A stretch of DNA of 64,000 nucleotides from a virus: positions 41,416-105,415 of IMG/VR virus record IMGVR_UViG_3300046750_000743; one strand, given 5' to 3'. Position numbers and translations under genes: made by a program. The notes under the pieces are model-generated. The model saw only the letters and a program-made list of their open reading frames with translations. It made no database searches and was not told the origin of the DNA. Every line of letters begins with the position of its first letter. The first letter of the stretch is position 1. Shown piece by piece: positions 1 to 64,000 of the stretch.

Positions 1-714
1 GGATCAACAGATTTCGTAGATGAGGGTCGAGGGTCAAACGCGAGTGTGGTCTTCAAGGAGCTAGTAAGGGACGCAAAAAGTTACTATGGCAATAGTCCCT
101 ATGGAGGTCACATCGGCCTAAAAGATGGCTTCGTAATGCATACCAAAGAAGTCGTCACACAAAGACAAGCTCACAACATGGCTAATGAAGCGATGAGCCG
201 ACCGCCGTATAAATATGGCAAATGGGATTACGCAGGGGCAATTGCCTACGGCGAAGAGAAGGTTGTGGCTTCAAAGGAGTTTGAAGTCACAGTAAAAGCA
301 AGAGATAGAGGCGAAGCCACAGATCTCATACTTGCGAAGATGAGGGGCGGGCGAAAGAGGCAAGGTACGACCGTCGAGGTCAAGATTAACTCGATTAATA
401 AAACTGCTGAAGCAGGTAAGAGGAATCTAACTCGCACAAAGTCAAAAGGTTCTTTTTACTACACTTTCCCTAACGGCGAAAAGTACCCCACGTTGAAGGA
501 AGCGACGGAGGCTCTCAGTGTCTACCTCTCTAACCCCAACAGCCGAAACACTGTGCCAGGGAAAGAGTATAATATCAAAAAAGTACAAGAATTTGGGTCG
601 ATCTCTTATCAGGAATCGTCGAAGTTGCCTACATACACTGTAAAAGGTGTTCGCAATCAAGTTAAGGTTGGGAAAGTCAAAGGCTACCTGTTCTTCGGGT
701 CGGCACCCAACTAA
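1..714 (+). CDS. Hypothetical protein, 5' partial
   Basis: The frame is open from the first base of the window to a TAA at 712-714, so the true start probably lies upstream; an internal GTG at 46 is possible but has no clear ribosome-binding site. I do not recognise the family. The visible protein is basic and lysine-rich in the middle. Near its C-terminal third it has a KYPTLKEA segment resembling KYPTLKDV in the small protein at 3053-3337, which hints at a shared small domain. It is followed after 7 bp by the next plus-strand gene. Its company of other putative virion proteins makes an internal or structural role possible, but that is inference. Confidence 0.6.
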   Translation, partial: GSTDFVDEGRGSNASVVFKELVRDAKSYYGNSPYGGHIGLKDGFVMHTKEVVTQRQAHNMANEAMSRPPYKYGKWDYAGAIAYGEEKVVASKEFEVTVKARDRGEATDLILAKMRGGRKRQGTTVEVKINSINKTAEAGKRNLTRTKSKGSFYYTFPNGEKYPTLKEATEALSVYLSNPNSRNTVPGKEYNIKKVQEFGSISYQESSKLPTYTVKGVRNQVKVGKVKGYLFFGSAPN

Positions 715-721
715 GGGAAAT

Positions 722-1246
722 ATGAAAAATACAGCAAAAAGAACGAGATACACAGAACATGGGGAACTAGACCCAAGGGTAGAAGATCAACTTCACGAAA
801 AGTACGGTTGGGACGGCGAGATCGAGTGGCAGGAGGACATTGTTTTTGCAGGAGATCACTACGTCTTGTTGACAGTCAACCCCTCAAAATTAATCGTCAT
901 CAAAGAAGATGACGGATCGAGTTCTTTCGTACACACCGTTAACGACAAGAATACAAACGCTTTTTGGTCTGCCCTTGTCGTGGCGAGTCTAGTAGAAGGC
1001 ACCTACCCATCTAGCGTGAAAACCATTGTGAAGCCGAGTCGTGATGGAGTTACCTTGAAGGTAATCGGAGGGTGGTCTAACGAGCCTGCACAGCTTCAAA
1101 AAAGGCTTAATGCTCTGCCTGACACTTCAGCGGAACTTTCTCGAAACGGAGCTTCTTTCTTGGACATTCGTAACCCGAAGCTATGGGAAAGTTCAAGACC
1201 CTCTACCCATCGTGAAGATGGCGTAAGTATCCTTACTTTCAAATAG
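722..1246 (+). CDS. Hypothetical protein (174 aa)
   Basis: I chose the ATG at 722 because a purine-rich AAGGGAAAT follows directly from the preceding stop; an upstream in-frame extension to 647 would overlap the previous gene by 68 bp. The product is soluble-looking, with an acidic N-terminal third and no membrane segment. No family is recognised. Its 3' end overlaps the convergent deoxynucleoside kinase gene by 8 bp, one of seven such tail-to-tail overlaps in the window. It is probably co-transcribed with the gene before it. Confidence 0.55.
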   Translation: MKNTAKRTRYTEHGELDPRVEDQLHEKYGWDGEIEWQEDIVFAGDHYVLLTVNPSKLIVIKEDDGSSSFVHTVNDKNTNAFWSALVVASLVEGTYPSSVKTIVKPSRDGVTLKVIGGWSNEPAQLQKRLNALPDTSAELSRNGASFLDIRNPKLWESSRPSTHREDGVSILTFK

Positions 1247-1808
1247 GGATTGATTCAATCTTCTTCCTCATCTCAGGGAGAGTCATATCTTCCCAATCAA
1301 CTCTAATATATTGAGTACTCTTGGGTAGCCAAGAGGGTAACTGATCGAGTTGATCCTGTAACTTATGTAAATAGTCAGCAGTGATCCCAGACTCAAAGTC
1401 ACGACCCCTCTTGGCTATTCTTTTTTGTGCTTCTTCAACTTCAATATGAAGATGTATGCAATAATCTACATGAGGCACAAACGCCTGAGCGATCTGAAAA
1501 TGCTTGATATAGGATTGATGCTCATCTTCGGTAAGTATTCCATCTTGAAACAGGATATTGGCGAAACAGAGATCTCCCCAGATAGATCTGTCTAATATCA
1601 TGTCCTTAGTCATGTGCTTATCTAGTCTGTCATATAAGAAGTGCATCTGAAGAGTGTAGCCCCATCTGTGGGTGTCTTCATAGAACTTGCTTAAGAAAGG
1701 ATTATCATCCACAGACTCATATTGAGCTTGAAGCTGGAGAATCCTACTCGCTTCTGTTGTAAACGTGGACTTACCTACACCAATCAACCCCTCAACAACA
1801 ACTCTCAC
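1239..1808 (-). CDS. Deoxynucleoside kinase
   Basis: This enzyme phosphorylates deoxynucleosides to monophosphates and would feed the phage dNTP pool with ThyX and the MazG-like protein. Seen in the sequence: P-loop GLIGVGKST (residues 7-15), the dNK-family DRS motif at 73-75 (LDRSIWGD), and a basic lid-like KRIAKRGRDFE segment. I chose a GTG start at 1808 because AAGGAG lies 6 nt upstream and the P-loop then sits at the usual N-terminal position; the longer ATG at 1865 would add 19 residues without a clear RBS. At 189 aa it has the size of short bacterial or phage dNKs. Substrate preference cannot be read. Confidence 0.85.
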   Translation of the reverse strand: MRVVVEGLIGVGKSTFTTEASRILQLQAQYESVDDNPFLSKFYEDTHRWGYTLQMHFLYDRLDKHMTKDMILDRSIWGDLCFANILFQDGILTEDEHQSYIKHFQIAQAFVPHVDYCIHLHIEVEEAQKRIAKRGRDFESGITADYLHKLQDQLDQLPSWLPKSTQYIRVDWEDMTLPEMRKKIESIPI

Positions 1809-1867
1809 ATTAGACTCCTTATAGTTAGTTAATATTAATTCATACCAACGATGAAAGGCAACCACCT

Positions 1868-2410
1868 ATGAAGTACATAAGAAACTTGTTCGGCAAATCG
1901 AAGCGAGTTGCGGACAGCATATCTGAGACTCTTATAACAAGTATCGAAGAAGGATTCCAAGATTGGCTTGACGAACAAGCGGAACCTTACGAAAGAGATT
2001 TCGAAGAGACTTTTGATGACCCTACAGATCAGGTAGGAGACACGTTTTCTACCCATTTGATGAAGTATTACTCTGTGATCTCTAACTTCGCAGGTCGCAG
2101 AAAAGGGTCTAGGGTAGAGATCTTTGATTATGTGGTAGACTTCAGACACAATAAATTCTGTCTCTCCATAATCTTCAGGAAAATCCCAGAGACCCCAAAG
2201 AACCCCGTTATCTTGATCTCTCTGCGAAAGCAAGGAGACAAGCTTGACGTTAAAAAACTTAAAGCTTACTTGGACGCAGGTCGCATTAAAAGTAATCTGG
2301 GCTGGAAACTCTTCTCTTCATCTCCTGACGGCCGCCGTCTCTTAAAGACCTTTGGAAAGGACATTGAAGACTGGGCTGATGACTTCAGGCAAGAGATCGA
2401 AGAAATGTAA
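1868..2410 (+). CDS. Putative phage internal protein, paralogue of 61827-62426
   Basis: The 180 aa product has no recognised family, but it is a diverged paralogue of the minus-strand gene at 61827-62426. Shared features are an N-terminal helix (EEGFQDWLDEQ versus SKGYEQWLIDQ), a central beta-rich part, and a C-terminal stretch (RIKSNLGWK versus DIKNGLAWK, then KDIEDWADDF versus REIEDYTRDF). Unlike its paralogue it lacks the MRQLTASQKIA leader and begins with a different basic N-terminus. It is divergent from the kinase gene, separated by 59 bp that must hold both start regions. A virion or internal-head role is inferred only from the paralogue's leader. Confidence 0.55.
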   Translation: MKYIRNLFGKSKRVADSISETLITSIEEGFQDWLDEQAEPYERDFEETFDDPTDQVGDTFSTHLMKYYSVISNFAGRRKGSRVEIFDYVVDFRHNKFCLSIIFRKIPETPKNPVILISLRKQGDKLDVKKLKAYLDAGRIKSNLGWKLFSSSPDGRRLLKTFGKDIEDWADDFRQEIEEM

Positions 2411-2412
2411 TC

Positions 2413-2425
2413 GTTCTTTTATACC
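2413..2425 (+). promoter_or_regulatory. Candidate late promoter element
   Basis: GTTCTTTTATACC, followed by a C-tract, lies 36 nt before the ATG at 2462. It matches the GTTnnTTTATnnC element seen before many presumed virion genes in this window. Inferred from recurrence and spacing only. Confidence 0.45.
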
Positions 2426-2461
2426 CCCCCCTCTCATGTGAACCTAAGAAAGGGTAACAGC

Positions 2462-2493
2462 ATGAGACAACTAACAGCATCACAGAAAATCGC
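2462..2493 (+). repeat. Shared 32-bp leader-coding repeat, copy 1
   Basis: These 32 bases are identical to the reverse complement of the first 32 coding bases of the genes starting at 57768 and 62426. They encode MRQLTASQKI plus two bases. Beyond this point the copy diverges at DNA level while still encoding the same amphipathic helix pattern. Confidence 0.85.
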
Positions 2494-3049
2494 CGTTCTT
2501 GAAAATAGGATCGCTCAACTTGAGAGGCAAGCATTTCTCTCCGATGTGAAAGAGAAGATCAAAGAGAAGATCGAAATCTTCAAGCGTGTGCAACGGGATG
2601 TCGCCTCAACGTTCAAAAGAGCAGGGTCTCCTAAAAAAATAGCCCAGAGTTACATAAAGGTGTCAAAGACACGCGAATACGAGCAGGCTATGAAAGAGCT
2701 CAGTGCTCAGGTAGGCCCTAATCCTATCAAGCAGGTGGAGTTCTTGATCAAAGCAAAGAAGAATCCAGAGATCGTCCTCGACAACCCTCTTGTCCGTAGA
2801 GCCTCTCTCCGCAAAAATGCAGGACTTATTTTCTTCCTTGGAAAAAATATCATTCGCCTAGCGACCTTCATACTAGGCTGTGTACTCAAATACCTGTTTA
2901 AGGTGATAGGGGTTAGAAAATCTGCATCGCACGATAAGGAAGCTGGCCTACTCGGAAGTCTCCTCTATGGAGTAGTGATGTTTGTTATTGGCTGGTTTGT
3001 AGGCAAGGAATATGACCTTAATATTAGCCTAGACAAGAAAGTAAGGTAG
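2462..3049 (+). CDS. MRQLTASQ-leader membrane protein, putative virion protein
   Basis: The protein starts with MRQLTASQKIA followed by a heptad-like helix ending in LERQA. The same leader opens the unrelated products at 57334-57768 and 61827-62426. The first 32 coding bases are identical to those genes. The ATG at 2462 follows AGAAAGGG; a GTG at 2438 is less likely. The middle is charged and helical, and two hydrophobic segments near residues 115-140 and 160-185 suggest a membrane hairpin. It carries the string DNPLVR, also seen in the coiled-coil protein at 50760-51698. I infer a virion protein whose leader directs packaging or protease processing. Confidence 0.6.
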   Translation: MRQLTASQKIAVLENRIAQLERQAFLSDVKEKIKEKIEIFKRVQRDVASTFKRAGSPKKIAQSYIKVSKTREYEQAMKELSAQVGPNPIKQVEFLIKAKKNPEIVLDNPLVRRASLRKNAGLIFFLGKNIIRLATFILGCVLKYLFKVIGVRKSASHDKEAGLLGSLLYGVVMFVIGWFVGKEYDLNISLDKKVR

Positions 3050-3052
3050 ACT

Positions 3053-3337
3053 GTGACTATTCCAGAGGCATTCGATATTGTTAAAAGTTTGTTTGCCTCT
3101 GACATAGGTACAATCCCTAGAGGTAGCATCGAAACTTCCCTACGAGTCAAGGTGTCTAGATCACCCACTAAGATTTCTATTAGAACTCACGGTGGTCAAG
3201 ACCTATACTTGAAGAAACAGGGAGACCTGTGGTTTTTGAACGAGGTCGTCAAGTACCCCACTCTTAAGGATGTTCTGATTGAGGTGCTGGCTCTCATATG
3301 TGAAGAAGAGATAAGTTTTCGGCTAGGTGGAAAATAA
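3053..3337 (+). CDS. Hypothetical protein (94 aa)
   Basis: It begins with GTG three bases after the previous stop, with an AGG-type RBS inside the end of the upstream gene, so the pair is probably translationally linked. The fold looks beta-rich with a C-terminal helix; KYPTLKDVLIEVL resembles KYPTLKEATEAL in the first gene of the window. No family is recognised. It lies upstream of the SSB promoter region and may be the last gene of a small operon from the 2413 element. Confidence 0.5.
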   Translation: MTIPEAFDIVKSLFASDIGTIPRGSIETSLRVKVSRSPTKISIRTHGGQDLYLKKQGDLWFLNEVVKYPTLKDVLIEVLALICEEEISFRLGGK

Positions 3338-3338
3338 T

Positions 3339-3366
3339 TTGTGGGAACGGTCTTCTTTTGTATAAG
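3339..3366 (+). promoter_or_regulatory. Sigma70-like promoter of the SSB gene
   Basis: TTGTGG, 16 bp spacer, TATAAG, with TG just before the -10, about 78 nt upstream of the ATG at 3444. The gene is also closed by a strong terminator, so it looks like a self-contained transcription unit. Confidence 0.4.
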
Positions 3367-3443
3367 TAACTTGAGCGACATGGAAGTCAGAATGGTCTGA
3401 ACATCACTGAGCTCATTTCTATCATATACAAGGAGAATTTCTG

Positions 3444-4202
3444 ATGTCAGAATTCACAGAGTTTACACTCGGCAAAGAAACGCCCCCCGCACTAGACACC
3501 GAAGGAACAGAGCTTAAGCCCAAGAAGGGTGATCAGTACCGAGTTTCTTTCATCTCACTCCCAGGCCTCAAAGAGGGATCTCTTCAATTTGAGAATGATG
3601 AAGTTCCCACAAATCCAAATATGACTGCACTCACTTCAATGTGGGGTGGTCGTGGGGTTGGGAAGTTCCTCGTCAAAGAGCCACGCTTCGCTTCAATTCC
3701 GGGGATTCCCGCTAATCGCGACGGATCACCCGCGAAGGCTCAAACCAAGGCATACACCACACTTGTGTTGTGGCCTTTGGACCACAAGGGTCAGGTTGAT
3801 AAGAACCGCCTCTCAAACGGAGAATTCCAAGTCAAGACCTACGGCTTTACGAAGTCAAAGCTCCAGCAACTTCAAGCACTCGTCCATGACTACCCCTTCT
3901 CTCAGCATGATCTTCAGATCAGCGTGACGAATGACATGCATCAGATGACATTCACCCCACGCAAGGAGAGTCTCTTGAGGGTTCTATCGCAGACCAAGCC
4001 TGAAGTATTTAACGAGATCGTGAGACGAGGGCAATTCGCTGAGGAATCTATCAACAGCCTCGTCAATGTCTTCACATATGATGAGCTTGTTGAGAAGTTC
4101 GCACAGAGTTCTAGCAACTCTGTCGGGTCACCTACTGCTTCAGCAAGTGGTTTTACAGCTAACTTCGAAGCCGAAGACCTCTTGGACGACCTCATCAAGT
4201 AA
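3444..4202 (+). CDS. Putative single-stranded DNA-binding protein
   Basis: Of 252 residues, the first roughly 165 look beta-rich with aromatic and basic positions. A helical part follows, then a serine-rich linker, and the protein ends in a short acidic tail (FEAEDLLDDLIK). An OB-like core plus flexible linker plus acidic C-terminal tip is the layout of phage and bacterial SSBs, where the tip recruits replication partners. A strong RBS (AAGGAG), its own promoter and a perfect terminator suggest high, independent expression, as expected for an SSB. No diagnostic SSB motif was recognised, so the call rests on architecture and context; another abundant early protein is possible. Confidence 0.5.
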   Translation: MSEFTEFTLGKETPPALDTEGTELKPKKGDQYRVSFISLPGLKEGSLQFENDEVPTNPNMTALTSMWGGRGVGKFLVKEPRFASIPGIPANRDGSPAKAQTKAYTTLVLWPLDHKGQVDKNRLSNGEFQVKTYGFTKSKLQQLQALVHDYPFSQHDLQISVTNDMHQMTFTPRKESLLRVLSQTKPEVFNEIVRRGQFAEESINSLVNVFTYDELVEKFAQSSSNSVGSPTASASGFTANFEAEDLLDDLIK

Positions 4203-4252
4203 GATGAGTCTCCTGTCCGAAGGACAGTCCTAGACTCCTTCAGATGATACTT

Positions 4253-4297
4253 AAGACCCCCCTTCACCTTTTGTGGTGTTGGGGGGTCTTCTTTTTT
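4253..4297 (+). terminator. Rho-independent terminator after SSB gene
   Basis: AAGACCCCCC pairs perfectly with GGGGGGTCTT (10 bp), with an inner CACC/GGTG stem and then CTTTTTT. A smaller CTGTCC-gaa-GGACAG hairpin sits upstream at 4213-4227. Confidence 0.9.
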
Positions 4298-4310
4298 AAG
4301 GACTTGTAAA

Positions 4311-4844
4311 ATGAGTTATTACGCAGGTATCGGAAATAGGAACACACCCGACACCTGCCTCAAGATGATGCAGAAGATTGGGAGGGCTTGCTCTCGTCAA
4401 GGACTCGTCTTGAGGTCTGGGGGAGCTAAAGGAGCAGACTCCGCTTTTGAGGCAGGGTGTGATATTGAAAAAGGTTCAAAGCAGATATGGCTCTCAAGAT
4501 CCAGAGACATACTAGAACATGAATGGGCTGTCGAAAAGGCTAAAGAGGTATGCTGGGAGTATCCTCTTAACAGGATGAAGCCTTACACCCGATCTCTGAT
4601 CATAAGGAATATGTACCAGATCTTCGGGGACGACCCTGACAGGTTAGACCCTGTTAAGTTTGTTGTCTTCTACTGTGAGGGAGATCCTCTGATGGTAGGG
4701 AAAGAGTCAGGAGGCACAAGGTATGCGGTTCGTGCCGCACATCTATGTAATATCCCTATATTCAATCTTAGAGTGTCACAAGTCCACTTTGCACGCTTCT
4801 TAAAAAGCTACCCAGATCCTGTGTTGAGCCATACGCCTTTCTAA
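4311..4844 (+). CDS. SLOG-fold (YspA/DprA-like) protein
   Basis: The N-terminus has a Rossmann-like layout: AGIGNRNTPD, then a helix, then LRSGGAKGADSAFEAG. This glycine-rich turn is typical of SLOG-superfamily proteins, which bind nucleotides or nucleotide derivatives. A later KFVVFYCEGDP strand and ESGGTRYAVRAA segment resemble the second ligand-binding loop. At 177 aa it matches short phage SLOG proteins. Its cellular role is unknown; nucleotide sensing or single-strand handling have been proposed for relatives. The gene starts right after the SSB terminator with no evident own promoter. Confidence 0.65.
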   Translation: MSYYAGIGNRNTPDTCLKMMQKIGRACSRQGLVLRSGGAKGADSAFEAGCDIEKGSKQIWLSRSRDILEHEWAVEKAKEVCWEYPLNRMKPYTRSLIIRNMYQIFGDDPDRLDPVKFVVFYCEGDPLMVGKESGGTRYAVRAAHLCNIPIFNLRVSQVHFARFLKSYPDPVLSHTPF

Positions 4845-4846
4845 TA

Positions 4847-4858
4847 ATTTACTTATAG
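4847..4858 (+). promoter_or_regulatory. Candidate late promoter element
   Basis: ATTTACTTATAG preceded by AATA lies 35 nt upstream of the ATG at 4894 and overlaps no gene. It fits the recurring late element and its usual distance. Confidence 0.4.
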
Positions 4859-4893
4859 TCGCCTCTTCGTAATAAATAAAAAGGGAGCGTATT

Positions 4894-6372
4894 ATGAGAA
4901 GATCCGCGAGAGCGAACGTAACACCAATCCGACAGATGACTCAATTCACTTGTGTCTCGACCTCTACTTGCATGGCACTGAACGCACTCGGTGTTAAATG
5001 TACAGAAGAGCAGGTCAATGAAATCATAGGTGCAAAACCGATGCAAGGGTCTAGGTGGGAAGAAGTATTAGCTTGTGCTCAATACTTTGGGTGCAGAGCT
5101 ACGCTCACTACCCCTGCGACACTCACCCAAGTTAAAGAATGGACAGACCAAGGAAAGCCTGTTCTTATCGCATGGAATCCTGAAGGAAGGGATTGGAGTC
5201 ACGCTAGTCTCATCTTTGATGTGACAGGTGAAAAAGGCAATTACATCGTACATATCGCAGATCCTAATATCCCTAATCCAGACAAGACGATAAGGGAGGT
5301 GTGTGAGGACGAGTTCTATTCGAAATGGTTTGAGAAGTGGCCTAACTTTCTTGTACGCCGACCAGCACTTATGATTGATCGAGAAATAACTCCCGAAGGG
5401 AGACAGGTCATGGCCTCCTCTATTGTGGGTAATGCGGGTGCGGATAAAGTTCGATTTCAAGGGCGAAAGCTTTCTCTGTCTACGGTAAAGAGTTACGCCT
5501 CTGATCCTGATAGCCCCTTTCATGACAAAGCAAAGTCTTTCCTGAAGAAGCGGGATAAAGAAGAGAAAAACAAAACGACTGAGACTTGGCTCGACAAAAA
5601 AATGGACATGAACGATAAAAAGTACCGCAAGGTCTTCGATACTCGTAAGAACTTGGTCGGGAAGGTTATCCATTTTCCGTTAGACATACTGAAAGATGTG
5701 ACCAAAAATCTCTCAAGAAAGATACCTAAGCCCTCAGTAGCATTCTCTAAAGGTTTCAGTGAGTTTGCCAACCCCACGGAAGAAAATACTAATAGTATGA
5801 AGGAGAATATTTCTTACGCGGTCGGAGAGATGTTCAAAGGGCGGTTGAAGAAGGGGGAGGAGCATAAGGTGTCGGAATGTCTAGTCAAAGCCAAAAAGGG
5901 GGCTATGGAAGCATTAGGGGAGGCTTCTAAATCTCTTTTAGATCAGACGGCTAGGTTTGGAGTAAGTACCATGACAGGCTTAATGTATGCAGGTCTCTCG
6001 GCTTCAGGGAAAGCGGTGGCGGGCGGAGCTTGGGCTGTACTCACAGTCCCCGAAATATTCGCTAACCTATTCCAGCTTAATGAACTCGACCGAGTTAGGG
6101 TGGGGGCTAAGGTAGACCCTGAGAAAGTTCTTGAAGAAGCTCTCAGTTCGGTATTTAACGTATTCGGTAAAGATGAAGCTAAAGCCATAGGTAAGTTCAT
6201 AGACGAAAAAGGGGTGTTTGATCAAAAAGGCTATATGAAAGAGGTGAAAAATATGATCCGCGACATCGAACGTAACTCAAAGGACTTCGTCCGTAAACTA
6301 AATGAAGAAGCTAAGAAAAAGTCAGCCTCCCAAATCACTAGAAGATACCTTAGTGGACAATATCTTCGGTAG
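4894..6372 (+). CDS. C39-like cysteine peptidase with C-terminal hydrophobic region
   Basis: The N-terminal ~150 residues resemble papain-like C39 peptidases: Q14 for the oxyanion hole, nucleophile C20 in QFTCVSTSTCMAL, H103 in DWSHASLIFDV and D123 in HIADPN. The remaining ~340 residues are not recognised; they are charged and helical, with a hydrophobic stretch around residues 350-390 that could enter a membrane. A GGGAG RBS precedes the ATG. C39 enzymes typically cleave double-glycine leaders; here a virion-carried peptidase, lysis factor or injected protein is possible. The upstream late-type element favours late expression. The 3' end overlaps the convergent gene by 23 bp. Confidence 0.7.
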   Translation: MRRSARANVTPIRQMTQFTCVSTSTCMALNALGVKCTEEQVNEIIGAKPMQGSRWEEVLACAQYFGCRATLTTPATLTQVKEWTDQGKPVLIAWNPEGRDWSHASLIFDVTGEKGNYIVHIADPNIPNPDKTIREVCEDEFYSKWFEKWPNFLVRRPALMIDREITPEGRQVMASSIVGNAGADKVRFQGRKLSLSTVKSYASDPDSPFHDKAKSFLKKRDKEEKNKTTETWLDKKMDMNDKKYRKVFDTRKNLVGKVIHFPLDILKDVTKNLSRKIPKPSVAFSKGFSEFANPTEENTNSMKENISYAVGEMFKGRLKKGEEHKVSECLVKAKKGAMEALGEASKSLLDQTARFGVSTMTGLMYAGLSASGKAVAGGAWAVLTVPEIFANLFQLNELDRVRVGAKVDPEKVLEEALSSVFNVFGKDEAKAIGKFIDEKGVFDQKGYMKEVKNMIRDIERNSKDFVRKLNEEAKKKSASQITRRYLSGQYLR

Positions 6373-6808
6373 AGAAGTCTACCTCCATTAATTCTGGGAA
6401 TGCTTGGAACACATCAAGAGACCCTAGCTCAGCCATATCAAAATCATAAAGACTACCGTAAAAGGAATCTTTGTCTGCCAGATACAGTATAAGGAAGAAG
6501 TACTCTGACTCGGGGTCTAGTCTGCCTTCGAGATCGCCTTCGGGAGCCTGACAGACCCCGAAAAACGCAAGGTTCTCTCCTTCGGTGCTTTCGTGAAGTG
6601 CAGACTTTAAAGTCGGAGCCAAGAATTCAGGCTCGACGCCACAAAGGTCTTTGACGGGCAAGAAATGATATGCCCACTCTTCTTCGTCTTTCGTATAAAG
6701 ATTGAAGAGGGTAAATGAAGGCGGAGTTTCATCAACACTCCAATCTTCCATATCAAAGTATTCTTTCAAAAAATGGGCTGTCGAGTTGAGTATGTCGTCA
6801 GTGTTCAT
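6350..6808 (-). CDS. Hypothetical acidic protein (152 aa)
   Basis: The product is strongly acidic, with aromatic residues spread throughout and no membrane segment or recognised domain. I chose ATG 6808, with TGAGG about 7 nt upstream, over the TTG at 6820. It is convergent with and overlaps the peptidase gene, and diverges from the GIY-YIG gene 23 bp away. Acidic composition leaves a DNA mimic or anti-host inhibitor possible, but nothing in the sequence proves it. Confidence 0.5.
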   Translation of the reverse strand: MNTDDILNSTAHFLKEYFDMEDWSVDETPPSFTLFNLYTKDEEEWAYHFLPVKDLCGVEPEFLAPTLKSALHESTEGENLAFFGVCQAPEGDLEGRLDPESEYFFLILYLADKDSFYGSLYDFDMAELGSLDVFQAFPELMEVDFSTEDIVH

Positions 6809-6831
6809 GTCAGACCTCAAAAGGAGTAAAT

Positions 6832-7203
6832 ATGTATTGGGTGTATGTTATACAGAGCGAGAATGTTAGGGTGGGTAAGAAAGGCAAGCCTTTACCAGGC
6901 TTTTTCTACGTCGGTATGACCACAGATCCCGCACGAAGGCTTCGAGAACATAACGGACTCTACGCTAATGGTAAACAAGGAAATCCCAAAGGTGGTAAAT
7001 ATACCTCTAAACATCGTCCTTGGGTCGCCCGTGCTTGTTATGGCCCTTACACATCTCGATCTGAAGCCTTGAAAGCAGAACATGCACTCAAGAAGGGCAA
7101 GAGAAGTAAAGCTAGGTGTCATTGGTCGGTTAAAGACTCTCCCTTATGTAGGGGAGAAGGAGTCAACCATCCTTGGGTAGTAGACCCAAAGTGGAAGGTT
7201 TAG
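6832..7203 (+). CDS. GIY-YIG nuclease domain protein
   Basis: The GIY-YIG core is visible: YWVYVIQ (residues 2-8), FYVGMT (25-30), basic RRLREH (35-40) and the metal-binding glutamate in AEHALKK (E83). At 123 aa it is a stand-alone catalytic domain with a short basic tail and no DNA-binding extension. An AAGGAG RBS sits ideally before the ATG. Such proteins act as structure-specific or free-standing homing nucleases. No intron or duplicated target is visible beside it, so a repair or genome-competition role is as likely as homing. Confidence 0.85.
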   Translation: MYWVYVIQSENVRVGKKGKPLPGFFYVGMTTDPARRLREHNGLYANGKQGNPKGGKYTSKHRPWVARACYGPYTSRSEALKAEHALKKGKRSKARCHWSVKDSPLCRGEGVNHPWVVDPKWKV

Positions 7204-7254
7204 TTTTTGTTTCTTTATGAGTGACGTATACCAAAAACCAGAAAGGCTACTGCT

Positions 7255-8703
7255 ATGATCGTGAATCTAACAAAAAAAGAATGGGCACCCTTTGACGACG
7301 CCATGAAATCTTGGAGGGGTCCTCACCCTTATAGAAAAGGCGAGACAATAGGGTATTGGGTTCTTCGAGGCTGGTTTGAAATAGAAGAGGAGAGAGCCGA
7401 GAAGGAATACCCACTGCTCCAGAAGAAGAGGTATGCCCAGCAAAAGATAGGTTCGTGGTATCCAAAGTTTAAAGCGGGAGAGATCACCAAGGAGACGATA
7501 GAACTCAAAGAGGCCGAGGACTTTTACGAACTACAGATATTGATCTATGATGAAGACCGTATCCGTGCTCCTTCAAGTGAGATAGAGCTCTACGAGGCAG
7601 ATGTGATTCAAATCGCAGAGGGTGTTCGTAGTGCGTTCAAGACCCCTGGTTATGAACGAAGCTGGCACAAAGCACTCTTTCTTGGCATTACTAGGGGTAT
7701 TGTCTCAAAATTCGTCTTTGTCGGTCTGAATGCTCTTAAGAGCGTCCCTCTCGCCTTGAAGAGTTTTGTTGATGATTGGAGAGCTAGTGATCAGAAGTTG
7801 AGTCCAAGCAAAAATTTCGAACTCTTCAAGACCAGTTTCTTGAAAGCGTTCGATCAATCTGTCGAGGTTCTTTCTATTGCCGCTGTTTGGGCTCAAGATA
7901 TGCTGTTAAGGGTGATATTACCCTTTGGCATTTTCCTTATAATAAGTCACTTCGGAATCATCCCCGGATTAGGGGGTAGTCTCAATGGATTTATTGCAAA
8001 ACTTTTTATCGGCCAGAGCGAAGGTTTGTTAGCTAAAGGGACAGGATTTTTGATATCTACCGTGATAGCTATAGTGTTTGGGACGGCGTTGAAAAAGTTT
8101 TTTGATGGTCGAAGTACAAATCAATTCAAGCTCGTAACTCAAGACATCTTTGCGGGTGCCGTAACACCCGAAAAAATGGAGTCTCGGTATAACGAGAAGA
8201 TTCAGGACATCATGGACAACCCAGATCTGAGTTGGAAAGAGATGAAAGATCAGATGCTAGAGGTGCATAAGGAGTTTCAGCTAGAAGTACGACCCGCTAT
8301 TGAGAAAGGTCTCTATCTATCTGGAACTATGTCAGACCAAGCAGGCAAGAAATTCTTCGACGAGGCTGAAGTGTGGTATGACAAAGCGACTGAAGGCATG
8401 GCGAACATGTTCACCGCTATAAAGAACAAGTTTTCAGGAGGAGGCAAAAAAGGGTCATCTGCTTCACTTCCTATATCCCTAAAGATAGTACAAGCTAAAG
8501 CCATGCTCACATTAAAGGCTGATCTTGAAGACTATATGAAGAACGGAGAAGGAGCCACCTTGATATACAAGATTCTCTCAGGTGAAGAACCTATTGATGA
8601 GGAGATCAAGGAACACGTTCAAATGAACTCTGCTTTAGTCGCATCCGTCCAAAAAGAGCTTGAGGCGAATGTTGACCTCTCCCAATTTAGCGTCGCTAAC
8701 TAA
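7255..8703 (+). CDS. Hypothetical membrane-associated protein (482 aa)
   Basis: No family is recognised. Residues 1-140 are charged and tryptophan-rich. Two hydrophobic segments follow near residues 215-245 (including ILPFGIFLIISHFG) and 265-285, then ~190 mostly helical residues. This resembles injected or internal-membrane phage proteins but is not diagnostic. The last 69 bp overlap the convergent gene at 8635-9144, the longest such overlap in the window. Confidence 0.55.
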   Translation: MIVNLTKKEWAPFDDAMKSWRGPHPYRKGETIGYWVLRGWFEIEEERAEKEYPLLQKKRYAQQKIGSWYPKFKAGEITKETIELKEAEDFYELQILIYDEDRIRAPSSEIELYEADVIQIAEGVRSAFKTPGYERSWHKALFLGITRGIVSKFVFVGLNALKSVPLALKSFVDDWRASDQKLSPSKNFELFKTSFLKAFDQSVEVLSIAAVWAQDMLLRVILPFGIFLIISHFGIIPGLGGSLNGFIAKLFIGQSEGLLAKGTGFLISTVIAIVFGTALKKFFDGRSTNQFKLVTQDIFAGAVTPEKMESRYNEKIQDIMDNPDLSWKEMKDQMLEVHKEFQLEVRPAIEKGLYLSGTMSDQAGKKFFDEAEVWYDKATEGMANMFTAIKNKFSGGGKKGSSASLPISLKIVQAKAMLTLKADLEDYMKNGEGATLIYKILSGEEPIDEEIKEHVQMNSALVASVQKELEANVDLSQFSVAN

Positions 8704-9144
8704 GTGAATGTTCTTAATCTGAGGGTAGTTCTCTTTAAGCTCAGAGAGATCGCTGAGCTTGACGGTTATGTCTGAGAGTACAGGGGCGAAGGTGATTTCA
8801 TTAGACTTCATCTCTTCTACTTCCCACTTCTCTCCTGTACTCAAAGAGCCTTCATACACACCTATGTTATAGGTTACTGTTTCAATGATCTCCTCTACAG
8901 AAGCTCCTGTCTCAACCCAGCCTCCTTTCGCCTCACGGAACTTCTCGTAATCCCACTCTAGAGACTTGCCCGACAAAGACTTTTGTGTCAGGACATCGAG
9001 AATCGTGCTTGCATACTCGTTCAAGTCCGCCCTGTCGGACTTGTTTCCGTTGAACGAGATCTTCTGTGAGAGGCTCAGGTACTCTTGAAGGTACTTTCCG
9101 AGATCCTCTAATAACCCTTCTTTGTTTCTTTCACTTACAATCAT
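8635..9144 (-). CDS. Hypothetical protein (169 aa)
   Basis: The product has an N-terminal helix pair (GLLEDLGKYLQEYLSL) and a beta-rich C-terminal half; no domain is recognised. The ATG at 9144 lies only 2 bp past the stop of the SbcD-like gene, so the two are probably co-transcribed and translationally coupled. Position next to SbcD suggests a link to DNA metabolism, which is inference only. Confidence 0.55.
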   Translation of the reverse strand: MIVSERNKEGLLEDLGKYLQEYLSLSQKISFNGNKSDRADLNEYASTILDVLTQKSLSGKSLEWDYEKFREAKGGWVETGASVEEIIETVTYNIGVYEGSLSTGEKWEVEEMKSNEITFAPVLSDITVKLSDLSELKENYPQIKNIHLVSDAKLGEVNIRLKLFLDGCD

Positions 9145-9146
9145 AT

Positions 9147-10121
9147 TTAAGTTACCTTGTCTAAATAAGAGTTAGCAAGCTCCTTCGCACCATTAGATGC
9201 CGTGCTAATGGACATTACTCGCTCTTTTAATGTTAATTCTGTCCAGCCTTGTGTCGCGATCTTCTTCATTCGATCCACTATGTCAGTCATTCTCTGGCTG
9301 TCGTCTTTTTCTCTTACTGCCTCTTCTATCTTGAAGCACTCAGATGCGGGTCTCACAGGCACATTGTGCCTAACGAACTCGATACTCTCTTTGGTCATCT
9401 TGACCTCTACCACACAGGGCTTCCGATCAAGGTCGTCTAGGTGTAGAGAGCCTCTTGTGAGCGAACCTACATTTACTACGGTAGCTCCGTTAGGAAGCTT
9501 CACGACTCCCTGATCTTTATGCCAATGCCCGAAGAACCATCCATCTACCTGAGAGACCGTGTCTAGGAAGTCATATCCTACTATATCTTCCCCTTCAAAC
9601 ATCGTCCCTGTCTTACCTTTTCGAGCCAAGAGGTGACAAGCAACTAAGAGGTAGTCTTCATCTCCTCTTTCCACAGAGGATAGTCTTTCAAAGTCATACA
9701 AAGTTCCGTGATATGGTATCCCAACTACTCTGACTTTTACTCCGTCTTCTTCAAAGACAATCTCCTTGTTATCGCCAAACTCCTTAAAGACACCAGAGGA
9801 GAACAAGACCCCTAGCGGTTGCTCAGGCAGGTATTCGTACTTACCGTACTTAACATCGTGATTGCCCACTAATCCATAGACAGGGCAAGGGTAATCGCTG
9901 TGGGCGTTAAATGCCTCTCTAACGAGAGAGTGTGAGTTCTTGGAGGGTGACTTAACATCAAAGAAGTCACCGCCGTCTAAGACAGCATTTGCCCCTGTTT
10001 CTTTTGCTAGTTCACCGACCCACTTAAGTTTTCTCACGACATCTGTTGTCCAAGAGCCTAATCTCCTTCTTGGAGTCTTGTCGGCCATGTGTACATCTGT
10101 CCTCCAGATAAGATTAATCAT
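9147..10121 (-). CDS. SbcD/Mre11-like nuclease subunit
   Basis: Calcineurin-like metallophosphoesterase motifs are in order: RTDVH (D9, H11), DGGDFFD, GLVGNHD and FFGHWHKD. This is the signature of SbcD, Mre11 and T4 gp47 nucleases, which process DNA ends with a Rad50/SbcC ATPase. At 324 aa it is close to T4 gp47. The nearest Rad50-like gene (17160-18296) is 7 kb away on the other strand and lacks the C-terminal ATPase half, so a complete complex cannot be assumed. Upstream lies a C-rich TTTTATACC stretch at 10180-10200. Confidence 0.88.
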   Translation of the reverse strand: MINLIWRTDVHMADKTPRRRLGSWTTDVVRKLKWVGELAKETGANAVLDGGDFFDVKSPSKNSHSLVREAFNAHSDYPCPVYGLVGNHDVKYGKYEYLPEQPLGVLFSSGVFKEFGDNKEIVFEEDGVKVRVVGIPYHGTLYDFERLSSVERGDEDYLLVACHLLARKGKTGTMFEGEDIVGYDFLDTVSQVDGWFFGHWHKDQGVVKLPNGATVVNVGSLTRGSLHLDDLDRKPCVVEVKMTKESIEFVRHNVPVRPASECFKIEEAVREKDDSQRMTDIVDRMKKIATQGWTELTLKERVMSISTASNGAKELANSYLDKVT

Positions 10122-10179
10122 CTTGGTGGCTTCTCCTCTTTCTGTGTTTGCATTATTTGTTTATATGATACAGGAAGAG

Positions 10180-10200
10180 GGGGAGGTATAAAAGGGGGGA
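10180..10200 (-). promoter_or_regulatory. Possible promoter upstream of SbcD-like gene
   Basis: On the minus strand CCTTTTATACCTCC resembles the TTTTATACC core of the element at 2413-2425, but it sits about 65 nt from the start codon and within reach of the thyX 3' end. Weak call. Confidence 0.25.
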
Positions 10201-10202
10201 AT

Positions 10203-10937
10203 TCAACCCTCTTGTACTGCGGGGATCTTCCCATGCTTAACAAAGTTCTCATGTGATTTAGGCCATATTGATTGTATCTGCCTACTGATCTCTCTGGCCA
10301 AGAGCTTGATCTCCCATTGTGCATCTTCATGGTCTCTCTTCGCAATGAAGCTGTTCACCCAATTGTGAAGAGATCCCGTAGCCCAATAAGTTGTGTATAT
10401 GTTCTGAGGTAAGACCATCCTCGCTTGCTCTCGGGCTACACCTTGATCAATCATCTTATTATAGAGTATCACGGCGTCAGCGGTGTGGTTCTTGATTGCA
10501 GAAGAGGAATCCACTTTGAGGGAAGGCTCGAACTCAATCACGGGATTGAACGTCTCATCAAGACTCGTCTGACGGTTCTTAGTATCCTGCATCCTCATCT
10601 CTTTTGGAAAGTAGAACTCAAGGTTCTCTGAGGTGTACCTTCTTGAGATCTCATTGTAGGAGAATGTCCTGTGTCTCATCTGTTGCCTTGCGACGAACAT
10701 CGGCACTTTGATCCAAAAAGTGATGACGTTGTGTTCGACTGTTGATGTGTGACCCTCTCTCACAAGAAAGCTGGAGAGCCTTGCCTCTCTTTCAGACCAC
10801 TCGGTGCTCACTTTGTCTAGAGAGGCTCTAGCCGCGTTAACGACTGTGAGGTCATCTCCCATGTGTTGAATCAGGGCGACCCCGCCAACACCGTCGTTGT
10901 AAATGTCTACTCTTCGGTCTTGAAAATCCGTACTCAT
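10203..10937 (-). CDS. thyX: Flavin-dependent thymidylate synthase ThyX
   Basis: ThyX converts dUMP to dTMP using methylene-tetrahydrofolate, FAD and NADPH. The diagnostic RHRxxSxxxxSxRY motif is intact as RHRTFSYNEISRRY (residues 88-101), and the HNVITFWIKVPMFVARQQ segment before it is typical. At 244 aa the length is normal for the family. AAAGGGAG lies before the ATG. With the kinase and MazG-like protein it forms a nucleotide-supply set for phage replication. Confidence 0.95.
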   Translation of the reverse strand: MSTDFQDRRVDIYNDGVGGVALIQHMGDDLTVVNAARASLDKVSTEWSEREARLSSFLVREGHTSTVEHNVITFWIKVPMFVARQQMRHRTFSYNEISRRYTSENLEFYFPKEMRMQDTKNRQTSLDETFNPVIEFEPSLKVDSSSAIKNHTADAVILYNKMIDQGVAREQARMVLPQNIYTTYWATGSLHNWVNSFIAKRDHEDAQWEIKLLAREISRQIQSIWPKSHENFVKHGKIPAVQEG

Positions 10938-10990
10938 CTTTAGTATGCTCCCTTTCTTGATTGTGGTTACTTATACCCCCAATGACATAT

Positions 10991-11021
10991 TTGAAAGACA
11001 TTTTTTTGAGGCTGGTATAAC
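10991..11021 (+). promoter_or_regulatory. Sigma70-like promoter before the 11061 gene
   Basis: TTGAAA, 19 bp spacer, TATAAC with TGG before it. It lies in the 123-bp divergent region between thyX and the zinc-finger gene and would drive the zinc-finger, clamp-loader and NusG-like run. Confidence 0.4.
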
Positions 11022-11060
11022 ACCTCTACAGAAACAACTAGGTGGATAAGGTTTTTTTAA

Positions 11061-11399
11061 ATGGATGAGATAGAAGTAACGCCTCTCAGGAAAAGTAAGT
11101 GCAATGTGTTATGGTACGAAGATGGGTTGGAGGTGCGGAGGTGGAGATGTCGTACTCAACTCAATTCGTATGGCTTCAAAGAAGAGAAAACCCAATGCTG
11201 GTATCACAATTGTCCAGGGAGAAGAGAAGAAGTCAGACATGAAGTTGTAATAATTGAGTCAACCCGCTCTTGCGAGAATTATGGCTGTTCTAACAAGGTA
11301 GCGTCTGATAGAAAAAAATACTGCTCCGACAAGTGCAGGAAGCAAAAGGCTAGGGTAGACTACGAAGCTCGCAATCCTAAAAGAAAGAGGAGGCGTTAA
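11061..11399 (+). CDS. Small zinc-finger protein
   Basis: Of 112 residues, the C-terminal 45 hold a Cys4 cluster: C-x4-C (SCENYGC) followed by KKYCSDKCRKQK, then a very basic tail (NPKRKRRR). An additional CWYHNC pair lies in the middle. This looks like a treble-clef or zinc-ribbon DNA/RNA-binding module of the kind found in small phage proteins. It is the first gene after the divergent promoter and precedes the clamp loader by 36 bp. Function is unknown. Confidence 0.6.
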   Translation: MDEIEVTPLRKSKCNVLWYEDGLEVRRWRCRTQLNSYGFKEEKTQCWYHNCPGRREEVRHEVVIIESTRSCENYGCSNKVASDRKKYCSDKCRKQKARVDYEARNPKRKRRR

Positions 11400-11435
11400 A
11401 TCTCCGATTCTATAAAAGAATGAAAGGAGATATGT

Positions 11436-12608
11436 ATGTCATTAGATACGAAATACCGACCGAGAACATATGAAGACGTTCTCGGTCAAAAAGACACGAT
11501 AAAGACCCTCAAAGGGTTCATTTCAAGTGAAGCTGGGTGGAGGCAGTCCTATTTGTTCGCTGGCCCTTACGGGTCAGGGAAAACAACACTCGGTCGCATT
11601 ATGGCAAGAGCCTTATTATGTGAGAATCCTGTAAAGGGAGACCCTTGCGACCAATGCAACTCTTGTAAAGCAATGCTAGACGGCAGTCACGATTCCTTCA
11701 TTGAAGTGGACGCGGCTACGAACTCAGGTAAAGCTGACGTGAAGAAGCTACTTGAGAACCTGAACTACACCTCTTTTTCAGGGTCGAAAAAACTGTACCT
11801 GTTCGATGAGGCTCACCAGCTATCGAAGGATGCTCTTGACGCTCTCCTCAAGCCAATGGAGGAGAATGACAAGGGATCTTTCGATAAGAGGCTTGTCTGC
11901 ATATTCGCAACAACAGAACCTGAAAAGATGAGACAAACTGTCCTGTCTCGATGTGCTCCTGCATTCATCATCAAGCATGTTAACTCTGAAGAGATAGCAG
12001 ACCGTCTCGAAATGGTGTGTACTGAAGAGGGGTTTGAGAGCGAGAGGGAAGCTCTTGTACTCATTGCAGACTTTACCGAAGGACACATTCGCGATGCACT
12101 GAAGGCGATTGAAGGCGTTGCCTCTAAAGAGGGTAAAGTGTCAGTGCAAGGAGTGCGTGAGTATCTGCATGTAGACCGTAACGATCAAATCTGCAAGCTT
12201 CTCATTAGCGACGTGAGTCAGTCCCTAATCATTCTTGAAGACTTGTTGATGTCCACGCCCGTTGGTGTTGTCTATGATAGGTTGCTGACCGCAGCCACAT
12301 GGTCAATCTCTATAGGGTATGGTTCGGGCAAACCTCCCCCTTTTTGGAAGAAGGACATACTCACGAAAGCATGGGATCTGCATCAGGATGGACTCCTTGC
12401 CCTTGCAGATGATCTTGCCTCTGCCCCATACAGACCCACAAGTGCAATGTTAAAAGTGAGTGTTCTGAAATGGAAGAAGGGGGGCATACCCAAAAATAAT
12501 GCTCCTTTACCCGCCTTCACAGAGCCACAAGGTCAAATCCGAGAAGAAATGAGAACTCTTTCATTGTCTAAGTTCGCGACAATGGTAAAAAGTAAGTTAG
12601 ATATTTAA
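11436..12608 (+). CDS. DnaX-like sliding-clamp loader ATPase
   Basis: AAA+ clamp-loader subunit resembling the tau/gamma subunit of DNA polymerase III. Walker A GPYGSGKTT (43-51), the DnaX zinc module C62, C71, C74, C77 (CDQCNSC), Walker B LYLFDEAH, sensor 1 ATTEPEKM and the SRC motif are all visible. At 390 aa it lacks the long C-terminal tau region of about 640-aa bacterial DnaX and so resembles gamma or a phage single-type loader. The ATG follows AAAGGAGA. It would load a sliding clamp for the phage polymerase, neither of which is in this window. Confidence 0.9.
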   Translation: MSLDTKYRPRTYEDVLGQKDTIKTLKGFISSEAGWRQSYLFAGPYGSGKTTLGRIMARALLCENPVKGDPCDQCNSCKAMLDGSHDSFIEVDAATNSGKADVKKLLENLNYTSFSGSKKLYLFDEAHQLSKDALDALLKPMEENDKGSFDKRLVCIFATTEPEKMRQTVLSRCAPAFIIKHVNSEEIADRLEMVCTEEGFESEREALVLIADFTEGHIRDALKAIEGVASKEGKVSVQGVREYLHVDRNDQICKLLISDVSQSLIILEDLLMSTPVGVVYDRLLTAATWSISIGYGSGKPPPFWKKDILTKAWDLHQDGLLALADDLASAPYRPTSAMLKVSVLKWKKGGIPKNNAPLPAFTEPQGQIREEMRTLSLSKFATMVKSKLDI

Positions 12609-12635
12609 CAAATCTAACTTCTTAGTGAGTCTTAT

Positions 12636-13151
12636 ATGAGATCAGAGTCTTGGGTTATCTTAGAAATAACCAGCAAGGGTGAAGAGGCAGTAGAGCAAGG
12701 CACTTTAAAAAGGTCTTTGCTTGAAGTGTCTCCTTTTAAAGAAGGGGACATCTTCATACCGATAGTCAAGCACGGAGGAAAACCCGTCTGGGTGATGGAG
12801 GGTTATATCTTCATCAAGTCAGGGTACGGTGCTTCTGACTACTTCGATCTTAGAAGAACGTACCTAATTCGGAATGTGGTTAGTCAGATAGATGAGTCAA
12901 CGGGTTTGATCTCAAAAGGAGTTATCAGTACCAGAGACCTCAACTCGATGCTGAAAAGAGCTGATGAACTAGGTGCTAGGTTTGATTTTGGAGACAAGGT
13001 TGCGATCAAGGACGGCGAATTCAAGGGTTTTGAAGCCACCGTCCTTGATCTCTTTGAGAAAGACAGTCTCAGGATGTACTCACTCCTTATAGACATGAGG
13101 AGTGTTGAAATAATAATAAGTGCAGACTGTCTGTCTGTAGAGAGTGTGTGA
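12636..13151 (+). CDS. NusG-like transcription elongation factor
   Basis: The first ~90 residues resemble a NusG N-terminal domain (starting ESWVILEITSKGEE, with VMEGYIFIKSGYG in the usual FPGYIFV position). Residues ~115-145 form a KOW-like motif (FDFGDKVAIKDGEFKGFEA). At 171 aa the length is near bacterial NusG or RfaH. NusG family proteins clamp RNA polymerase to increase processivity or antiterminate. It lies between a clamp-loader gene and a sigma-like HTH gene that begins 2 bp after its stop, making a plausible transcription-control pair. The domain call is from pattern; no alignment was run. Confidence 0.7.
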   Translation: MRSESWVILEITSKGEEAVEQGTLKRSLLEVSPFKEGDIFIPIVKHGGKPVWVMEGYIFIKSGYGASDYFDLRRTYLIRNVVSQIDESTGLISKGVISTRDLNSMLKRADELGARFDFGDKVAIKDGEFKGFEATVLDLFEKDSLRMYSLLIDMRSVEIIISADCLSVESV

Positions 13152-13152
13152 T

Positions 13153-13719
13153 ATGGACGCGAAGCTAATGGAAGAGATCTTCTCTAATGGACAAGGTCTT
13201 GACAGTCTGCCTTCTGCAAGCTTTGTAGCCCCCCATAAGGCATTACAGGTTCAGGAGATATTAGACCACATGAGCCACATATCTCCTATTGAGGCCGATA
13301 TGGTAGAGCTTCATCTCTTAAAAGGGGTGAGTCAGGCACTATTAGGCAAGATCTTCGGGTACACCCAGCCTAACATACACTACAGAATTAATCGGGGTAT
13401 AGACAGACTTAAAGTCTACTTGAAAATATCTTTATATACTGAGGAGGAACTCAGATCCCGACTGTCTGGGTTCTTTACAGAGAAGAAAGACATAGACGTG
13501 TTGGTCTATCTGTACCTGCACTCTAGTCAAAGCCATGTGGCTAGAATGCTAGGAGATACTCAAGGGAAGGTCAGGTATCGGTTCTTGAAGTGCATGGAGT
13601 CCTTATCTCAAGCTCCTAGCCTTGAAGACATTTACTTATCTATGAAGACCGTAGGGGACAACTTAACTTTGTTAAGGTGCGACTCAGATAAGGAACCGAG
13701 AAAAAGAGTTATACTATGA
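13153..13719 (+). CDS. Tandem sigma-region-4-like HTH protein
   Basis: Two helix-turn-helix units of sigma-70 region 4 type follow each other. The first, around residues 50-95, contains MVELHLLKGVSQALLGKIFG followed by TQPNIHYRINRGIDRL. The second, around 115-155, contains DVLVYLYLHSSQSHVARMLG followed by DTQGKVRYRFLKCMESL. There is no region 2, so it is not a full sigma factor. ATG 13153 is preferred over GTG 13144. It overlaps the next gene by ATGA. It could direct host RNA polymerase to phage promoters or repress, and is a candidate reader of the GTTnnTTTAT elements. Confidence 0.6.
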   Translation: MDAKLMEEIFSNGQGLDSLPSASFVAPHKALQVQEILDHMSHISPIEADMVELHLLKGVSQALLGKIFGYTQPNIHYRINRGIDRLKVYLKISLYTEEELRSRLSGFFTEKKDIDVLVYLYLHSSQSHVARMLGDTQGKVRYRFLKCMESLSQAPSLEDIYLSMKTVGDNLTLLRCDSDKEPRKRVIL

Positions 13720-13976
13720 CGGGAAACAAGGCAATCCTACCCAAGAACATCGTAGACAAATGGATACTAGAGGTGATGAAACATCAATATGACATCACGA
13801 TCCACGCCAACGAATCTCCTTTCCCTGAGATGTATGTGAGGTCTGTCTCTTCTATTGCAGGCTGTTCTTCTCAGTTAGTAAACGACAACAAGATTGTCGT
13901 CAGCTCTCACGACCCCGTAGCTCTTGCCCATGTAGCATTGTTAGCTAAAAGGAGAGGCTACTTAGTCGAAGAATAG
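13716..13976 (+). CDS. Hypothetical protein (86 aa)
   Basis: ATGA overlap with the upstream sigma-like gene indicates translational coupling. The product is small and soluble with mixed alpha/beta pattern; no family is recognised. Its coupling suggests a function with the HTH protein. Confidence 0.5.
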   Translation: MTGNKAILPKNIVDKWILEVMKHQYDITIHANESPFPEMYVRSVSSIAGCSSQLVNDNKIVVSSHDPVALAHVALLAKRRGYLVEE

Positions 13977-14022
13977 TTCTTAAATGGAACTTGGATTATA
14001 GGTAGGGAGGCTTAGTAATGTA

Positions 14023-14352
14023 GTGTCTTTGTCTAGAATTGAAAATGGCCAGAGGGTGTGTAACTCATATGAGGGCAATCTCTCTTATGAGGCATACTTG
14101 ACCCATCTTCTCACAGAGGTCGGGTACTCTCTCATATATCTATCTCCTTTTGAGAAGATGCTTGAGTTCATACATGAAGAAGACCCAAAGATGAAGGTAC
14201 TCCTTACTTTAGAAGAGGGTTCTGGGTGGTATCATTTCGTCATATACGGCAAAGTACAATGGTGTGTGAAATCCTCTGGGGATCGACCTTTTCATGAGAC
14301 AGGGAATAGAGTCCTTCATGCCATAAGGGAAAGTTACAGATTAGGTGAATGA
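14023..14352 (+). CDS. Hypothetical protein (109 aa)
   Basis: The start is uncertain. A GTG at 14023 opens the frame, but the best-spaced codon after the GGGAGG ribosome-binding site is an ATG at 14018 that is followed at once by TAG. The product has an aromatic-rich C-terminal half (SGWYHFVIYGKVQW) and no known domain. It ends in an ATGA overlap with the next gene. Confidence 0.45.
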   Translation: MSLSRIENGQRVCNSYEGNLSYEAYLTHLLTEVGYSLIYLSPFEKMLEFIHEEDPKMKVLLTLEEGSGWYHFVIYGKVQWCVKSSGDRPFHETGNRVLHAIRESYRLGE

Positions 14353-14588
14353 TGGACGAAAATAAACATAGCTTTTCACTGAATGACGTGGTAATCATCC
14401 TGCACGAAGATGGGGACACATCCTTCATATTTAATGAAGAAACCAAGCTCAATCCTGACCAGATGGAGCTTTTTATAAGGTTTTATATGTGTGTCAAGCC
14501 AAGCCTTATGTTGAGAGTTTTCCTTATTTTAGAAGGGTTCTTGACTACCCTCACTTCCTCGGTCAAGAGTGCAATTCACAAAAAGTAG
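14349..14588 (+). CDS. Hypothetical protein (79 aa)
   Basis: ATG 14349 overlaps the preceding stop. The C-terminal ~35 residues contain a hydrophobic stretch (LMLRVFLILEGFLTTL) that may be membrane-associated. No family is recognised. Confidence 0.45.
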   Translation: MMDENKHSFSLNDVVIILHEDGDTSFIFNEETKLNPDQMELFIRFYMCVKPSLMLRVFLILEGFLTTLTSSVKSAIHKK

Positions 14589-14650
14589 TCTTGCAAAAAA
14601 TAGACTCTATAAGAGACACACTTTACAACACATTAAAACATGGAGGAACT

Positions 14651-15124
14651 ATGAGCCAAAGATGGAAAGCATCGTCTTCAACTCACGAGATCATTCGCGA
14701 TCTCACAGCCAATCACCACCCTCACCTCGTCGATATCGTAGATGACATCGTTGTCGTCTTCAAAGACAAGGCAAACAGGAAGGGTGATCGCCCTATCTTG
14801 GGTACAACCGCAAAAGCACCTGCAATTCTCTCAGTGCTTGGTGAGCGAGAGTATCAGTTCGTACTCACCATCGGTAATGATTGCTGGGTCAAGCTCAACG
14901 AAGCTCAGCGTACCGCACTCATCGACCACCTTCTTTGCTTCATTGGGGGCAAAGAAGATGAGAAGACAGGCGAGATGAAGTACTTCATGCAGACTCCTGA
15001 TGTCTTCTACTTCTCCGAAGAAGAGAGCAGACATGGCAATTGGAGAACTGATGTCGAGTACCCTTCAAACAAGAAGGAAGAGAAAGATAAAGGCTCAAGT
15101 GACTCTAACGTGGGGGTTCCCTGA
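14651..15124 (+). CDS. Phage metallopeptidase-like fold, active site lost
   Basis: The sequence follows the pattern I know for the putative phage metallopeptidase family: HHPHL near the N-terminus, GTTAKAP, a YQFVLTIGNDCW strand, then EAQRTALIDH and finally an EEESRHGNWRTDV segment. In active members the IDH is followed by a full HExxH zinc site; here residues 93-97 read HLLCF, so both the catalytic Glu and the second His are missing. I infer a non-catalytic derivative. ATG 14651 after GGAGGAACT is far better than the upstream in-frame 14489. Its stop overlaps the MazG-like start (TGATG). Confidence 0.6.
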   Translation: MSQRWKASSSTHEIIRDLTANHHPHLVDIVDDIVVVFKDKANRKGDRPILGTTAKAPAILSVLGEREYQFVLTIGNDCWVKLNEAQRTALIDHLLCFIGGKEDEKTGEMKYFMQTPDVFYFSEEESRHGNWRTDVEYPSNKKEEKDKGSSDSNVGVP

Positions 15125-15609
15125 TGAAGTATCTACTCAGAGGAGACGACAGCCAACTTTACACAGTCACCCGTGATGATATCTACAGGCTGGTCTGTAC
15201 TTCAGATATGTCTGAAGAAGATCAAGAACTTACGATCTTAAATTGGATCGAATCTGAAGACGCACAGGCTTTTTCAGATGAGACCTTCAACGATTACCAA
15301 GAGGCTACTCTTGAAACGGCGAAGTACCCTCCTAATAAAGCCTTAGAGTATCTTTCATTAGGTATCGCTTCTGAGGCAGGAGAGGTCGCGGGCAAGATGA
15401 AGAAGTGGATTCGAGACGGCGACAGTAAGATGACAGACGCAGAGTGGAAGCAAGCTATGGCTTCAGAGATCGGTGACGTTCTCTGGTACTGTGCTCGCTT
15501 AGCCGCAGAGCTGGATCTTAGTCTCTCTCAGATCGCGGAAGACAACATGGAGAAGCTCTTAGGTAGAAAAGAGCGTGGTGTTATTGGAGGTAGCGGAGAC
15601 AACCGCTAA
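15124..15609 (+). CDS. MazG-like nucleotide pyrophosphohydrolase
   Basis: The all-alpha NTP-PPase core is visible in the C-terminal ~110 residues: SEAGEVAGKMKKWIRDG, then SEIGDVLWYCARLA, and a typical KERGVIGGSGDNR end. These carry the acidic Mg-binding EEXX/EXXD residues. The N-terminal ~50 residues are extra. Such phage enzymes hydrolyse non-canonical NTPs or alter host ppGpp levels. Coupled by TGATG to the upstream gene and overlapping the convergent gene by 4 bp. Confidence 0.88.
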   Translation: MKYLLRGDDSQLYTVTRDDIYRLVCTSDMSEEDQELTILNWIESEDAQAFSDETFNDYQEATLETAKYPPNKALEYLSLGIASEAGEVAGKMKKWIRDGDSKMTDAEWKQAMASEIGDVLWYCARLAAELDLSLSQIAEDNMEKLLGRKERGVIGGSGDNR

Positions 15610-15812
15610 TCCTTGATCGCCTTGAAGGAGACAGATCCGTTGGATTCTGTCATCTCAAACTTACCAGGGAACTTAAAACGCTTCCCTTTAAGGTCAATGA
15701 TATTTACTTCATTGACCTTTTTTGTTTGAGGCGTTGAGGACTGAAATCCCGAATACCTGTCTGGGGTAGAGTTTAAGATCTCTCTTATAATATCATCTAT
15801 TTCACAACTCAT
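15606..15812 (-). CDS. Small hypothetical protein (68 aa)
   Basis: Single minus-strand gene between MazG-like and recA genes. AGAAGGATTACA precedes the ATG, which supports translation. The product has an N-terminal helix (CEIDDIIREILNS) and a short beta-rich C-terminus; no family is recognised. Confidence 0.5.
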   Translation of the reverse strand: MSCEIDDIIREILNSTPDRYSGFQSSTPQTKKVNEVNIIDLKGKRFKFPGKFEMTESNGSVSFKAIKD

Positions 15813-15921
15813 TGTAATCCTTCTCTATTTCAACAGAGTTCTCTAGCCTACCGAAAAAACAAGTTGGTTTATGGGCTAGATCATATAACGGTGTATATCA
15901 CATAACTTAAGGAGAAGAAAG

Positions 15922-17106
15922 ATGCCTAAGAAGAAGGTAGCGGAAACCAAGAAAAAGACACCTGACCTAACTGCAATACTCGGAGAAGCCGAGAAAGATC
16001 AAAAAGGTTCGGCTCTAGTAGAGCTTGACACTGAGAGTCTCACAAAATCAATCCCTCACATCTCAACAGGTAGCCTTGCAATCGACTACCTTATCGGAGG
16101 CAAAGAAAACACCAAAGGTGTGAGACCTTGTCCAGGTATCCCCAGAGGGAAGATTACAAACATCTATGGCCTTGCAGGGTCGGGTAAGACAACCATAGCT
16201 CTACAAACAGCCGCGACTGCTTGTGAAGAGGGAACTTGCGTGTACATCGACTTTGAGAACGAAGTTGAACCACGTTACGCTCAAGCATTGGGCGTACCTG
16301 TCACAGATAAGAGTCGGTTCATGTTGCTTCAGCCTGAGACTCTTGAGCAAGGCATGAAGCTCATGGTCAAGTTTGCTTCTGCTGGTGTTGACCTCATCGT
16401 GGTTGATAGCGTCGGTGCGGGCGTTCCTCTGAAGTTCTTTGCTGATCCTGGCGGGCAACAGCAGGTCGGCCTTCTCGCTCAAAAATGGAGTCAGTTCCTC
16501 CCGATCTTCAAGCAGAAGATTTCAGACAGCAAGACCGCTGTGATCGGCATATCACAGCTTCGTGAGAAGATGGGCGGTATGGGTGGTTTCGGGTCAGGGC
16601 CTACCCGTGACGCTCAAGGCGGTAATGCTTGGAAGTACTACTCATGTCTTCGCATGATGCTCCGAGTTATAGGCAAAGACAAGGGCAAGGATTGGGATGG
16701 AATGCAACAGAAGGTCGTTGAGACTGTGAAAGGTAATATTGCAAGGGCTAGTCTCGACAAGTGCAAGGTATCAGACTCAGTGCATCACCAGCAAGACTAC
16801 TATCTCACATCAGGTGTCGGTGTAGACAACGAGAGAACGATACTTGAATTGGCTATGAAGGCAAGCGTCGTTAAGAAAGCGGGTGCTTGGTACTCTTGGT
16901 CTGACCCCTCAAACGCTCAAGAGTACAAAGGTCAAGGTCTAGAGGGTTTCCGAAACCTCCTTCCCGAAGGCTGGCTCGCGACGATGTTCAATCAAGTAAA
17001 GCCCTATCTCTCAGACAAACGTGATGGTGGATCTGGAGGACTTGCCGAAGTTGAATCCGACGCAGGCGATCTTGATGACTTTGGTGGCATTCTCGGAGAT
17101 AGCTAA
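15922..17106 (+). CDS. recA: RecA-family recombinase
   Basis: Strand-exchange ATPase. Walker A GLAGSGKTT (83-91), DLIVVDSVGAGVP for Walker B, and a GISQLREKMGGMG loop typical of RecA L1 are visible, as is the RDAQGGNAWKYY segment in place of L2-GGxALKFY. At 394 aa it is longer than E. coli RecA (353 aa), with a lysine-rich N-terminal tail and an acidic C-terminal tail (DAGDLDDFGGILGD). A GGAGAAG RBS precedes the ATG. It would act in phage recombination and replication with the SbcD-like, RuvC-like and helicase proteins. Confidence 0.93.
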   Translation: MPKKKVAETKKKTPDLTAILGEAEKDQKGSALVELDTESLTKSIPHISTGSLAIDYLIGGKENTKGVRPCPGIPRGKITNIYGLAGSGKTTIALQTAATACEEGTCVYIDFENEVEPRYAQALGVPVTDKSRFMLLQPETLEQGMKLMVKFASAGVDLIVVDSVGAGVPLKFFADPGGQQQVGLLAQKWSQFLPIFKQKISDSKTAVIGISQLREKMGGMGGFGSGPTRDAQGGNAWKYYSCLRMMLRVIGKDKGKDWDGMQQKVVETVKGNIARASLDKCKVSDSVHHQQDYYLTSGVGVDNERTILELAMKASVVKKAGAWYSWSDPSNAQEYKGQGLEGFRNLLPEGWLATMFNQVKPYLSDKRDGGSGGLAEVESDAGDLDDFGGILGDS

Positions 17107-17133
17107 CCTGTATGGAGGTCTCCTCCTTCTAGG

Positions 17134-17139
17134 TATAAT
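17134..17139 (+). promoter_or_regulatory. -10 box of a sigma70-like promoter
   Basis: GGTATAATAAGG just after a GGAGG-tct-CCTCC inverted repeat (17114-17126) in the 53-bp recA to Rad50-like gap; no clear -35. Confidence 0.35.
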
Positions 17140-17159
17140 AAGGCAAAGGAGGAGTTTCT

Positions 17160-18296
17160 ATGAAAGTCCACATACAAAATTACCAATCTCTAAAAGATGT
17201 TGAGTTCGAGGTTAAAGGACTCACCGTCATCACGGGTCAGAACAACACAGGAAAATCCGCCTGTGCAAGAGCCTTATGTGGTGTGTTCTCCAATGCCAGA
17301 GGGCATTCTCATGTAAGGGTCGGGGAGAAGCATTCTACCGTAAAAGTCACCTTTGATGATAATGGTGTCGTAGAGTGGAAGAAGGGCAAAGGCATCAATT
17401 CTTACTCTGTCAACGGGACGCTCATAGACAAGGTGGGATCATCTGTGCCAGATGAGGTCAAGGAACTTGGAGTAGTGGGCGTAGACGTGTCGGGAAAAGA
17501 GGTCTGGCCACAAGTCTCGAAGCAATTCGAGCAAGTATTCCTTTTAGACCTCCCTCCAAATGTTCTCTCTTCCGCTCTTTCGGATGTGGACAAGATCCAG
17601 ACCCTAGAAAAAGCTTCTGGCTTAGCTCGCTCTGATATTAAATCCCTAAAGTCAAAGATAAAATTCAAGAGGGAAGATCTTGAATTTGAGAGGGGTGTGG
17701 TGAAAGGGTTTGATGGGTTAGGGGAGGCTTCAGATCTTATCCTTGAGATAGGTCAGATAGAATCTGATATCCAAGACAGACAGGCTGAGATAGAGTCTTT
17801 AGAGAAAGTGGAGCGGTATAGAAGCCAATGGCTCTCTGAGATACAAGAATTATCTAAATGCTCTCAAGTGTATATCCCTGAGCTAAACCTCGACGGCTTT
17901 CAAAGACTCGATTTCTTGATTGGTCAGTTGAAGAAGAGGAGTGACGTGTCTGTCAAGATCATGGTTATTGGCGTAGGTTTAGAGAGCTACCCTGAAATCC
18001 CGAGCGACCTGCCTAACGAAGATCACGAGAAATATCAAAAAGTTCTCGACCACATGAGGGGGCTGAGAGCCTCTGTCTCTTTGCTAGAACCCCTTGAGCA
18101 GGTTGAGATACCCTCTCTCTCTGTCCCTGAAGACACGCTCCTCTCAGAAGCAGAAGAGAGGAGAGCACTAAACTCTGAAGTAGAGGCTATGGTTGAAGGA
18201 ATCTTTGAGATCACAAAAGAGGTTGAAGACTTAAAGTCTAACCTCACGGGAACTTGCCCTCTTTGCGACTCAGACCTTCTCAAACACTCTCATTAG
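17160..18296 (+). CDS. Half-length Rad50/SbcC-like ATPase ending at the zinc hook
   Basis: The N-terminal half of an SMC-like ATPase: IQNYQSLKDVEFEVKGLTVI, Walker A GQNNTGKS, a Q-loop region, and ~200 coiled-coil residues. It ends with a zinc-hook motif (GTCPLCDSDLLKHSH) and stops there. Full Rad50/SbcC continues with a second coiled coil, signature motif and Walker B; none of this follows here and none was seen elsewhere in the window. The 3' end instead overlaps the convergent helicase gene by 17 bp. AAAGGAGGAG precedes the ATG. It may work as a hook-dimerised protein, pair with a separate C-terminal subunit, or be truncated. Confidence 0.75.
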   Translation: MKVHIQNYQSLKDVEFEVKGLTVITGQNNTGKSACARALCGVFSNARGHSHVRVGEKHSTVKVTFDDNGVVEWKKGKGINSYSVNGTLIDKVGSSVPDEVKELGVVGVDVSGKEVWPQVSKQFEQVFLLDLPPNVLSSALSDVDKIQTLEKASGLARSDIKSLKSKIKFKREDLEFERGVVKGFDGLGEASDLILEIGQIESDIQDRQAEIESLEKVERYRSQWLSEIQELSKCSQVYIPELNLDGFQRLDFLIGQLKKRSDVSVKIMVIGVGLESYPEIPSDLPNEDHEKYQKVLDHMRGLRASVSLLEPLEQVEIPSLSVPEDTLLSEAEERRALNSEVEAMVEGIFEITKEVEDLKSNLTGTCPLCDSDLLKHSH

Positions 18297-21200
18297 AAGA
18301 TAGCCACTTAATCATACTGTCAACAGAACTCTCTTTCGTGAGTGTAGGCTTAGACTCCTTAGATTGAGCCATGAACTCTTCTTTCGAGAGCACACATGCC
18401 TTTTTGACGAAAGAAGAGGGGTAGTCTCCGCAAAGGATATGTACCTTCTCTTGAGCTCTAGTCAAAGCAAGGTAAGCAAGTGTCTCTTCTTCCCTTATAT
18501 CTTCTCCCATTCTAGGGAAGTACGTGGGGCTCATTGCCACATAGAGATCTCTACACTCTCTGCCTTTCCAATCCTTACACAAGCGGATAAGAACCCTGTC
18601 TTTATTCTTGTCTTTAGAATACATCTTAGACACTTTCTGCAAGCTCTCGATCTTCCTAAAGCTCTTCTCAAGGTCAAAGTCACAATACTCGAAGATCCTA
18701 TAAATGACATCAAAACCAGACTGTGAGAATTCTGCTTTATTATAGGCACTAACAGTACCTCCTCCTATTTCCTCCTTAAGCATAAAGAGTTCAGTGGGGG
18801 TTAAGAAGCTAACTCTCAACTCCATTAGGGTCTTACCTTCTGATGCCTTAAGAGACTTTGTTACAAAGTTCAACAAAGAGAGGGTATCCCCCTCGAAGTC
18901 TAGGACGCTCTTGATCATAGAAACATACTCTGTTTCCTTGTCACTCAGAACCCCCTCATCTAATTCTTGAACTAGGAGCCAAGATAGAAGACTCTCACCT
19001 CCCGCCTCTCGGGTTAGCTTATTGTTAAAGTCTCCGCCTAGATCCAACTGCAAGTACTTGTGTAAGTTAAGTATCGACTCTTGAACGTGAGTTGGGTTGG
19101 GAGATCTGAGTCCTATTGCAGAGAGTACGGCCTTAATTGGAGTCTCATCTAGGAAGTCTCTGTTAGCGTAATATGGGACATTCTCAAGCATGAGTTCAAC
19201 CGCGTATGCGACCATCTCTTTGCTAGACCTGACCGCAATTCCAAACTTGTGGTTCTCTCCACCTTCGTGATCCCACCCTTCAACCTCAACCAGCTCCTTG
19301 ACTTCCTTTGCTAGGAAGTCTGCACCAGGGCTTCTAAGGTCTTTGTGGATCGAATAACTGATTTCACCGCCTTCTTTCATCGGGTTGGGGCGACAAGCGG
19401 ATTCCTCTTCGGAGATAATCTTGTTCGCGGCCTCTATGATATTTGACCGAGACCTCATGTTCGTTGACAAAACCTTGTTCTTAGATGCGTTCCTAGATGC
19501 GTTCTTAGTCCTCTGGTTACGGTCACCTATCGTAAAGAAGTTAGAAGAGGTCATTTGCTTTGGTTCAAGAGTCTTAGTGTCCACTGAACCTGAAATGAGA
19601 CGGAACATCATCTTATCCGCCCCGCTCAAATCTTGAGCCTCATCTATGAGGATGTGGGTGTACTTACTATTCATCTCTTTTAGAAGAGCTGGCCTGTCTA
19701 CTAGAGCACGACAAGCCAAGATAGAGAAGTCTTCTTGGTCAATCGCACCTTGTTTCTCTTTCGCATACTCATATGCACCATAAACCGCGACCTTCATATC
19801 ATAATCTACCATGTCTTTGAGCGAGGTGAGATCGAGAGGTGCTGACTTTTTCCTCTTCTCCCAGAGAGAAGACGCAGAGACCATCTTCTTCTTGTTCTCT
19901 TTTATGAATATAGTAAATTGACTCAGGTTTGCCTCATGGGTGTTATGGAGAGGGTCCATACCCAAGTTAAACCATTGGTTGCTCACCTTAATAGGCTTAG
20001 GTTTGGCACTCTCTGAAGCAAACCTTTGAAATCCCTCATATGGAGAAGATTGACTTAGGTCTTCTTTACCGCCAGAGCTTTTTATATGCTGGTTTATAGA
20101 AGACCTAAAGTCCTTATCTAGCCACACCTCACTAGATCTAGGGGCAAGCTTGATTTTCCCTTTAGAGTATGTCGAAATAGCGGGGGCTACTAGCGAGAGC
20201 AGTTCTTTAGAATTTTCTTTAACCGCCTTCCTAGCAATTGTAGACACCACCCTAATCAGTAGAGGTGTTAGTCTAGGGTCTTCACTACTTTCGGGGTCGA
20301 GTTCAACACCCTTTAGAAGAGGTTGATTGGGTGAGTCTTTGGAACCGTCACCTTGAATGACGAGATCTACAGCCAGCTTTACCCACTCCTCCAATGTTTC
20401 ATCTTTAATGATCTCTTTATCTGCAATGATCCCTAAATCCTTAACAATACTGAAGGCGACTGCTTCGGTTGAGACTCCTACGAATCTGCCCATGCTTTCT
20501 TCCCCGCCATACTTAACAATCCTCTGTCTCAAATTGTCGGCTGTGTCTTTGCTCGTAGAGACAACAATCATGTTCTCAGGGGAGACATCGAGTTCTTTAA
20601 CCGTATAGGCAACCTTGCTCGCTACGACCTTGGTTTTACCTACCCCTGCACCTGCTTGCACAGAAGTCTCTCCTTTAGAGAGGATGATATCTTCTTGGGT
20701 GGGAGTCAGTTTTTGCTCTTGACCTACTTTGGTCTTATGCTCTTCAGGGCTGTTAATAATACTGCTCGCGACCGCGATGGCTGGAGACTCACTCGATATC
20801 TCTTCAGAAGTCTTCTGGAGAGACTTCATCTTTTTCTCTCTCAAAGATATAAGTACAGCTCTCTCTTGGTCGGTGATGGTATCTGAGTTAATCTTGAGAT
20901 TCAGGCTTCTGATCTCTTCAGATATAACTTGAACCTCTTTAAGTTCATTGAGGTGTATCTCTACCTGAGATACCTCTTCTAACTGAAGAGAGGCTTTCTT
21001 AATCCAGCGGTTAGGTAACTTTAGCCTAGAAGGGGGTGCTGTCAAGAGCATAGATAAGGATACTTGTTCGTCATAGCAAGCATAAACACAAGTGCTGAGT
21101 ATATCCCTGCTCTTCCTATCTGATATTTCTCGGATCAAGTTGCTTCTGCTCTTGTAAAATACACAAACGTCATAGAAGATGGAACCTAATGCTAAGACTT

Positions 21201-21453
21201 GATCTGGGTTCGTCACTGCCCCTTTAAGAGCTCTCGATAGCTTATTAGGGAGAGTGTTAAATGCGGGGTATCCTCTTTCAGCTAAGGGGGATAAAAAATC
21301 TCTGATTACCCCGTTCCTGAGTTCCACATATCTCTTAAGAGTAGAAGCTCCAGCAAGAAAGGTCTTTTCAGACCCTCCTTTATTGTGGAATCCATATAGA
21401 GCTAGGTAGAATTTAAAAACCTCTAATTGGGTTCTGGTTTCTGAATTGGTCAT
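18280..21453 (-). CDS. UvrD/PcrA-like superfamily 1 helicase
   Basis: SF1A helicase motifs in order: Q-motif-like LTPTQEDIIL, Walker A GAGVGKT, Walker B HILIDEAQDLS, motif III-like IGDRNQRT, then TNMRSRSNIIEAA and a terminal LALTRAQEKVHIL. The protein is 1057 aa, much longer than the ~720 aa of UvrD, because of a ~255-aa N-terminal extension of unknown fold and a large insert before Walker B. It would unwind DNA in 3'-5' direction during repair or replication restart. ATG 21453 has GGAGAAGA upstream. Confidence 0.87.
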   Translation of the reverse strand: MTNSETRTQLEVFKFYLALYGFHNKGGSEKTFLAGASTLKRYVELRNGVIRDFLSPLAERGYPAFNTLPNKLSRALKGAVTNPDQVLALGSIFYDVCVFYKSRSNLIREISDRKSRDILSTCVYACYDEQVSLSMLLTAPPSRLKLPNRWIKKASLQLEEVSQVEIHLNELKEVQVISEEIRSLNLKINSDTITDQERAVLISLREKKMKSLQKTSEEISSESPAIAVASSIINSPEEHKTKVGQEQKLTPTQEDIILSKGETSVQAGAGVGKTKVVASKVAYTVKELDVSPENMIVVSTSKDTADNLRQRIVKYGGEESMGRFVGVSTEAVAFSIVKDLGIIADKEIIKDETLEEWVKLAVDLVIQGDGSKDSPNQPLLKGVELDPESSEDPRLTPLLIRVVSTIARKAVKENSKELLSLVAPAISTYSKGKIKLAPRSSEVWLDKDFRSSINQHIKSSGGKEDLSQSSPYEGFQRFASESAKPKPIKVSNQWFNLGMDPLHNTHEANLSQFTIFIKENKKKMVSASSLWEKRKKSAPLDLTSLKDMVDYDMKVAVYGAYEYAKEKQGAIDQEDFSILACRALVDRPALLKEMNSKYTHILIDEAQDLSGADKMMFRLISGSVDTKTLEPKQMTSSNFFTIGDRNQRTKNASRNASKNKVLSTNMRSRSNIIEAANKIISEEESACRPNPMKEGGEISYSIHKDLRSPGADFLAKEVKELVEVEGWDHEGGENHKFGIAVRSSKEMVAYAVELMLENVPYYANRDFLDETPIKAVLSAIGLRSPNPTHVQESILNLHKYLQLDLGGDFNNKLTREAGGESLLSWLLVQELDEGVLSDKETEYVSMIKSVLDFEGDTLSLLNFVTKSLKASEGKTLMELRVSFLTPTELFMLKEEIGGGTVSAYNKAEFSQSGFDVIYRIFEYCDFDLEKSFRKIESLQKVSKMYSKDKNKDRVLIRLCKDWKGRECRDLYVAMSPTYFPRMGEDIREEETLAYLALTRAQEKVHILCGDYPSSFVKKACVLSKEEFMAQSKESKPTLTKESSVDSMIKWLSSNESV

Positions 21454-21507
21454 TCTCTTCTCCGTTCCTTAAACTTAACCTCTGCCGATGATAGAAAGAC
21501 TAATAAG

Positions 21508-22329
21508 ATGATTGTCATTGTATCTCCAAATGCAAAAAGTGCGGCTCTCTCCGTTGACCTTAAACACCCTCCCGTGTTGACAGTCAAGGCTCAATACGGG
21601 TCTTACACCTGCAAGGGCACCCAATACACTTCTCCGACAGAGAATAAGCCCTCTCCCTGCTTAGATAAGGACATCCCTTCCGTTGGAAGTAACGATGTCG
21701 TCTTAGTCAAGTCTCTAGACCTCGAAACATTGGGAGGTCTATTAAGGGCGAGTGGCGATTTCCCTCAAGAAGATGCCTTTTGGCAAGAAGTCTCTAAAGT
21801 TAAAGCGGGTCAGACTTCAAGCGACGAAGAGGTTCATGAGAAGATCCAAGGAATCTTACAGTGGCTTGAAGAGAATGACCCCATCTCTGAAGATGATGTT
21901 GACTTTATAGATGTCACGGATTTTTGTCGGTTGGCCTTTGCCTTTATTCGAGAAGCTGTTCTCGATGGGTTTATTGCAAAGAGAATGGGGAAAGCGAGGA
22001 TCTACCTTCGGGAGAAGTTAGATCAGGCCACTTTTTACAAAGAGTACTCGACAGGGCTTCTCTGTCGAAAGACAGAAGGGCATTTCGTGAATGACCTCTT
22101 TAGGGAATCGAGAGTCATTTGTGCCTATAACTCAAAAGATCGCACCATTACTGTGTCTTCTAGGGAGAAGATTAAAGGCTTTTCCTGTAGGGATGTCTGT
22201 ACCTCTTTTTGGGGCGGTGATGTTTGGGGTGATGCCCTCTTAGCTGGAAGCCCCAACTACAGAGCTCTGGGGGAAGGTGAATACTTGAAAATTGTAATGA
22301 GAATTGTGGAGCTTCTCTCCAAGGTTTAA
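21508..22329 (+). CDS. Hypothetical protein (273 aa)
   Basis: No family is recognised with confidence. The N-terminus (IVIVSPNAKSAALSVDL) looks like a first beta strand, the middle is helical and acidic, and the last ~80 residues (VICAYNSKDRTITVSSRE, then CTSFWGGDVWGDALLAG) distantly resemble the DHHA1 end of DHH phosphoesterases, but the DHH motifs are absent. It diverges from the helicase gene by 54 bp. Confidence 0.45.
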   Translation: MIVIVSPNAKSAALSVDLKHPPVLTVKAQYGSYTCKGTQYTSPTENKPSPCLDKDIPSVGSNDVVLVKSLDLETLGGLLRASGDFPQEDAFWQEVSKVKAGQTSSDEEVHEKIQGILQWLEENDPISEDDVDFIDVTDFCRLAFAFIREAVLDGFIAKRMGKARIYLREKLDQATFYKEYSTGLLCRKTEGHFVNDLFRESRVICAYNSKDRTITVSSREKIKGFSCRDVCTSFWGGDVWGDALLAGSPNYRALGEGEYLKIVMRIVELLSKV

Positions 22330-22377
22330 TAAATGTTCTATCTTGCCCCCCTTGAGCATATCACAGGGAGACAGAAC

Positions 22378-22740
22378 ATGAGAAAAACCTCCGCACCTCT
22401 AAAAGACATATTAGACAATCTTGACCCAGATGTCATAGAGAAGGGCAAAGTCGTCAAGGGTATTGTTCAACAATTTAAGAGTAAGCTTGAAGACGAACCT
22501 AAGAAATACAAGGTAGCCGACTACAATGTTACTGTAGAGGCCAACGGGGATGACCTGAGAGTCTCTTGCACCTGTAAATATTGGGTGTATCAAGGACCAG
22601 AATACCACGCAAAAGAAAAAGACTACTTGTATGGTACAACTAAAGGTACGGAGACCAGGCCAGAAAAGAAAGACCCCAATGGGACACATAAGATCTGCAA
22701 GCACATCTATGCTGTCTTAGAGAAATACTTCGGAGCTTAA
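22378..22740 (+). CDS. SWIM-type zinc-finger protein
   Basis: Of 120 residues, a CxC (SCTCKYW) and a distant CxH (KICKHIYAVLEK) form the CxCx(n)CxH layout of SWIM zinc fingers, which bind DNA or protein. I chose ATG 22378 because GGGAGACAGAAC precedes it; an ATG at 22333 would add 15 residues with no RBS. It begins a run of plus-strand virion-type genes. A second SWIM-like protein is encoded at 62889-63191. Confidence 0.65.
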   Translation: MRKTSAPLKDILDNLDPDVIEKGKVVKGIVQQFKSKLEDEPKKYKVADYNVTVEANGDDLRVSCTCKYWVYQGPEYHAKEKDYLYGTTKGTETRPEKKDPNGTHKICKHIYAVLEKYFGA

Positions 22741-22743
22741 ACT

Positions 22744-23130
22744 ATGCCTTTTTACTTATATCGTTGCAGTAGTTGCGGACACGATTACCAACTGAGAGTC
22801 TCTATGAGAGATCACGATAAAGAGCAACCTTGCACTGAGTGCGAGACACCTAATAAAAAAGTGTTTCAACCCACCCGTAACTTCATACTTAAAGGCGACG
22901 GCTGGGCTGGCAAAAACAATCGTATCAAGAACCAGATGCGTAAGAAGAATGAACGCCTTGAGTCTCGGACAGCAGAGATGAAGCGAGATCAGCCCAATGT
23001 CACATTAGCTCCAAACGTAGACGGAGAGAAAGTAGACTCTTGGTCAGAGGCTCAGAGGTTAGCTAAATCCAAGGGGAAGAACACATCTTCATATGAAACC
23101 CTCATAGCTAAAGAGAAAGCGAGTAAGTGA
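22744..23130 (+). CDS. FmdB-like zinc-ribbon protein
   Basis: Residues 1-45 match the FmdB-type zinc ribbon: MPFYLYRCSSCGHDY (C8, C11), then QPCTEC. The segment FILKGDGWAGKNNRIKNQM is typical of phage members. The C-terminal half is lysine-rich and helical. The role in phages is unknown, although such ribbons often lie among structural genes. A related zinc-ribbon protein is encoded next to the tail sheath (56587-57006). Its stop overlaps the next start (TGATG). Confidence 0.7.
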   Translation: MPFYLYRCSSCGHDYQLRVSMRDHDKEQPCTECETPNKKVFQPTRNFILKGDGWAGKNNRIKNQMRKKNERLESRTAEMKRDQPNVTLAPNVDGEKVDSWSEAQRLAKSKGKNTSSYETLIAKEKASK

Positions 23131-23849
23131 TGTCTAGAGGAAGATTAATACCTAGTCTTAACTATAGAGCCAAGAACATGACCGACATGAGTTTTCCTAA
23201 CCGAAACCTCAGAGGCCTTGAACTTATCGAGATACATGGAGCCTCAAATATAGACGACGCTTTTACAAACCCTGTTAAGATGTTCGAGATGAGATACGAC
23301 TCCACCTTCAAGAGTCCTTCTATCCTCAAATCTAAGGTTGGGGTCGATGATTCAAACCGAGATCAGACTCGATTCATGTTCACCCTTGACGACTATGCGA
23401 CCGCACCGCCACTCGTAGGTGCTCGCATCCCGACTAACGGCGAGGTTTGCTACCTTAGAGCGAGAGGTAAAATCCGATCTACGGGTGCTTTCACCGACTT
23501 CGGCCCTGTTGTCGCTCTAGTTCCCTACGACTTCTTTGGCGTCATAAGCCCTGTCTTCACAGCAACCGCAACAGCCCCAGACCTTGGAGGGGGTCTCCCA
23601 GACTCCTTAGACGCGGGGGGTTTAAATATACACCTTCCTAATTTTAGTCAGTCTATTGATATTCAGAACCTATCTGATGTAGCGGGCGAAGATCTATACT
23701 TCTCTTGCTCTCCTGGTATGTCACCTACGATTATAAAGCCAGGTCACGAATTCTCTTTGACCTCAAGCTCTGTAGGTGAGTTTTTCTTTGGTGGGAAGTC
23801 TTCAACTCCTCAATTCACGATGAGGTGCTCTGTCGTAAACTTAGGGTAA
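23130..23849 (+). CDS. Putative virion structural protein
   Basis: 239 aa starting at ATG 23130, coupled by TGATG to the zinc-ribbon gene. It is beta-rich with many Gly, Ser, Thr and Phe residues and ends in a strand-rich segment that looks like a surface-exposed jelly-roll or Ig-type domain. No family is recognised. Position before the triplicated structural proteins supports a capsid or tail accessory role. Confidence 0.5.
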   Translation: MSRGRLIPSLNYRAKNMTDMSFPNRNLRGLELIEIHGASNIDDAFTNPVKMFEMRYDSTFKSPSILKSKVGVDDSNRDQTRFMFTLDDYATAPPLVGARIPTNGEVCYLRARGKIRSTGAFTDFGPVVALVPYDFFGVISPVFTATATAPDLGGGLPDSLDAGGLNIHLPNFSQSIDIQNLSDVAGEDLYFSCSPGMSPTIIKPGHEFSLTSSSVGEFFFGGKSSTPQFTMRCSVVNLG

Positions 23850-23850
23850 T

Positions 23851-23864
23851 AGTTGTTTTATATT
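23851..23864 (+). promoter_or_regulatory. Candidate late promoter element
   Basis: AGTTGTTTTATATT, 37 nt before the ATG at 23902, in the only real gap of this operon. A TAGTAA/TTACTA inverted repeat flanks the RBS and abuts the start codon. Confidence 0.5.
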
Positions 23865-23901
23865 TCGGCGTAGTAAAAGCATAACCACAAAGGAGATTAC
23901 T

Positions 23902-24657
23902 ATGCCATATATCATTGCAAGACGACCTGAAATCCAAAACGGATCAGTTCAGATCACAGACTTGTTCCCCAACGAGTCTCAAAGAAACCTCGTCAACGAT
24001 CCGCGAGGGCAAGGCCCTTTCTATGTCCGAACTGCAAATGTCGGTTCAACAGGCGTCGGTCGCCCTGTGCTGAAAGTCAACGCAGATACTTCAATCGAGT
24101 TTCTCAGAAGAAGTAACGGCCTCATAGCATATCTTATAGCTCACATAGAGGCTGACCCTGCGGCAGATGTTAACGGTGCGGGTACAGGCCCTGCTCTGAG
24201 CTTAGTTCAAGCTGAACAAGCGGCTACGAACATCGTCGCTAGAGTCCGAGCTGGATCTACCCTCCAGACTGCAGACATCAACACAATTCTTTCAGGTGCG
24301 GATGTTGTTAACGCACCTACTGACCTCGATGGGGTTAGCGTCGCTAACTCGAACAGCACAGGGTCGTTGGTAGAAGTACTAGCGATCTTAGCGGGTGAAG
24401 ATTACATCGTGAACGCAGGAGTTCCCATTCAGGATGCAGACGGGGTTAAAGAGCTTGTACTCTCGCCTGGCACACTCGGCTCTACAATGAGAACACTTGT
24501 GCCGAGAGACTCTTCTTGGAAGATCTCATTCTCTGAGGGTTCACTCTCGGGCTTAACTTCTGTTAGAGACGGCGTCTACGGCGACCTTTTCGCAGGAGTT
24601 CGCTCTACCTCGCCTCTTCTTACCGTCTATAACGATGACGGTACTCTCTACAGCTAA
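23902..24657 (+). CDS. Tandem structural paralogue 1
   Basis: First of three adjacent paralogues. Shared blocks are VQITDLFPNESQ near residue 17, a helix-forming VQAEQAATNIVARVRAGSTL followed by ADINTIL, VLAILAGEDYIV, and an end like LLTVYNDDGTLY. The pattern suggests a repeated surface domain used in the virion, for example decoration, whisker or fibre-anchoring proteins. AAAGGAGATTAC precedes the ATG. Well-biased codons and the late element fit abundant late expression. Confidence 0.6.
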   Translation: MPYIIARRPEIQNGSVQITDLFPNESQRNLVNDPRGQGPFYVRTANVGSTGVGRPVLKVNADTSIEFLRRSNGLIAYLIAHIEADPAADVNGAGTGPALSLVQAEQAATNIVARVRAGSTLQTADINTILSGADVVNAPTDLDGVSVANSNSTGSLVEVLAILAGEDYIVNAGVPIQDADGVKELVLSPGTLGSTMRTLVPRDSSWKISFSEGSLSGLTSVRDGVYGDLFAGVRSTSPLLTVYNDDGTLYS

Positions 24658-24670
24658 TAGGAGATTAGAT

Positions 24671-25381
24671 ATGCCATTTCTTGCAACCCCAAGAGTAACT
24701 AACTCAACTGACGGACGTGTTTCAGTACAGATCACTGATCTCTACCCGCATAAGACACAGTCGAATGCTACTATCAGCCCTAACTTCAAAGGGCCCGTTT
24801 ATCTCTATGGCCATACAAGGGACATTAGTCAGGACGTTGCCCTCGATGTCAACTTCGCTACGACTACTGACCTCACGGGTCTCGCGGTCTATCTTCTCAC
24901 TACTGTAGAGAATACTGCGGCGGCGGGCATCGCCCTTACTAGTGATCAAGCAAACGACATCGCAGATGCTCTCATCTTGAGAATGCGTTCTGCTCAAAGT
25001 CTTACTATCGCAGACATCAATGCTGTTATCGTTGAAAACACCGCCGTGGGTAATGACCTTGACGGCATTCTGGGTAACTCTACAGGCACAGTGCTTGAGG
25101 TTCTTCAGATTATTTCGGGCTACAAAGTCTTCAGTATCCCAGCGGGTCAGGACGTGCAAGATGCAGGTGCCTTCGTGCCTCTCGCGGGTCTAGATCAAGC
25201 GGGATCTCTCACGAACCCTGCCGACTATGCTAGTCTTTGGAGTGACTTCAACAACCACCCCTCTTTCTGGATCTCTGCAAAGAGAGGTCAGCTTCGCAAA
25301 GCTCAGGAGAGGGTAGACGCTAGCGGTAACCCTGCACCTTACGTTGTCATCTATGGTGATGACGGCTCACTCTACATCTAA
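24671..25381 (+). CDS. Tandem structural paralogue 2
   Basis: 236 aa. ATG 24671 is preferred over 24635, which overlaps the previous gene; GGAGATTAGAT precedes it. Conserved blocks with its neighbours: VQITDLYPHKTQ, DQANDIADALILRMRSAQSL followed by IADINAVI, VLQIISGYKVF and YVVIYGDDGSLY. Divergence from copy 1 is large, so the duplication is old and the copies may form hetero-oligomers. Confidence 0.6.
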   Translation: MPFLATPRVTNSTDGRVSVQITDLYPHKTQSNATISPNFKGPVYLYGHTRDISQDVALDVNFATTTDLTGLAVYLLTTVENTAAAGIALTSDQANDIADALILRMRSAQSLTIADINAVIVENTAVGNDLDGILGNSTGTVLEVLQIISGYKVFSIPAGQDVQDAGAFVPLAGLDQAGSLTNPADYASLWSDFNNHPSFWISAKRGQLRKAQERVDASGNPAPYVVIYGDDGSLYI

Positions 25382-25393
25382 GGAGAAAAGTAA

Positions 25394-26065
25394 ATGCCAA
25401 GTCCAGCAATTTGTATCAGAGACACATCTATCTCTAACGGCCAGATTCTTGTTAAAGATATGTGGCCTAATAGATCACAAGCCAACCCTGTGGTTGACCC
25501 CGCACCGCAAGGGCCTCGTTACCTTCGCGTAGCTGAAACCACCACACTCCCTACAGTAGCGGCTGGGGTGGTGACTACGGAAGTGAGAGGCCTCGCGGCT
25601 TATCTCCTAGTCAATCTCGATGATGGTGCAAACGACCCTGCCGTAGGTGCGTCTATCACATCAGCGGACGCAAAGACCATCGCAGATGCTCTAGTGGCTG
25701 AGATGAGAGCAGGTAACACTCTCGACCTCGCGGCTATTAATGCTGTTGTCGCGGTGACCGTAGCTACCGCAGGCGTGGGGGTTGCAACCTCTACAGCTTC
25801 TGTAGAAGACATCCTACAGATTCTCGCAGGGGCAAGATACGTCGTTCCCGCAGGTCATGTCGTAGAAGTGGCTGGGGTTTTTCAGCCTGTAGCGACGAGC
25901 TTCTTTGACTACGGTGTCGTGAGCCCTGTCCTTGAGGAGGACTCAAGCTTCTGGATTTCTGTAGCTAAGGGAGATCTTCTCGGTCTTAAAAGCACTCGCA
26001 CTGTCGGAGGTGCTGTTGTTGATCCTTACGTGGTAGTATATGACGGACTCGGTAACGTCCTCTAA
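25394..26065 (+). CDS. Tandem structural paralogue 3
   Basis: 223 aa, with AAGGAGAAAAGTAA before the ATG. Shared blocks: ILVKDMWPNRSQ, AKTIADALVAEMRAGNTL followed by DLAAINAVV, ILQILAGARYVVPAG and YVVVYDGLGNVL. It is alanine- and valine-rich. With the two previous genes it forms an evenly spaced (12-13 bp) operon segment. Confidence 0.6.
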   Translation: MPSPAICIRDTSISNGQILVKDMWPNRSQANPVVDPAPQGPRYLRVAETTTLPTVAAGVVTTEVRGLAAYLLVNLDDGANDPAVGASITSADAKTIADALVAEMRAGNTLDLAAINAVVAVTVATAGVGVATSTASVEDILQILAGARYVVPAGHVVEVAGVFQPVATSFFDYGVVSPVLEEDSSFWISVAKGDLLGLKSTRTVGGAVVDPYVVVYDGLGNVL

Positions 26066-26093
26066 ATCATAACTAACACGGGAGACACAAACG

Positions 26094-26327
26094 GTGAAAA
26101 TCGCCCTTCAGGATAAAAAGGTTCTTAGTGCATTCTTAAAACGTTCTTCACATGAAGGGCGGGTGCTGGTCACAGACGGTGACGAGTTAAGAGGGGCATG
26201 GGGAGAAAGACCCCTTGTCGCTAAATGGGATAAGAAAGGCAAGCTCATTCAAATCCCTTCAAGTGACAAGGGCGTTCGTAAAGCCCAAGTCGCCCTGAGT
26301 TCCCTTCTGGAGAGAAGCTCGGTATGA
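26094..26327 (+). CDS. Hypothetical protein (77 aa)
   Basis: GTG start at 26094 after GGGAGACACAAACG. Small basic protein without recognised domain. Its stop overlaps the next start by ATGA, so the two are coupled. Confidence 0.5.
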   Translation: MKIALQDKKVLSAFLKRSSHEGRVLVTDGDELRGAWGERPLVAKWDKKGKLIQIPSSDKGVRKAQVALSSLLERSSV

Positions 26328-26578
26328 ATGTTGAACCCGAGCCTCTTTACAAGACCTCAGATCTGTACTTTGCCGCGTACTTAAAAGTAGTAGGCATGGA
26401 GCTATTAAAGACTGAGCTTGAAGGGCGTAAGGTGGTCTTCGTCTTCGAGAAGAAGTCCTCTTTTAAAGATCTTAAGAGAGAGTTCTTCAACAGAACGTCA
26501 AGAGTGATCGCTTTGAGCTATGTCGATGAGATCAGGTCTCTCAAAGCCTTGACCTATATGGCGAGGGAAGAATCTTAA
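26324..26578 (+). CDS. DUF5659-like small phage protein
   Basis: The 84-aa product follows the DUF5659 pattern: YKTSDLYFAAYLKVVGMELL, a VVFVFE strand, a FFNRTSRVIALSYVDEIRSL segment and KALTYM at the end. These proteins are common beside phage structural genes, function unknown. Ends one base before the late element and hairpin that control the next gene. Confidence 0.65.
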   Translation: MNVEPEPLYKTSDLYFAAYLKVVGMELLKTELEGRKVVFVFEKKSSFKDLKREFFNRTSRVIALSYVDEIRSLKALTYMAREES

Positions 26579-26579
26579 T

Positions 26580-26593
26580 ATTCATTTTATAAC
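26580..26593 (+). promoter_or_regulatory. Candidate late promoter overlapping an RBS hairpin
   Basis: ATTCATTTTATAAC, 46 nt before the ATG at 26640. Its 3' end overlaps the left arm of the 17-bp inverted repeat at 26591-26639. Confidence 0.5.
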
Positions 26594-26639
26594 CCCCCTC
26601 CTTCATAAATACATATAATACATATGAAGGAGGGGGGTT
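26591..26639 (+). promoter_or_regulatory. Perfect 17-bp hairpin burying an RBS
   Basis: The left arm 26591-26607 is fully complementary to the right arm 26623-26639, with a 15-nt A/T-rich loop. The right arm contains the GGAGGGGGG ribosome-binding site and abuts the ATG at 26640. No T-run follows, so it is not a standard terminator. Read-through RNA would fold and hide the RBS; RNA starting just after the late element would lack part of the left arm. Confidence 0.85.
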
Positions 26640-26993
26640 ATGATTGCGTACTATTCTCAAGCAGAGGTCTCTGAGTCGCACCCTTGTCAAGTATCTTGGA
26701 TAGGTCAAGATAGCAAACCCATTCAAGTTGCTAATGTCACCGCGACATTATTTAAGTATCAAGGTGTCGTAAGGACAGTGATCACAGGCCCAGTTGCCAT
26801 GCAACAGACAGATCAAGATCATAGGTTCATCACTAAGATTACAATTCCTAATGATGTCGAAGGGCAAACTCTCTTTGTTGAGTACGTCGCTAATCTTGTA
26901 GGGGACGAATCTGAGGTCAAAGCGGAACAAACCATTTCTGTTAAAAAAGCTGTCGCCTCATCCTCAGTCAACAACATCATCTCGGTGATTTAA
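26640..26993 (+). CDS. Putative beta-sandwich virion protein
   Basis: 117 aa with alternating hydrophobic residues (TATLFKYQGVV, TLFVEYVANLV) suggesting an Ig-like fold, and no membrane segment. Family not recognised. Translation is predicted to be controlled by the hairpin immediately upstream. One base separates its stop from the next start, so the two virion-type genes are coupled. Confidence 0.5.
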   Translation: MIAYYSQAEVSESHPCQVSWIGQDSKPIQVANVTATLFKYQGVVRTVITGPVAMQQTDQDHRFITKITIPNDVEGQTLFVEYVANLVGDESEVKAEQTISVKKAVASSSVNNIISVI

Positions 26994-26994
26994 A

Positions 26995-27315
26995 ATGCCT
27001 GTATATACTCAAGGGCAACAGTTAGGCCCTAATGATTTATACATCATGCTGTATGACCAGAGTGGTGGTGCTTTTGACCCTTACGTCATCTACTATGAAT
27101 TCCATGCTAAAGACCATGCTAGAGGTCAATGGAGAGTAGGGCAGGGTGGTAGAGTGCCATTTCAAGATCAATCTGGAATCTACTACGTCTCGGAGAGGTT
27201 GTCCGCTGGGTTTATCCCAGGAGACTACTACATCATGTGGTTAATCAAAAAGTATGAGAACTCTCCTCTCGAAGTTGTTAAAAAACAAGAATTCGCATTC
27301 GTAGGGTACTTGTAA
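26995..27315 (+). CDS. Putative minor virion protein
   Basis: 106 aa: NDLYIMLYDQSGGAFDPYVI followed by YYEFHAKD, then a beta-rich stretch ending GDYYIMWLIKKYENSP. I have a sense of similar short proteins lying among phage neck or tail genes, but cannot name a family. TAATG overlap joins it to the lipoprotein gene. Confidence 0.45.
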   Translation: MPVYTQGQQLGPNDLYIMLYDQSGGAFDPYVIYYEFHAKDHARGQWRVGQGGRVPFQDQSGIYYVSERLSAGFIPGDYYIMWLIKKYENSPLEVVKKQEFAFVGYL

Positions 27316-27524
27316 TGAAGAAGATCGCCTTACTAATAGCGTTTTCCTTAAGCTCTTGTGAAGCAGGACATCAGGAAGATCCCGTGAAGACACCTTGCGA
27401 AGAGGCTATAGACTACATTGAAGAATGTGTCGGATACCGACCTTACATAGACAATTGCGATAAGGTCATAGCTCAGAGGATCTTGAATACTACTTGTAGC
27501 AATATAGAGAGCCTCTGGGAGTAG
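27315..27524 (+). CDS. Small putative lipoprotein
   Basis: The N-terminus MKKIALLIAFSLSSC has a basic start, a hydrophobic core and a lipobox-like LSSC, so the mature protein would start at C15 with a lipid anchor. The ~55-residue mature part has four further cysteines (PCEEA, ECVG, NCDK, TCSN), which could form two disulfides in the periplasm. Outer-membrane spanin (Rz1-like) or superinfection-exclusion roles are both possible. It opens a block of four membrane-linked genes. Confidence 0.6.
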   Translation: MKKIALLIAFSLSSCEAGHQEDPVKTPCEEAIDYIEECVGYRPYIDNCDKVIAQRILNTTCSNIESLWE

Positions 27525-27525
27525 T

Positions 27526-28413
27526 ATGAAAGTCCCCACTGAAGTCACGATGAAAGAACGTTATCTAGCAATCGTCTTGCTAGATATAATTGGGTCTACC
27601 GCATTCGTTCAAAAGAATGGTGCCCATGTGTCGGCTCAGTGGTTTCAGGTTCATGATAGGCTCGCACGGTCTTTAATCTATAAACATGACGGTCGAGAAA
27701 TAGACCGAAGTGACGGGTTCTTACTTTCTTTTAACAGGACTGTTGATGCCGTCAACTTTGCTCTCAGCTATCAGAGGACAGTTCCAAAGAAGACTCGGCT
27801 GACTACCCGTATAGGCATCCATTGGGGTCGGATCATAGAGGTGCAACAAGATGAACTCTTCGTCGGTGCTGGTGCTAAAAGGATTGAACTAGAGGGCTTA
27901 GCTAAAAACATAGCGGCTCGAACTATGAGCCTCTGCCAAGCAGGTCAAGTTCTGTTGACGAAAGAAGCATTTGTCAACATTAAGAGTAGAACTAATACCC
28001 GTACCCCTAAGGACACTCGATATGCCTGCGTTGGTATGTATCGCTTCAAAGGGGTGAGCACCCCGCAGGAGGTTTACGCAGTTGGGCAGAGTGTGGAATC
28101 TCTTCAGCCCCCTCCAAGTTCTGAGAAAGTCAAAAGGCTGGGTGGCCCGAAGTATATAAAGAAAAGAGCTAGAGATAGGGAATTCCTAGATTGGGTAAAT
28201 TGGGTCATATGGAGAGCTGGGGTAATCTCTCTTATCGTGATTCTATATGTCCTATTTCAAATATCTGTTAGACCCATGTCAAGAATATTAATAGGGCTTC
28301 CTTATACTATGCCCATCTATGACAGCGTCGTAGATTACGTCTCAGAGTCTTACGATTTTGTTAAAAAAGACCTGCAGAAAAGAATAGGATTTAGCGATGA
28401 ACCAGACAAATAA
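27526..28413 (+). CDS. Class III nucleotide-cyclase homologue with C-terminal membrane anchor
   Basis: Residues ~12-185 match the class III adenylate/guanylate cyclase fold: LLDIIGSTAF with metal-binding D20, SDGFLLSF with second metal D63, TTRIGIHWGRI, transition-state pair in KNIAARTMS (N and R kept), and RFKGVSTPQEVYAVG at the end. The canonical base-selecting Lys and Asp are not at their usual positions, so product (cAMP, cGMP, a cyclic pyrimidine, or none) cannot be predicted. One transmembrane segment follows at ~225-245. Membrane-associated in the host; the next gene, a coiled-coil membrane protein, overlaps it by 17 bp. Confidence 0.75.
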   Translation: MKVPTEVTMKERYLAIVLLDIIGSTAFVQKNGAHVSAQWFQVHDRLARSLIYKHDGREIDRSDGFLLSFNRTVDAVNFALSYQRTVPKKTRLTTRIGIHWGRIIEVQQDELFVGAGAKRIELEGLAKNIAARTMSLCQAGQVLLTKEAFVNIKSRTNTRTPKDTRYACVGMYRFKGVSTPQEVYAVGQSVESLQPPPSSEKVKRLGGPKYIKKRARDREFLDWVNWVIWRAGVISLIVILYVLFQISVRPMSRILIGLPYTMPIYDSVVDYVSESYDFVKKDLQKRIGFSDEPDK

Positions 28414-28894
28414 GCAGTTCACTCAATCAGAGAAAGCTAAAAGAGGCTGGTGGGCGTCTGTCGTCTTCATGTGTCTTATTGTCATACTCATCTACTTTCT
28501 TTCTACGCACGAAATAGTAGAGAAAAATAGGGACATCCTGATTGGGATCATAGGTATGCTCACGGGGTCTATATCTTCTATGCTCGCAATAGCTTCAGGG
28601 AGAGACCCCTCTGAAGTAGAAGAACTCAAGGACAAACTCGCGTCCGCAAACGGAGATCGAGAAGCCCTGATCGCGAGATTAAGGGATGCTCAGATACAGA
28701 TGCAACTTCTTCGCGAACAAATATTCGATCTCCAATCTGCTGTGATTGACAAGCTATCTTTATTCCAAGGAGAGGGTGTGATTAAGGCAAAGAAAGAAGA
28801 AGACATCATTCTAAAGAATGTTGTAGAGAGTTGGATACCTAAAACCAAAGACACCGAAGATGGTGAAGAAGAAGAGGGGGAGAGAGATGTCTAA
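28397..28894 (+). CDS. Two-helix membrane protein with coiled coil
   Basis: 165 aa: two transmembrane segments (~17-38 and ~47-68) followed by a coiled coil (about 75-120) and an acidic tail (EDGEEEEGERD). It overlaps the cyclase gene at its start and the following gene at its end, so the four genes 27315-29234 are tightly coupled. It could be a holin-like protein or an effector/partner of the cyclase homologue; sequence alone does not decide. Confidence 0.55.
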   Translation: MNQTNKQFTQSEKAKRGWWASVVFMCLIVILIYFLSTHEIVEKNRDILIGIIGMLTGSISSMLAIASGRDPSEVEELKDKLASANGDREALIARLRDAQIQMQLLREQIFDLQSAVIDKLSLFQGEGVIKAKKEEDIILKNVVESWIPKTKDTEDGEEEEGERDV

Positions 28895-29234
28895 CTATTG
28901 GATTAGAGACAACGGACAGAACACCCTGAAAGGTGTGACAGGCGACTTTGAAAACCCTCCCCTTCTCCCAGACCATTTGATCCTAGAGTTCTTGTCTGAC
29001 GGAAATCAAAAGGCGAGAGACGACTTCCAAGCATTGCTGTCTTCCATGCTCCCTGAAGAGCAGGGTAGGCTGGAGACTATATATGCCTACAGCACTCCCC
29101 CTCGTAAATACACTCAAACCATAGAGGACGACTTCCAGAGTTCTATGACAACTAGAGTGAACTTGGGAAACAACCACCTCCCAAAAACAGTTAACAAATC
29201 CACTAACAAGCGAACCAAACTCCGAGTGAATTAA
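28887..29234 (+). CDS. Hypothetical soluble protein (115 aa)
   Basis: ATG 28887 has GGGGGAG before it and lies inside the end of the previous gene; the longer start at 28860 is unlikely. The product has no membrane segment and ends in a basic Asn/Lys-rich tail (KTVNKSTNKRTKLRVN). No family recognised. Confidence 0.5.
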   Translation: MSNYWIRDNGQNTLKGVTGDFENPPLLPDHLILEFLSDGNQKARDDFQALLSSMLPEEQGRLETIYAYSTPPRKYTQTIEDDFQSSMTTRVNLGNNHLPKTVNKSTNKRTKLRVN

Positions 29235-29243
29235 GAGGAACCC

Positions 29244-29609
29244 ATGACCACCGAAAAACCAAAAGACCATACCATCTTCGATAAGCTCCCACTCAAGAGT
29301 AAGAAGTTCTTGGCATACCTTATCGCTGACCTTGGATGGAAAATCTTGATGTTCTATGTCATCTGGGAATATCAGACGAAAATTGAACACTACGCATTTA
29401 TGGTGTTGGTTACGATGATCGTCACTTCAGGCTTCATCCAGATAGGGTACATTCTCGGGCAGGCCGCTCTTGATAAGTATACTCATGTCGCGGTTTCTGC
29501 CTTAGATAAGGACGGTTCCTCGCATCCAACGCAAAAAAAAACTGAGCACGCCGAAAAAAACCCAATCGAAGACATAGAATTCGAAGAGTTTGACGGCACA
29601 CTCAAGTAG
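29244..29609 (+). CDS. Two-helix membrane protein, holin-like
   Basis: 121 aa with two hydrophobic segments (LGWKILMFYVIWEY and AFMVLVTMIVTSGFIQIGYI followed by LG) near residues 30-75 and a charged, acidic C-terminal tail. Size and topology fit a holin or small inner-membrane protein; no endolysin is adjacent. AAGAGGAACCC precedes the ATG. Confidence 0.5.
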   Translation: MTTEKPKDHTIFDKLPLKSKKFLAYLIADLGWKILMFYVIWEYQTKIEHYAFMVLVTMIVTSGFIQIGYILGQAALDKYTHVAVSALDKDGSSHPTQKKTEHAEKNPIEDIEFEEFDGTLK

Positions 29610-29614
29610 GTTGT

Positions 29615-29629
29615 AGTCTATTAATAGCC
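29615..29629 (+). promoter_or_regulatory. Possible late promoter element
   Basis: AGTCTATTAATAGCC, 36 nt before the ATG at 29666 and followed by a C-tract as at 2413 and 26580. Two mismatches to the common element. Confidence 0.3.
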
Positions 29630-29665
29630 CCCCCAATCTCAGTTCTTAGTTAAGACGGAGGGGAT

Positions 29666-30997
29666 ATGAACGATATAGATAAAGCAACAATCAACTTCAG
29701 AGACAGGTCTCTAAAGGAATTTAAGTCTCTCCTTTCCTCGCTGAAAAAGTACCCTCGCACCATAGAAGAGGGGAGTACGAAAGCGAAAGAGCTAAGGCTT
29801 TTGATAGAGTCTCTCCCCCAAGTGAAGAGATATATACAGAAGTTTGTAGGGCCTCTGACAGAGGACTCCTTCAAGACTAAGAGGAATAAAACGGTTAAGA
29901 TCATAACCGACCACCTCTTGGGTGACCTCACACTCAAAGAGGCTCTTGACGGTGAAGGGAAGATTACACTAAAGTCGAGGAGGGACATTCAGCTCTATAA
30001 GAAGCAGAAGTTGTTCCTTAAGACAATACCTAAGAAATTAAGGGCCTACCTTCCCGACACCATTACAGTTGATGTCGATGATAAAGGCAGGGTCAAGAAC
30101 ATCGGAGAGCTGTTTGCGAACAAGACGTACACGGTTGCAGAAAAGGCTCTTAATCAACGTAAGATCTTAGAGCAGTATGATGACATAGAGAAGACCTTAA
30201 AGTCCTCTCTGGATTCAAAATACGGCTTTGACAAGATCTCCGCTCTAGTCTTGTTAATTATTCTAGAGACAGGCATCAGGCCAGGTCGTCATGGGAATGC
30301 GATCCTAGCTGAAGGTGAGGAGATCGAAACCTTCGGAGCTCTCACTTTGAAGAGAGAGCACCTGCGTTTACAGGGAGATGGGACGATCCTCTTACGGTTT
30401 GAGGGTAAGAAAGGTGTTGTCAACAGGGCATCTCTAACTGATACCACTACAACTAAAGTACTTAGAGAGTACATAGAGGGCTTTGAGGGTCATAGTTCAG
30501 ATTACCTCTTTGGGGAGGATTTCAAATATCGGCACCTCAAGAAGTACTTTAAGGAAAACTTCGGCGAGTTAAGAATTACAGACTTCAGGAAGCTGCGGGC
30601 CACAGAAGCGGTTTATGAGACATTGAAGCAAGAGAGAGACACTCTAATGTTAAAAATAAAGTCTTATGTTGATCTTGAGGTGGAAGAGGCGGCGGAGAAG
30701 ACCATAGACGAGATCTGCAAAGTTCTGGATAAAGCACATAAAAGTGCTCAAGTCGCCCTCTCTCATGACTCACCCAAAACAACGAAGCAGTCTTACATCA
30801 ACCCAGAGGTCATATTGCACTTTTTAAGTAAATCTGACCTCAAGGGAAGCTTGAGAGATTGTATACTTAAGGGCGAAACTAAGCTAGAGTTCGATCCTTT
30901 ATTCTTTCTGAGAGAGTCTCAAAAGGTTTCTAGTGCTAGAGGGGTTAAGGTTAGCTCTGGCTTGGGTAGAGTATTGTACATACTTGAACTTATCTAA
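29666..30997 (+). CDS. Topoisomerase IB-like protein
   Basis: The C-terminal ~270 residues match the type IB topoisomerase catalytic domain: LLIILETGIRPG (first Arg), an ETFGALTLKREHL strand, RFEGKKGV (Lys), ITDFRKLRATEA (second Arg), ALSHDSPKTTKQSYINPEV (His and the candidate nucleophile Tyr). All five catalytic positions appear present. Residues 1-170 are lysine-rich and diverged. It would relax supercoils through a 3'-phosphotyrosine intermediate, or act as a relative of tyrosine recombinases. ACGGAGGGG precedes the ATG. Confidence 0.75.
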   Translation: MNDIDKATINFRDRSLKEFKSLLSSLKKYPRTIEEGSTKAKELRLLIESLPQVKRYIQKFVGPLTEDSFKTKRNKTVKIITDHLLGDLTLKEALDGEGKITLKSRRDIQLYKKQKLFLKTIPKKLRAYLPDTITVDVDDKGRVKNIGELFANKTYTVAEKALNQRKILEQYDDIEKTLKSSLDSKYGFDKISALVLLIILETGIRPGRHGNAILAEGEEIETFGALTLKREHLRLQGDGTILLRFEGKKGVVNRASLTDTTTTKVLREYIEGFEGHSSDYLFGEDFKYRHLKKYFKENFGELRITDFRKLRATEAVYETLKQERDTLMLKIKSYVDLEVEEAAEKTIDEICKVLDKAHKSAQVALSHDSPKTTKQSYINPEVILHFLSKSDLKGSLRDCILKGETKLEFDPLFFLRESQKVSSARGVKVSSGLGRVLYILELI

Positions 30998-31008
30998 AGA
31001 GGTGTAAG

Positions 31009-31578
31009 ATGGCAAAAGACAAGAACGAATTTGGAGGTGGGAACAGTAATTCTCTGTACATACCCATGAGCGACATCGAACTTGACTTCGTTAATAGGCT
31101 CGTAGAGTCTAAAGAGGTATATATCATCATCCATGAGTGGGGTCATATCAACCAACCCACGATAACCTTTGGCGATAAGAACCTTCATGTAGCTTTTAAG
31201 ATGTTCTTTGATAGACCTGAAGCCCCAATACCTGTCCACTTCTTTGACCTAGAACTCAAGACGAGATCAGGGATTTCTCTTCACAGGGAAAAGATGACTA
31301 CCGTGTATGGGGGTCAGCCTTTGAACATATGTCAAGGTGTAGAATTAGATATGGTTTGGGACATCTCTATTAAATACATAGACCCTAAACTAATAAAAGC
31401 CTTGATGCCAAAAACACTAGGTTTGACAACAAGGCTTGAAGATACCGCGACCCATGAGATTACCGTATTAGGTAATATGAACCTCAATAAGGATCTGAGA
31501 GATAAGGCATATCAGCTAGATAAAGCTGAAAAGTTTTTGAGGGCGTATGATCACCAGAAGATAGAGACAGGATCTTAG
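31009..31578 (+). CDS. Conserved-type phage virion protein
   Basis: 189 aa, beta-rich in the first two thirds (EVYIIIHEWGHINQPTITFG, FFDLELKTRSG, LDMVWDISIKYIDP) and helical at the end. I recall similar hypothetical proteins among phage structural genes but cannot name a family. The HEWGH string looks like HExxH but sits in a predicted strand. The stop overlaps the convergent SNF2 gene by 4 bp. Confidence 0.5.
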   Translation: MAKDKNEFGGGNSNSLYIPMSDIELDFVNRLVESKEVYIIIHEWGHINQPTITFGDKNLHVAFKMFFDRPEAPIPVHFFDLELKTRSGISLHREKMTTVYGGQPLNICQGVELDMVWDISIKYIDPKLIKALMPKTLGLTTRLEDTATHEITVLGNMNLNKDLRDKAYQLDKAEKFLRAYDHQKIETGS

Positions 31579-33734
31579 AAGAGATCGGGGAAGATGGACT
31601 CAAGCTGTCGGCTGTATTTCCTGAGAGTACCCCACACATATTTCTGAAGACCGATATCTCCTCCTAAGAGTCCTGAGATTCGGATTGACCGCATATTATA
31701 TGCGTCAGGCTTATTAAAGCCTACGTTGTCGTGGCTCACTGCACCATCACAAGACCCTAACATAAGGACAAGGGCGGCGTAGATCTCTTGACGCTGTGTG
31801 GGTGAGGGGTCGGGTAAAAGACTACCTCGAGTCCAAGAGCTTCGGCGAGCAGTGATCTTTGCTGTGGCAGATGCTTGAGCCAGCTTTTCCCCTGCTCGCT
31901 TCTTTGCTTCTCTAAGGTCTTCGATTCTCTTTTGAGCCTCCTCTGGAGTCTCCTGCACCACTTTCGTAGAAAGGTCGATAGCGGGAGTTGGAGTGAAGAC
32001 CACAGGCGAGTCTTCACTCTCCAATGCCTTGTGGATCATCTCTGCTTTTGCGTGGAGGATATTATGTACATGGATGTCAAGGGCACAGTTGCTGACAAGT
32101 CGCACATATTGGATATTATCCGCTTGCTGACCGATGCGGCAGATCCTGTCTTCCGCCTGAGTGTTCAAAGCAGGATTCCACTCCATGTCTACGAAGATCA
32201 TCTTACTAGCTCGGGTCAAGGTAAGGCCTACTCCGCCCGCCTTGATGGTCAAACCTACGCCCTTGAGAAACCCGTCTTGAAACTGCCTGACAATCTCTTT
32301 ACGGCCTTCGAGGGTGGTGTCTGAAGTAATGGTACCCCAACCATCTCTTTGAGCCAGAGCCTTCATAGGCTCTTTGTGTGCCGAGAAGACCACGACAGGC
32401 TCATCTGCCTCCTCAAAAGACTCAACCTGCTCGATGAGAGCTGGGATGCGGTCTTTAGCGAGTGCTGCTCGAAGCTTTGAGAACTTCTCGAAGTGAGGTA
32501 AAGGCTCGTTAGGAGTAAGATGCTTAACATCTACCATGAGCTTCTCTGTCTTATTGAACAGAGACTTAGAATTTACGTCTACAAGGATGTCTTGGTAAGT
32601 CTTAGCGGGAAGGTCGGGGAGAACGTCTTTCTTCAACCTACGGAGCATCAACTTTCGAAGAGTCTCTGTTACCATAGGGGAAGGAGTTCCAAAGACCCAC
32701 TTTGAAGCGGTAGCTGAAACCCATTGCTTCTCTCCATTCATGAGTTGAACAAAGTTTTTCCAGCTACCGAATACTTTACGCTCTAAATCGAACGCTTGAA
32801 GGACACCCCACATATCTAGAGCTTTAGACATGATAGGCGTACCTGTCATAGCCCAAACTCTGAGGCACATCTTACTGAGAACCTTTGTCTTCTTAGACTT
32901 AGATGCCTTTGGGTTCTTACAGACGTGAACCTCATCTGCAATCAGGACGGTCTCAGATAGAGATTGAACCCAAGAAGAAGGCGTGCTTGACTCCTCGCCC
33001 CACTTATCCGTAGGTGTGAAGCAAGAGGGCAAGATATCATAGTTAACAATTACCACTTCACCCTTTGAAGGAACCCTAAACCCTTTTCGACCACAGATGA
33101 CCACAGGGGTAAGATCTGGACGCCATTTATTAACCTCATTCGCAACATTGCTCTTGAGGGTAGCGGGGCAGAGGAAGATGCACTTTGCGTTCTCAGGGAG
33201 GGCGACAAGAGACTGAATGGTCTTACCGAGCCCCATGTCGTCCGCGAGGAGGGCATGCTTCTTACCCGCCAAGAACTCAATGCCCTTAAGTTGGTAAGGG
33301 TAAGCTCCAACTGCTTCTCCTCTCGCGATAGCTTCTTTAACTTCGGATGTGGCTTCGACCTTTTCAAACCCTTTAGGGAGATCAAGGCGGAGATCCTTTG
33401 CGACCTTAACTACTCGATCTCGGTCTGAAGGGTCAAGGGAGATAAACCAGCTTTTGGTATTCCCATCAAACCTCGCTCCAGGAAAGGTTTTAATCTTAGG
33501 GAGGGCACTCCAATCGAAAGGGTAGATGTTAACCATCCCTTTTGAAGTAATCTCTCTAGTGTTTGGTCGGTTCAGTAATTCGGTCAGCCCCTTGACTTGG
33601 CTGTGGCAACCGCTGTTCTTACAAACGGTTTTCCAAACACGCGGTATCTCTTCAACCGCGAAGCCGTCTGCGGGCTGAACCGTAACCCCGCAGACGTAAC
33701 ATTTGCTCTTAAACTTATTCTCTAAAACTCTCAT
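31575..33734 (-). CDS. SNF2-family (SMARCAL1-like) helicase/translocase
   Basis: SF2 Snf2 motifs are clear: motif I LADDMGLGKTIQSL, motif II ILIADEVH, motif III WAMTGTP, motif V VGLTLTRAS, motif VI DRICRIGQ. Before the ATPase there is a Cys cluster (CYVCG, then CKNSGC) and a HARP-like segment (GNTKSWFISLDPSDRDRVVK), the layout of SMARCAL1/annealing-helicase relatives. A ~90-residue C-terminal extension is unassigned. I prefer ATG 33734 over 33740 because GAGAAAGAG directly abuts the earlier one. Likely role: DNA remodelling at forks or branch structures. Confidence 0.85.
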   Translation of the reverse strand: MRVLENKFKSKCYVCGVTVQPADGFAVEEIPRVWKTVCKNSGCHSQVKGLTELLNRPNTREITSKGMVNIYPFDWSALPKIKTFPGARFDGNTKSWFISLDPSDRDRVVKVAKDLRLDLPKGFEKVEATSEVKEAIARGEAVGAYPYQLKGIEFLAGKKHALLADDMGLGKTIQSLVALPENAKCIFLCPATLKSNVANEVNKWRPDLTPVVICGRKGFRVPSKGEVVIVNYDILPSCFTPTDKWGEESSTPSSWVQSLSETVLIADEVHVCKNPKASKSKKTKVLSKMCLRVWAMTGTPIMSKALDMWGVLQAFDLERKVFGSWKNFVQLMNGEKQWVSATASKWVFGTPSPMVTETLRKLMLRRLKKDVLPDLPAKTYQDILVDVNSKSLFNKTEKLMVDVKHLTPNEPLPHFEKFSKLRAALAKDRIPALIEQVESFEEADEPVVVFSAHKEPMKALAQRDGWGTITSDTTLEGRKEIVRQFQDGFLKGVGLTIKAGGVGLTLTRASKMIFVDMEWNPALNTQAEDRICRIGQQADNIQYVRLVSNCALDIHVHNILHAKAEMIHKALESEDSPVVFTPTPAIDLSTKVVQETPEEAQKRIEDLREAKKRAGEKLAQASATAKITARRSSWTRGSLLPDPSPTQRQEIYAALVLMLGSCDGAVSHDNVGFNKPDAYNMRSIRISGLLGGDIGLQKYVWGTLRKYSRQLESIFPDLF

Positions 33735-33794
33735 AATCATCTCTTTCTCTAATAAATATCTTCACCGATATTATCGAAAAGAGACGGGGGGCTG

Positions 33795-35453
33795 CTAAAT
33801 TCTCTTAAGCCTCTTCCAATGTGGGACTGCTCTCTCTCTGCCGATGAAGATCATGCTTGCAAAAGCAATGAATAAGGCAGACCCAAACGCCATCGCAGGG
33901 GGTTGATAGCCGAGAGTCTTTGGCAGGAGTAGGAAGGTAATTATAATACCCAAAGCACTAGGGTCGAAAAACAAGAACAAAGCTTTCAAGAGGATGATCG
34001 CCTTCTTTGCTCCTATACTAAGCCACCGACTTAGCCTAGCAACTAGCTTAGTATCTTTTTCTGAGAAGGTTAAGGAGGACTCTCCGATTAACATTAGAAT
34101 ATACTGCCCATATTGGAATTTCCAATTCTCAAGGACAAACAACAAATCTTTGAACCTAGTCTTCGGTGTGAGGCTCAGCTCTTCTTCTCTCGCTTTTTTC
34201 TTCAATGAAGACTCTAAAGTCTTGAGCGAGAACTTAGTTTTCTGATCTTTCTTTCGGACTGTGATGTTAGAGTATAATTTAGAACTGGGTTCGAACCTTA
34301 TGATCTCGTATTGGAAACCTTCAAGTTTACTCTCCAGCACTCCATATGCCTTTTCTATAAACTTTTTCTTGTGAACCTCGAGTTCAGACATGAGTTTTTT
34401 TTGAACCCCTCGTCTTTCGGCTTCTGGGACTTTTTTAATCTCCTCAACCGCCGAGAGGAGATTCTCTGTCTTTGTGTAAAAGGTCTTCTTTATCAGGTCT
34501 TTAAAGAGGTTAGCCTGCTTTAAATGAGACTTCTTAATGGTAGAAGGCACAGGAAGGGGGTTAAACTTGCTTGCCATATCTACCATTTCTCGGTCTTCGT
34601 GAACCAATCTCTGGCGATACCAATCACCTCCCATAGTGATAAGAGCGTAGTTTGTCCTATCTAAGCTTCTTTCGAGCTTCGACAAGTGGGCTGGGAGAGC
34701 CTGTAGATTATCTCCAACATGCTTATAGAGCTCTTCTTTGAGCGGACTCTTCTCTAGTGAGTTAAGGAGCTGGTTTACAGTGAGTCGGATGATATGTGCT
34801 TCCACTCTTGACTGAGACACTCCGCTTGAAAGGATAGCCCAGCTCGCTTGGCTAGAGCCGACTCTCTTCAAACGATTTAAGCTGTCTTTAGACAAGTCTA
34901 AGAAAGGGTTGTCGTCTATCTTCATTATGGTTTCATAGGCAAGCTTCCAGAAGAGACCCCCAAATAAGCCTAAGCCCATTTTAACAAGCAACTGAGCTTT
35001 CCAGCCATATCTGTGCAATCTTCTTTTAACTAAGGATGTGTATTTCTTCTTCAGGGGGTAGTCTTTACGATCTCCTACGAGAACCTCAATGTCGCAACCA
35101 TACTGCAACATCCACGTCTTGAGGGCGTAGTTAAGGTCTATCACCCACATATTCTCTTGGTGCATACCAATCTCTGGGACTCCTTTAATCATACTCTGTT
35201 TTTGCATGAAGTGACCTAAGCTGAAGGTCTCCCCTACTAGCTCAGGGTACTCCCTCTTCAAGTGCTTAGGTAAAGAGAACTCTTTTTTTAATTTCACTTC
35301 AACCTGATCAAGAAACCTAGTTCGAAGTTCGTAAGAGACTAACTCGACATCAAACTTACCTAGTATCTTTCTTAAAGACTTCTTGGCGGATTTGATTTTA
35401 AGGTTTTTGTATTCAGACAGAAGGTCTAAGATTTGTTCTGATGGGCTTTTCAT
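33795..35453 (-). CDS. Large membrane protein, putative virion/injected protein
   Basis: 552 aa. Mostly charged helical sequence, then three or so hydrophobic segments near the C-terminus (KAIILLKALFLFF, ALGIIITFLLL, FGSALFIAFASMIFIG) and a further one around residues 160-180. No family. ATG 35453 follows AAGGAG by 7 nt; the GTG at 35459 would be too close. The late element 30 nt upstream fits a late virion or injection-related role. Confidence 0.5.
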   Translation of the reverse strand: MKSPSEQILDLLSEYKNLKIKSAKKSLRKILGKFDVELVSYELRTRFLDQVEVKLKKEFSLPKHLKREYPELVGETFSLGHFMQKQSMIKGVPEIGMHQENMWVIDLNYALKTWMLQYGCDIEVLVGDRKDYPLKKKYTSLVKRRLHRYGWKAQLLVKMGLGLFGGLFWKLAYETIMKIDDNPFLDLSKDSLNRLKRVGSSQASWAILSSGVSQSRVEAHIIRLTVNQLLNSLEKSPLKEELYKHVGDNLQALPAHLSKLERSLDRTNYALITMGGDWYRQRLVHEDREMVDMASKFNPLPVPSTIKKSHLKQANLFKDLIKKTFYTKTENLLSAVEEIKKVPEAERRGVQKKLMSELEVHKKKFIEKAYGVLESKLEGFQYEIIRFEPSSKLYSNITVRKKDQKTKFSLKTLESSLKKKAREEELSLTPKTRFKDLLFVLENWKFQYGQYILMLIGESSLTFSEKDTKLVARLSRWLSIGAKKAIILLKALFLFFDPSALGIIITFLLLPKTLGYQPPAMAFGSALFIAFASMIFIGRERAVPHWKRLKRI

Positions 35454-35482
35454 GCTCACTCTCCTTTTATTAAAGAGTAAAC

Positions 35483-35497
35483 CATAAAAAAACTATT
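35483..35497 (-). promoter_or_regulatory. Candidate late promoter element
   Basis: Minus strand AATAGTTTTTTTATG, 30 nt upstream of the start at 35453 and overlapping the end of the DUF481 gene. Confidence 0.45.
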
Positions 35498-36224
35498 CCC
35501 CCGAAGTCTTCAATTCAAAGCTCACTATGAATTGAAGATCTTTCTTCTCGACACCGTCGGGGGGTCTTGTGTCGAAGGCATAAGATACTTGATTCTTAAT
35601 CGAGAAGGTTTTCGTGACAGAGGCTGATAGCGTAGCTATGCTATATAGGCGGCAATCAGAGAAGTCCTTAAAAAGAGGTTGGTAATAACTTACGACGTGG
35701 ATCTTGAAAGACTCTCCTAAATCCTCATCTAAGCTGATATAAGAAGACCCACGCCAATCTAATTGACCTTCGTCTCTCTTCTGAATAGACTCGAAATCAG
35801 ACATTCCACTGATGCCGACAGCTAAGACTTCCATGAACTCAACTCTTAATCCTAAACCATTCAACTGCCTCGTCTGGAGAAGTCGAAAGTCGTCATATTC
35901 TACTTGAGTAAAGGTCTCAAACCCAACAGGCCCTCTCATATGTGTCCACCTAATGTGTCCAAATCCCTGATCCCTAAAGCTTACGCCACCCTCTTCCCCA
36001 TACTGATTGTTCAGGACAAGGTAAAGGTGGTTTTTCCCTCTCGCGAGATCAGCCCTGAGCCCAAGCTTATAAGAGAATGTCTCGACATTACCCGACTGTA
36101 GGGTGATGCCAAAGTCTGTCTTAAGACCCCATCCTTCTTTGTCTCCTCCGCGATCTGATTCCATATTCACTTGGGCAAAGCTCAGTGAGGGGAATATCAA
36201 GAAGGACAAGAATAGAGATCTCAT
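35493..36224 (-). CDS. DUF481-like outer-membrane beta-barrel
   Basis: An N-terminal signal peptide (MRSLFLSFLIFPSLSFA, cleavage after residue 17) precedes alternating beta strands of the DUF481/YdiY type: GNVETFSYKLGLRADL, HLYLVLNNQYGEEGG, GHIRWTHMRG, GFETFTQVEYDDFR, LGLRVEF, and a final QFIVSFELK strand. The 243-aa length fits a small 10-14 strand barrel. Outer-membrane proteins are rarely encoded by phages; a role in altering the host surface or excluding other phages is plausible. It overlaps the preceding gene by ATGA. Confidence 0.8.
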   Translation of the reverse strand: MRSLFLSFLIFPSLSFAQVNMESDRGGDKEGWGLKTDFGITLQSGNVETFSYKLGLRADLARGKNHLYLVLNNQYGEEGGVSFRDQGFGHIRWTHMRGPVGFETFTQVEYDDFRLLQTRQLNGLGLRVEFMEVLAVGISGMSDFESIQKRDEGQLDWRGSSYISLDEDLGESFKIHVVSYYQPLFKDFSDCRLYSIATLSASVTKTFSIKNQVSYAFDTRPPDGVEKKDLQFIVSFELKTSGE

Positions 36225-36703
36225 AGGCCACTCTGAATGTGGGGGTACGCTTCAGTTAAGAGCTTGGCGTAGGGGCATCTCTTCCGTTTCGCGTAGGATG
36301 TTAAGAAAGGAAGTACGTCGTTCTTCTTATGATACAGAGTATATCCAACCTCGCCCGCAAACAAGAGTATGTCCGAGATCGCTTTCTGGGAAGCCTTAGC
36401 CGTAGATGGCTTAAATCCCATAGGGCCTTTCAAGACCCTAGTTTGGGGTCGGTTGAAGATACATACCTTAGCTAATGCCTTAGAAGGAACACAACCCGCT
36501 TTGGTGCATCTCAAAGTTAAATAGACCCCTGCTTCAGGATGTCTCTTTTCAAGCTGTGTGGAGATCTTCTCCGCCTGCTTCTTTACCCTCTTGATGGCTG
36601 ACTCACCCTCTCTCTGGATAGATTTGGTGAACCCAAAGAGACCACTTGCGGCTTCTTTTCTCATGTGAGCAGAAGCTACTCTAGTAGCTGAGTTCATCTC
36701 CAT
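36221..36703 (-). CDS. Hypothetical basic protein (160 aa)
   Basis: N-terminus ATRVASAHMRKEAASGLFG has the small-residue/EA motif seen around candidate prohead-protease sites. The rest is basic with several cysteines (RCTKAGCVPSK). Overlaps the upstream gene by 10 bp and the DUF481 gene by 4 bp. Function not recognised; a virion protein is likely by context. Confidence 0.5.
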   Translation of the reverse strand: MEMNSATRVASAHMRKEAASGLFGFTKSIQREGESAIKRVKKQAEKISTQLEKRHPEAGVYLTLRCTKAGCVPSKALAKVCIFNRPQTRVLKGPMGFKPSTAKASQKAISDILLFAGEVGYTLYHKKNDVLPFLTSYAKRKRCPYAKLLTEAYPHIQSGL

Positions 36704-37209
36704 CTCGCTTTCTTTTTAGGCTTAAATTTACCTGCCTCCATTTCCTTCTCAAGGCCGAACTCTTTAATGTTCTTGTTAGCTTTGGCGGGGTTAAACTTAC
36801 CTCTATTGTAAGTTCCTTGGTAGTAGGCCATCTCAGGATACTTCTCAAGGTGTTCTTTCCACTGCTTCTTCGTCCAAGTTCGGTGAGCCATTCTCTCGTC
36901 TTCACTCGCGACTAGGCCGTCTTCTGCCATTTTTAAAGAAGGTTCGCGGTCTCCATATTCAATATATCTCGCGACATCTGAAAGAGCGGCATGGGCGTGA
37001 GATATCTTGTCCTCAACCCAATCTTCAAGCTCTTCCTCATGCCCCATTTGCTGACAGATAGAAATGACCTGATTCAACATATGTGCGAGGTTCTGCCTGC
37101 TCATGTAAGAACCAGGTCGATGCCCCCCTGCTTCCCTGTCTTCTGCCAAGAAGTCGGCGGCTTTCTTCTCACGGAGGAACTGTCTAGTTATCTGTTCAAT
37201 CCTGTCCAT
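36694..37209 (-). CDS. Conserved-type phage protein with helical core
   Basis: 171 aa. The segment MGHEEELEDWVEDKISHAHA followed by ALSDVARYIEYGD resembles a helical motif I have seen in several phage structural-region proteins. The C-terminus is very basic (GKFKPKKKARWR). N-terminal DRIEQITRQFLREKKAADFL is helical. Likely virion-associated. RBS AAAGGAG is paired with the leader (see 37214-37238). Confidence 0.5.
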   Translation of the reverse strand: MDRIEQITRQFLREKKAADFLAEDREAGGHRPGSYMSRQNLAHMLNQVISICQQMGHEEELEDWVEDKISHAHAALSDVARYIEYGDREPSLKMAEDGLVASEDERMAHRTWTKKQWKEHLEKYPEMAYYQGTYNRGKFNPAKANKNIKEFGLEKEMEAGKFKPKKKARWR

Positions 37210-37213
37210 AGCA

Positions 37214-37238
37214 TTTCTCCTTTGTTGGTGTAGAGAAA
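37214..37238 (-). promoter_or_regulatory. RBS-pairing hairpin before 37209 start
   Basis: On minus-strand RNA TTTCTCT (37238-37232) can pair with GGAGAAA (37220-37214), 7 bp with one wobble and an 11-nt loop; the GGAG is the RBS. Confidence 0.4.
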
Positions 37239-37244
37239 GACGAG

Positions 37245-37259
37245 GATAGATAAACTATT
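37245..37259 (-). promoter_or_regulatory. Candidate late promoter element
   Basis: Minus strand AATAGTTTATCTATC, 36 nt before the start at 37209. Strong match to the recurring element; the rest of the 37210-37325 gap shows nothing else. Confidence 0.5.
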
Positions 37260-37325
37260 AGAGTATGTCGCCATACCTGTTACAGACATAGTTTGATACA
37301 TGCCGTAGCCACAAGTCAGAGAAAT

Positions 37326-37520
37326 CTAAGTGACTGAAAACCCAACTATTCCATTTAATTTTGCCCTCTTCTCCCCAATAGAAAAGCACTTGGTCACTTT
37401 ACACTCAAGTGCTTCGCTGTTTGAAAGAAGCTTTTTGGAATAAAACTGCCTCTTATCCACAAAGTCTTGGATCACACTCTTGTCTCTTTGCGTTAGTTTA
37501 GGAAGTCTTAAACCATGCAT
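37326..37520 (-). CDS. Small protein with one LTxxDKxVIxxF module
   Basis: 64 aa. Residues ~8-38 (KLTQRDKSVIQDFVDKRQFY) repeat the ~30-aa module that occurs twice in the gene directly upstream (37520-38269). Its ATG shares the TAATG overlap with that gene, so it is translationally coupled and probably arose by duplication of the module. Module function is unknown; the spacing of basic and hydrophobic residues would suit a small helical binding unit. Confidence 0.55.
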   Translation of the reverse strand: MHGLRLPKLTQRDKSVIQDFVDKRQFYSKKLLSNSEALECKVTKCFSIGEKRAKLNGIVGFSVT

Positions 37521-38269
37521 TAGTCTTGAAACCCTACGTCTGTCATGTGCTGATAGTCAGAGATAGCCTCGTCCACCCTACGGATCTCTTCATCAATCAA
37601 ACCAGACTCCCAGACCTCTTGGATATGCCTCTCGCTAGGCTTCCTATCTATACTTCTCACTTCATTGAACTCAATGGTCTTCTCTCTTAAGATGTCCTTC
37701 ATGTATTCAGCGAGGTTTTTATAGTTTTCTGCGAGGATTGTGTCCTTCCTACTCTTCTTCTTGAGATAGGAAAAAACAGTATCATGCCACCTGTGAATCG
37801 CGGAACCCCGTTGAGACTTCCGATCTCTAATCACAAAGTCCCCTGTCACGTCATGTTGGAATAATACCCTACTAGTCAGCAAGCACTCAAGGGAATGTCC
37901 GTAAGACTCAAGCTTCCTAGACCGTGCAGGCCTCTTTGCGATAAAAGACTCGATGACCTTCTTGTCTTTAGGAGTGAGAGTGATCGCCTTCAGCTTCTTT
38001 TCACGACCCCAAAAATCGAACACCGAGATGCCTCTTCGAAGAGCTTCCTTCGTCATATAGTTCACAATGGTTGCAAGTTCCTCAGGGTAGTCGCTTACTT
38101 GTTTAATATGACTCCCCCCCCACTCAGCTACCCCTATATATTCTAAGTGAGAATATAATTGGGCGTTCTTATTTAGGACTTTGCCGTCTGTAGACAGCTT
38201 TTTTGAAACCATTGGTTTCTTTGCAATGAAAGAATCAATTACCTTCTTATCTCTTGGTGTTAACTTCAT
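37520..38269 (-). CDS. Protein with two LTPxDKKVIxxFIAK modules
   Basis: 249 aa with two copies of a module: LTPRDKKVIDSFIAKKPMVS (near residue 3) and LTPKDKKVIESFIAKRPARS (near residue 98), each followed by KL-x-(S/T)-x-G-x-x-L. Between them lies GVAEWGGSHI and a helical segment. No family is named with confidence. AAAGGAGAAAATAAG precedes the ATG, and a 32-codon upstream ORF ends in an ATGA overlap with it. Confidence 0.55.
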   Translation of the reverse strand: MKLTPRDKKVIDSFIAKKPMVSKKLSTDGKVLNKNAQLYSHLEYIGVAEWGGSHIKQVSDYPEELATIVNYMTKEALRRGISVFDFWGREKKLKAITLTPKDKKVIESFIAKRPARSRKLESYGHSLECLLTSRVLFQHDVTGDFVIRDRKSQRGSAIHRWHDTVFSYLKKKSRKDTILAENYKNLAEYMKDILREKTIEFNEVRSIDRKPSERHIQEVWESGLIDEEIRRVDEAISDYQHMTDVGFQD

Positions 38270-38364
38270 CTTATTTTCTCCTTTACAGCTTGACTGCTTA
38301 TAGAAATATTATTGTTCAGGCGGAAAGGCCTAGAAGTTCCGCTCCCAATGTCCTTCAGGGTCAT
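38266..38364 (-). CDS. Possible 32-aa upstream ORF
   Basis: Starts with an ATG sharing bases with the stop of the 12-codon ORF (TAATG) and ends in ATGA overlap with the 38269 gene. Sequence starts MTLKDIGSGTSRPFRLNNN. The two exact stop/start overlaps suggest coupled translation; product may be unimportant. Confidence 0.3.
   Translation of the reverse strand: MTLKDIGSGTSRPFRLNNNISISSQAVKEKIR
38300..38313 (-). promoter_or_regulatory. Weak candidate late promoter element
   Basis: Minus strand AATATTTCTATAAG, ~30 nt before the 38269 start, inside the 32-codon ORF. Confidence 0.25.
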
Positions 38365-38402
38365 TATCGAGATACGGCATGGACTATAGATTCAATGCTC
38401 AT
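38364..38402 (-). CDS. Possible 12-codon leader ORF
   Basis: MSIESIVHAVSR, preceded by AAAGGAGG at ideal spacing. Both its RBS and start codon lie within the right arm of the inverted repeat at 38398-38461. It could be a leader peptide whose translation opens the downstream ORFs. Confidence 0.3.
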   Translation of the reverse strand: MSIESIVHAVSR

Positions 38403-38461
38403 CGAGCCTCCTTTAAATAAGTTTGTGTGTTGACACTTATAAAAAAAAGAGGCTCGATGAG
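38398..38461 (-). promoter_or_regulatory. Perfect 13-bp inverted repeat around a late-type element
   Basis: GAGGCTCGATGAG (38449-38461) and CTCATCGAGCCTC (38398-38410) are perfect complements, separated by 38 nt. The loop carries minus-strand TTTTTTTTATAAG at 38436-38448, resembling the late element. The second arm contains RBS and ATG of the leader ORF. Immediately follows the stop of the upstream gene. Confidence 0.7.
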
Positions 38462-38464
38462 GTT

Positions 38465-39328
38465 TTAAAACTGCGTACCCTGTAAGGTGTAAGTGATGCC
38501 TTTGTACTTAATGACATTCCACTTTCTCTGAGGATAGGGGACTCTAAAAGGATCTCCAAGATATTCTTTTGAGTTATACTTACTCTTCTTGAAGTTCTTC
38601 TCTCTAAGCACAAGACTCCTGCGGTTTACTTTCAAGACTTCGTACCAATAAAGAACATCAAATCCATGAGGGTCTTTTTTAAAGAAGATGTCTCCCTCCA
38701 CGATAGGTCTCTTCTTAGGTATGATGCCTTTTCCTTCTATGCCCTCGGGTGCATACTTTCTAAATAGCTCTTCTGCTCTATCAGAGTCTTCCATCTCACG
38801 CATTAGGTGCTTAATACGCCTCATAGAGTCTCGCCCGCTCATATTTTTTCTATGGTCATCACTCATCGCGTAATACCAATCGTGGCCCTTGAGTGCTCTT
38901 ACCAGCTCTTCCTCTAACCTCTCTTGCGGATCTTGCATGAGAGTTTTATTCACTTGAACATAGTGATCTTTGACAGCTTGAATGCCAGCCTGGCGAGCAC
39001 CCTTGATGGTCTTTTCGGTCTTTTCGGCCCGCAAAGGTCCTGGTCGTCCCTCATGGTCATATACGTGAGTGACGAAATCCCAAGAGCCATTGTAACGTCG
39101 CCATTTATTAGATATCCCGAAGACTTCCATTTTGTTTATGTAAGGGAAGACACTGATATAGAAAGGAGAATCGGGATCTTGAGAGTACCTAGAGATAGAG
39201 CCATTTTTGTATATGATGGCAACCTCTTCAAGGTGTCGGATCTCTCCCCATTTACGGAGGACTCCACCCAAAATCTTGAAGGTGGGCGAGATCGAGAGCT
39301 TTCTCTTAGTGTTATATAGCTTTCTCAT
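38465..39328 (-). CDS. Hypothetical phage protein (287 aa)
   Basis: No named family. The N-terminal ~90 residues are basic and beta-rich; the middle has KGHDWYYAMSDDHRKNMSGR, a motif I associate with uncharacterised phage proteins; the C-terminal third is beta-rich and basic (FKKSKYNSKEYLGDPFRVP). GAGGGGAG precedes the ATG. Virion association is inferred from position. Confidence 0.5.
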   Translation of the reverse strand: MRKLYNTKRKLSISPTFKILGGVLRKWGEIRHLEEVAIIYKNGSISRYSQDPDSPFYISVFPYINKMEVFGISNKWRRYNGSWDFVTHVYDHEGRPGPLRAEKTEKTIKGARQAGIQAVKDHYVQVNKTLMQDPQERLEEELVRALKGHDWYYAMSDDHRKNMSGRDSMRRIKHLMREMEDSDRAEELFRKYAPEGIEGKGIIPKKRPIVEGDIFFKKDPHGFDVLYWYEVLKVNRRSLVLREKNFKKSKYNSKEYLGDPFRVPYPQRKWNVIKYKGITYTLQGTQF

Positions 39329-39344
39329 AAATACTCCCCTCTAC

Positions 39345-39608
39345 TCACAGGCTCATTGTCCGCGAATGTTTTCTACTGTTCATTTCAATTTCAAGGGCGG
39401 ACACAATCTCTATTAAAAGAGCTTTATCTTGCCCTGATGCTTGGGCTAGTCGGTCTCTCCCTCGCATGATTGCGTAACGAATCTCGTCTTCAGTCACGTC
39501 TTTAGGGTTTTCATCTAGAGACTCCAAGGCAGACATGAGATCAAAGTGTAATCTCAGTGTCACGAGGTTTGCTTTCTCTAGTATTTTCGACCAGTTTATA
39601 TACATCAT
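39345..39608 (-). CDS. Small helical protein (87 aa)
   Basis: Start is ATG 39608 or the adjacent ATG 39605 after AGGAGAGAG. Predicted all-helical (LVTLRLHFDLMSALESL, LLIEIVSALEIEMNS). It lies between the capsid terminator and the 39328 gene, with its own late element. No family recognised. Confidence 0.5.
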   Translation of the reverse strand: MMYINWSKILEKANLVTLRLHFDLMSALESLDENPKDVTEDEIRYAIMRGRDRLAQASGQDKALLIEIVSALEIEMNSRKHSRTMSL

Positions 39609-39634
39609 CTCTCTCCTATTTCTATCTCGGTTCG

Positions 39635-39648
39635 TATAAACGTGTTAT
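39635..39648 (-). promoter_or_regulatory. Candidate late promoter element
   Basis: Minus strand ATAACACGTTTATA, 26 nt before the start at 39608 and directly downstream of the capsid-operon terminator, so it restarts transcription. Confidence 0.4.
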
Positions 39649-39670
39649 CAATTTAGAATGTGGGAGAAAT

Positions 39671-39707
39671 AAAAAAAAACCCCATCCTCCATTCGGAAGA
39701 CAGGGTT
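39671..39707 (-). terminator. Rho-independent terminator of the capsid operon
   Basis: On the minus strand AAACCCTGTCTTCC-gaat-GGAGGATGGGGTT forms a 13-bp stem including three G-U pairs, followed by nine T residues. It sits ~60 bp after the major capsid stop. Confidence 0.88.
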
Positions 39708-39765
39708 TCTTCTTGACTAGACCCCGCCGAGACAGAGGGGCTTGTCGCAAGCTAAATACTAGGTA

Positions 39766-40644
39766 TTAGCGAGTGACAGTGAGTCGTGCAAGACCGCGTG
39801 GGTTGTATGCACCAATACCGAGATTCTCGAAGCATGAGAAACCGATGGTACGAGCCTTCGGGTCATCAGCAGAGAGAACGGTAAGCTCAGTACGAACAGG
39901 GATACGTCCGAACATCTCAGGCTCACAGGTAGCGTAGACAGTACCGACAGGTACGAGACGACTAGTGATGATCTGAGCACCCCAAAGAGTAGCCTGAAGG
40001 CCTGTCTTGAGGAGTGAAGCCTGTGACTCGATGTCGAGGATGTCACGACCGAACTTACGGATGTCAGCATAGTCACGAGCATTCATGAAGATGCGAGCAA
40101 CGCGGAGGTCGTGACGCTCGATGAGGCTGTATGCATCAGCAAGAACAGCACCGTTAAGAGGGGCGATGACAGGGATGTCAGCGTTAGTCTGACCTGCAAC
40201 GCTATCGAAGCCGTTAGCCGCGACTGCGTCGAGAATCGCGAATACACGCTCGTCCTCAGCAGCCTGAATCTGAGCCCTAGCGAGATCCTGAGCACGCTCG
40301 ATGAGGTCGAAGCGACGCTCTTTAATCTGCGTGAGTGGGATCTCAGGGTTAGATGCGATCTCGAAGAGTGGGAAAATCACACGACGAGGCTTAGTGATAG
40401 CGAGGATGTTCTCACCCTCTTCACCAACTACAAATGCAGTCACGTCTGGATCTTTGTCATAAATCGGCAACGCTCCGTCTGGGAGTTGCTCAACGAGGAA
40501 GGTCTTACGACCAACACTCGTATAGTCACGACGAAGGCGGAGTGGCTGTGTCATAGAAGCCGCGAGCTTCGCACGACCCTGAGGGGTCTTGATGTAGTCG
40601 CTGATGATCTTCTGTTTTACGCTATTGTCAACTGTGTTACTCAT
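39766..40644 (-). CDS. Major capsid protein (HK97 fold)
   Basis: 292 aa. The pattern RLRRDYTSVGRKTFLVEQLP, then DGALPIYDKDP, is the N-arm/E-loop part of this capsid family; the long helix RRFDLIERAQDLARAQIQAA fits the spine helix; and YSLIERHDLRVARIFMNARD belongs to the P/A domain. The last ~50 residues are beta-rich. A short N-terminal segment before residue ~30 (GRAKLAASMTQ) may be processed by the prohead protease. Strong codon bias and an intrinsic terminator just downstream fit very high expression. It follows the putative decoration protein by 21 bp and the scaffold and protease genes, the standard order. Confidence 0.85.
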   Translation of the reverse strand: MSNTVDNSVKQKIISDYIKTPQGRAKLAASMTQPLRLRRDYTSVGRKTFLVEQLPDGALPIYDKDPDVTAFVVGEEGENILAITKPRRVIFPLFEIASNPEIPLTQIKERRFDLIERAQDLARAQIQAAEDERVFAILDAVAANGFDSVAGQTNADIPVIAPLNGAVLADAYSLIERHDLRVARIFMNARDYADIRKFGRDILDIESQASLLKTGLQATLWGAQIITSRLVPVGTVYATCEPEMFGRIPVRTELTVLSADDPKARTIGFSCFENLGIGAYNPRGLARLTVTR

Positions 40645-40665
40645 TTTATACGTCCTTTCCTATAA

Positions 40666-41247
40666 TCAGATGCGTTGATCGTAAACCAACTCGTCTGAGT
40701 TAGAGTCTGGGGCAATTTTGAGGATAGCGATCTCAATCGTATCACTAGCTCTCTCGTTTGCATCGTTAGTGAGATAACCGTTGACAGAAGCTCTGAGGCT
40801 GTCGCCAGCACTGTAGGTGATAGCTTGGTCCGCGTCAGTGCGAGATGTCTCATAGAGGCTGTTCGCGTAAGAACCCTGTGCAGAAACATAAGGTCCCCTG
40901 TTGCTTGCTACGCCAGGTTGGTTCTCAAAAGCATTGCCAGAAGCATTGTTAATGAAAACACCGAGTACACGCTCAGTTGCGGGGTTGACTGCGGTAGGTC
41001 CACCGTGAAAGTTTACACCCTCATCAGACCTAGTGAATGCGATTGACCCGCTAAGTACACCAAGAACGTTGGTCTGCATACCTGCAGAAGTACTAATGCG
41101 ATCTGTATCGGTCGTTACAGGAGGGTTAGTCTGAGTGAAACTGTCTGCAGTAAGCTGACCGAGGGTGTTACGAACACCGACGTGCAGAATACGGAGTGCA
41201 GAACTGCTCTCAGTGAACCCACCACTTGCTTGTCCAAGTAGAGCCAT
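40666..41247 (-). CDS. Putative capsid decoration protein
   Basis: 193 aa, Ser/Thr/Gly/Asn-rich and beta-strand dominated, with no membrane or catalytic motif. Sits directly before the major capsid gene with only 21 bp between, where many phages encode decoration or stabilisation proteins. GGAGATTAACT precedes the ATG. Family membership is not recognised. Confidence 0.6.
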   Translation of the reverse strand: MALLGQASGGFTESSSALRILHVGVRNTLGQLTADSFTQTNPPVTTDTDRISTSAGMQTNVLGVLSGSIAFTRSDEGVNFHGGPTAVNPATERVLGVFINNASGNAFENQPGVASNRGPYVSAQGSYANSLYETSRTDADQAITYSAGDSLRASVNGYLTNDANERASDTIEIAILKIAPDSNSDELVYDQRI

Positions 41248-41276
41248 AGTTAATCTCCTATGTGTTTGCTCATACT

Positions 41277-41297
41277 CACTGTAATCAAGTGAGTAGT
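41277..41297 (-). promoter_or_regulatory. Leader hairpin of the decoration/capsid mRNA
   Basis: ACTCAC-nine bases-GTGAGT, a perfect 6-bp stem in the 133-nt leader between the late element at 41359 and the start at 41247. May stabilise the abundant capsid mRNA. Confidence 0.35.
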
Positions 41298-41358
41298 GTG
41301 TTTGTTAGAATAGGGTGGTAGGTTGCCCTAACACCCAAGTTGCATGGTTATACAAGTT

Positions 41359-41374
41359 CAATAAACGAGTTATT
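41359..41374 (-). promoter_or_regulatory. Candidate late promoter of the capsid genes
   Basis: Minus strand AATAACTCGTTTATTG, in the gap after the scaffold gene, 112 nt upstream of the decoration start. Longer leader than at other loci. Confidence 0.4.
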
Positions 41375-41380
41375 AAAAAA

Positions 41381-43195
41381 TCACCCGAAGAACTTAGAAA
41401 CGTCTGGGGCTGATTCCCAGAGCTTAGAGAGCTCGTCTGAGCTAGATGCCTCACGGCTGATGTTGCCGAGTGTCTTCACAGAAGCTTGACGAGTTCTCTT
41501 GCTTGGTCGGTAAGAGGCCTTCTTTGAAGTCTCCTTCTCCTCGCTATCGCCATCTTCTGTCTCGTCTGCATCTTCGTCATCTTCGTCATCTTCGTCAGAA
41601 GCGGTGAAGATTGAAGCAAGCTTAGGGTCGATCATGCCAAGGTCTGAAGCATCAAGACCCATAGGATCTTCTGCGACGATCTCTTCTTCGTCTGCTTCTA
41701 TCTCAAGGTCGGCGAGAACGTCAGCCATTGAGTGGTAAGCCTTCTTTGAAGTCTCCTTCTCTTCGGCTTCTTCTTCAGAAGCCTCTTCCTCAGATGCCTC
41801 TTCTTCCTTAGCCTTCTTCTTTGAAGTCTCTTTCTCTTCAGCTTCTTCCTCAGATGCTTCTTCTTCAGAAGCCTCTTCCTCAGATGCCTGACGCTCCATC
41901 TCAGCCATGTAATCAGAGAGTGCATTAGCAAGTCTCTCGATGCGGGCAATACGACGAGAAGTGCTTGCCTTCTTCTTTGAAGTCTCCTTCTCTTCGGCTT
42001 CTTCTTCAGATGCTTCTTCTTCAGAAGCCTCTTCCTGAGATGCCATGCGAACAGAGAGACTGCGGACTTTACGTGAGAGGCGAGCATTCGCGGCTTTAAG
42101 CATAGTCACTTCCTCCGCGAGAACTTCAGCGGCTTCTTCTCCAAAAGAGTCACCGAGTCCGACAGAAGCTTCTTCCCTAGAGAGGAAGCCGTCGAGGTCG
42201 CTGTCCATAGCGTTGAAAGCGTCCGCTGAACCTCCGAACTCTTCTGGGCTGATCATCCCATCCATGTCGAGGTCATACTCGTCAAAGATGCCATGTGCCA
42301 CAGGTTCGTCCATCATTGCCATGATGTCGTCCTCGTCTGCATCGAAGTCTTCCATACCCATATGGTCGTCCATACCCATATGGTCGTCCATACCCATATG
42401 ATCTTCCATACCCATATGGTCGTCCATCATTGCCATGATGTCGTCTTCATCTGCATCGAGATCTTCCATACCCATATGGTCGTCCATCATTGCCATGATG
42501 TCGTCTTCATCTGCATCGAGGTCGTCCATACCCATATGGTCTTCCATGCCCATGATGTCGTCTTCATCAGCATCGAAGTCTTCCATACCCATATGATCGT
42601 CCATCATTGCCATGATGTCGTCTTCATCTGCATCGAGATCTTCCATGCCCATATGGTCGTCCATACCCATATGGTCTTCCATACCCATATGGTGGTCCAT
42701 CATTGCCATGATGTCGTCTTCATCTGCATCGAGATCTTCCATACCCATATGGTGGTCGAGGCTAGCTACGCGAGTGTTAACCGCCTTATTTGGGAGATCC
42801 ATGAAGCGGAGTGCGAGGTCTTCAATCTCACGCTGAGACGCAGACTTGCCGAGACGAGACTCAGCAATCTTGATGCACTTGGCAGCCTTACGCTCCATAG
42901 CTTTACGGAGCTTTCGGTCACGGAGGCTAGCACTTCTTGAAGCGGGATGATCTGGCTCCCATCCGTAAGAAGCTGGTGCAGGACTGTCGCCGTAAGGACC
43001 TTTGCGTACACCCTCACCGAAATCTGATTCGATTCCATAGTCCTCAAGACTAGGCTGGTCTGCTGAAGCGGGGTGGCCGAAATCTTCCCAGCCGAGGTTG
43101 TCATAACCTGGGATAGCTGAGTTAGCACGGCGTGAACGGAGGTTCCTTCGGGCAGAAGAAGACCTCTGAGACTTAGAACGAGTATACCTAGACAT
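41381..43195 (-). CDS. Acidic repeat scaffold-like protein with two EF-hands
   Basis: Between the prohead protease and capsid genes, where a scaffold is expected. N-terminus basic (SRYTRSKSQRSSSARR), then eleven HMGM and six DADEDDIM repeats, then two canonical EF-hand loops (DLDMDGMISPEE and DSDLDGFLSREE, with D1, D3, D5, G6, E12 kept), then EEASEEEA/EEKETSKKKA repeats, and a short helical C-terminus (SDELSKLWESAPDVSKFF) like scaffold capsid-binding ends. I chose ATG 43195 after AAAGGAGTACCT; an ATG at 43210 has the RBS inside its coding part. 604 aa, rich in Met, His and Asp. Ca2+-dependent assembly is inferred. Confidence 0.65.
   Translation of the reverse strand: MSRYTRSKSQRSSSARRNLRSRRANSAIPGYDNLGWEDFGHPASADQPSLEDYGIESDFGEGVRKGPYGDSPAPASYGWEPDHPASRSASLRDRKLRKAMERKAAKCIKIAESRLGKSASQREIEDLALRFMDLPNKAVNTRVASLDHHMGMEDLDADEDDIMAMMDHHMGMEDHMGMDDHMGMEDLDADEDDIMAMMDDHMGMEDFDADEDDIMGMEDHMGMDDLDADEDDIMAMMDDHMGMEDLDADEDDIMAMMDDHMGMEDHMGMDDHMGMDDHMGMEDFDADEDDIMAMMDEPVAHGIFDEYDLDMDGMISPEEFGGSADAFNAMDSDLDGFLSREEASVGLGDSFGEEAAEVLAEEVTMLKAANARLSRKVRSLSVRMASQEEASEEEASEEEAEEKETSKKKASTSRRIARIERLANALSDYMAEMERQASEEEASEEEASEEEAEEKETSKKKAKEEEASEEEASEEEAEEKETSKKAYHSMADVLADLEIEADEEEIVAEDPMGLDASDLGMIDPKLASIFTASDEDDEDDEDADETEDGDSEEKETSKKASYRPSKRTRQASVKTLGNISREASSSDELSKLWESAPDVSKFFG
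42302..42765 (-). repeat. Tandem coding repeats in the scaffold-like gene
   Basis: Near-identical units (CATACCCATATGG, GTCGTCCATCATTGCCATGA on the plus strand) repeat in varied order, encoding HMGM(E/D)D and DADEDDIMAMMD. Strong DNA identity suggests recent expansion or recombination; copy number may vary between isolates. Confidence 0.9.
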
Positions 43196-43228
43196 AGGTA
43201 CTCCTTTCATTGGTTCAAGGGCAAGACT

Positions 43229-44587
43229 TTATCTCTGCCCGAAACTGTTAAGGGATAAAAGTTTTGAGATTCGAATAAGAGCGAAAGACTCTTTTTCTGA
43301 TAGTGTTTTACCATACACCTCTGAAGCTTTCTTCAGAAAGTCTTCCACAGAGGAATAGTTTTCGGCGTTCCCTATCTTACTAGCGACCTTATAGACACTA
43401 GAGGGTACATTGACACCGAAGTGGTTGTTGACCAAAGCTATGTTAAAGACCGCCTCTTGCTCTGAATTAGCAGTTCTTATGGAGAGGCCTAATGCTTTGA
43501 GATAATCTTCCGTGTTGATAGAGCCACCTTCTTTAATGATGGTGTCGTTCTGCTCAACGGTAGATTTGCTGATGGGGGGGTGTAGAGCTAACTGAGACTT
43601 TTCTTTCTTGATCTCAGTTTCCAGCTTCTTCTTGAATCTGTCGATAACAGCTTCTTCGTAGACAGCATCTAGCTTTTTTAGGAGGCCATCTGAGGGAGCT
43701 TTATCCTGACCCCCTTCGCCTTCTTCGCTATCTTCGTCCACTCCGAAAGCGGCGGTTACAAGGCTAGCTTTTTTTTCCAGCCACTTTTCAGGAATATCTA
43801 AAGTATTCCTTGCCACCGCACCAGGGAAAGCAGGAGTTGCAACCCAAGAAGCTTCAATGAAAGTGACACCTGCAGTTTCCCCGATATCTTCGTGTCCACA
43901 TAGCTCTGCAACCCTGTGTTTCACACCTTGTTCATCGAAGAAGGTGTTACCCTTCTCGTATTTGACGTGAGAGCACATTTCAGGCTCATCCGCGGCTACG
44001 TGTCCACATTTAGTGCAGATAGTAAAGTCCACAGAGCAACCCATTGACATAGAATTCATTTTGCCAGAGACAATCTGCTCAATGAGGTCTTTGTGCTTCT
44101 TGTTTGTTGCCACAAGGATGTCTACATATAAAGAGTCGCCTATGTCTCTAAGTACAGCGTCTATAATCTTACCTTTAGACAGCTCTTCAACCTGAACGTG
44201 TTCGACAAAGTTATGAGCTCCGATGAAGGTCTGGTACGACTTCTTAATAACACCTCTTGACCATGAGTCTAGGTTGTTATTGATGAACTTATCTGTGTCT
44301 TTAGAAATACGAAAGTCAGCGTACTTTCTATTGATAGTAACGCCACCCTCTTTAATAGACCCTGTTTTGGTGTTTGGGGGTGTGATGGCATCTACGGAAC
44401 AGACGATAGTTGCATGGGTAAGTAGATACTTGTCAGGGGTGAATTCTTCACCAAGTATATCTTCCGCCTTTGCTTTAAGAGACCTATTCATCTGCTTTGA
44501 ACCAGAAGCTACCCTGATCTTGTCCCATTCAGAACCCCCGAGTTGAGGAGTTACTACATTAGCTCTTGCATATCGTAAGAATGCCAT
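43229..44587 (-). CDS. Prohead maturation protease
   Basis: Resembles the phage prohead protease family (T4 gp21-type serine proteases): FIGAHNFVEHVQVEELSKGK followed by IIDAVLRDIGDSLYVDILVA, and GKMNSMSMGCSVDFTICTKC; candidate catalytic residues are H125 or H130 and a Ser in SMSMGCS (181/185). It contains a C-x2-C plus C-H cluster in the middle that may bind zinc. The C-terminal ~200 residues are an extra, acidic and helical region that may be a fused scaffold-like part. Sits upstream of scaffold and capsid genes. AAGGAG precedes the ATG. Confidence 0.8.
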   Translation of the reverse strand: MAFLRYARANVVTPQLGGSEWDKIRVASGSKQMNRSLKAKAEDILGEEFTPDKYLLTHATIVCSVDAITPPNTKTGSIKEGGVTINRKYADFRISKDTDKFINNNLDSWSRGVIKKSYQTFIGAHNFVEHVQVEELSKGKIIDAVLRDIGDSLYVDILVATNKKHKDLIEQIVSGKMNSMSMGCSVDFTICTKCGHVAADEPEMCSHVKYEKGNTFFDEQGVKHRVAELCGHEDIGETAGVTFIEASWVATPAFPGAVARNTLDIPEKWLEKKASLVTAAFGVDEDSEEGEGGQDKAPSDGLLKKLDAVYEEAVIDRFKKKLETEIKKEKSQLALHPPISKSTVEQNDTIIKEGGSINTEDYLKALGLSIRTANSEQEAVFNIALVNNHFGVNVPSSVYKVASKIGNAENYSSVEDFLKKASEVYGKTLSEKESFALIRISKLLSLNSFGQR

Positions 44588-44589
44588 CT

Positions 44590-47361
44590 TTAGACTCCTT
44601 CAACATCTGTGGTTTTGATGATAAAGAGACAGTTTCTGCAAGCGAACAATTTATCACTTACTCCATCTCTTCTTTTGTATATAGAACGGTTCATCTGCGT
44701 CCTGCAACGAGGGCAATTCGGCATCTTAGGGTCTTCCCCTTTACAGAGCCTGTACTTTCGACCGCGTTGAGCCCAATAGATAGCTTTCTTCACATGCTTA
44801 GAGGCTACTGTCTTAGCAAGTCTGGTAGTAACAGGCACTGCCTCTGACTCCCCGTTCAGGGAATCGCCTTTATTCAATATCTTCGCGTCATTAGAGGTAT
44901 CTATAATAAGTTCTTCTACGGGTTGCCTTTTCGTGCCGTGAGGATAACCCACGTCCACCATACCGATAGCGGGATAAACTGCTACGACTACACCAGGCTG
45001 GCTAGAGTTTCCTTCCCAGAAAGTATACACACGCATACCCTTCTTGAAAGACTTCGCTCTTTCTTGATAGTCTATATAGACAGTTGATTTTTTGTGCATT
45101 GAAACACCTCCGCAACTATTACGACCTTCAATAAAAGGTTTATTAAAAATAGATGCCTTCTTAGCTGGTGGGTTCAAGTCCATCATGTCGGACATGAGTT
45201 TTTTCAGGGCTTCTATTTCTTCAAGCTTCTTCTTGCCCTCTAGTCCTCGTATCCTGTTCATCTTACGCATGATGTCCTCGATTCCATTGATAGGGTAACC
45301 TTGCGTTTTCAAGTTTTTCAAGTTGAGAGCTCTCAACTCAGTGAAGAAAAAGTTTCTATACTCTTCCTTCTCTTCCTTTGTAACTCGCGTCCCGTCTTTA
45401 TGTTTACTATCGAGCAAGACGCTAAAGAATTCGTCCTTGTTCTTCTTGAGTACGTCAGCCAGCTCTTTGTTCTTTCGAGCGGGTCTTTTCTTCTTTTTTG
45501 ACTTCAGGGCTTGGAAGGAAGTCTGCACATCCAAGAAGTTCTTTGTTAAAGAGTCCCTCAAAGAGTTTTTCAATGAGTCCGTGACAGGGTTTGGACACTT
45601 AGACATATCGTCGAGTTCTTCACCCGCTACGCCCGCCGCTACGTTAGATGGGGTGTTAGGGCAGTAGTTGCTGTTGAAAGTATCCTTATAGCCTGAATAA
45701 GGGTTGTCCATTCCTCCCGCCCCTAGAACTTTTAACCACTGATCCTCAGGCAACTCCCTCAGATTGTTCTCTACAACCTGCCTCATCTCTTCATTTGAAA
45801 GGTCGGATCTTGATACATTAGAGACCAGCTCCACTACACCTTCATTCTCCTTAGCAAGCTCAAGAAGATCCTTGTCTACAGGAGAGAATCCGTCCAAAGG
45901 CTCTTCTTCATTGAGTAGGCGGACAGTGTTTAGAGCAGACTCTGATTCTCGAACGATCATCATCTGCCTCTCTGCCTCCTTTTTCTCCGCGTCTGTGGAA
46001 GAAGGACTCTCTAGGATATCAATAAGGTCTTCCTTCTGTGCCGACAGCTTCTTTGCTGCGACATCTCTCTGCTCTTTGCTGAAAGAGTTGAACTTAGTCC
46101 TCTGCTGAGATCCAACTTCCCTCTTATATTCTTCTAAGAACACAGGATCTGCATTGAGCCGAGGGGGGGAGAAGCCGAAAGTGGGGTTCTCTACTACTTC
46201 CTCTTTCATAGCTTTGAGAGCTAAGAGCTTCCCTAGTGACTTAGGATAGTCGGGGTCATCTTTGCTTATAGACTCCAGCTCGCTGATCTGGTCTTCTATG
46301 TAAGTGTTGAGCTCTGCGGGATCTTCAACCTTCGATATTAAATCCGCTCCCATTGACGAATAGGATTCAGATAGCTCCTTAGACTGCTCCGCATCGAAAT
46401 CAGGGATGTCCTTAACCGCCTCTGTGAGAGCTTTACGGTAACCCTCTTGAGTGCTTTTAATGTTAAGGGTTAAGATATCTTTCTGGTCTTGAAGATCTTC
46501 TATCGAGTCTTCTATTTCTCTCTTCTTGGACTCAGATATCCCAGATTTACTCAGGTCTTCTTTGAGCTCTTTTATTTGACTCTCCAGATCCTCATTGGCC
46601 TTAATGGAGATCGTGTCAATAGATTGGGTTAAAGTGTCCAGAATTGAGTCCCTACTCTTTTCCGCTTTCTCATCTTCCTTCAGCAGTTCCTGTTGAACGA
46701 ACTCCCTCCTGCTCTTATCTTTCTTATCTAGGGCAGAAGAAAGGGGGTTGGCGTCATCTGAATGCACTTCAGATAACTCCTCAACGTCAATAAGTTCATC
46801 AATGTCAATGAACTCAAGGTCGTCGTCGTCTTTCGGCTTGATCTCTTTTTTGACCTTCTCTTTGACCTTCTCTTTGACCTTCTTCACGTACTTACGTTTC
46901 TTCTTACGCTCCGCTTTCTTAGGGGGCTCTGGCTCACCCTCCTTTTCGAGTTCGTCCTGAGACTCTAGGAGGATAGCTAAAGACTCTCTAAGCACCCTCT
47001 CTTCAACGAGGGACATGTTCGAGACATCACGCCCTTTAGAAACACGTTCAAGTAAGTCGAGTTGCTCCTCGTTAAGGTCGTCAAGGGGGTTGTCGTCGTC
47101 ATCCTCTTTTTTTTTATCCGAAGGCAACGACTTCAATGCCTTTGCGTAATCTTTCTGGGCCTGAGGGACACTTCTATTGTATGCCGTGCTGAAAGAGATG
47201 CTCTTACCGCTATCGGGGTCTTTGTAGCTTTTATTTTTTAACGATTCTCTCGCTTTGGCTATGTCCCCCTTAGAAGCAGATGTCTTCAGGATAGCAGTTA
47301 CCTCACTAAGTAAATTTTGAGATTCTCTCAGCTCTGTAAGTATATTTCGATACGGATTCAT
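44590..47361 (-). CDS. Large coiled-coil protein with C-terminal zinc-ribbon domain
   Basis: 923 aa. The first ~650 residues are charged, mainly coiled coil, with a KEKVKEKVKKEIK stretch encoded by a 12-bp tandem repeat (near 46851-46880) and an acidic DDDDLEFIDIDELIDVEEL patch. The last ~200 residues hold a beta-rich segment (MRVYTFWEGNSSQPGVVVAV, YPHGTKRQPVEEL) and a zinc ribbon (CPRCRTQMNRSIYK, then CRNCLFIIK). I recall this C-terminal domain from phage structural proteins. Two bases separate it from the protease start, implying coupling. Function unknown. Confidence 0.6.
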   Translation of the reverse strand: MNPYRNILTELRESQNLLSEVTAILKTSASKGDIAKARESLKNKSYKDPDSGKSISFSTAYNRSVPQAQKDYAKALKSLPSDKKKEDDDDNPLDDLNEEQLDLLERVSKGRDVSNMSLVEERVLRESLAILLESQDELEKEGEPEPPKKAERKKKRKYVKKVKEKVKEKVKKEIKPKDDDDLEFIDIDELIDVEELSEVHSDDANPLSSALDKKDKSRREFVQQELLKEDEKAEKSRDSILDTLTQSIDTISIKANEDLESQIKELKEDLSKSGISESKKREIEDSIEDLQDQKDILTLNIKSTQEGYRKALTEAVKDIPDFDAEQSKELSESYSSMGADLISKVEDPAELNTYIEDQISELESISKDDPDYPKSLGKLLALKAMKEEVVENPTFGFSPPRLNADPVFLEEYKREVGSQQRTKFNSFSKEQRDVAAKKLSAQKEDLIDILESPSSTDAEKKEAERQMMIVRESESALNTVRLLNEEEPLDGFSPVDKDLLELAKENEGVVELVSNVSRSDLSNEEMRQVVENNLRELPEDQWLKVLGAGGMDNPYSGYKDTFNSNYCPNTPSNVAAGVAGEELDDMSKCPNPVTDSLKNSLRDSLTKNFLDVQTSFQALKSKKKKRPARKNKELADVLKKNKDEFFSVLLDSKHKDGTRVTKEEKEEYRNFFFTELRALNLKNLKTQGYPINGIEDIMRKMNRIRGLEGKKKLEEIEALKKLMSDMMDLNPPAKKASIFNKPFIEGRNSCGGVSMHKKSTVYIDYQERAKSFKKGMRVYTFWEGNSSQPGVVVAVYPAIGMVDVGYPHGTKRQPVEELIIDTSNDAKILNKGDSLNGESEAVPVTTRLAKTVASKHVKKAIYWAQRGRKYRLCKGEDPKMPNCPRCRTQMNRSIYKRRDGVSDKLFACRNCLFIIKTTDVEGV

Positions 47362-47371
47362 ATTTTACTCC

Positions 47372-48019
47372 TCAGAGATACCTTCGACTACTCATCTTCC
47401 TGTCTCTCCTAGAAAGGTGAGGGTCTCCGCCGTCACCTCGCCCCAAGCCTTCAAGGTCACGGTCGCCTGTGTTGTACCGATTCTCCCTAAGATCTTTTCT
47501 CGGCGGTTTCTTCTTTGGGTCCCTGCGAACAAGGGAAGCGATTGCCTCATCTTCTTTTTCCACTTCACTTTTAGTGGCTCTCTTCGCGAGATCTCTGAGG
47601 TTAGAAAAAGAAACACCACTATACCCACTACAAAAATGTCGCTGTGAACTTAGTCTCTCAACCCTAGCAAGTTTCCTGACATCAAAACACAGCGGGGCAA
47701 ACTCCTTGCGGATAGCTCGGAGAGCTTGAGCGACGAGGAGATAGTTCTCGTCACTGTCGTCATCTAACCAAGACCCCTGCAAGTCCCTGATATCTTGAGC
47801 TTTCCCATCAAGAATTTCCGCGTACTCACGGTCTTTGTCGAGAGAAACTGCTTCTTCAAACAGTGCCTCTATCGTAAGGAAGTGCTTTCTGATACAATCA
47901 GGGCATCTCTTCCTGACATTATTCAAATGGTCTTCGAGGAGAGACATCTGTTTACAGGTCTCCCTGAGATTGAACAAAGGTGACATTATTGGTAATAGAC
48001 CCATATCTTTCTCAGACAT
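47372..48019 (-). CDS. Conserved-type phage structural-region protein
   Basis: 215 aa. N-terminal 120 residues are helical with MSLLEDHLNNVRKRCPDCIR (possible zinc pair) and LDGKAQDIRDLQGSWLDD, a motif common in uncharacterised phage proteins near head genes. The C-terminal ~60 residues are very basic and Arg/Asp-rich, ending SRRDRKMSSRRYL. Probable virion protein; RBS AAGGAG pairs with its leader. Confidence 0.55.
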   Translation of the reverse strand: MSEKDMGLLPIMSPLFNLRETCKQMSLLEDHLNNVRKRCPDCIRKHFLTIEALFEEAVSLDKDREYAEILDGKAQDIRDLQGSWLDDDSDENYLLVAQALRAIRKEFAPLCFDVRKLARVERLSSQRHFCSGYSGVSFSNLRDLAKRATKSEVEKEDEAIASLVRRDPKKKPPRKDLRENRYNTGDRDLEGLGRGDGGDPHLSRRDRKMSSRRYL

Positions 48020-48023
48020 ATCG

Positions 48024-48052
48024 AAGCTCCTTTTCTTGCAGTGTAGGAACTT
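48024..48052 (-). promoter_or_regulatory. RBS-pairing hairpin before 48019 start
   Basis: Minus-strand AAGTTCCT (48052-48045) can pair with AGGAGCTT (48031-48024), 8 bp with one G-U, 13-nt loop; the second arm is the RBS. Confidence 0.45.
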
Positions 48053-48056
48053 TATC

Positions 48057-48072
48057 TTATAAATGAACTATT
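48057..48072 (-). promoter_or_regulatory. Candidate late promoter element
   Basis: Minus strand AATAGTTCATTTATAA, 38 nt before the start at 48019, in the divergent gap to the RuvC-like gene. Confidence 0.5.
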
Positions 48073-48096
48073 GCCCATAAAAACAGAGAGGTTGAT

Positions 48097-48747
48097 ATGA
48101 TACTAGGACTAGACCCAAGTCTAAGGAACTTCGGCTGGACGCTTATCCGCGATGACGGGAGCTTCCTCGACAAAGGAACAATGAAGACAGAGGCTTCTGA
48201 AGTCTTTGTAACAAGGTACATGTACCTTAGGGATGGATTGAAAGAACTGATTCGAGAGATAAGAGAGAAATATCCGAATGATGCGATGAGGGTAGGTATT
48301 GAGTCCCCTATCTTCAATGACCTTTATAGTGAAGGGATGTATGGTCTATTTCTCTATAGCAATGAAGCCCTCATGCTCGAAAAGGTAGATACGGTTTATC
48401 TTTCACCCAATCAAGTCAAAGCCCACGCCGCCGCTTTTCTTAATCGACCCAAAGGTTGGAAGATGGGTAAAGGCGATATGGTAGATGCCGCAAAGCAAGC
48501 TACCGAAGGTCAAGGGGCTAAGAGATGGAATAACCACCAAGCTGATGCCTTTTGGGTAGCCCGAGCCGCGAGTCGTTTTTGGCTTTTGGTTGAAGAAAAG
48601 ATCACAGTTGATGATCTATCTGACCTAGAGCGGAGGCACTTCACTTCTTTAGAACGTTACGTGCGGGGCAAGAAGACAGGTAAAGTGAAGCGTAAGGGGA
48701 TCACACACAAAGAGGATGACCGTTTCTTTAGATGGTCTGAGTCTTAA
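48097..48747 (+). CDS. RuvC-like Holliday-junction resolvase
   Basis: RNase H-fold endonuclease with acidic residues at the expected places: D6 in LGLDPSLRNFGW, E69 in VGIESPIFN, and the NNHQADAFWVARAA motif (H147, D150). The 216-aa length exceeds bacterial RuvC (~173 aa) by a basic C-terminal tail. Would cut branched recombination or packaging intermediates. An isolated plus-strand gene within the minus-strand virion block; GAGAGGTTGAT precedes the ATG. Confidence 0.88.
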   Translation: MILGLDPSLRNFGWTLIRDDGSFLDKGTMKTEASEVFVTRYMYLRDGLKELIREIREKYPNDAMRVGIESPIFNDLYSEGMYGLFLYSNEALMLEKVDTVYLSPNQVKAHAAAFLNRPKGWKMGKGDMVDAAKQATEGQGAKRWNNHQADAFWVARAASRFWLLVEEKITVDDLSDLERRHFTSLERYVRGKKTGKVKRKGITHKEDDRFFRWSES

Positions 48748-48887
48748 CCTTACGAGCAGACCATTAGGCGGAGGTACTTCTTGGTTTTTCCAAATCGTAT
48801 CACGAACCAGATCAAATCTATTTGACTTACTCTTCTGATCCACGTCTTTGACGTTCTATCTCTCCAACTATATCTCTCGTAGTTCCC
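48748..48887 (-). pseudogene. Intergenic stretch with a protein-like frame broken by two TAG codons
   Basis: Between the RuvC stop and the 49763 gene's stop, the minus strand reads YEYIRELREI, TAG, LER, TAG, NVKDVDQKSKSNRFDLVRDT and on to PPPNGLLVRL. A GTG at 48843 could open the last part. Composition looks protein-like, so this may be the decayed end of a gene. No strong RBS; weak call. Confidence 0.25.
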
Positions 48888-49763
48888 TTATGTATTCATA
48901 GAGGCCGCTTGAAGAACACGCTCAATATCTTCTTCTAGACTTCTTCTCAGGTCGCTTTTAATATCAAAAGAGAGTAAAAGTGGCGTCCGTGTGTCTTCGT
49001 CGGTAGTCACCTGAACTTCGGCTCTCAGGTAGCCCTGTCTTCCAGATGGGGGAGGGTCATAGTTAAGATAAACATCTGGGTCAAACCGCATTTTCTTCCT
49101 CGCCTTTAGGAGGAGGTTGAGGAAGTCTTCATAAGATAAATTTCTCCCCCCAACCTCTAGCGATTTAGGGAGGACTCTATCAGGGTTGAGTAGGATTGAC
49201 ATATCTAATATGTCATAAACCCCTCCCATGTCTTCAACTCTCTCTTCGATTTGGTCGAAGTACCAATCCAAGAGATGTTCAGCCGCCTTAGTTTTGGCGG
49301 TGCGGGAAACCCTACTAGGTATATGTGACGAGAGGGGGAGTTCCTTTCGATACAATTTGATAGCTGTTGTTACAAGATTAGAGAACCCCTTAACACCTCG
49401 CGGCCGACTCCAATTTCCTTTGATCATGAGTCTAGCTTGGTTGGTAATGATACTATCAATCATGCTTTGCAGACGGTCTTGACCTTTGTTGATGGCGTAC
49501 TGTCGGATCTCTTCTACTACATGAGCCTCGTTCGCAACCTTAAGCTTGGCCTCTACGCTTTGTCCGATTTCGGCAACCACCTGCTTCAAGTTAAAGCCCT
49601 TTGCTTTCCTATAGGCTCTTTTTAAATTCCCTGCTAGAAGCTCTATGAAGAAAGGGTGGTCTTCCAACTCGGTGTTGACTAGTATATATCTTTTAAGTTC
49701 ATCTTCTCTATTTTCGATCTCATCGAGGATTATATCTTTTACGTGTCCTGCTTTTCTGTTCAT
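48888..49763 (-). CDS. Hypothetical protein (291 aa)
   Basis: Mostly helical and charged N-terminal two thirds (HVVEEIRQYAINKGQDRLQS), with a beta-rich C-terminal third. No family recognised. Position between structural genes suggests a virion component. GTGGGC precedes the ATG. Confidence 0.5.
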   Translation of the reverse strand: MNRKAGHVKDIILDEIENREDELKRYILVNTELEDHPFFIELLAGNLKRAYRKAKGFNLKQVVAEIGQSVEAKLKVANEAHVVEEIRQYAINKGQDRLQSMIDSIITNQARLMIKGNWSRPRGVKGFSNLVTTAIKLYRKELPLSSHIPSRVSRTAKTKAAEHLLDWYFDQIEERVEDMGGVYDILDMSILLNPDRVLPKSLEVGGRNLSYEDFLNLLLKARKKMRFDPDVYLNYDPPPSGRQGYLRAEVQVTTDEDTRTPLLLSFDIKSDLRRSLEEDIERVLQAASMNT

Positions 49764-49811
49764 CTTATGCCCACATAGGTTAGTGTGTTTCTTGGAGAGT
49801 TTTCGTTAATT

Positions 49812-50168
49812 TCACTTCTTACTTAAGTGTGAGATCACAGTCTTGATTATTGAATTAGTGGGTGTGAACTCAATGTCCACCCATCTGATATTGGGGTGAG
49901 AGGCCACATAACTTAAGATGCCAGACCAAGACTTTTTTGCTTTCTTCGCGAAGTCCTCGTCGCAATCCGAATACATCAAAAAAAAGTCACCGTATCCCTT
50001 CACAGAAAACCTCAAGTGGAAAATCCCTTTAGTTTCCGTTTCTTCAATTCGACGATAAGTCACGCCTCGAATTGAAGCTAGTACCTTTACGGTGTAATTT
50101 ACTTCTAACGTCGTATTTATCTTGTCGAACTCTTGCCAATGCCCGATCCCTGGTAGTGATTTTCTCAA
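49812..50168 (-). CDS. Hypothetical protein (118 aa) with TTG start
   Basis: The only start codon well placed after AAAGGAGACAAAA is a TTG at 50168, a rare choice in this window. Product is small, mixed alpha/beta (GDFFLMYSDCDEDFAKKAKK). No family recognised. TTG starts reduce initiation, suggesting low dosage. Confidence 0.5.
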   Translation of the reverse strand: MRKSLPGIGHWQEFDKINTTLEVNYTVKVLASIRGVTYRRIEETETKGIFHLRFSVKGYGDFFLMYSDCDEDFAKKAKKSWSGILSYVASHPNIRWVDIEFTPTNSIIKTVISHLSKK

Positions 50169-50198
50169 TTTTGTCTCCTTTCAAAACCTATTATATAT

Positions 50199-50756
50199 TT
50201 AGAATTTCAGGTCGAGTCCTAATTTACCATCCACAGGAGTTTTACAACAGACCCCAACAAGGAGAGCTAGTGTCCCTCCCGTTTTGGCTAGGAGACGGGC
50301 GTCCGTGTCGTTGCAGAGAACTCCATTCTCGGACACTTTAAGATTATCATTTAGAGCGTAATTCGCAGGGATGGTACGGTCTCCATTTACGTCAAGATTG
50401 AATCTCTCAAATTGAGAAAATAGAAATCTCCCGCCTCCCATAATCATGGTCAAGACAGATGCCCCTGAAGCAGATGCTAGGGCTCCTCTTTGCTGGTAGG
50501 ATGTGAAGTTCCTATAGTTGCTTTGCCTTGCGTTTGAGTAATCTTCACTGCCGTACATCAAAAAACCCGTAGCGTACACACCGTCTGCGAGTTCCACGGT
50601 GAACTCAGAAGCACTGTTTTCATTTTCAGCATACTTCACCCAATAGCCAGCTTTCCACCCTGTGCTTCTTAGGGTCGCCCCTGCGGTGACGGGGCATCTG
50701 TCACCGTGCTTCATTACTATGAGGTCTTCGCTTGTAAGATTAAGATCTGTAGACAT
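50199..50756 (-). CDS. Putative virion structural protein
   Basis: 185 aa, beta-rich, Gly/Ser/Ala-rich, hydrophobic patches (SVLTMIMGGGRFLFSQFERF, LALLVGVCCKTPV) without a clear transmembrane segment. AAGGATAGAAA precedes the ATG, 3 bp after the coiled-coil gene. May be a minor tail or capsid protein; family not recognised. Confidence 0.5.
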   Translation of the reverse strand: MSTDLNLTSEDLIVMKHGDRCPVTAGATLRSTGWKAGYWVKYAENENSASEFTVELADGVYATGFLMYGSEDYSNARQSNYRNFTSYQQRGALASASGASVLTMIMGGGRFLFSQFERFNLDVNGDRTIPANYALNDNLKVSENGVLCNDTDARLLAKTGGTLALLVGVCCKTPVDGKLGLDLKF

Positions 50757-50759
50757 TTT

Positions 50760-51698
50760 CTATCCTTTTCGTAGAGAGTTGAGGGCTCGAATAATTTCTT
50801 GGCTTTTTTCTTCGGGGTTTTTAGTCTTCTTCAATTTATACTGCAGGTCATCTTTCGCTCCACTTGAGCCTTGTCGGTCGAGTAGCTTGTACACGACTCT
50901 AACAAATTGGCTTTTTTCGGTTCCTTTCATTTTCGAGTACCCTTTCGCCTGTTGCTCTAAAGACTTTATTTTCTTTTCCTTCGCTTGGGCTCTCGCACTG
51001 ACTTGATCCTGCTTGCGTTGATCTAAGTTTTTCTTTCTTTCCTCTTTGGCTTTCTCTTTCTGTTCTTTCTCTTTCTGTTCTTTCTCCTTTCTCCTCTCAT
51101 AGTCCCTTTTCTCTCGCTGAACCTCACGCTGGCTGTCCGTCAACTCATCTTCATCGTCTTGGCGACGTTTCCCATTAGAACGACTGTCTTCTTTCCTTCT
51201 CTGGAGTGACCTTTGCCGTAAAAGCCAAGCCCCGCTAGACTTCTTTTTCATGACTTCTCTTATAGCACGTAGCTTCTCACTTCTGGTTATCACTCGATCC
51301 TCAGCTTTCTGCTTGAGATCCAGCTTACCTTCCTCCAAAGACTGAGGGGGTTGCTCCGCTTTTTCGGGGGAGGGCATCCTCACACCCTCCTCAGTCTCTA
51401 ATACAAACTGATTCAGGGTTGAAAACTCTTCGCCACCTGGCTTTTTTCGGGTCTCTGCTGGAGTTGGGGGTGCGAAAACTGATTCTGCTTTAAGTAGCTC
51501 TTTTGACTTCTCAGAATCTAAGGTATCAGAAGCATTCTCTGATACCTGAAGATCATTAGAGATCGCCTCCGACTCGGCAAACTCTCTGACAGACCTTACC
51601 AGAGGGTTGTCAAAGAACCTGCCCTCGTCGCCCTGAGAAGCTACTCGCTCTAAGCGAAGCAACCTCCCTTGGAGTTCTCGGATCTTATGGTCATACAT
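50760..51698 (-). CDS. Charged coiled-coil protein with LERVA motif
   Basis: 312 aa. N-terminus HKIRELQGRLLRLERVASQG matches the amphipathic helix plus LE(K/R)xA pattern of the MRQLTASQ leaders, suggesting prohead-protease processing after residue ~20. A DNPLVR string follows, shared with the protein at 2462-3049. The rest is highly charged coiled coil with EKEQKEKEQKEK repeats. Possible internal scaffold or tail-assembly protein. RBS pairs with its leader. Confidence 0.5.
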   Translation of the reverse strand: MYDHKIRELQGRLLRLERVASQGDEGRFFDNPLVRSVREFAESEAISNDLQVSENASDTLDSEKSKELLKAESVFAPPTPAETRKKPGGEEFSTLNQFVLETEEGVRMPSPEKAEQPPQSLEEGKLDLKQKAEDRVITRSEKLRAIREVMKKKSSGAWLLRQRSLQRRKEDSRSNGKRRQDDEDELTDSQREVQREKRDYERRKEKEQKEKEQKEKAKEERKKNLDQRKQDQVSARAQAKEKKIKSLEQQAKGYSKMKGTEKSQFVRVVYKLLDRQGSSGAKDDLQYKLKKTKNPEEKSQEIIRALNSLRKG

Positions 51699-51708
51699 GG
51701 TTATCCCT

Positions 51709-51741
51709 GCCTTCTCTTAGTAGTGTTAAACTAGAAAAGGC
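51709..51741 (-). promoter_or_regulatory. RBS-region hairpin before 51698 start
   Basis: Minus-strand GCCTTTTCT (51741-51733) pairs with AGAGAAGGC (51717-51709), 9 bp with one G-U, 15-nt loop. The AAGGCAGGG RBS is partly in the stem. Confidence 0.45.
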
Positions 51742-51745
51742 GGAG

Positions 51746-51758
51746 GATAAATACACTA
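51746..51758 (-). promoter_or_regulatory. Candidate late promoter element
   Basis: Minus strand TAGTGTATTTATC, 47 nt before the start at 51698, after the sheath stop. Confidence 0.4.
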
Positions 51759-51762
51759 CAAA

Positions 51763-54700
51763 TCAGCCACCCTGAAGAGTAAAGGTGAATTGAATATAGA
51801 GGAGGGGGTACACGGGCTTGTAGAAGACCTCCACGTTCAATTGGGTTGGGTCTTCGGGATCTCGACGAACACTCAAGCCTGTGTAGGTTGAGATGATCTG
51901 GTCTCGGACGAGTTGCTTCAAGAAAGCGTTCAAACGACCCTCAATCTGCTGTATGACCTGAGGTACGTACTTCACACCGATGTACCTACTCAAGAGGTTA
52001 CGAGATCGAATCTGAACGTCATCTGCGATCTGGATAACCGTAGGGGTCTTAGTGAGAGTAGAAGTCATGTTTGTGGTCAAACCATGTCTGACCTTGATAC
52101 CGTCCGCTCTCTGACTTATAACAGTCACACCCGCTTTAGCTGTCGCGTTCGCGTCAACCTCATCAAGAGTTCTTGAAAGTGAAGAAAGACCATTGATTAC
52201 ACGACCCGTCCAAGGGGTCGCACTGTCTACACTAGGGTTGCTTGTAGCAAGAGCGACACCCACCGCAACATATTCACCGCCGACGAGGAAGCTCTGACTG
52301 ACTCCCACGTCGTTTATGAAAGTAAGAGTGGCGATGTCAGGGTAAACAATGCAAACTCTTGAGTTTCCTGTTGCTTGTGCGAGAAGCTGAACTTCTCTTG
52401 GCTGAGTGCCAGGTTTTACGCCAACAACAGCACGACGCTCTGAACGATAACGAAGTGAAGACTGAATGTCACAATGGTTAGAGATTGCGGAGAGGATTGC
52501 TGATGTCGCAGGATAAACAGGCACAATCACAGAAGGTGAAAGACCTGGTGTGATCTCACCTTCAACACCAGAAATTGCCGAGATGACTTGATCCTCGGTA
52601 GCAATACTCTGACCCTTCGCGAGAGGGATCTGCCTACAAGCAATTGCAGAAGCACCATTAGCAAACGCGAGGTAAGCACCCAAGCTCAAAGAGTTCTCTG
52701 GACTCAGAGGCCCATAGGTGGCTACCACGTCTCCGAGAGAGGTGAAGGTACGAGTGTTAAAGAGTGATCTAACACGGGTGAAGTCAACATAGTAGGTCTG
52801 ACCTATAGAAGGCTCAGAACCACTCTTAACAAAAGTCTCTACGAGAGCAATGTCTCCTGCCTGTGTGTTGAGTGTGTTAGACACAGTGAGTTCAACACCT
52901 TGTATGAGAGACACAGGAATATTAGCGTCGGTTGTCAGGGTAGTGGATACGCTGAAGAGAACTCTTGCGTTGACACCTGTAGGGTATGACAAACCACCTT
53001 CTCTTGCGAGGAGGGAGAAGGTGAGGCCTGTTACTGAATCAATATAAGTCTGTCCTACAACACCATCTGAGCCAGAACCGTCGTTGAGGCGTGAGTCATT
53101 AGCTGACCCCGAACCCTTCGGGTTATCGGAAGTGACCACAAACCCTTGATACGCATTCTCTCCGACAGCTCCGTCGCCTACGGTGATCTTCGTACCACTT
53201 CCTCTAGTTGTAGCAACACGACCCCCTGTAACTTCAAGGATAGAGCTGGTACTAGTTGAGAGACTCTCGAAACCAACAAAACTACGACCTGTTTGGTTTA
53301 CGTGGAGGTAAGACACAGCTTTCTCTGCGTAGTGACCCGCGATTGCGTCTGTGCTTGGCTCAATAGAGAAGAGAGCAGTTGCGAAAGAGGCCTTCGCAAC
53401 AACATCACTCATAAGAGCTGAGGTCAAAGCTTGGGCGGTGACACCTACAGAAGAAACAGACTCACCCTCAGTTAAACCGAAAGATGAATTACCGTTACCT
53501 GCACCAACTCTAATATAGGAATCAATGTTAGAGTTTGCATTGATAACACGGATGCCCGCACCCTCAATGTGAGCAGTGGCATTTACACCTACCGCGATTA
53601 CTACATCATCAAGGATATCTGTAATTGAAGTGAGATTACCTTGAGCCGTAGCATCTGATAAATTGATAGTGACAGTACTACCGTCAATCTCAAGAACAAG
53701 AGTGTCATTCTGGTCATTGCCAGCACTGTACAGTGTCTTTGCAGGAATACCAAGAGCGTCTACATCACCCCAACCCAAACGAAGGAGGACACTTGGGGCA
53801 TCAACTACAGATCTTCTTGAAGCAACAGCGGAGTCGCCAGCACTGAGGCCAGCATCTTCGACCCGCACACCCTGATCAACAGATACACCTAGATCTGATG
53901 TTGGGAAGTACTTGTTACCTATAACAGTCCTACCTTTAAGAATCAAGCGGTCACGGAGCTCGCCTGAAGTAAGGGTGGTGCGTGAGTGTGCCGCGACAGG
54001 GAGGAAACCAAACTTAGTCTGAGTGCCGTTGCCATTCGTGGTTGCGTTCTGAGTATCGAAGTCTACGCCTGCAATACTGAGGAACGTATCTTCAGTATCT
54101 GCGATGAACTCAATAAATCCGTATGAGTCGTTAGCGTTTGGAAGAGAATCCAAACTAAATACTAAACGGCCCGTGTTATCCGCAGAGCAACTGAGATCAA
54201 GACCTGTAAAGTCTGCGTTTGCACCAACGATGTCTGCGGTGATTGCATTAGTAATCGCCACGCCAACAGCGTTAGCGAGGTCGTCGGGGCTGAGGTAAAC
54301 AGCCGCACCAATCGTGGCAGAGGCTACGGCAGAAGCACCATTCGAGTCGCCGACGAAACGGAACTTGAAGCCAGCATATGAATTTGCCTTCGCTTCCCAA
54401 GCAGAGAAGCTAGACATGGCTGTGTAAACAGGTGCAGAAGCGTTCGCTGCTGTGTTGATAGCACCGACCCAAGTCTCAACATCGTCACCTACGCCGTTAA
54501 TAGAAGCTTCTGCGAGAGTTACGCCATCCACAGTGAGAGTGACCGCTCTTGTTAATGCTGTCGCACCGTAGTTAGTGTTGTTGCTCGCAACGTCATACGT
54601 AAGTAAGTCACTTACAAGAGTCGCAATGTGACCGTTACGACCAGCACCCATAGGGGCAGAGAAGTCAATCGTGATTGCCTGAAGGTCTGCCTCAATAGCA

Positions 54701-56574
54701 AGAGTGTCTGAAGCACCCTCGACGAGGAAGTAGTCTCCGAAGCCTTCGGTGAAGAAGATCGCAGGAGTCTCGTCGTAACTACGAAGCTCAACGGTGACAT
54801 TCTCCGCCACAGGGGTGCCTCCTATAACTCTAGCACCTGACATGGACTCAGACCCTGAAGGGAAGTTCAAGGCGATTTCACTAAGGTCTGTACCTTTGTC
54901 TTCAAGAGTCACGTTATAAAGAGTCTCGTTTAAAGACTTAACAGAGTAAGTGCCAACTCCAGAAGCTCCCGCAGACTCAACCTCGACTCGATACGCTTTA
55001 TCTCCGAACTTGTCTTGAATATTGGAGTAGTAGAAGCTCGCAAACACCTTATGGTTCGCAGGGATATCAGAGGCGAGAGTTACCTGTGAAGTCTGAGGGT
55101 CAACCTTAGTCACAACTGCAAGAGGGTTGACAAGGGCGTCTGAGAGGGAGACTCCTGTCCTCACTGTGACAAGATCAGCTCTGTTAGTGGCTTTCCCTGC
55201 ACCAGATCCGTCAACGGGCTGGAAGGGGAGTTTAAAGACGTTTTGGAGGACTCTAGGAGGGACGGCATTCGTAATTACAGAAGAACACTCTAAAAGATAG
55301 GCTCTCTCATCTCGGAGAGTTGGAGACACTTGGTTGTTGCCGAAAGGGGTCTGGCCATTCTGTACTGCACCCGCAGAGGCAACTGTCGCTGTACCCCAGA
55401 CAATCTTGTCGTCTGAGAGTACAAAGTCCACGTCTTCGACAAACAAGGCCGCTGAGCCACCGCCTGATGCGACAAGAGAAACTCTGTCGATGGAGGTGAT
55501 GTCACGACCCGACACGTAGTCGAACTGATCTCTGAAAGTATTGTGGTAGTAGTCAACACTAATGACAGTACCTACTTTAGGGGGGAGTGCGAGGGTGATA
55601 GCGTTCGTTGAACCGTCTACAGACTCAACCGCTACAATTACCCCGTCAACCCTAACGGTCACATTGTCAGTGGAGGTAGTAATAACTCCACTGTTTGTTC
55701 CGTCTACAATAGGGCCATACTGAGTAAAGAACGTGCGGGTGCGTTCATTGCCTGTCTGGTTCAAGTAAACACCGATAGTGGTGTTAGCTGTGCCGTTACC
55801 TACAAGGATCGACCCCTCTGCTGTCAGGATGAGGTTGTCGCCACCTTCCGTGTCTTTGTAGGAGTCTGCTTCGAGAGAAGCAAGCCCTGCACCATTAATG
55901 GTTGCGATGACACGCTGGAGGGAGTTCGCTCGATCACCCTGAGCTCCGTTAGGGAGTGTGATAACACCTGTCACACCATCTACAGTTAAGATAAGAGTGT
56001 TAGAGGTATTGTCGATCACGAAGGGGGAACTACTTCCGAGAAGTTCTGTGTCGAAAGGAGACACCTGACTAGAAAGGTTTTCCTCTTCTACGAAAGTGTC
56101 CGTGCGGTTGAAGAAGTAAGAAACTCTTACGTCGTCTCCTTGCTTAGGGGCTTCCGCGATAGTAAGAACTCCTTCAGCACCATCAACTGCGAGAACGACA
56201 GTGTTAATGCCGTTGATGCTCACGGTAACAGAAGAAGGAACCGTAGCGTTAGTCCCAGACCCGTCACCCGTGACGATAGGCCATTTCCTGACCTGAAGTT
56301 GGTTTGTCTCGCCGTCGAAGTCCTGATAGGTGTAACTCCCATCGGGATTCTCTCCTGCAACCATTCTGCCTGATGGATCTTCTTCTACGATCCGTTGATC
56401 AACCACAGCAGACGAGCCTCTTACGAGGAGACTGCCCTTGCTCTCGATGGTCTGGCGACCTGTGCCGATTAAGGTAGGCACCCTGCCTTGCAGTCGAGCT
56501 TGGTTTTGGTTTTGATTCCCAAATACGGTGCTTGTGTAAACACCTGGTGGTAGGTAACTATTTTCTATAGCCAT
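51763..56574 (-). CDS. Contractile tail sheath protein, very large
   Basis: Start MAIENSYLPPGVYTSTVFGN and end VFYKPVYPLLYIQFTFTLQG match tail-sheath termini, and the RYIGVKYVPQVIQQIEGRLN followed by AFLKQLVRDQ segment is the sheath C-terminal helix. At 1603 aa it is two to three times the usual 480-700 aa. The extra mass includes at least three Ig-like repeats (DGVxxV...ITLALPPKVG, VDYYHNTFRDQFDY; related VRVSYFFNRTDTF and VFASFYYSNIQDKF) and long Ala/Thr-rich beta domains, likely projecting from the sheath surface. Establishes the myovirus type. AAGGAGTAGTCAG precedes the ATG. Confidence 0.88.
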   Translation of the reverse strand: MAIENSYLPPGVYTSTVFGNQNQNQARLQGRVPTLIGTGRQTIESKGSLLVRGSSAVVDQRIVEEDPSGRMVAGENPDGSYTYQDFDGETNQLQVRKWPIVTGDGSGTNATVPSSVTVSINGINTVVLAVDGAEGVLTIAEAPKQGDDVRVSYFFNRTDTFVEEENLSSQVSPFDTELLGSSSPFVIDNTSNTLILTVDGVTGVITLPNGAQGDRANSLQRVIATINGAGLASLEADSYKDTEGGDNLILTAEGSILVGNGTANTTIGVYLNQTGNERTRTFFTQYGPIVDGTNSGVITTSTDNVTVRVDGVIVAVESVDGSTNAITLALPPKVGTVISVDYYHNTFRDQFDYVSGRDITSIDRVSLVASGGGSAALFVEDVDFVLSDDKIVWGTATVASAGAVQNGQTPFGNNQVSPTLRDERAYLLECSSVITNAVPPRVLQNVFKLPFQPVDGSGAGKATNRADLVTVRTGVSLSDALVNPLAVVTKVDPQTSQVTLASDIPANHKVFASFYYSNIQDKFGDKAYRVEVESAGASGVGTYSVKSLNETLYNVTLEDKGTDLSEIALNFPSGSESMSGARVIGGTPVAENVTVELRSYDETPAIFFTEGFGDYFLVEGASDTLAIEADLQAITIDFSAPMGAGRNGHIATLVSDLLTYDVASNNTNYGATALTRAVTLTVDGVTLAEASINGVGDDVETWVGAINTAANASAPVYTAMSSFSAWEAKANSYAGFKFRFVGDSNGASAVASATIGAAVYLSPDDLANAVGVAITNAITADIVGANADFTGLDLSCSADNTGRLVFSLDSLPNANDSYGFIEFIADTEDTFLSIAGVDFDTQNATTNGNGTQTKFGFLPVAAHSRTTLTSGELRDRLILKGRTVIGNKYFPTSDLGVSVDQGVRVEDAGLSAGDSAVASRRSVVDAPSVLLRLGWGDVDALGIPAKTLYSAGNDQNDTLVLEIDGSTVTINLSDATAQGNLTSITDILDDVVIAVGVNATAHIEGAGIRVINANSNIDSYIRVGAGNGNSSFGLTEGESVSSVGVTAQALTSALMSDVVAKASFATALFSIEPSTDAIAGHYAEKAVSYLHVNQTGRSFVGFESLSTSTSSILEVTGGRVATTRGSGTKITVGDGAVGENAYQGFVVTSDNPKGSGSANDSRLNDGSGSDGVVGQTYIDSVTGLTFSLLAREGGLSYPTGVNARVLFSVSTTLTTDANIPVSLIQGVELTVSNTLNTQAGDIALVETFVKSGSEPSIGQTYYVDFTRVRSLFNTRTFTSLGDVVATYGPLSPENSLSLGAYLAFANGASAIACRQIPLAKGQSIATEDQVISAISGVEGEITPGLSPSVIVPVYPATSAILSAISNHCDIQSSLRYRSERRAVVGVKPGTQPREVQLLAQATGNSRVCIVYPDIATLTFINDVGVSQSFLVGGEYVAVGVALATSNPSVDSATPWTGRVINGLSSLSRTLDEVDANATAKAGVTVISQRADGIKVRHGLTTNMTSTLTKTPTVIQIADDVQIRSRNLLSRYIGVKYVPQVIQQIEGRLNAFLKQLVRDQIISTYTGLSVRRDPEDPTQLNVEVFYKPVYPLLYIQFTFTLQGG

Positions 56575-56586
56575 CTGACTACTCCT

Positions 56587-57006
56587 TTACTTGTTCTGAG
56601 TTCGTATTTTTCTCATATTGTCCTGACGGTTTTCTCGGAACACCTTAGCTTTTTCAGGCAAAGAACCATAGCTCCCGTCAGGTAGCCTCATAATATCGTA
56701 GCCGCTGGCACTGTCACTTTGATGGAGGACATCCCACTTATCTCGTTGCCTTCGATATACGGTGTCCCATTTCTGTTTTGACTCTTCGCCAATAACTCGA
56801 TCAAAATCCAAATCAAAAGACTCAATCCCAGAAGTTTGGGCTTTCATACTGCCCTCAACCTCTGAAGAGAATCCTATACTAGAAACAGGTCGAGACCCTT
56901 CCGCATACGCGGTATCTCCACAAGGGCAATCTACAGACTGAACTCCTCGCACTCTTTTTCTTTGTAAGAGACCACAAGATTGACATTGGAACTTGATTAT
57001 TGGCAT
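56587..57006 (-). CDS. Zinc-ribbon protein next to the sheath gene
   Basis: 139 aa. N-terminal CQSCGLLQRKRV and VDCPCGD give a four-Cys ribbon resembling the FmdB-like protein at 22744-23130. The rest is charged (SKQKWDTVYRRQRDKWDVLH) and basic at the end. Co-transcribed with the sheath (12 bp gap). Role unknown, possibly assembly. Confidence 0.6.
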   Translation of the reverse strand: MPIIKFQCQSCGLLQRKRVRGVQSVDCPCGDTAYAEGSRPVSSIGFSSEVEGSMKAQTSGIESFDLDFDRVIGEESKQKWDTVYRRQRDKWDVLHQSDSASGYDIMRLPDGSYGSLPEKAKVFRENRQDNMRKIRTQNK

Positions 57007-57046
57007 AGTAACCTAGCTTTTTAGATGTTCACTTTATCAGTCGATT

Positions 57047-57062
57047 GAATAAATAAACTATT
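57047..57062 (-). promoter_or_regulatory. Candidate late promoter of the sheath operon
   Basis: Minus strand AATAGTTTATTTATTC, 41 nt before the start at 57006. One of the best matches to the element. Confidence 0.5.
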
Positions 57063-57076
57063 GAATAGAGGTTACG

Positions 57077-57358
57077 ATGGAAGAACTACTCCTACTAGAA
57101 CCGCGAGAGATCTTTAATGACATGATCATAGGGGTTTCCTACGAACCCTTTGCTGTCGTTTATGACAAAGATCAGGTCGTTGAATATTGGGCGGGGGAGA
57201 TGTCGAAAAAAAACCCAGAACTCAAAGAAAATGAAAAATACCACATGGCGTTAGAGTACCTTGAGTTCAACACCCATAGGGGAGACCACACACCTATTTT
57301 CGTGTCCCCGCAAGACAGAGAGATACTTTTGGATCAAATCTCTGAGGAGTCAACATAG
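57077..57358 (+). CDS. Hypothetical acidic protein (93 aa)
   Basis: ATG after GAGGTTACG. Small acidic protein with aromatic strands (MIIGVSYEPFAVVYDKDQVV) and EYLEFNTHRGDHTPIFVS; no family recognised. Diverges from the zinc-ribbon gene and overlaps the convergent MRQLTASQ gene by 25 bp. Confidence 0.5.
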   Translation: MEELLLLEPREIFNDMIIGVSYEPFAVVYDKDQVVEYWAGEMSKKNPELKENEKYHMALEYLEFNTHRGDHTPIFVSPQDREILLDQISEEST

Positions 57359-57768
57359 AGGTCGATAGAACTATCTGTTTTAAGGTTAAACCTTACACTC
57401 TCAAGAAGCTCTCGTACAGAAGATTGAGAATCTGCGGTGAAATACTCAACATTGCCGAGTTCAACAAAGCCCGTAGAGTTTCTCATGAAAGCGACCAAGC
57501 GGTTTCTTGTCTTTCTTACGAAAACCTTTGTGAGAACCTCACGCCCTCGAAGTAGGTTGAAGAATGCTGTTACTGTTTTGCCTCTTTTTTGTTTGCGGAT
57601 GGTAGAAGACTTGGCGTTAAACCTAGCATTGACCATGAGGGCAACATCTTCTGCCGCTGATGCGACGACCTCGAGGTTCAAGGAGTCAAATCGACTAGCA
57701 GATTTTTCAAGTCTGGCGATACGGTGTTCAAGTTGAGCGATTTTCTGTGATGCTGTTAGTTGTCTCAT
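57334..57768 (-). CDS. MRQLTASQ-leader protein, putative virion protein
   Basis: 144 aa. Residues 1-24 are the shared leader MRQLTASQKIAQLEHRIARL followed by EKSA; the remainder is beta-rich (KTVTAFFNLLRGREVLTKVF, FVELGNVEYF) with a helix (SVRELLESVRFN). I infer that the leader is a capsid-targeting or cleavable propeptide. GAAAGGATTTGTCCT precedes the ATG. Not recognised otherwise. Confidence 0.6.
   Translation of the reverse strand: MRQLTASQKIAQLEHRIARLEKSASRFDSLNLEVVASAAEDVALMVNARFNAKSSTIRKQKRGKTVTAFFNLLRGREVLTKVFVRKTRNRLVAFMRNSTGFVELGNVEYFTADSQSSVRELLESVRFNLKTDSSIDLYVDSSEI
57716..57768 (-). repeat. Shared leader-coding repeat, copy 2 (53 bp)
   Basis: All 53 bases are identical to 62374-62426; the first 32 coding bases also match 2462-2493. 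The rest of the two genes is unrelated at sequence level. Confidence 0.95.
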
Positions 57769-57843
57769 AGGACAAATCCTTTCATTAATTGGGTCAGTTA
57801 TCTTCTGATTATTTAAAGACTATAACGTTTGAGAGGGAGAAGG

Positions 57844-59217
57844 TTAAAGGTGAGGGTTGTAGCCCGTAAGTAGCTCATGCAGTAAGCCGACTTTGCCCTT
57901 ACTTTTTAAACTACCCCCTACTTCTTGAAGGATCTTCCTCTCAGAGGCTTTGGGGTCTATTAGGGAGAACCTGACATCCTTCCCTAATAGCACACGACCT
58001 CCTTCAGAGGGTCTTAAGAAAACAACTACATTCTCCCCCTTCTTGTTTACCCTGATAGAGAAGTCTCCGAGGTCATTGTTGCCCTTCACGAACGCACTCT
58101 CCAACCCGCCTCTTTTAATGAACTTAATACTTGGGCTGTAGCTGAAGTGCTCCGAAATCAGATTCTCTTCGACCATCATCTTGAGGACTTTCTCTAGGAT
58201 AGATTTAAGCACCCCCTCTGAAAACGAGTCGAAGACTCCTGCCTCTTTGTTGAGATGGTTGAGCATCTGTGACGCGGTTCTGATCTGTGAAGCCCTACGA
58301 CCCTCATTGAAGAGTTTTCTCTTATTTTTAAGCATACGCTCCCAGAGAGAGAGCTTGGATTTAGCTGTCTCTTGTATAAACCCTAAGTCAGCTTTGAATT
58401 CTTCAGCAAGGGGGTCTTCAAGAAGAGAATCTGCCCTCATCATAATAGGCACTAACTCATCATCTCCTTGGGCTCGAGCGAGATCCAGATTGAGTAGTTG
58501 AACTTCTTGCTGGATCTGTTGACGAAGCCTAGCCTCTTCCTGATTTTTACGCAGCTTCTCTTTAATCCGCTTCCTGATTTCTACTCTTAGAGTCCTCAGT
58601 TCGCTACCAAAGTGCTTCTTATAGACATACTGCTCTTCAAGAGCGATCACTTTCTTCAGTAGGGTCTTGAAGTTTTTGACCTTATTCAAAGCCCTTGCTA
58701 GCTTCTGAACATTTCTACCCATAACCACCTTTTCTTCAGCAGTCACACCCTTGTGTTCTACTATTGAAGTATCGGCATATTTAAAGCCTTTAGTGCCATC
58801 AAGGTTGACCCCCTTAAAATCAACATTGCCGTACCCTTTTTTTATTTCGCAGTTAATGAAATGAGTTTTTTCGGTAGGTTCCCCTAGTCCGATAGGACTT
58901 TTCACAACTGTGCTTTTGAGGGTACAACTTCCAAAGGTCACGTCTGAATTATCGCCTCTCTTGTCTCGTATAACACAGTTGTTAAACTTATTTATTTTTA
59001 GGTGATGGCTACTCTCTCTGCCATAGCTTTTTAGGACAATAACGCAGTTGTTGAATGTGCAGCCGTAAAATTTGTGGACAGGCTCTATTATGAGCGTCGC
59101 CCCTGAAAACTTCACATTAGCAATACTCCTGCGAGGATCTCTGCTTGCCCATTCCTTTCCATAGCGGTTAAAGTCAGACGGGTTATAGCTTTTCTTTTTT
59201 GGTAGCTTGGTGCTCAT
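57844..59217 (-). CDS. Putative internal/virion protein with beta-helix-like N-terminus
   Basis: 457 aa with three parts. Residues ~30-150 show repeated short strands around Asn/Cys/Phe (TLIIEPVHKFYGCTFNNCVI, FNNCVIRD, FINCEIKKG), like a right-handed beta-helix or pentapeptide-type solenoid. A basic coiled coil (~170-330) follows. Then IRTASQMLNHLNKEAGVFD, with an LNKEA motif like other candidate protease sites, and a ~120-aa beta-rich C-terminal domain. Processing after NKEA would release the C-terminal domain. GAAAGGATGTTAA precedes the ATG. Confidence 0.55.
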   Translation of the reverse strand: MSTKLPKKKSYNPSDFNRYGKEWASRDPRRSIANVKFSGATLIIEPVHKFYGCTFNNCVIVLKSYGRESSHHLKINKFNNCVIRDKRGDNSDVTFGSCTLKSTVVKSPIGLGEPTEKTHFINCEIKKGYGNVDFKGVNLDGTKGFKYADTSIVEHKGVTAEEKVVMGRNVQKLARALNKVKNFKTLLKKVIALEEQYVYKKHFGSELRTLRVEIRKRIKEKLRKNQEEARLRQQIQQEVQLLNLDLARAQGDDELVPIMMRADSLLEDPLAEEFKADLGFIQETAKSKLSLWERMLKNKRKLFNEGRRASQIRTASQMLNHLNKEAGVFDSFSEGVLKSILEKVLKMMVEENLISEHFSYSPSIKFIKRGGLESAFVKGNNDLGDFSIRVNKKGENVVVFLRPSEGGRVLLGKDVRFSLIDPKASERKILQEVGGSLKSKGKVGLLHELLTGYNPHL

Positions 59218-59250
59218 TTAACATCCTTTCGATAGCTTTACTCAAGACCG

Positions 59251-59264
59251 CAATAAATGACATA
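59251..59264 (-). promoter_or_regulatory. Candidate late promoter element
   Basis: Minus strand TATGTCATTTATTG, 34 nt before the start at 59217, overlapping nothing but abutting the stop of the 60368 gene. Confidence 0.4.
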
Positions 59265-60368
59265 TCAAATTATCCTCTGTACGAAACTGCTGTCTCTACC
59301 TAAGCCCACAAGAGGAGCATCAAACTCTGAGATAGGCACTAGGTCCTGACTAGACCCCCGAATAGGAACTAGTACAGGGAAGTGGATAAACCAATCCGTC
59401 TGAAGACTAAGACTCATAGAGGCGGTGTAGAAATAATCATCTCCATTTTCATCATAAACTTCCTCACCCTCTCCCCCGAGTCCAACGTCGGACATCTCTA
59501 AACCCATATTTGCCAGCTTTGGCCTCAACGTAGACCAAAGCCAAACCACAGTCCTATCCGCTATGTCAGCCTGTGAGTGGACATCCCTTGTAACTAAGTC
59601 TATATCCACAGAGATTTCCCACCTCCCCCCATGCTCCCTAGCTACAATCTCCTGCTTGTTGGACACAACAATTACCTGCTCATCTCCATCCTCTATCCAG
59701 CGACCCACTGCAATGACGACACCTGGTATGATCTTGCGGAAAGCACAGTCTGGGGTTACGTGGAAAGGGCCATTCAAGAACTCATCTTTACTTGTGTACT
59801 CCGCACTTAAAGACAGTCCTTGTTGAACCTCTTCTATTAAAGTTACGGTTGACCCATTCAAGACGTATTCCGTTGCTCCCAAAACTCTGCCCGAAGGAGC
59901 TTCTCGGATTCTCAAAGAGTCTCCGTGAGGAGTATACGCAAGCCCAATCGTGGTGGGGTCAGAGAATATGGGAGAAGGTTCTTTCCTATACACATATCTC
60001 TGATAGTTCATAATATAGGCATTGGGGTCTTCAACCCTGTTATTCTTTTCTACCTTGATGTGGTAAACGCCCTCTTCTGGCTTCACGAAGCTGTCCTCTT
60101 TAGCCCACTCTATAGAGACGCTCTTCTTGTTCTTTACTTTAGCGAGTGAGACATAGCCTTTAACATGACCTATGAAGTTATCAGGGCTTAGGATTACGTT
60201 ACTCGCACCCGATGTTTTAATGACCATGCCAAACTGAGGCCTCTCATCAAAGGCGTACTTACCTTGTATGTTTCGTGAGAGAGTTTCATAACGAGGGTGG
60301 TCTTGCCAATACTCACGAAGCTCTTTAATCATCCTATCTCGAACGGCCATTGTTAAGTGATGGAACAT
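59265..60368 (-). CDS. Conserved-type virion protein (neck/tail region)
   Basis: 367 aa. The segment DIDLVTRDVHSQADIADRTV, then VWLWSTLRPKLANMGLEMS, then EEVYDENGDDYFYTASM followed by SLQTDW, is one I associate with an uncharacterised family in myovirus structural clusters, possibly a tail-terminator or neck-type protein. The middle is beta-rich. AGGAGGAGTAAAG precedes the ATG. Exact role is unknown. Confidence 0.55.
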   Translation of the reverse strand: MFHHLTMAVRDRMIKELREYWQDHPRYETLSRNIQGKYAFDERPQFGMVIKTSGASNVILSPDNFIGHVKGYVSLAKVKNKKSVSIEWAKEDSFVKPEEGVYHIKVEKNNRVEDPNAYIMNYQRYVYRKEPSPIFSDPTTIGLAYTPHGDSLRIREAPSGRVLGATEYVLNGSTVTLIEEVQQGLSLSAEYTSKDEFLNGPFHVTPDCAFRKIIPGVVIAVGRWIEDGDEQVIVVSNKQEIVAREHGGRWEISVDIDLVTRDVHSQADIADRTVVWLWSTLRPKLANMGLEMSDVGLGGEGEEVYDENGDDYFYTASMSLSLQTDWFIHFPVLVPIRGSSQDLVPISEFDAPLVGLGRDSSFVQRII

Positions 60369-60410
60369 CTTTACTCCTCCTTAGCTGTGTTTGTAGCTTC
60401 AGAGGGGGGG

Positions 60411-60424
60411 TGATAAAGAATTTA
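60411..60424 (-). promoter_or_regulatory. Possible late promoter element
   Basis: Minus strand TAAATTCTTTATCA followed by a C-tract, 42 nt before the start at 60368; similar to 2413 in its TTCTTTAT core and CCCC tail. The rest of the 174-bp gap carries TATAAT-like boxes for the methyltransferase. Confidence 0.35.
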
Positions 60425-60492
60425 GTAACGATACCCTAGCTTATCGTAGATTCTTTCCATCTGATAAGAGCTAAAGCCACTTGAGTCTCGGG

Positions 60493-60523
60493 TATAATAT
60501 CTCTATACCGTACTGTATATAAT
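60493..60523 (+). promoter_or_regulatory. TATAAT-type boxes before the methyltransferase
   Basis: GGTATAATAT (TATAAT at 60493-60498) and CTGTATATAATAG (TATAAT at 60518-60523) lie 20-50 nt upstream of the first methyltransferase gene. The second resembles CTGTATAATGAAG before the DUF458 gene at 63283. Confidence 0.35.
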
Positions 60524-60542
60524 AGAAGACAAGGGGGAACGC

Positions 60543-61313
60543 TTGAAAACTTTAATTAGTTTATTTTCGGGGGCGGGAGGGATGGATATCGGATTTCATG
60601 CAGCAGGCTTTCAGACTCTTGTTGCAGTAGAACAAGATCACTCTTGTTGTGAGACGCTAAGACTGAATATGCCAAATGTACCTGTTATAGAAGGTGATAT
60701 TTCAGGGATCACGACTGAAGAAATTTTACGGACGGCAGGAGTAAAGCCTCTAGACATAGACGTAGTTATAGGCGGGCCTCCTTGCCAAAGCTTTAGCTTA
60801 GCAGGGGATCGGATGGGGATGGATGACCCAAGGGGGCTTCTTTTACTAGAGTATATTCGAGTGGTTAGAGAAGCTTTGCCAAAGGTATTTGTAATGGAAA
60901 ATGTAAAAGGGATGGTAAATTGGTCAAAAGGTAGAGCAAAGGATGCAATAGTAAGTGGGATGAGCGAGCCAATCTTATATGATGATATTGAATATAGTTA
61001 TGAGCTAAGTTTTCAAGTTTTAAATTCCGCACATTTTGGGGCCCCGCAGTTCAGAGAGAGATTCTTTATTGTCGGTAATAGAATAAATCAGGTATTTGAG
61101 TTCCCAAAGGCTACTCACGGCATTACAGAATCGTCTGAATTAGTCGCGAGGGGGCAGATAACCTTGTTTAATGCATTTTCAGAAAGTACCCTTTTGCCCT
61201 ACACGACAGTCGGAGATGCGATTGGCTCACTGTCCGACGCTAGCCCCCCTTCTGAAAATGCATTAAAGATTTCTAAAACTATCAAAGATAGGATTAAAAA
61301 ACATGGACACTAA
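60543..61313 (+). CDS. C5-cytosine methyltransferase, N-terminal part
   Basis: Motifs I-VIII of a DNA cytosine-5 methyltransferase: LFSGAGGMD (SAM binding), GGPPCQSFS with nucleophile C81, VMENVKGM (E119), and APQFRERFFIVG (QxRxR). The target-recognition end and motifs IX-X are missing and are encoded by the next gene in another frame, with an 11-bp overlap. The start codon is TTG or the ATG inside (GAACGCTTGAAAAC, with M as first residue). The gene is visibly AT-richer than its neighbours and uses TTA codons, suggesting recent acquisition. No cognate restriction enzyme is seen. Confidence 0.85.
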   Translation: MKTLISLFSGAGGMDIGFHAAGFQTLVAVEQDHSCCETLRLNMPNVPVIEGDISGITTEEILRTAGVKPLDIDVVIGGPPCQSFSLAGDRMGMDDPRGLLLLEYIRVVREALPKVFVMENVKGMVNWSKGRAKDAIVSGMSEPILYDDIEYSYELSFQVLNSAHFGAPQFRERFFIVGNRINQVFEFPKATHGITESSELVARGQITLFNAFSESTLLPYTTVGDAIGSLSDASPPSENALKISKTIKDRIKKHGH

Positions 61314-61722
61314 ACTTAAAAACCACGAGAAAACCGCTCATGCTCCTAGTACGATAAAAAAGATTAAACTTGTAGAACAAGGGAAAAAGCTTTCAGATAT
61401 TACGAAAACTTTTGGGTCTACATATAGACGATTAGATCCAAATAAGCCTTCTCCGACTGTTACTAGAAGTGGCTATAGGGACTTCATTCATCCTAATTAC
61501 GATAGAATGCTTACAGTCCGCGAATTGGCCTGTTTGCAAACATTCCCATTAGATTGGGAGTTCGTCGGAACACGCTTAGATTCATATAGTAGTAAAAGAA
61601 AAGTTTCGATGACTCAATTTGGGCAAGTAGGTAACGCAGTACCTCCTATCCTTGCTCAGGCCGTTGCAAGATCGGTTTTAGATATTTTAATTAAGGACGA
61701 AGAAATCTCGAAATCCATATAG
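61303..61722 (+). CDS. C5-cytosine methyltransferase, C-terminal part
   Basis: Carries the C-terminal portion: FGSTYRRLDPNKPSPTVTRS (motif IX-like), LTVRELACLQTFP, and motif X GQVGNAVPPILAQAVARS. Starts by ATG 11 bp before the first part's stop, in the +1 frame. Either a two-subunit enzyme, as known for M.AquI, or a single gene broken by frameshift. Its last residues (DEEISKSI) are encoded by sequence that aligns with the DUF458 gene, so its 3' end appears fused to that remnant. Confidence 0.8.
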   Translation: MDTKLKNHEKTAHAPSTIKKIKLVEQGKKLSDITKTFGSTYRRLDPNKPSPTVTRSGYRDFIHPNYDRMLTVRELACLQTFPLDWEFVGTRLDSYSSKRKVSMTQFGQVGNAVPPILAQAVARSVLDILIKDEEISKSI

Positions 61723-61817
61723 ACGTAAGCTCCGAAAACTCTAAAGGGAAGACCTCCCAATACGCAAATACTTTAGAGTCTATAGGCGGGGTAATGAACC
61801 TTGTTGTCTTGTTTTAA
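61719..61817 (+). pseudogene. Remnant 3' end of a DUF458/YkuK-like gene
   Basis: In the frame starting ATA at 61719 the sequence encodes IDVSSENSKGKTSQYANTLE, closely matching IDVSPENSRARTSQYANTLV of the intact gene at 63283-63744. DNA similarity extends upstream into the methyltransferase 3' end (GAAGAA...CGAAAT...ATAGACGTAAGC). Similarity ends near 61784 and the frame stops at 61815-61817. Likely the scar of a replaced second copy. Confidence 0.75.
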
Positions 61818-61826
61818 TATTTTCTT

Positions 61827-62426
61827 TCAGATATGCTCGTCTTCATGTGTTTCGAGAAAATCTCTAGTGTAGTCTTCGATCTCTCTCCCCAGCTCTCTAA
61901 ACTCCGTCTTGAGAGCCTTTAGGGTATGCTTCCAAGCCAAGCCGTTTTTGATGTCTCTAATATTCTTGAGGTGAAATGCTTTCTTCCCATCCATGTAGAC
62001 GGTGAAAGAAGGATCTTTACCTCTGATCTTGCTGCCGAGGCTCCTCTCGTCAAAGACGATAGTTAGGTCAAGATCTATATTCGCACCCCGCCACATATCG
62101 ACCGTAAACTTGTTCGCACTTAGTGACTTGACATCCCTCTCATGGCTATCATGGTAAGAGCCGATAGCCCCCTCGTATTTGTTATCAGGGGCGTGTTCGT
62201 ATTTGAATTCATAGTCTCGGCCCAATTGTCTAGAAATCTGAAAAGGGAGTATCTGGTCTATTAGCCATTGCTCGTACCCTTTGCTAATGTCTTGATGTAT
62301 CGCCTTGTGAATCTCTTTAGCTCGTCTCATATTGCTCTTGAAAATACCAATTAAGGCCTGCTTCTCAAGATGAGCGATACGGTGTTCAAGTTGAGCGATT
62401 TTCTGTGATGCTGTTAGTTGTCTCAT
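61827..62426 (-). CDS. MRQLTASQ-leader protein, paralogue of 1868-2410
   Basis: 199 aa. Leader MRQLTASQKIAQLEHRIAHL, EKQA, then a domain paralogous to the product of 1868-2410 (SKGYEQWLIDQ, DIKNGLAWK, REIEDYTRDF), which lacks the leader. So the leader is a separable module added to different bodies. RBS AAGGAGGTC before the ATG pairs with its own 5' leader. Putative internal or virion protein. Confidence 0.6.
   Translation of the reverse strand: MRQLTASQKIAQLEHRIAHLEKQALIGIFKSNMRRAKEIHKAIHQDISKGYEQWLIDQILPFQISRQLGRDYEFKYEHAPDNKYEGAIGSYHDSHERDVKSLSANKFTVDMWRGANIDLDLTIVFDERSLGSKIRGKDPSFTVYMDGKKAFHLKNIRDIKNGLAWKHTLKALKTEFRELGREIEDYTRDFLETHEDEHI
62374..62426 (-). repeat. Shared leader-coding repeat, copy 3 (53 bp)
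   Basis: Identical to 57716-57768 over all 53 bases; encodes the same 17 residues. Confidence 0.95.
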
Positions 62427-62433
62427 GCTTAGA

Positions 62434-62460
62434 CCTCCTTCTTAGTCTGGTGTAAGGAGG
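62434..62460 (-). promoter_or_regulatory. RBS-burying hairpin before 62426 start
   Basis: Minus-strand CCTCCTT (62460-62454) is perfectly complementary to AAGGAGG (62440-62434), the RBS, across a 13-nt loop. It begins directly after the late element. Confidence 0.6.
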
Positions 62461-62472
62461 CAATAAAAGAAC
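62461..62472 (-). promoter_or_regulatory. Candidate late promoter element
   Basis: Minus strand GTTCTTTTATTG, 35 nt upstream of the start at 62426, placed between the terminator at 62473-62498 and the hairpin. Confidence 0.5.
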
Positions 62473-62498
62473 AAAAAAAACCACCCCGAAGGGTGGTA
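62473..62498 (-). terminator. Rho-independent terminator
   Basis: Minus strand ACCACCC-ttcg-GGGTGGT followed by eight T residues: a 7-bp stem with a UUCG-type loop, just after the stop at 62504. Confidence 0.92.
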
Positions 62499-62503
62499 GT
62501 ACC

Positions 62504-62884
62504 TTAGTAGGTGTACGGCTCTAGAGTGTTTCCTTCTAAGTTAATGGAGTAGAATAGGCGTTTTCGTAGATCAAGATTTGTCCTATGCCAAAACGAGACC
62601 ATGTCTGCGTCATAGGTTATCCAATTCAAACGAGCGGTAATTAACTCCCCTCCGTCGAGGATTCCTTTACCGTAAATGTCATTCTTGGTCTTGGCTGTCC
62701 AGATGATATCTCCCTGCCTGCCCCTAGACTTTTTGATCCAATAGAGCTTGAACCCAATGCTTTCCAATAGGGAGACGATTTCTCTTTTGGTATGTTGTCG
62801 GCTTTCGATCTTGATCAAAAGAAAGTCAAGAGGGTCTCCCCTCCACCTGCCTCGGTGATCACAGTTCCTGTAAAATGTAGCCAT
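62504..62884 (-). CDS. Hypothetical protein (126 aa)
   Basis: ATG 62884, four bases after the upstream SWIM gene's stop and with a GTGGGG stretch before it, is preferred over 62986, which would overlap that gene by ~98 bp. The product is alpha/beta (LDFLLIKIESRQHTKREIVS, LLESIGFKLYWIKKS); no family recognised. Last gene before the terminator. Confidence 0.5.
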   Translation of the reverse strand: MATFYRNCDHRGRWRGDPLDFLLIKIESRQHTKREIVSLLESIGFKLYWIKKSRGRQGDIIWTAKTKNDIYGKGILDGGELITARLNWITYDADMVSFWHRTNLDLRKRLFYSINLEGNTLEPYTY

Positions 62885-62888
62885 AGCA

Positions 62889-63191
62889 TCAACCCCACAT
62901 TGTGATGAAGTCAACAGACTCGCCACAGCAAGGACACTTTCCATCTCCCTCGTAAGGCTCAGGGCTGGTGGACTCATTCCACTCACAGGTATCCCTCTTC
63001 ACAAGGTGGATATGCTTGCAGTCCACATGAGGTCGGTACTTCCGACCAGCACACTGACAAATCCAATCAAAGTCATAGTGTGCGGTTCGTCCTTTGAAGA
63101 CGTTGTACACGTTGCCCTTAGACCCCTCGATCTGTACGGGGGTCTTAGCAGATGGGCAGTAAGCTACTGTAAAAGGTGTTAAATCTGGCAT
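62889..63191 (-). CDS. SWIM-like zinc-binding protein
   Basis: 100 aa. WICQCAGRKYRPHVDCKHIH gives the CxC...CxH SWIM layout and KCPCCGESVDF adds a second cluster near the end. CAGGAGATAGGA precedes the ATG. It resembles the SWIM-type protein at 22378-22740 only in the metal motif. Nucleic-acid or protein binding likely. Confidence 0.6.
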   Translation of the reverse strand: MPDLTPFTVAYCPSAKTPVQIEGSKGNVYNVFKGRTAHYDFDWICQCAGRKYRPHVDCKHIHLVKRDTCEWNESTSPEPYEGDGKCPCCGESVDFITMWG

Positions 63192-63252
63192 TCCTATCTC
63201 CTGTTCTTTCTTCTTTCATATACTGCTATTATCAAAAAAAGAGGAGGTCCTG

Positions 63253-63258
63253 TATAAT
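63253..63258 (+). promoter_or_regulatory. -10 box before the DUF458-like gene
   Basis: CTGTATAATGAAG with a TG extension, 25 nt upstream of the ATG at 63283. Similar to the box before the methyltransferase. Confidence 0.4.
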
Positions 63259-63282
63259 GAAGAACAAGAAAGAGAGGGTCGA

Positions 63283-63744
63283 ATGTGGCAAACAGGTAGG
63301 AGGGTTAGTGTCAACTTTTCAGACATTATCCTGTTCATCAAGAACGCTTCCAAGTATCAGTCAACCATCTTTATAGGCACAGACAGTCAGCCTCACAGGG
63401 ACGGTACCCTTTTCGTCTCTGCTATCGCGGTCACGTCATCAAACAAGGACTATGATTGTAGGTACTTCTATGTCAAGCACCCTCCAATCACCTCTTATGA
63501 CTTGTTCAACAGGGTCTATTGTGAGACCCAAATGTCCTTAGAGCTGGCTCAAGACATCCAGAGAGAAGTTGAAGAAGCTAACATCGAGATACACATAGAT
63601 GTTAGCCCCGAGAACTCAAGGGCGAGAACCTCCCAATACGCAAACACTCTAGTGTCTATGGTCAGAGGGTGTGGGTTTCAAGAGGTAAAGGTTAAGCCAG
63701 ACTCATGGTGTGCGAGTGCTATAGCAGACTCTCACTCTAAGTAG
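63283..63744 (+). CDS. DUF458/YkuK-like RNase H-fold protein
   Basis: 153 aa. FIGTDSQPHRDGTLFVSAIA and the IHIDVSPENSRARTSQYANT-VKVKPDSWCASAIADSHSK segments follow the DUF458 (YkuK) family, an RNase H-like fold with acidic residues D (TDSQ), D (HIDVS) and D (IADSH). In bacteria its function is poorly known. GAGAGGGTCGA precedes the ATG. A degenerate copy of its 3' part lies at 61719-61817 behind the methyltransferase. Confidence 0.75.
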   Translation: MWQTGRRVSVNFSDIILFIKNASKYQSTIFIGTDSQPHRDGTLFVSAIAVTSSNKDYDCRYFYVKHPPITSYDLFNRVYCETQMSLELAQDIQREVEEANIEIHIDVSPENSRARTSQYANTLVSMVRGCGFQEVKVKPDSWCASAIADSHSK

Positions 63745-63845
63745 ATAGAAGCTTCCTCTGTATCTGTGCTCTCTTCAAGCGATGTTTTCTCATGGCTTGC
63801 TCTCCTTTTGTATATTAAGGGTAGGGCAACTATAAAGGATCTATC

Positions 63846-64000
63846 ATGTACACGAAGATATCAAACGGACACAGAGTATGGGCTAAAGAGATCTACCCTC
63901 TAGAAGGACTAGACCTGTTCCAAGCTGTCTGCAAAGGTCTTGAAGAATGTGGCTTTCACATTCGTCAGTCCAAAGACTCTGGGGGAACTTACCTCGCAGA
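63846..64000 (+). CDS. Hypothetical protein, 3' partial
   Basis: ATG after AAGGATCTATC; the frame stays open to the window end. Visible N-terminus MYTKISNGHRVWAKEIYPLE. Too short to assign. Confidence 0.5.
   Translation, partial: MYTKISNGHRVWAKEIYPLEGLDLFQAVCKGLEECGFHIRQSKDSGGTYLA

Follow-up and report, generated by a model that had tools for sequence, protein, structure and literature searches.

Phage genomes are densely packed, and transcriptional read-through from one gene into the next is common. How, then, might a gene stay silent on RNA that arrives from an upstream neighbor and still be expressed from a promoter of its own? Gene 26640 of an uncultured virus poses this question. It lies within the 64,000-nt stretch of DNA that we analyzed (hereafter the window; bases 41416–105415 of the 105-kb virus record G000), 61 nt behind a co-directional DUF5659 gene with no terminator between the two, so that read-through RNA presumably originates from the DUF5659 gene.

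Tail-sheath and capsid searches place the phage among the huge uncultured tailed phages, and the capsid search revealed >500 IMG/VR stretches that encode the same capsid protein type. The best record in the phage collection that we searched is LR745208.1 (an uncultured huge phage of 485 kb, without annotation), whose tail sheath is 39% identical over its full length. No relative of the 26640 protein was found in this collection, and searches among isolated phages recovered neither DNA nor protein closely related to the locus. Our comparison records were G002 (312 kb), G003 (376 kb), G004 (227 kb), G009 (290 kb), G018 (316 kb), and G020 (196 kb), while the contigs L003/L004 and G001 (177 kb), being near-identical to G000, were treated with it as one lineage.

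The start codon of 26640 is correct, as its orthologues align from the first residue. Pfam and PHROGs returned no match for the gene; its product is predicted to form an Ig-like beta sandwich (pLDDT 84), with structure matches to phage baseplate proteins, a BppU-domain protein, a phage G protein, and many generic Ig folds, and our guess from this model is a virion or baseplate protein.

A long perfect hairpin buries the ribosome-binding site of 26640

The original prediction for this locus described perfectly complementary arms (26591–26607 and 26623–26639) that hide the ribosome-binding site (RBS). Both points held, and the stem proved longer than described: 19 contiguous Watson–Crick pairs (26589–26607/26623–26641, 100%), which U-G and U-A pairs at the foot extend to 26587/26643, i.e., 21 bp. 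Consequently, the Shine–Dalgarno (SD) sequence and the entire AUG (26640–26642) are buried in the stem (Table 1). The minimum free energy was approximately −35 kcal/mol for the hairpin alone and −38.3 in context, compared with −17.6 ± 3.0 for shuffled sequences (z = −6.85; 0 of 200 shuffles equally stable), and the longest perfect arms reached 19 bp, compared with 10–12 bp in six dinucleotide-shuffled windows. We therefore rejected a chance origin, since both stem length and stability fall far outside the shuffles. Membership in a known Rfam family was likewise rejected, the only hits being microRNA hairpin models with sub-threshold scores of 20–28 bits (60–171 needed). In RNA that starts upstream and reads through, the computed unpaired values were 0.00 for the SD and 0.01 for the AUG.

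Table 1. Features at and around gene 26640 (positions within the window)
Feature	Position	Strand	Remarks
Same-type motif, AGTTGTTTTATA	23851..23862	+	Before upstream gene 23902; possible source of same-class read-through RNA
Upstream co-directional gene	26324..26578	+	DUF5659
Promoter-like element, TTAATATTCATTTTATA	26575..26591	+	12 of 15 defined positions of TTnATAGTTTnTTTATA; 10.7 bits
TTTATA core	26586..26591	+	Within promoter-like element
Left arm	26587..26607	+	19 Watson–Crick pairs from 26589, plus U-A and U-G at foot; overlaps promoter-like element
Loop, 15 nt	26608..26622	+	Contains TATAAT (26614–26619)
Right arm	26623..26643	+	Holds SD and AUG
Shine–Dalgarno AAGGAGG	26627..26633	+	Sequence
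Gene 26640, putatively hairpin-controlled	26640..26993	+	117 aa
Next gene in unit	26995..27315	+	106 aa; accompanies 26640 in other lineages even with a different upstream neighbor

A promoter-like element overlaps the left arm

A late-type element, ATTCATTTTATAAC at 26580–26593, had also been proposed to overlap the left arm. The overlap was borne out and the element fits a phage promoter-like motif, while its label "late" is best treated as tentative, since we found this motif before presumed virion genes and also before a helicase gene. The 14-mer as such shows no enrichment in the window (with ≤3 mismatches allowed, 7 matches versus 6 expected), and the promoter motif emerged only from upstream regions. 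Specifically, we seeded an EM motif search with TTTATA and ran it over the sequences 5′ of genes; it arrived at AGTTTT ahead of TTTATA in roughly half of those from G000 and G002. Runs on individual genomes recovered this core in G000, G002, G003, and G009; G018 gave a block, ACAAGTGTTTATA, that differs from it but is related. Together, 238 aligned matches from the phage and its relatives yielded one contiguous 17-nt block, TTnATAGTTTnTTTATA, which normally lies ~30–55 nt before starts, with the TTTATA core peaking at −50 to −31. The site before 26640 scores among the better motif sites of this phage.

In base composition, a purine peak appears 14 nt after TTTATA (R, 77%), which is only suggestive of a start-site marker and here would correspond to ~26606; if the TATA of TTTATA is taken as the reference, spacing as in T4 would give a start near 26600–26602. 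As for the polymerase, no RNA polymerase beta subunit (PF00562) was recognizable in the eight records, and a protein with weak similarity to sigma-70 region 4 (13144–13719) is conserved in seven of the eight (82% identity in G002). These two observations make it plausible that, as in T4, a phage factor redirects the host polymerase. Beside the sigma-region-4-like gene, 12636–13151 encodes a perhaps NusG-like protein whose C-terminus carries a KOW motif.

The arrangement points to probable insulation from read-through

The explanation that we consider probable is that the hairpin occludes the RBS of 26640 with a left arm encoded in the gene's own promoter DNA, such that only locally started RNA is translated. 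RNA reading through from upstream genes would contain both arms and fold, hiding the SD and AUG and leaving 26640 untranslated, while RNA from the local promoter, expected to start at ~26600–26606, would begin inside or after the left arm, lack the full stem, and be translated. Gene 26640 would in this way be insulated from upstream transcription, and its expression would also be timed if the promoter is a late one. Promoter activity and class, as well as the consequence for translation, are steps that we infer.

The original prediction went further and proposed a temporal switch from silent read-through RNA to active late mRNA. Translational insulation from read-through, rather than such a switch, is the safer claim. 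Judging from their motifs, the upstream and local promoters may both be of one class, and given the motif before 23902 in the upstream unit, silence of the read-through RNA may hold at all times, which would amount to insulation and not timing.

Hairpins of different sequence precede the orthologues of 26640

A search for orthologues of 26640 recovered them in G002 (65%), G003, G004, and G009, with weak matches in G018 and G020, and a profile search found 13 orthologue loci. The genes downstream of the orthologues remain the same across lineages. In the window, 27526–28413 encodes a product that combines an adenylate/guanylate cyclase-like domain (PF00211, E = 5e-5) with apparent hydrophobic segments at its C-terminus and is conserved downstream of the orthologue in L118.

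We found the RBSs of orthologues hidden as well, by hairpins whose sequences differ from one another, the strongest occurring in three lineages. The G002 orthologue has TATCATTAGACTTCT-aaaaa-GGAGGTCTAATGATA (15 bp, p < 0.001), with SD and AUG buried; that in L118 has TGATGATCTCCTC/GAGGAGATCATCA (13 bp, p < 0.001), with AGTCTATTTATA in the loop; that in L111 has TATCACCTTC/GGAGGTGATA (10 bp, p = 0.011); and that in L117 has a 9-bp stem (p = 0.049). At the other G003-like loci, values ranged from p = 0.05 to clearly non-significant, most stems being weak, and the stem of the L119 (G009) orthologue was non-significant by the contiguous-stem measure. The upstream neighbor in the G003-like group is a divergent recA (directly seen in L118), an arrangement in which little selection against read-through would be expected, and the weak stems of this group fit relaxed selection in the absence of read-through.

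Covariation in related phages, which the original prediction named as a check, was found: the arms before the 26640 orthologues differ and nevertheless pair, and the same is true of the sibling stems before other genes in G003/G004 and G018/G020 described below.

SD-hiding stems recur across the genomes of related phages

For each SD-bearing gene (called with a simple custom gene caller), we recorded the strongest uninterrupted stem covering the SD. The scan took contiguous stems only, and the null consisted of dinucleotide shuffles with the SD kept in place, which does not model SD-bearing divergent neighbors. Several tests were devised after viewing the same data, and their p-values are uncorrected. 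The anti-SD hexamer CTCCTT showed an initial excess upstream of genes (32 versus 8.4 expected); this excess partly reflects the SDs of divergent neighbors, and the later tests therefore split co-directional from divergent genes.

Among 541 co-directional genes of five related phages, 37 had SD-covering stems with a score of at least 24, compared with 2.2 in shuffles, while the 330 divergent genes of the same five phages gave 9 compared with 0.8; the excess differs between the two groups (Fisher p = 0.008). The centers of the right arms concentrated within 20 nt 5′ of the start codon (75 versus 3.3 expected), with a low background elsewhere. Examples of sibling hairpins, which illustrate the promoter link described below, are agtctcTTTATAACCCCTTAGGTGGAT...ATTCACCTAAGGGGTTATAAATG in G009 (L172:1208), agttttttTATTGGCTCTCCAT...ATGGAGAGCCAATATG in G003 (L156:16704), and agtctaTTTATATCTCC...GGAGATATAGAATG in G002 (L126:14061). 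Compensatory changes are seen between G003 and G004 (CTTGCTCC.../...GGAGCAAG versus CTTACTCC.../...GGAGTAAG), and a comparison of G018 with G020 shows several orthologues that retain a hairpin in new sequence while others have lost it. What is selected here is the RNA pairing and not a common DNA sequence. Within the window itself, the region upstream of 17160–18296 holds a further stem that hides an SD, CTCCTCCTT/AAGGAGGAG; its loop contains GGTATAAT, and no TTTATA lies nearby.

Whether this clade of huge phages stores anti-SD sequence in promoter DNA at several percent of its co-directional genes is, in our estimate, evenly balanced. If it does, translation of these genes would depend on the site at which their RNA began, and this clade-wide use would be an independently evolved, genome-wide version of what T4 does at a handful of genes.

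Left arms are associated with the promoter motif

Next, we asked how the left arms lie relative to the promoter motif. T[TC]TAT occurred in the left arm or ≤20 nt upstream of it in 51 of 94 hairpins, compared with 25.5 ± 4.2 for hairpin-free genes at matching positions, and approximately half of the hairpins had no TTTAT near the arm. The arm started ≤8 nt from the end of TTTATA in 24 cases, versus 16.8 when promoter positions were permuted (p = 0.014), and the fraction of the arm upstream of TTTATA+6 was 0.70 versus 0.55 (p = 0.005). These two position tests are firmer than that for arms spanning the 3′ edge of TTTATA, which was borderline (16 versus 11.1, p = 0.052).

Computed folding gave a corresponding picture. 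For 29 co-directional genes with both promoter and hairpin, the median SD accessibility was 0.003 in read-through RNA and 0.41, 0.53, and 0.48 in RNA starting 6, 9, and 14 nt after TTTATA, respectively. In comparison, the values for 75 hairpin-free promoter genes were 0.37 for upstream RNA and 0.50 for local RNA.

These data bear on the best surviving alternative, an unlikely one in our view, in which the leader hairpin also forms in locally started RNA and expression stays damped until a factor, a ribosome, or an RNA chaperone opens the stem. Gene 26640 itself lends it some credit, as 16 nt of the left arm lie 3′ of TTTATA and a start 6–9 nt after that core leaves a 7- to 10-bp stem with the SD mostly closed; at 26598 (6 nt after TTTATA), for example, a 10-bp stem still covers the SD, with a computed accessibility of 0.04. 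The computed thresholds at this locus are starts at or beyond ~26596 for a free AUG and only from ~26602 for a free SD. Moreover, several sibling hairpins have their entire left arm downstream of TTTATA, for which release would need a start ~14 nt after it. However, the arm sequences differ among the genes of one phage, which makes a single recognizing regulator unlikely, promoter-started RNA mostly has an SD just as accessible as in hairpin-free genes, and the left arms cluster at the promoter motif.

A second alternative keeps the same switch logic and takes the TATAAT in the loop as the functional promoter, with a start at ~26626 and a minimal leader. The hexamer is perfect, and T4 hairpins (regB, alc, etc.) have TATAAT-like sequences in or beside the loop. 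It has no −35 partner, however, the promoter scan makes no call there, and sibling loops show no excess of −10-like hexamers (8 versus 8.5 and 4 versus 4.6 expected), so that we rejected such hexamers as a general promoter and consider this reading of the 26640 loop very improbable. We rate marginally lower still the possibility that a GC-rich, long, perfect stem between two genes serves as a transcription terminator or an RNase III processing site between two transcription units: an intrinsic terminator was rejected, as the stem has no T-run on either strand and the terminator scan calls none, the start codon lies within the stem end, and the right arms target the SD specifically throughout the clade. 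Least probable of all is a DNA-level palindrome (an operator, recombination, or replication element), which would suit a perfect inverted repeat overlapping a promoter-like element but not orthologues whose arm sequence is wholly changed with pairing and SD coverage kept, nor the enrichment of inverted repeats at the SD and far less elsewhere upstream.

If RBS occlusion by a promoter-encoded left arm operates as we propose, a gene needs no terminator to stay unaffected by upstream transcription. Since the start must fall within or downstream of the left arm, such hairpins would also bracket start sites and offer a sequence-only route to promoters in uncultured phages that lack RNA data.

Relation to phage T4 and other known systems

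The T4 late promoter box is TATAAATA, read by gp55, and the motif of the 26640 phage (TTnATAGTTTnTTTATA) does not conform to it. Passages of T4 reviews describe RBS-sequestering hairpins that overlap a late promoter at e, soc, 49, and I-TevI, in which the SD and/or AUG lies in the 3′ arm and the 5′ arm in or adjoining the local promoter, such that only locally started RNA is translated and late genes can lie behind early transcription units (PMC3014915, PMC2988022). The precedent of e and soc, to which the original prediction appealed, is thus correct and includes I-TevI (PMC3014915, PMC2988022). Like these three genes, 26640 has its SD and AUG sequestered in read-through RNA, as computed, and a 5′ arm overlapping a phage promoter-like motif, at the level of sequence only. 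It differs in belonging to an unrelated huge phage with another promoter block and apparently many more such genes, and its stem is longer than those of T4, with the AUG completely buried. A promoter flanking an RBS hairpin on the 5′ side, within a co-directional unit, is also described for mobE of phage Aeh1 and segB of T4 (PMC2988022). These are homing endonucleases, whereas the 26640 product is not an endonuclease and is predicted to be Ig-like and possibly a virion protein.

As a control, we scanned 150 kb of T4, which recovered e, I-TevI, and I-TevII (7 stems versus 0.35 at ≥24). The scan also revealed strong SD-hiding stems at regB, alc, alt.-3, modB, denV, and nrdC.8 (L219–L221), whose left arms lie directly downstream of GTTTAC (early-promoter-like) sequences; these six genes are not given as hairpin-regulated in the relevant passages of the T4 reviews (PMC3014915, PMC2988022). 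Phage G and phiKZ (50 kb each) had one or two SD-hiding stems. In phage G, a 20-bp stem, AAAAGCCTTCTTATAATATA/TATATTATGAGGAGGCTTTT, hides the SD of an RNA ligase gene (L222 2283).

The logic of the mechanism is known from a few T4 genes; in the related huge phages, dozens of genes seem to follow it. We found no earlier report of the pattern in huge phages in the open-access PubMed Central literature, though one may exist elsewhere. Occurrence of the layout at dozens of genes, in phages that are not related to T4, suggests a general solution and not a T4 curiosity.

Other features of the window

An N-terminal tag, e.g., MRRSASEVIRNLExRIARLEKQA (MRQLTASQKIAQLEHRIARLEK here), is shared in each phage by ~4 to 25 proteins that otherwise differ. 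Carriers include 2462–3049, 57334–57768, and 61827–62426 of the window and many genes in G002, G003, and G009, and the tag is possibly a capsid-targeting propeptide. The idea that hairpin genes mostly belong to this "RIARLE" family was rejected, the enrichment being only modest (15/72 versus 76/846, p = 0.003, uncorrected).

On the (−) strand, 38391–38468 contains a 24-nt inverted repeat (83%) with a T8 run after the 5′ arm, while the 3′ arm has AAAGGAGG and the ATG of a 12-codon ORF. A DNA cytosine methyltransferase-like gene (60543–61722) is present in two overlapping frames and contains an 18-bp perfect inverted repeat (61167–61267). Finally, 51763–56574 encodes an unusually large tail sheath protein of 1603 aa, in which the recognized sheath domain covers the C-terminal part only.
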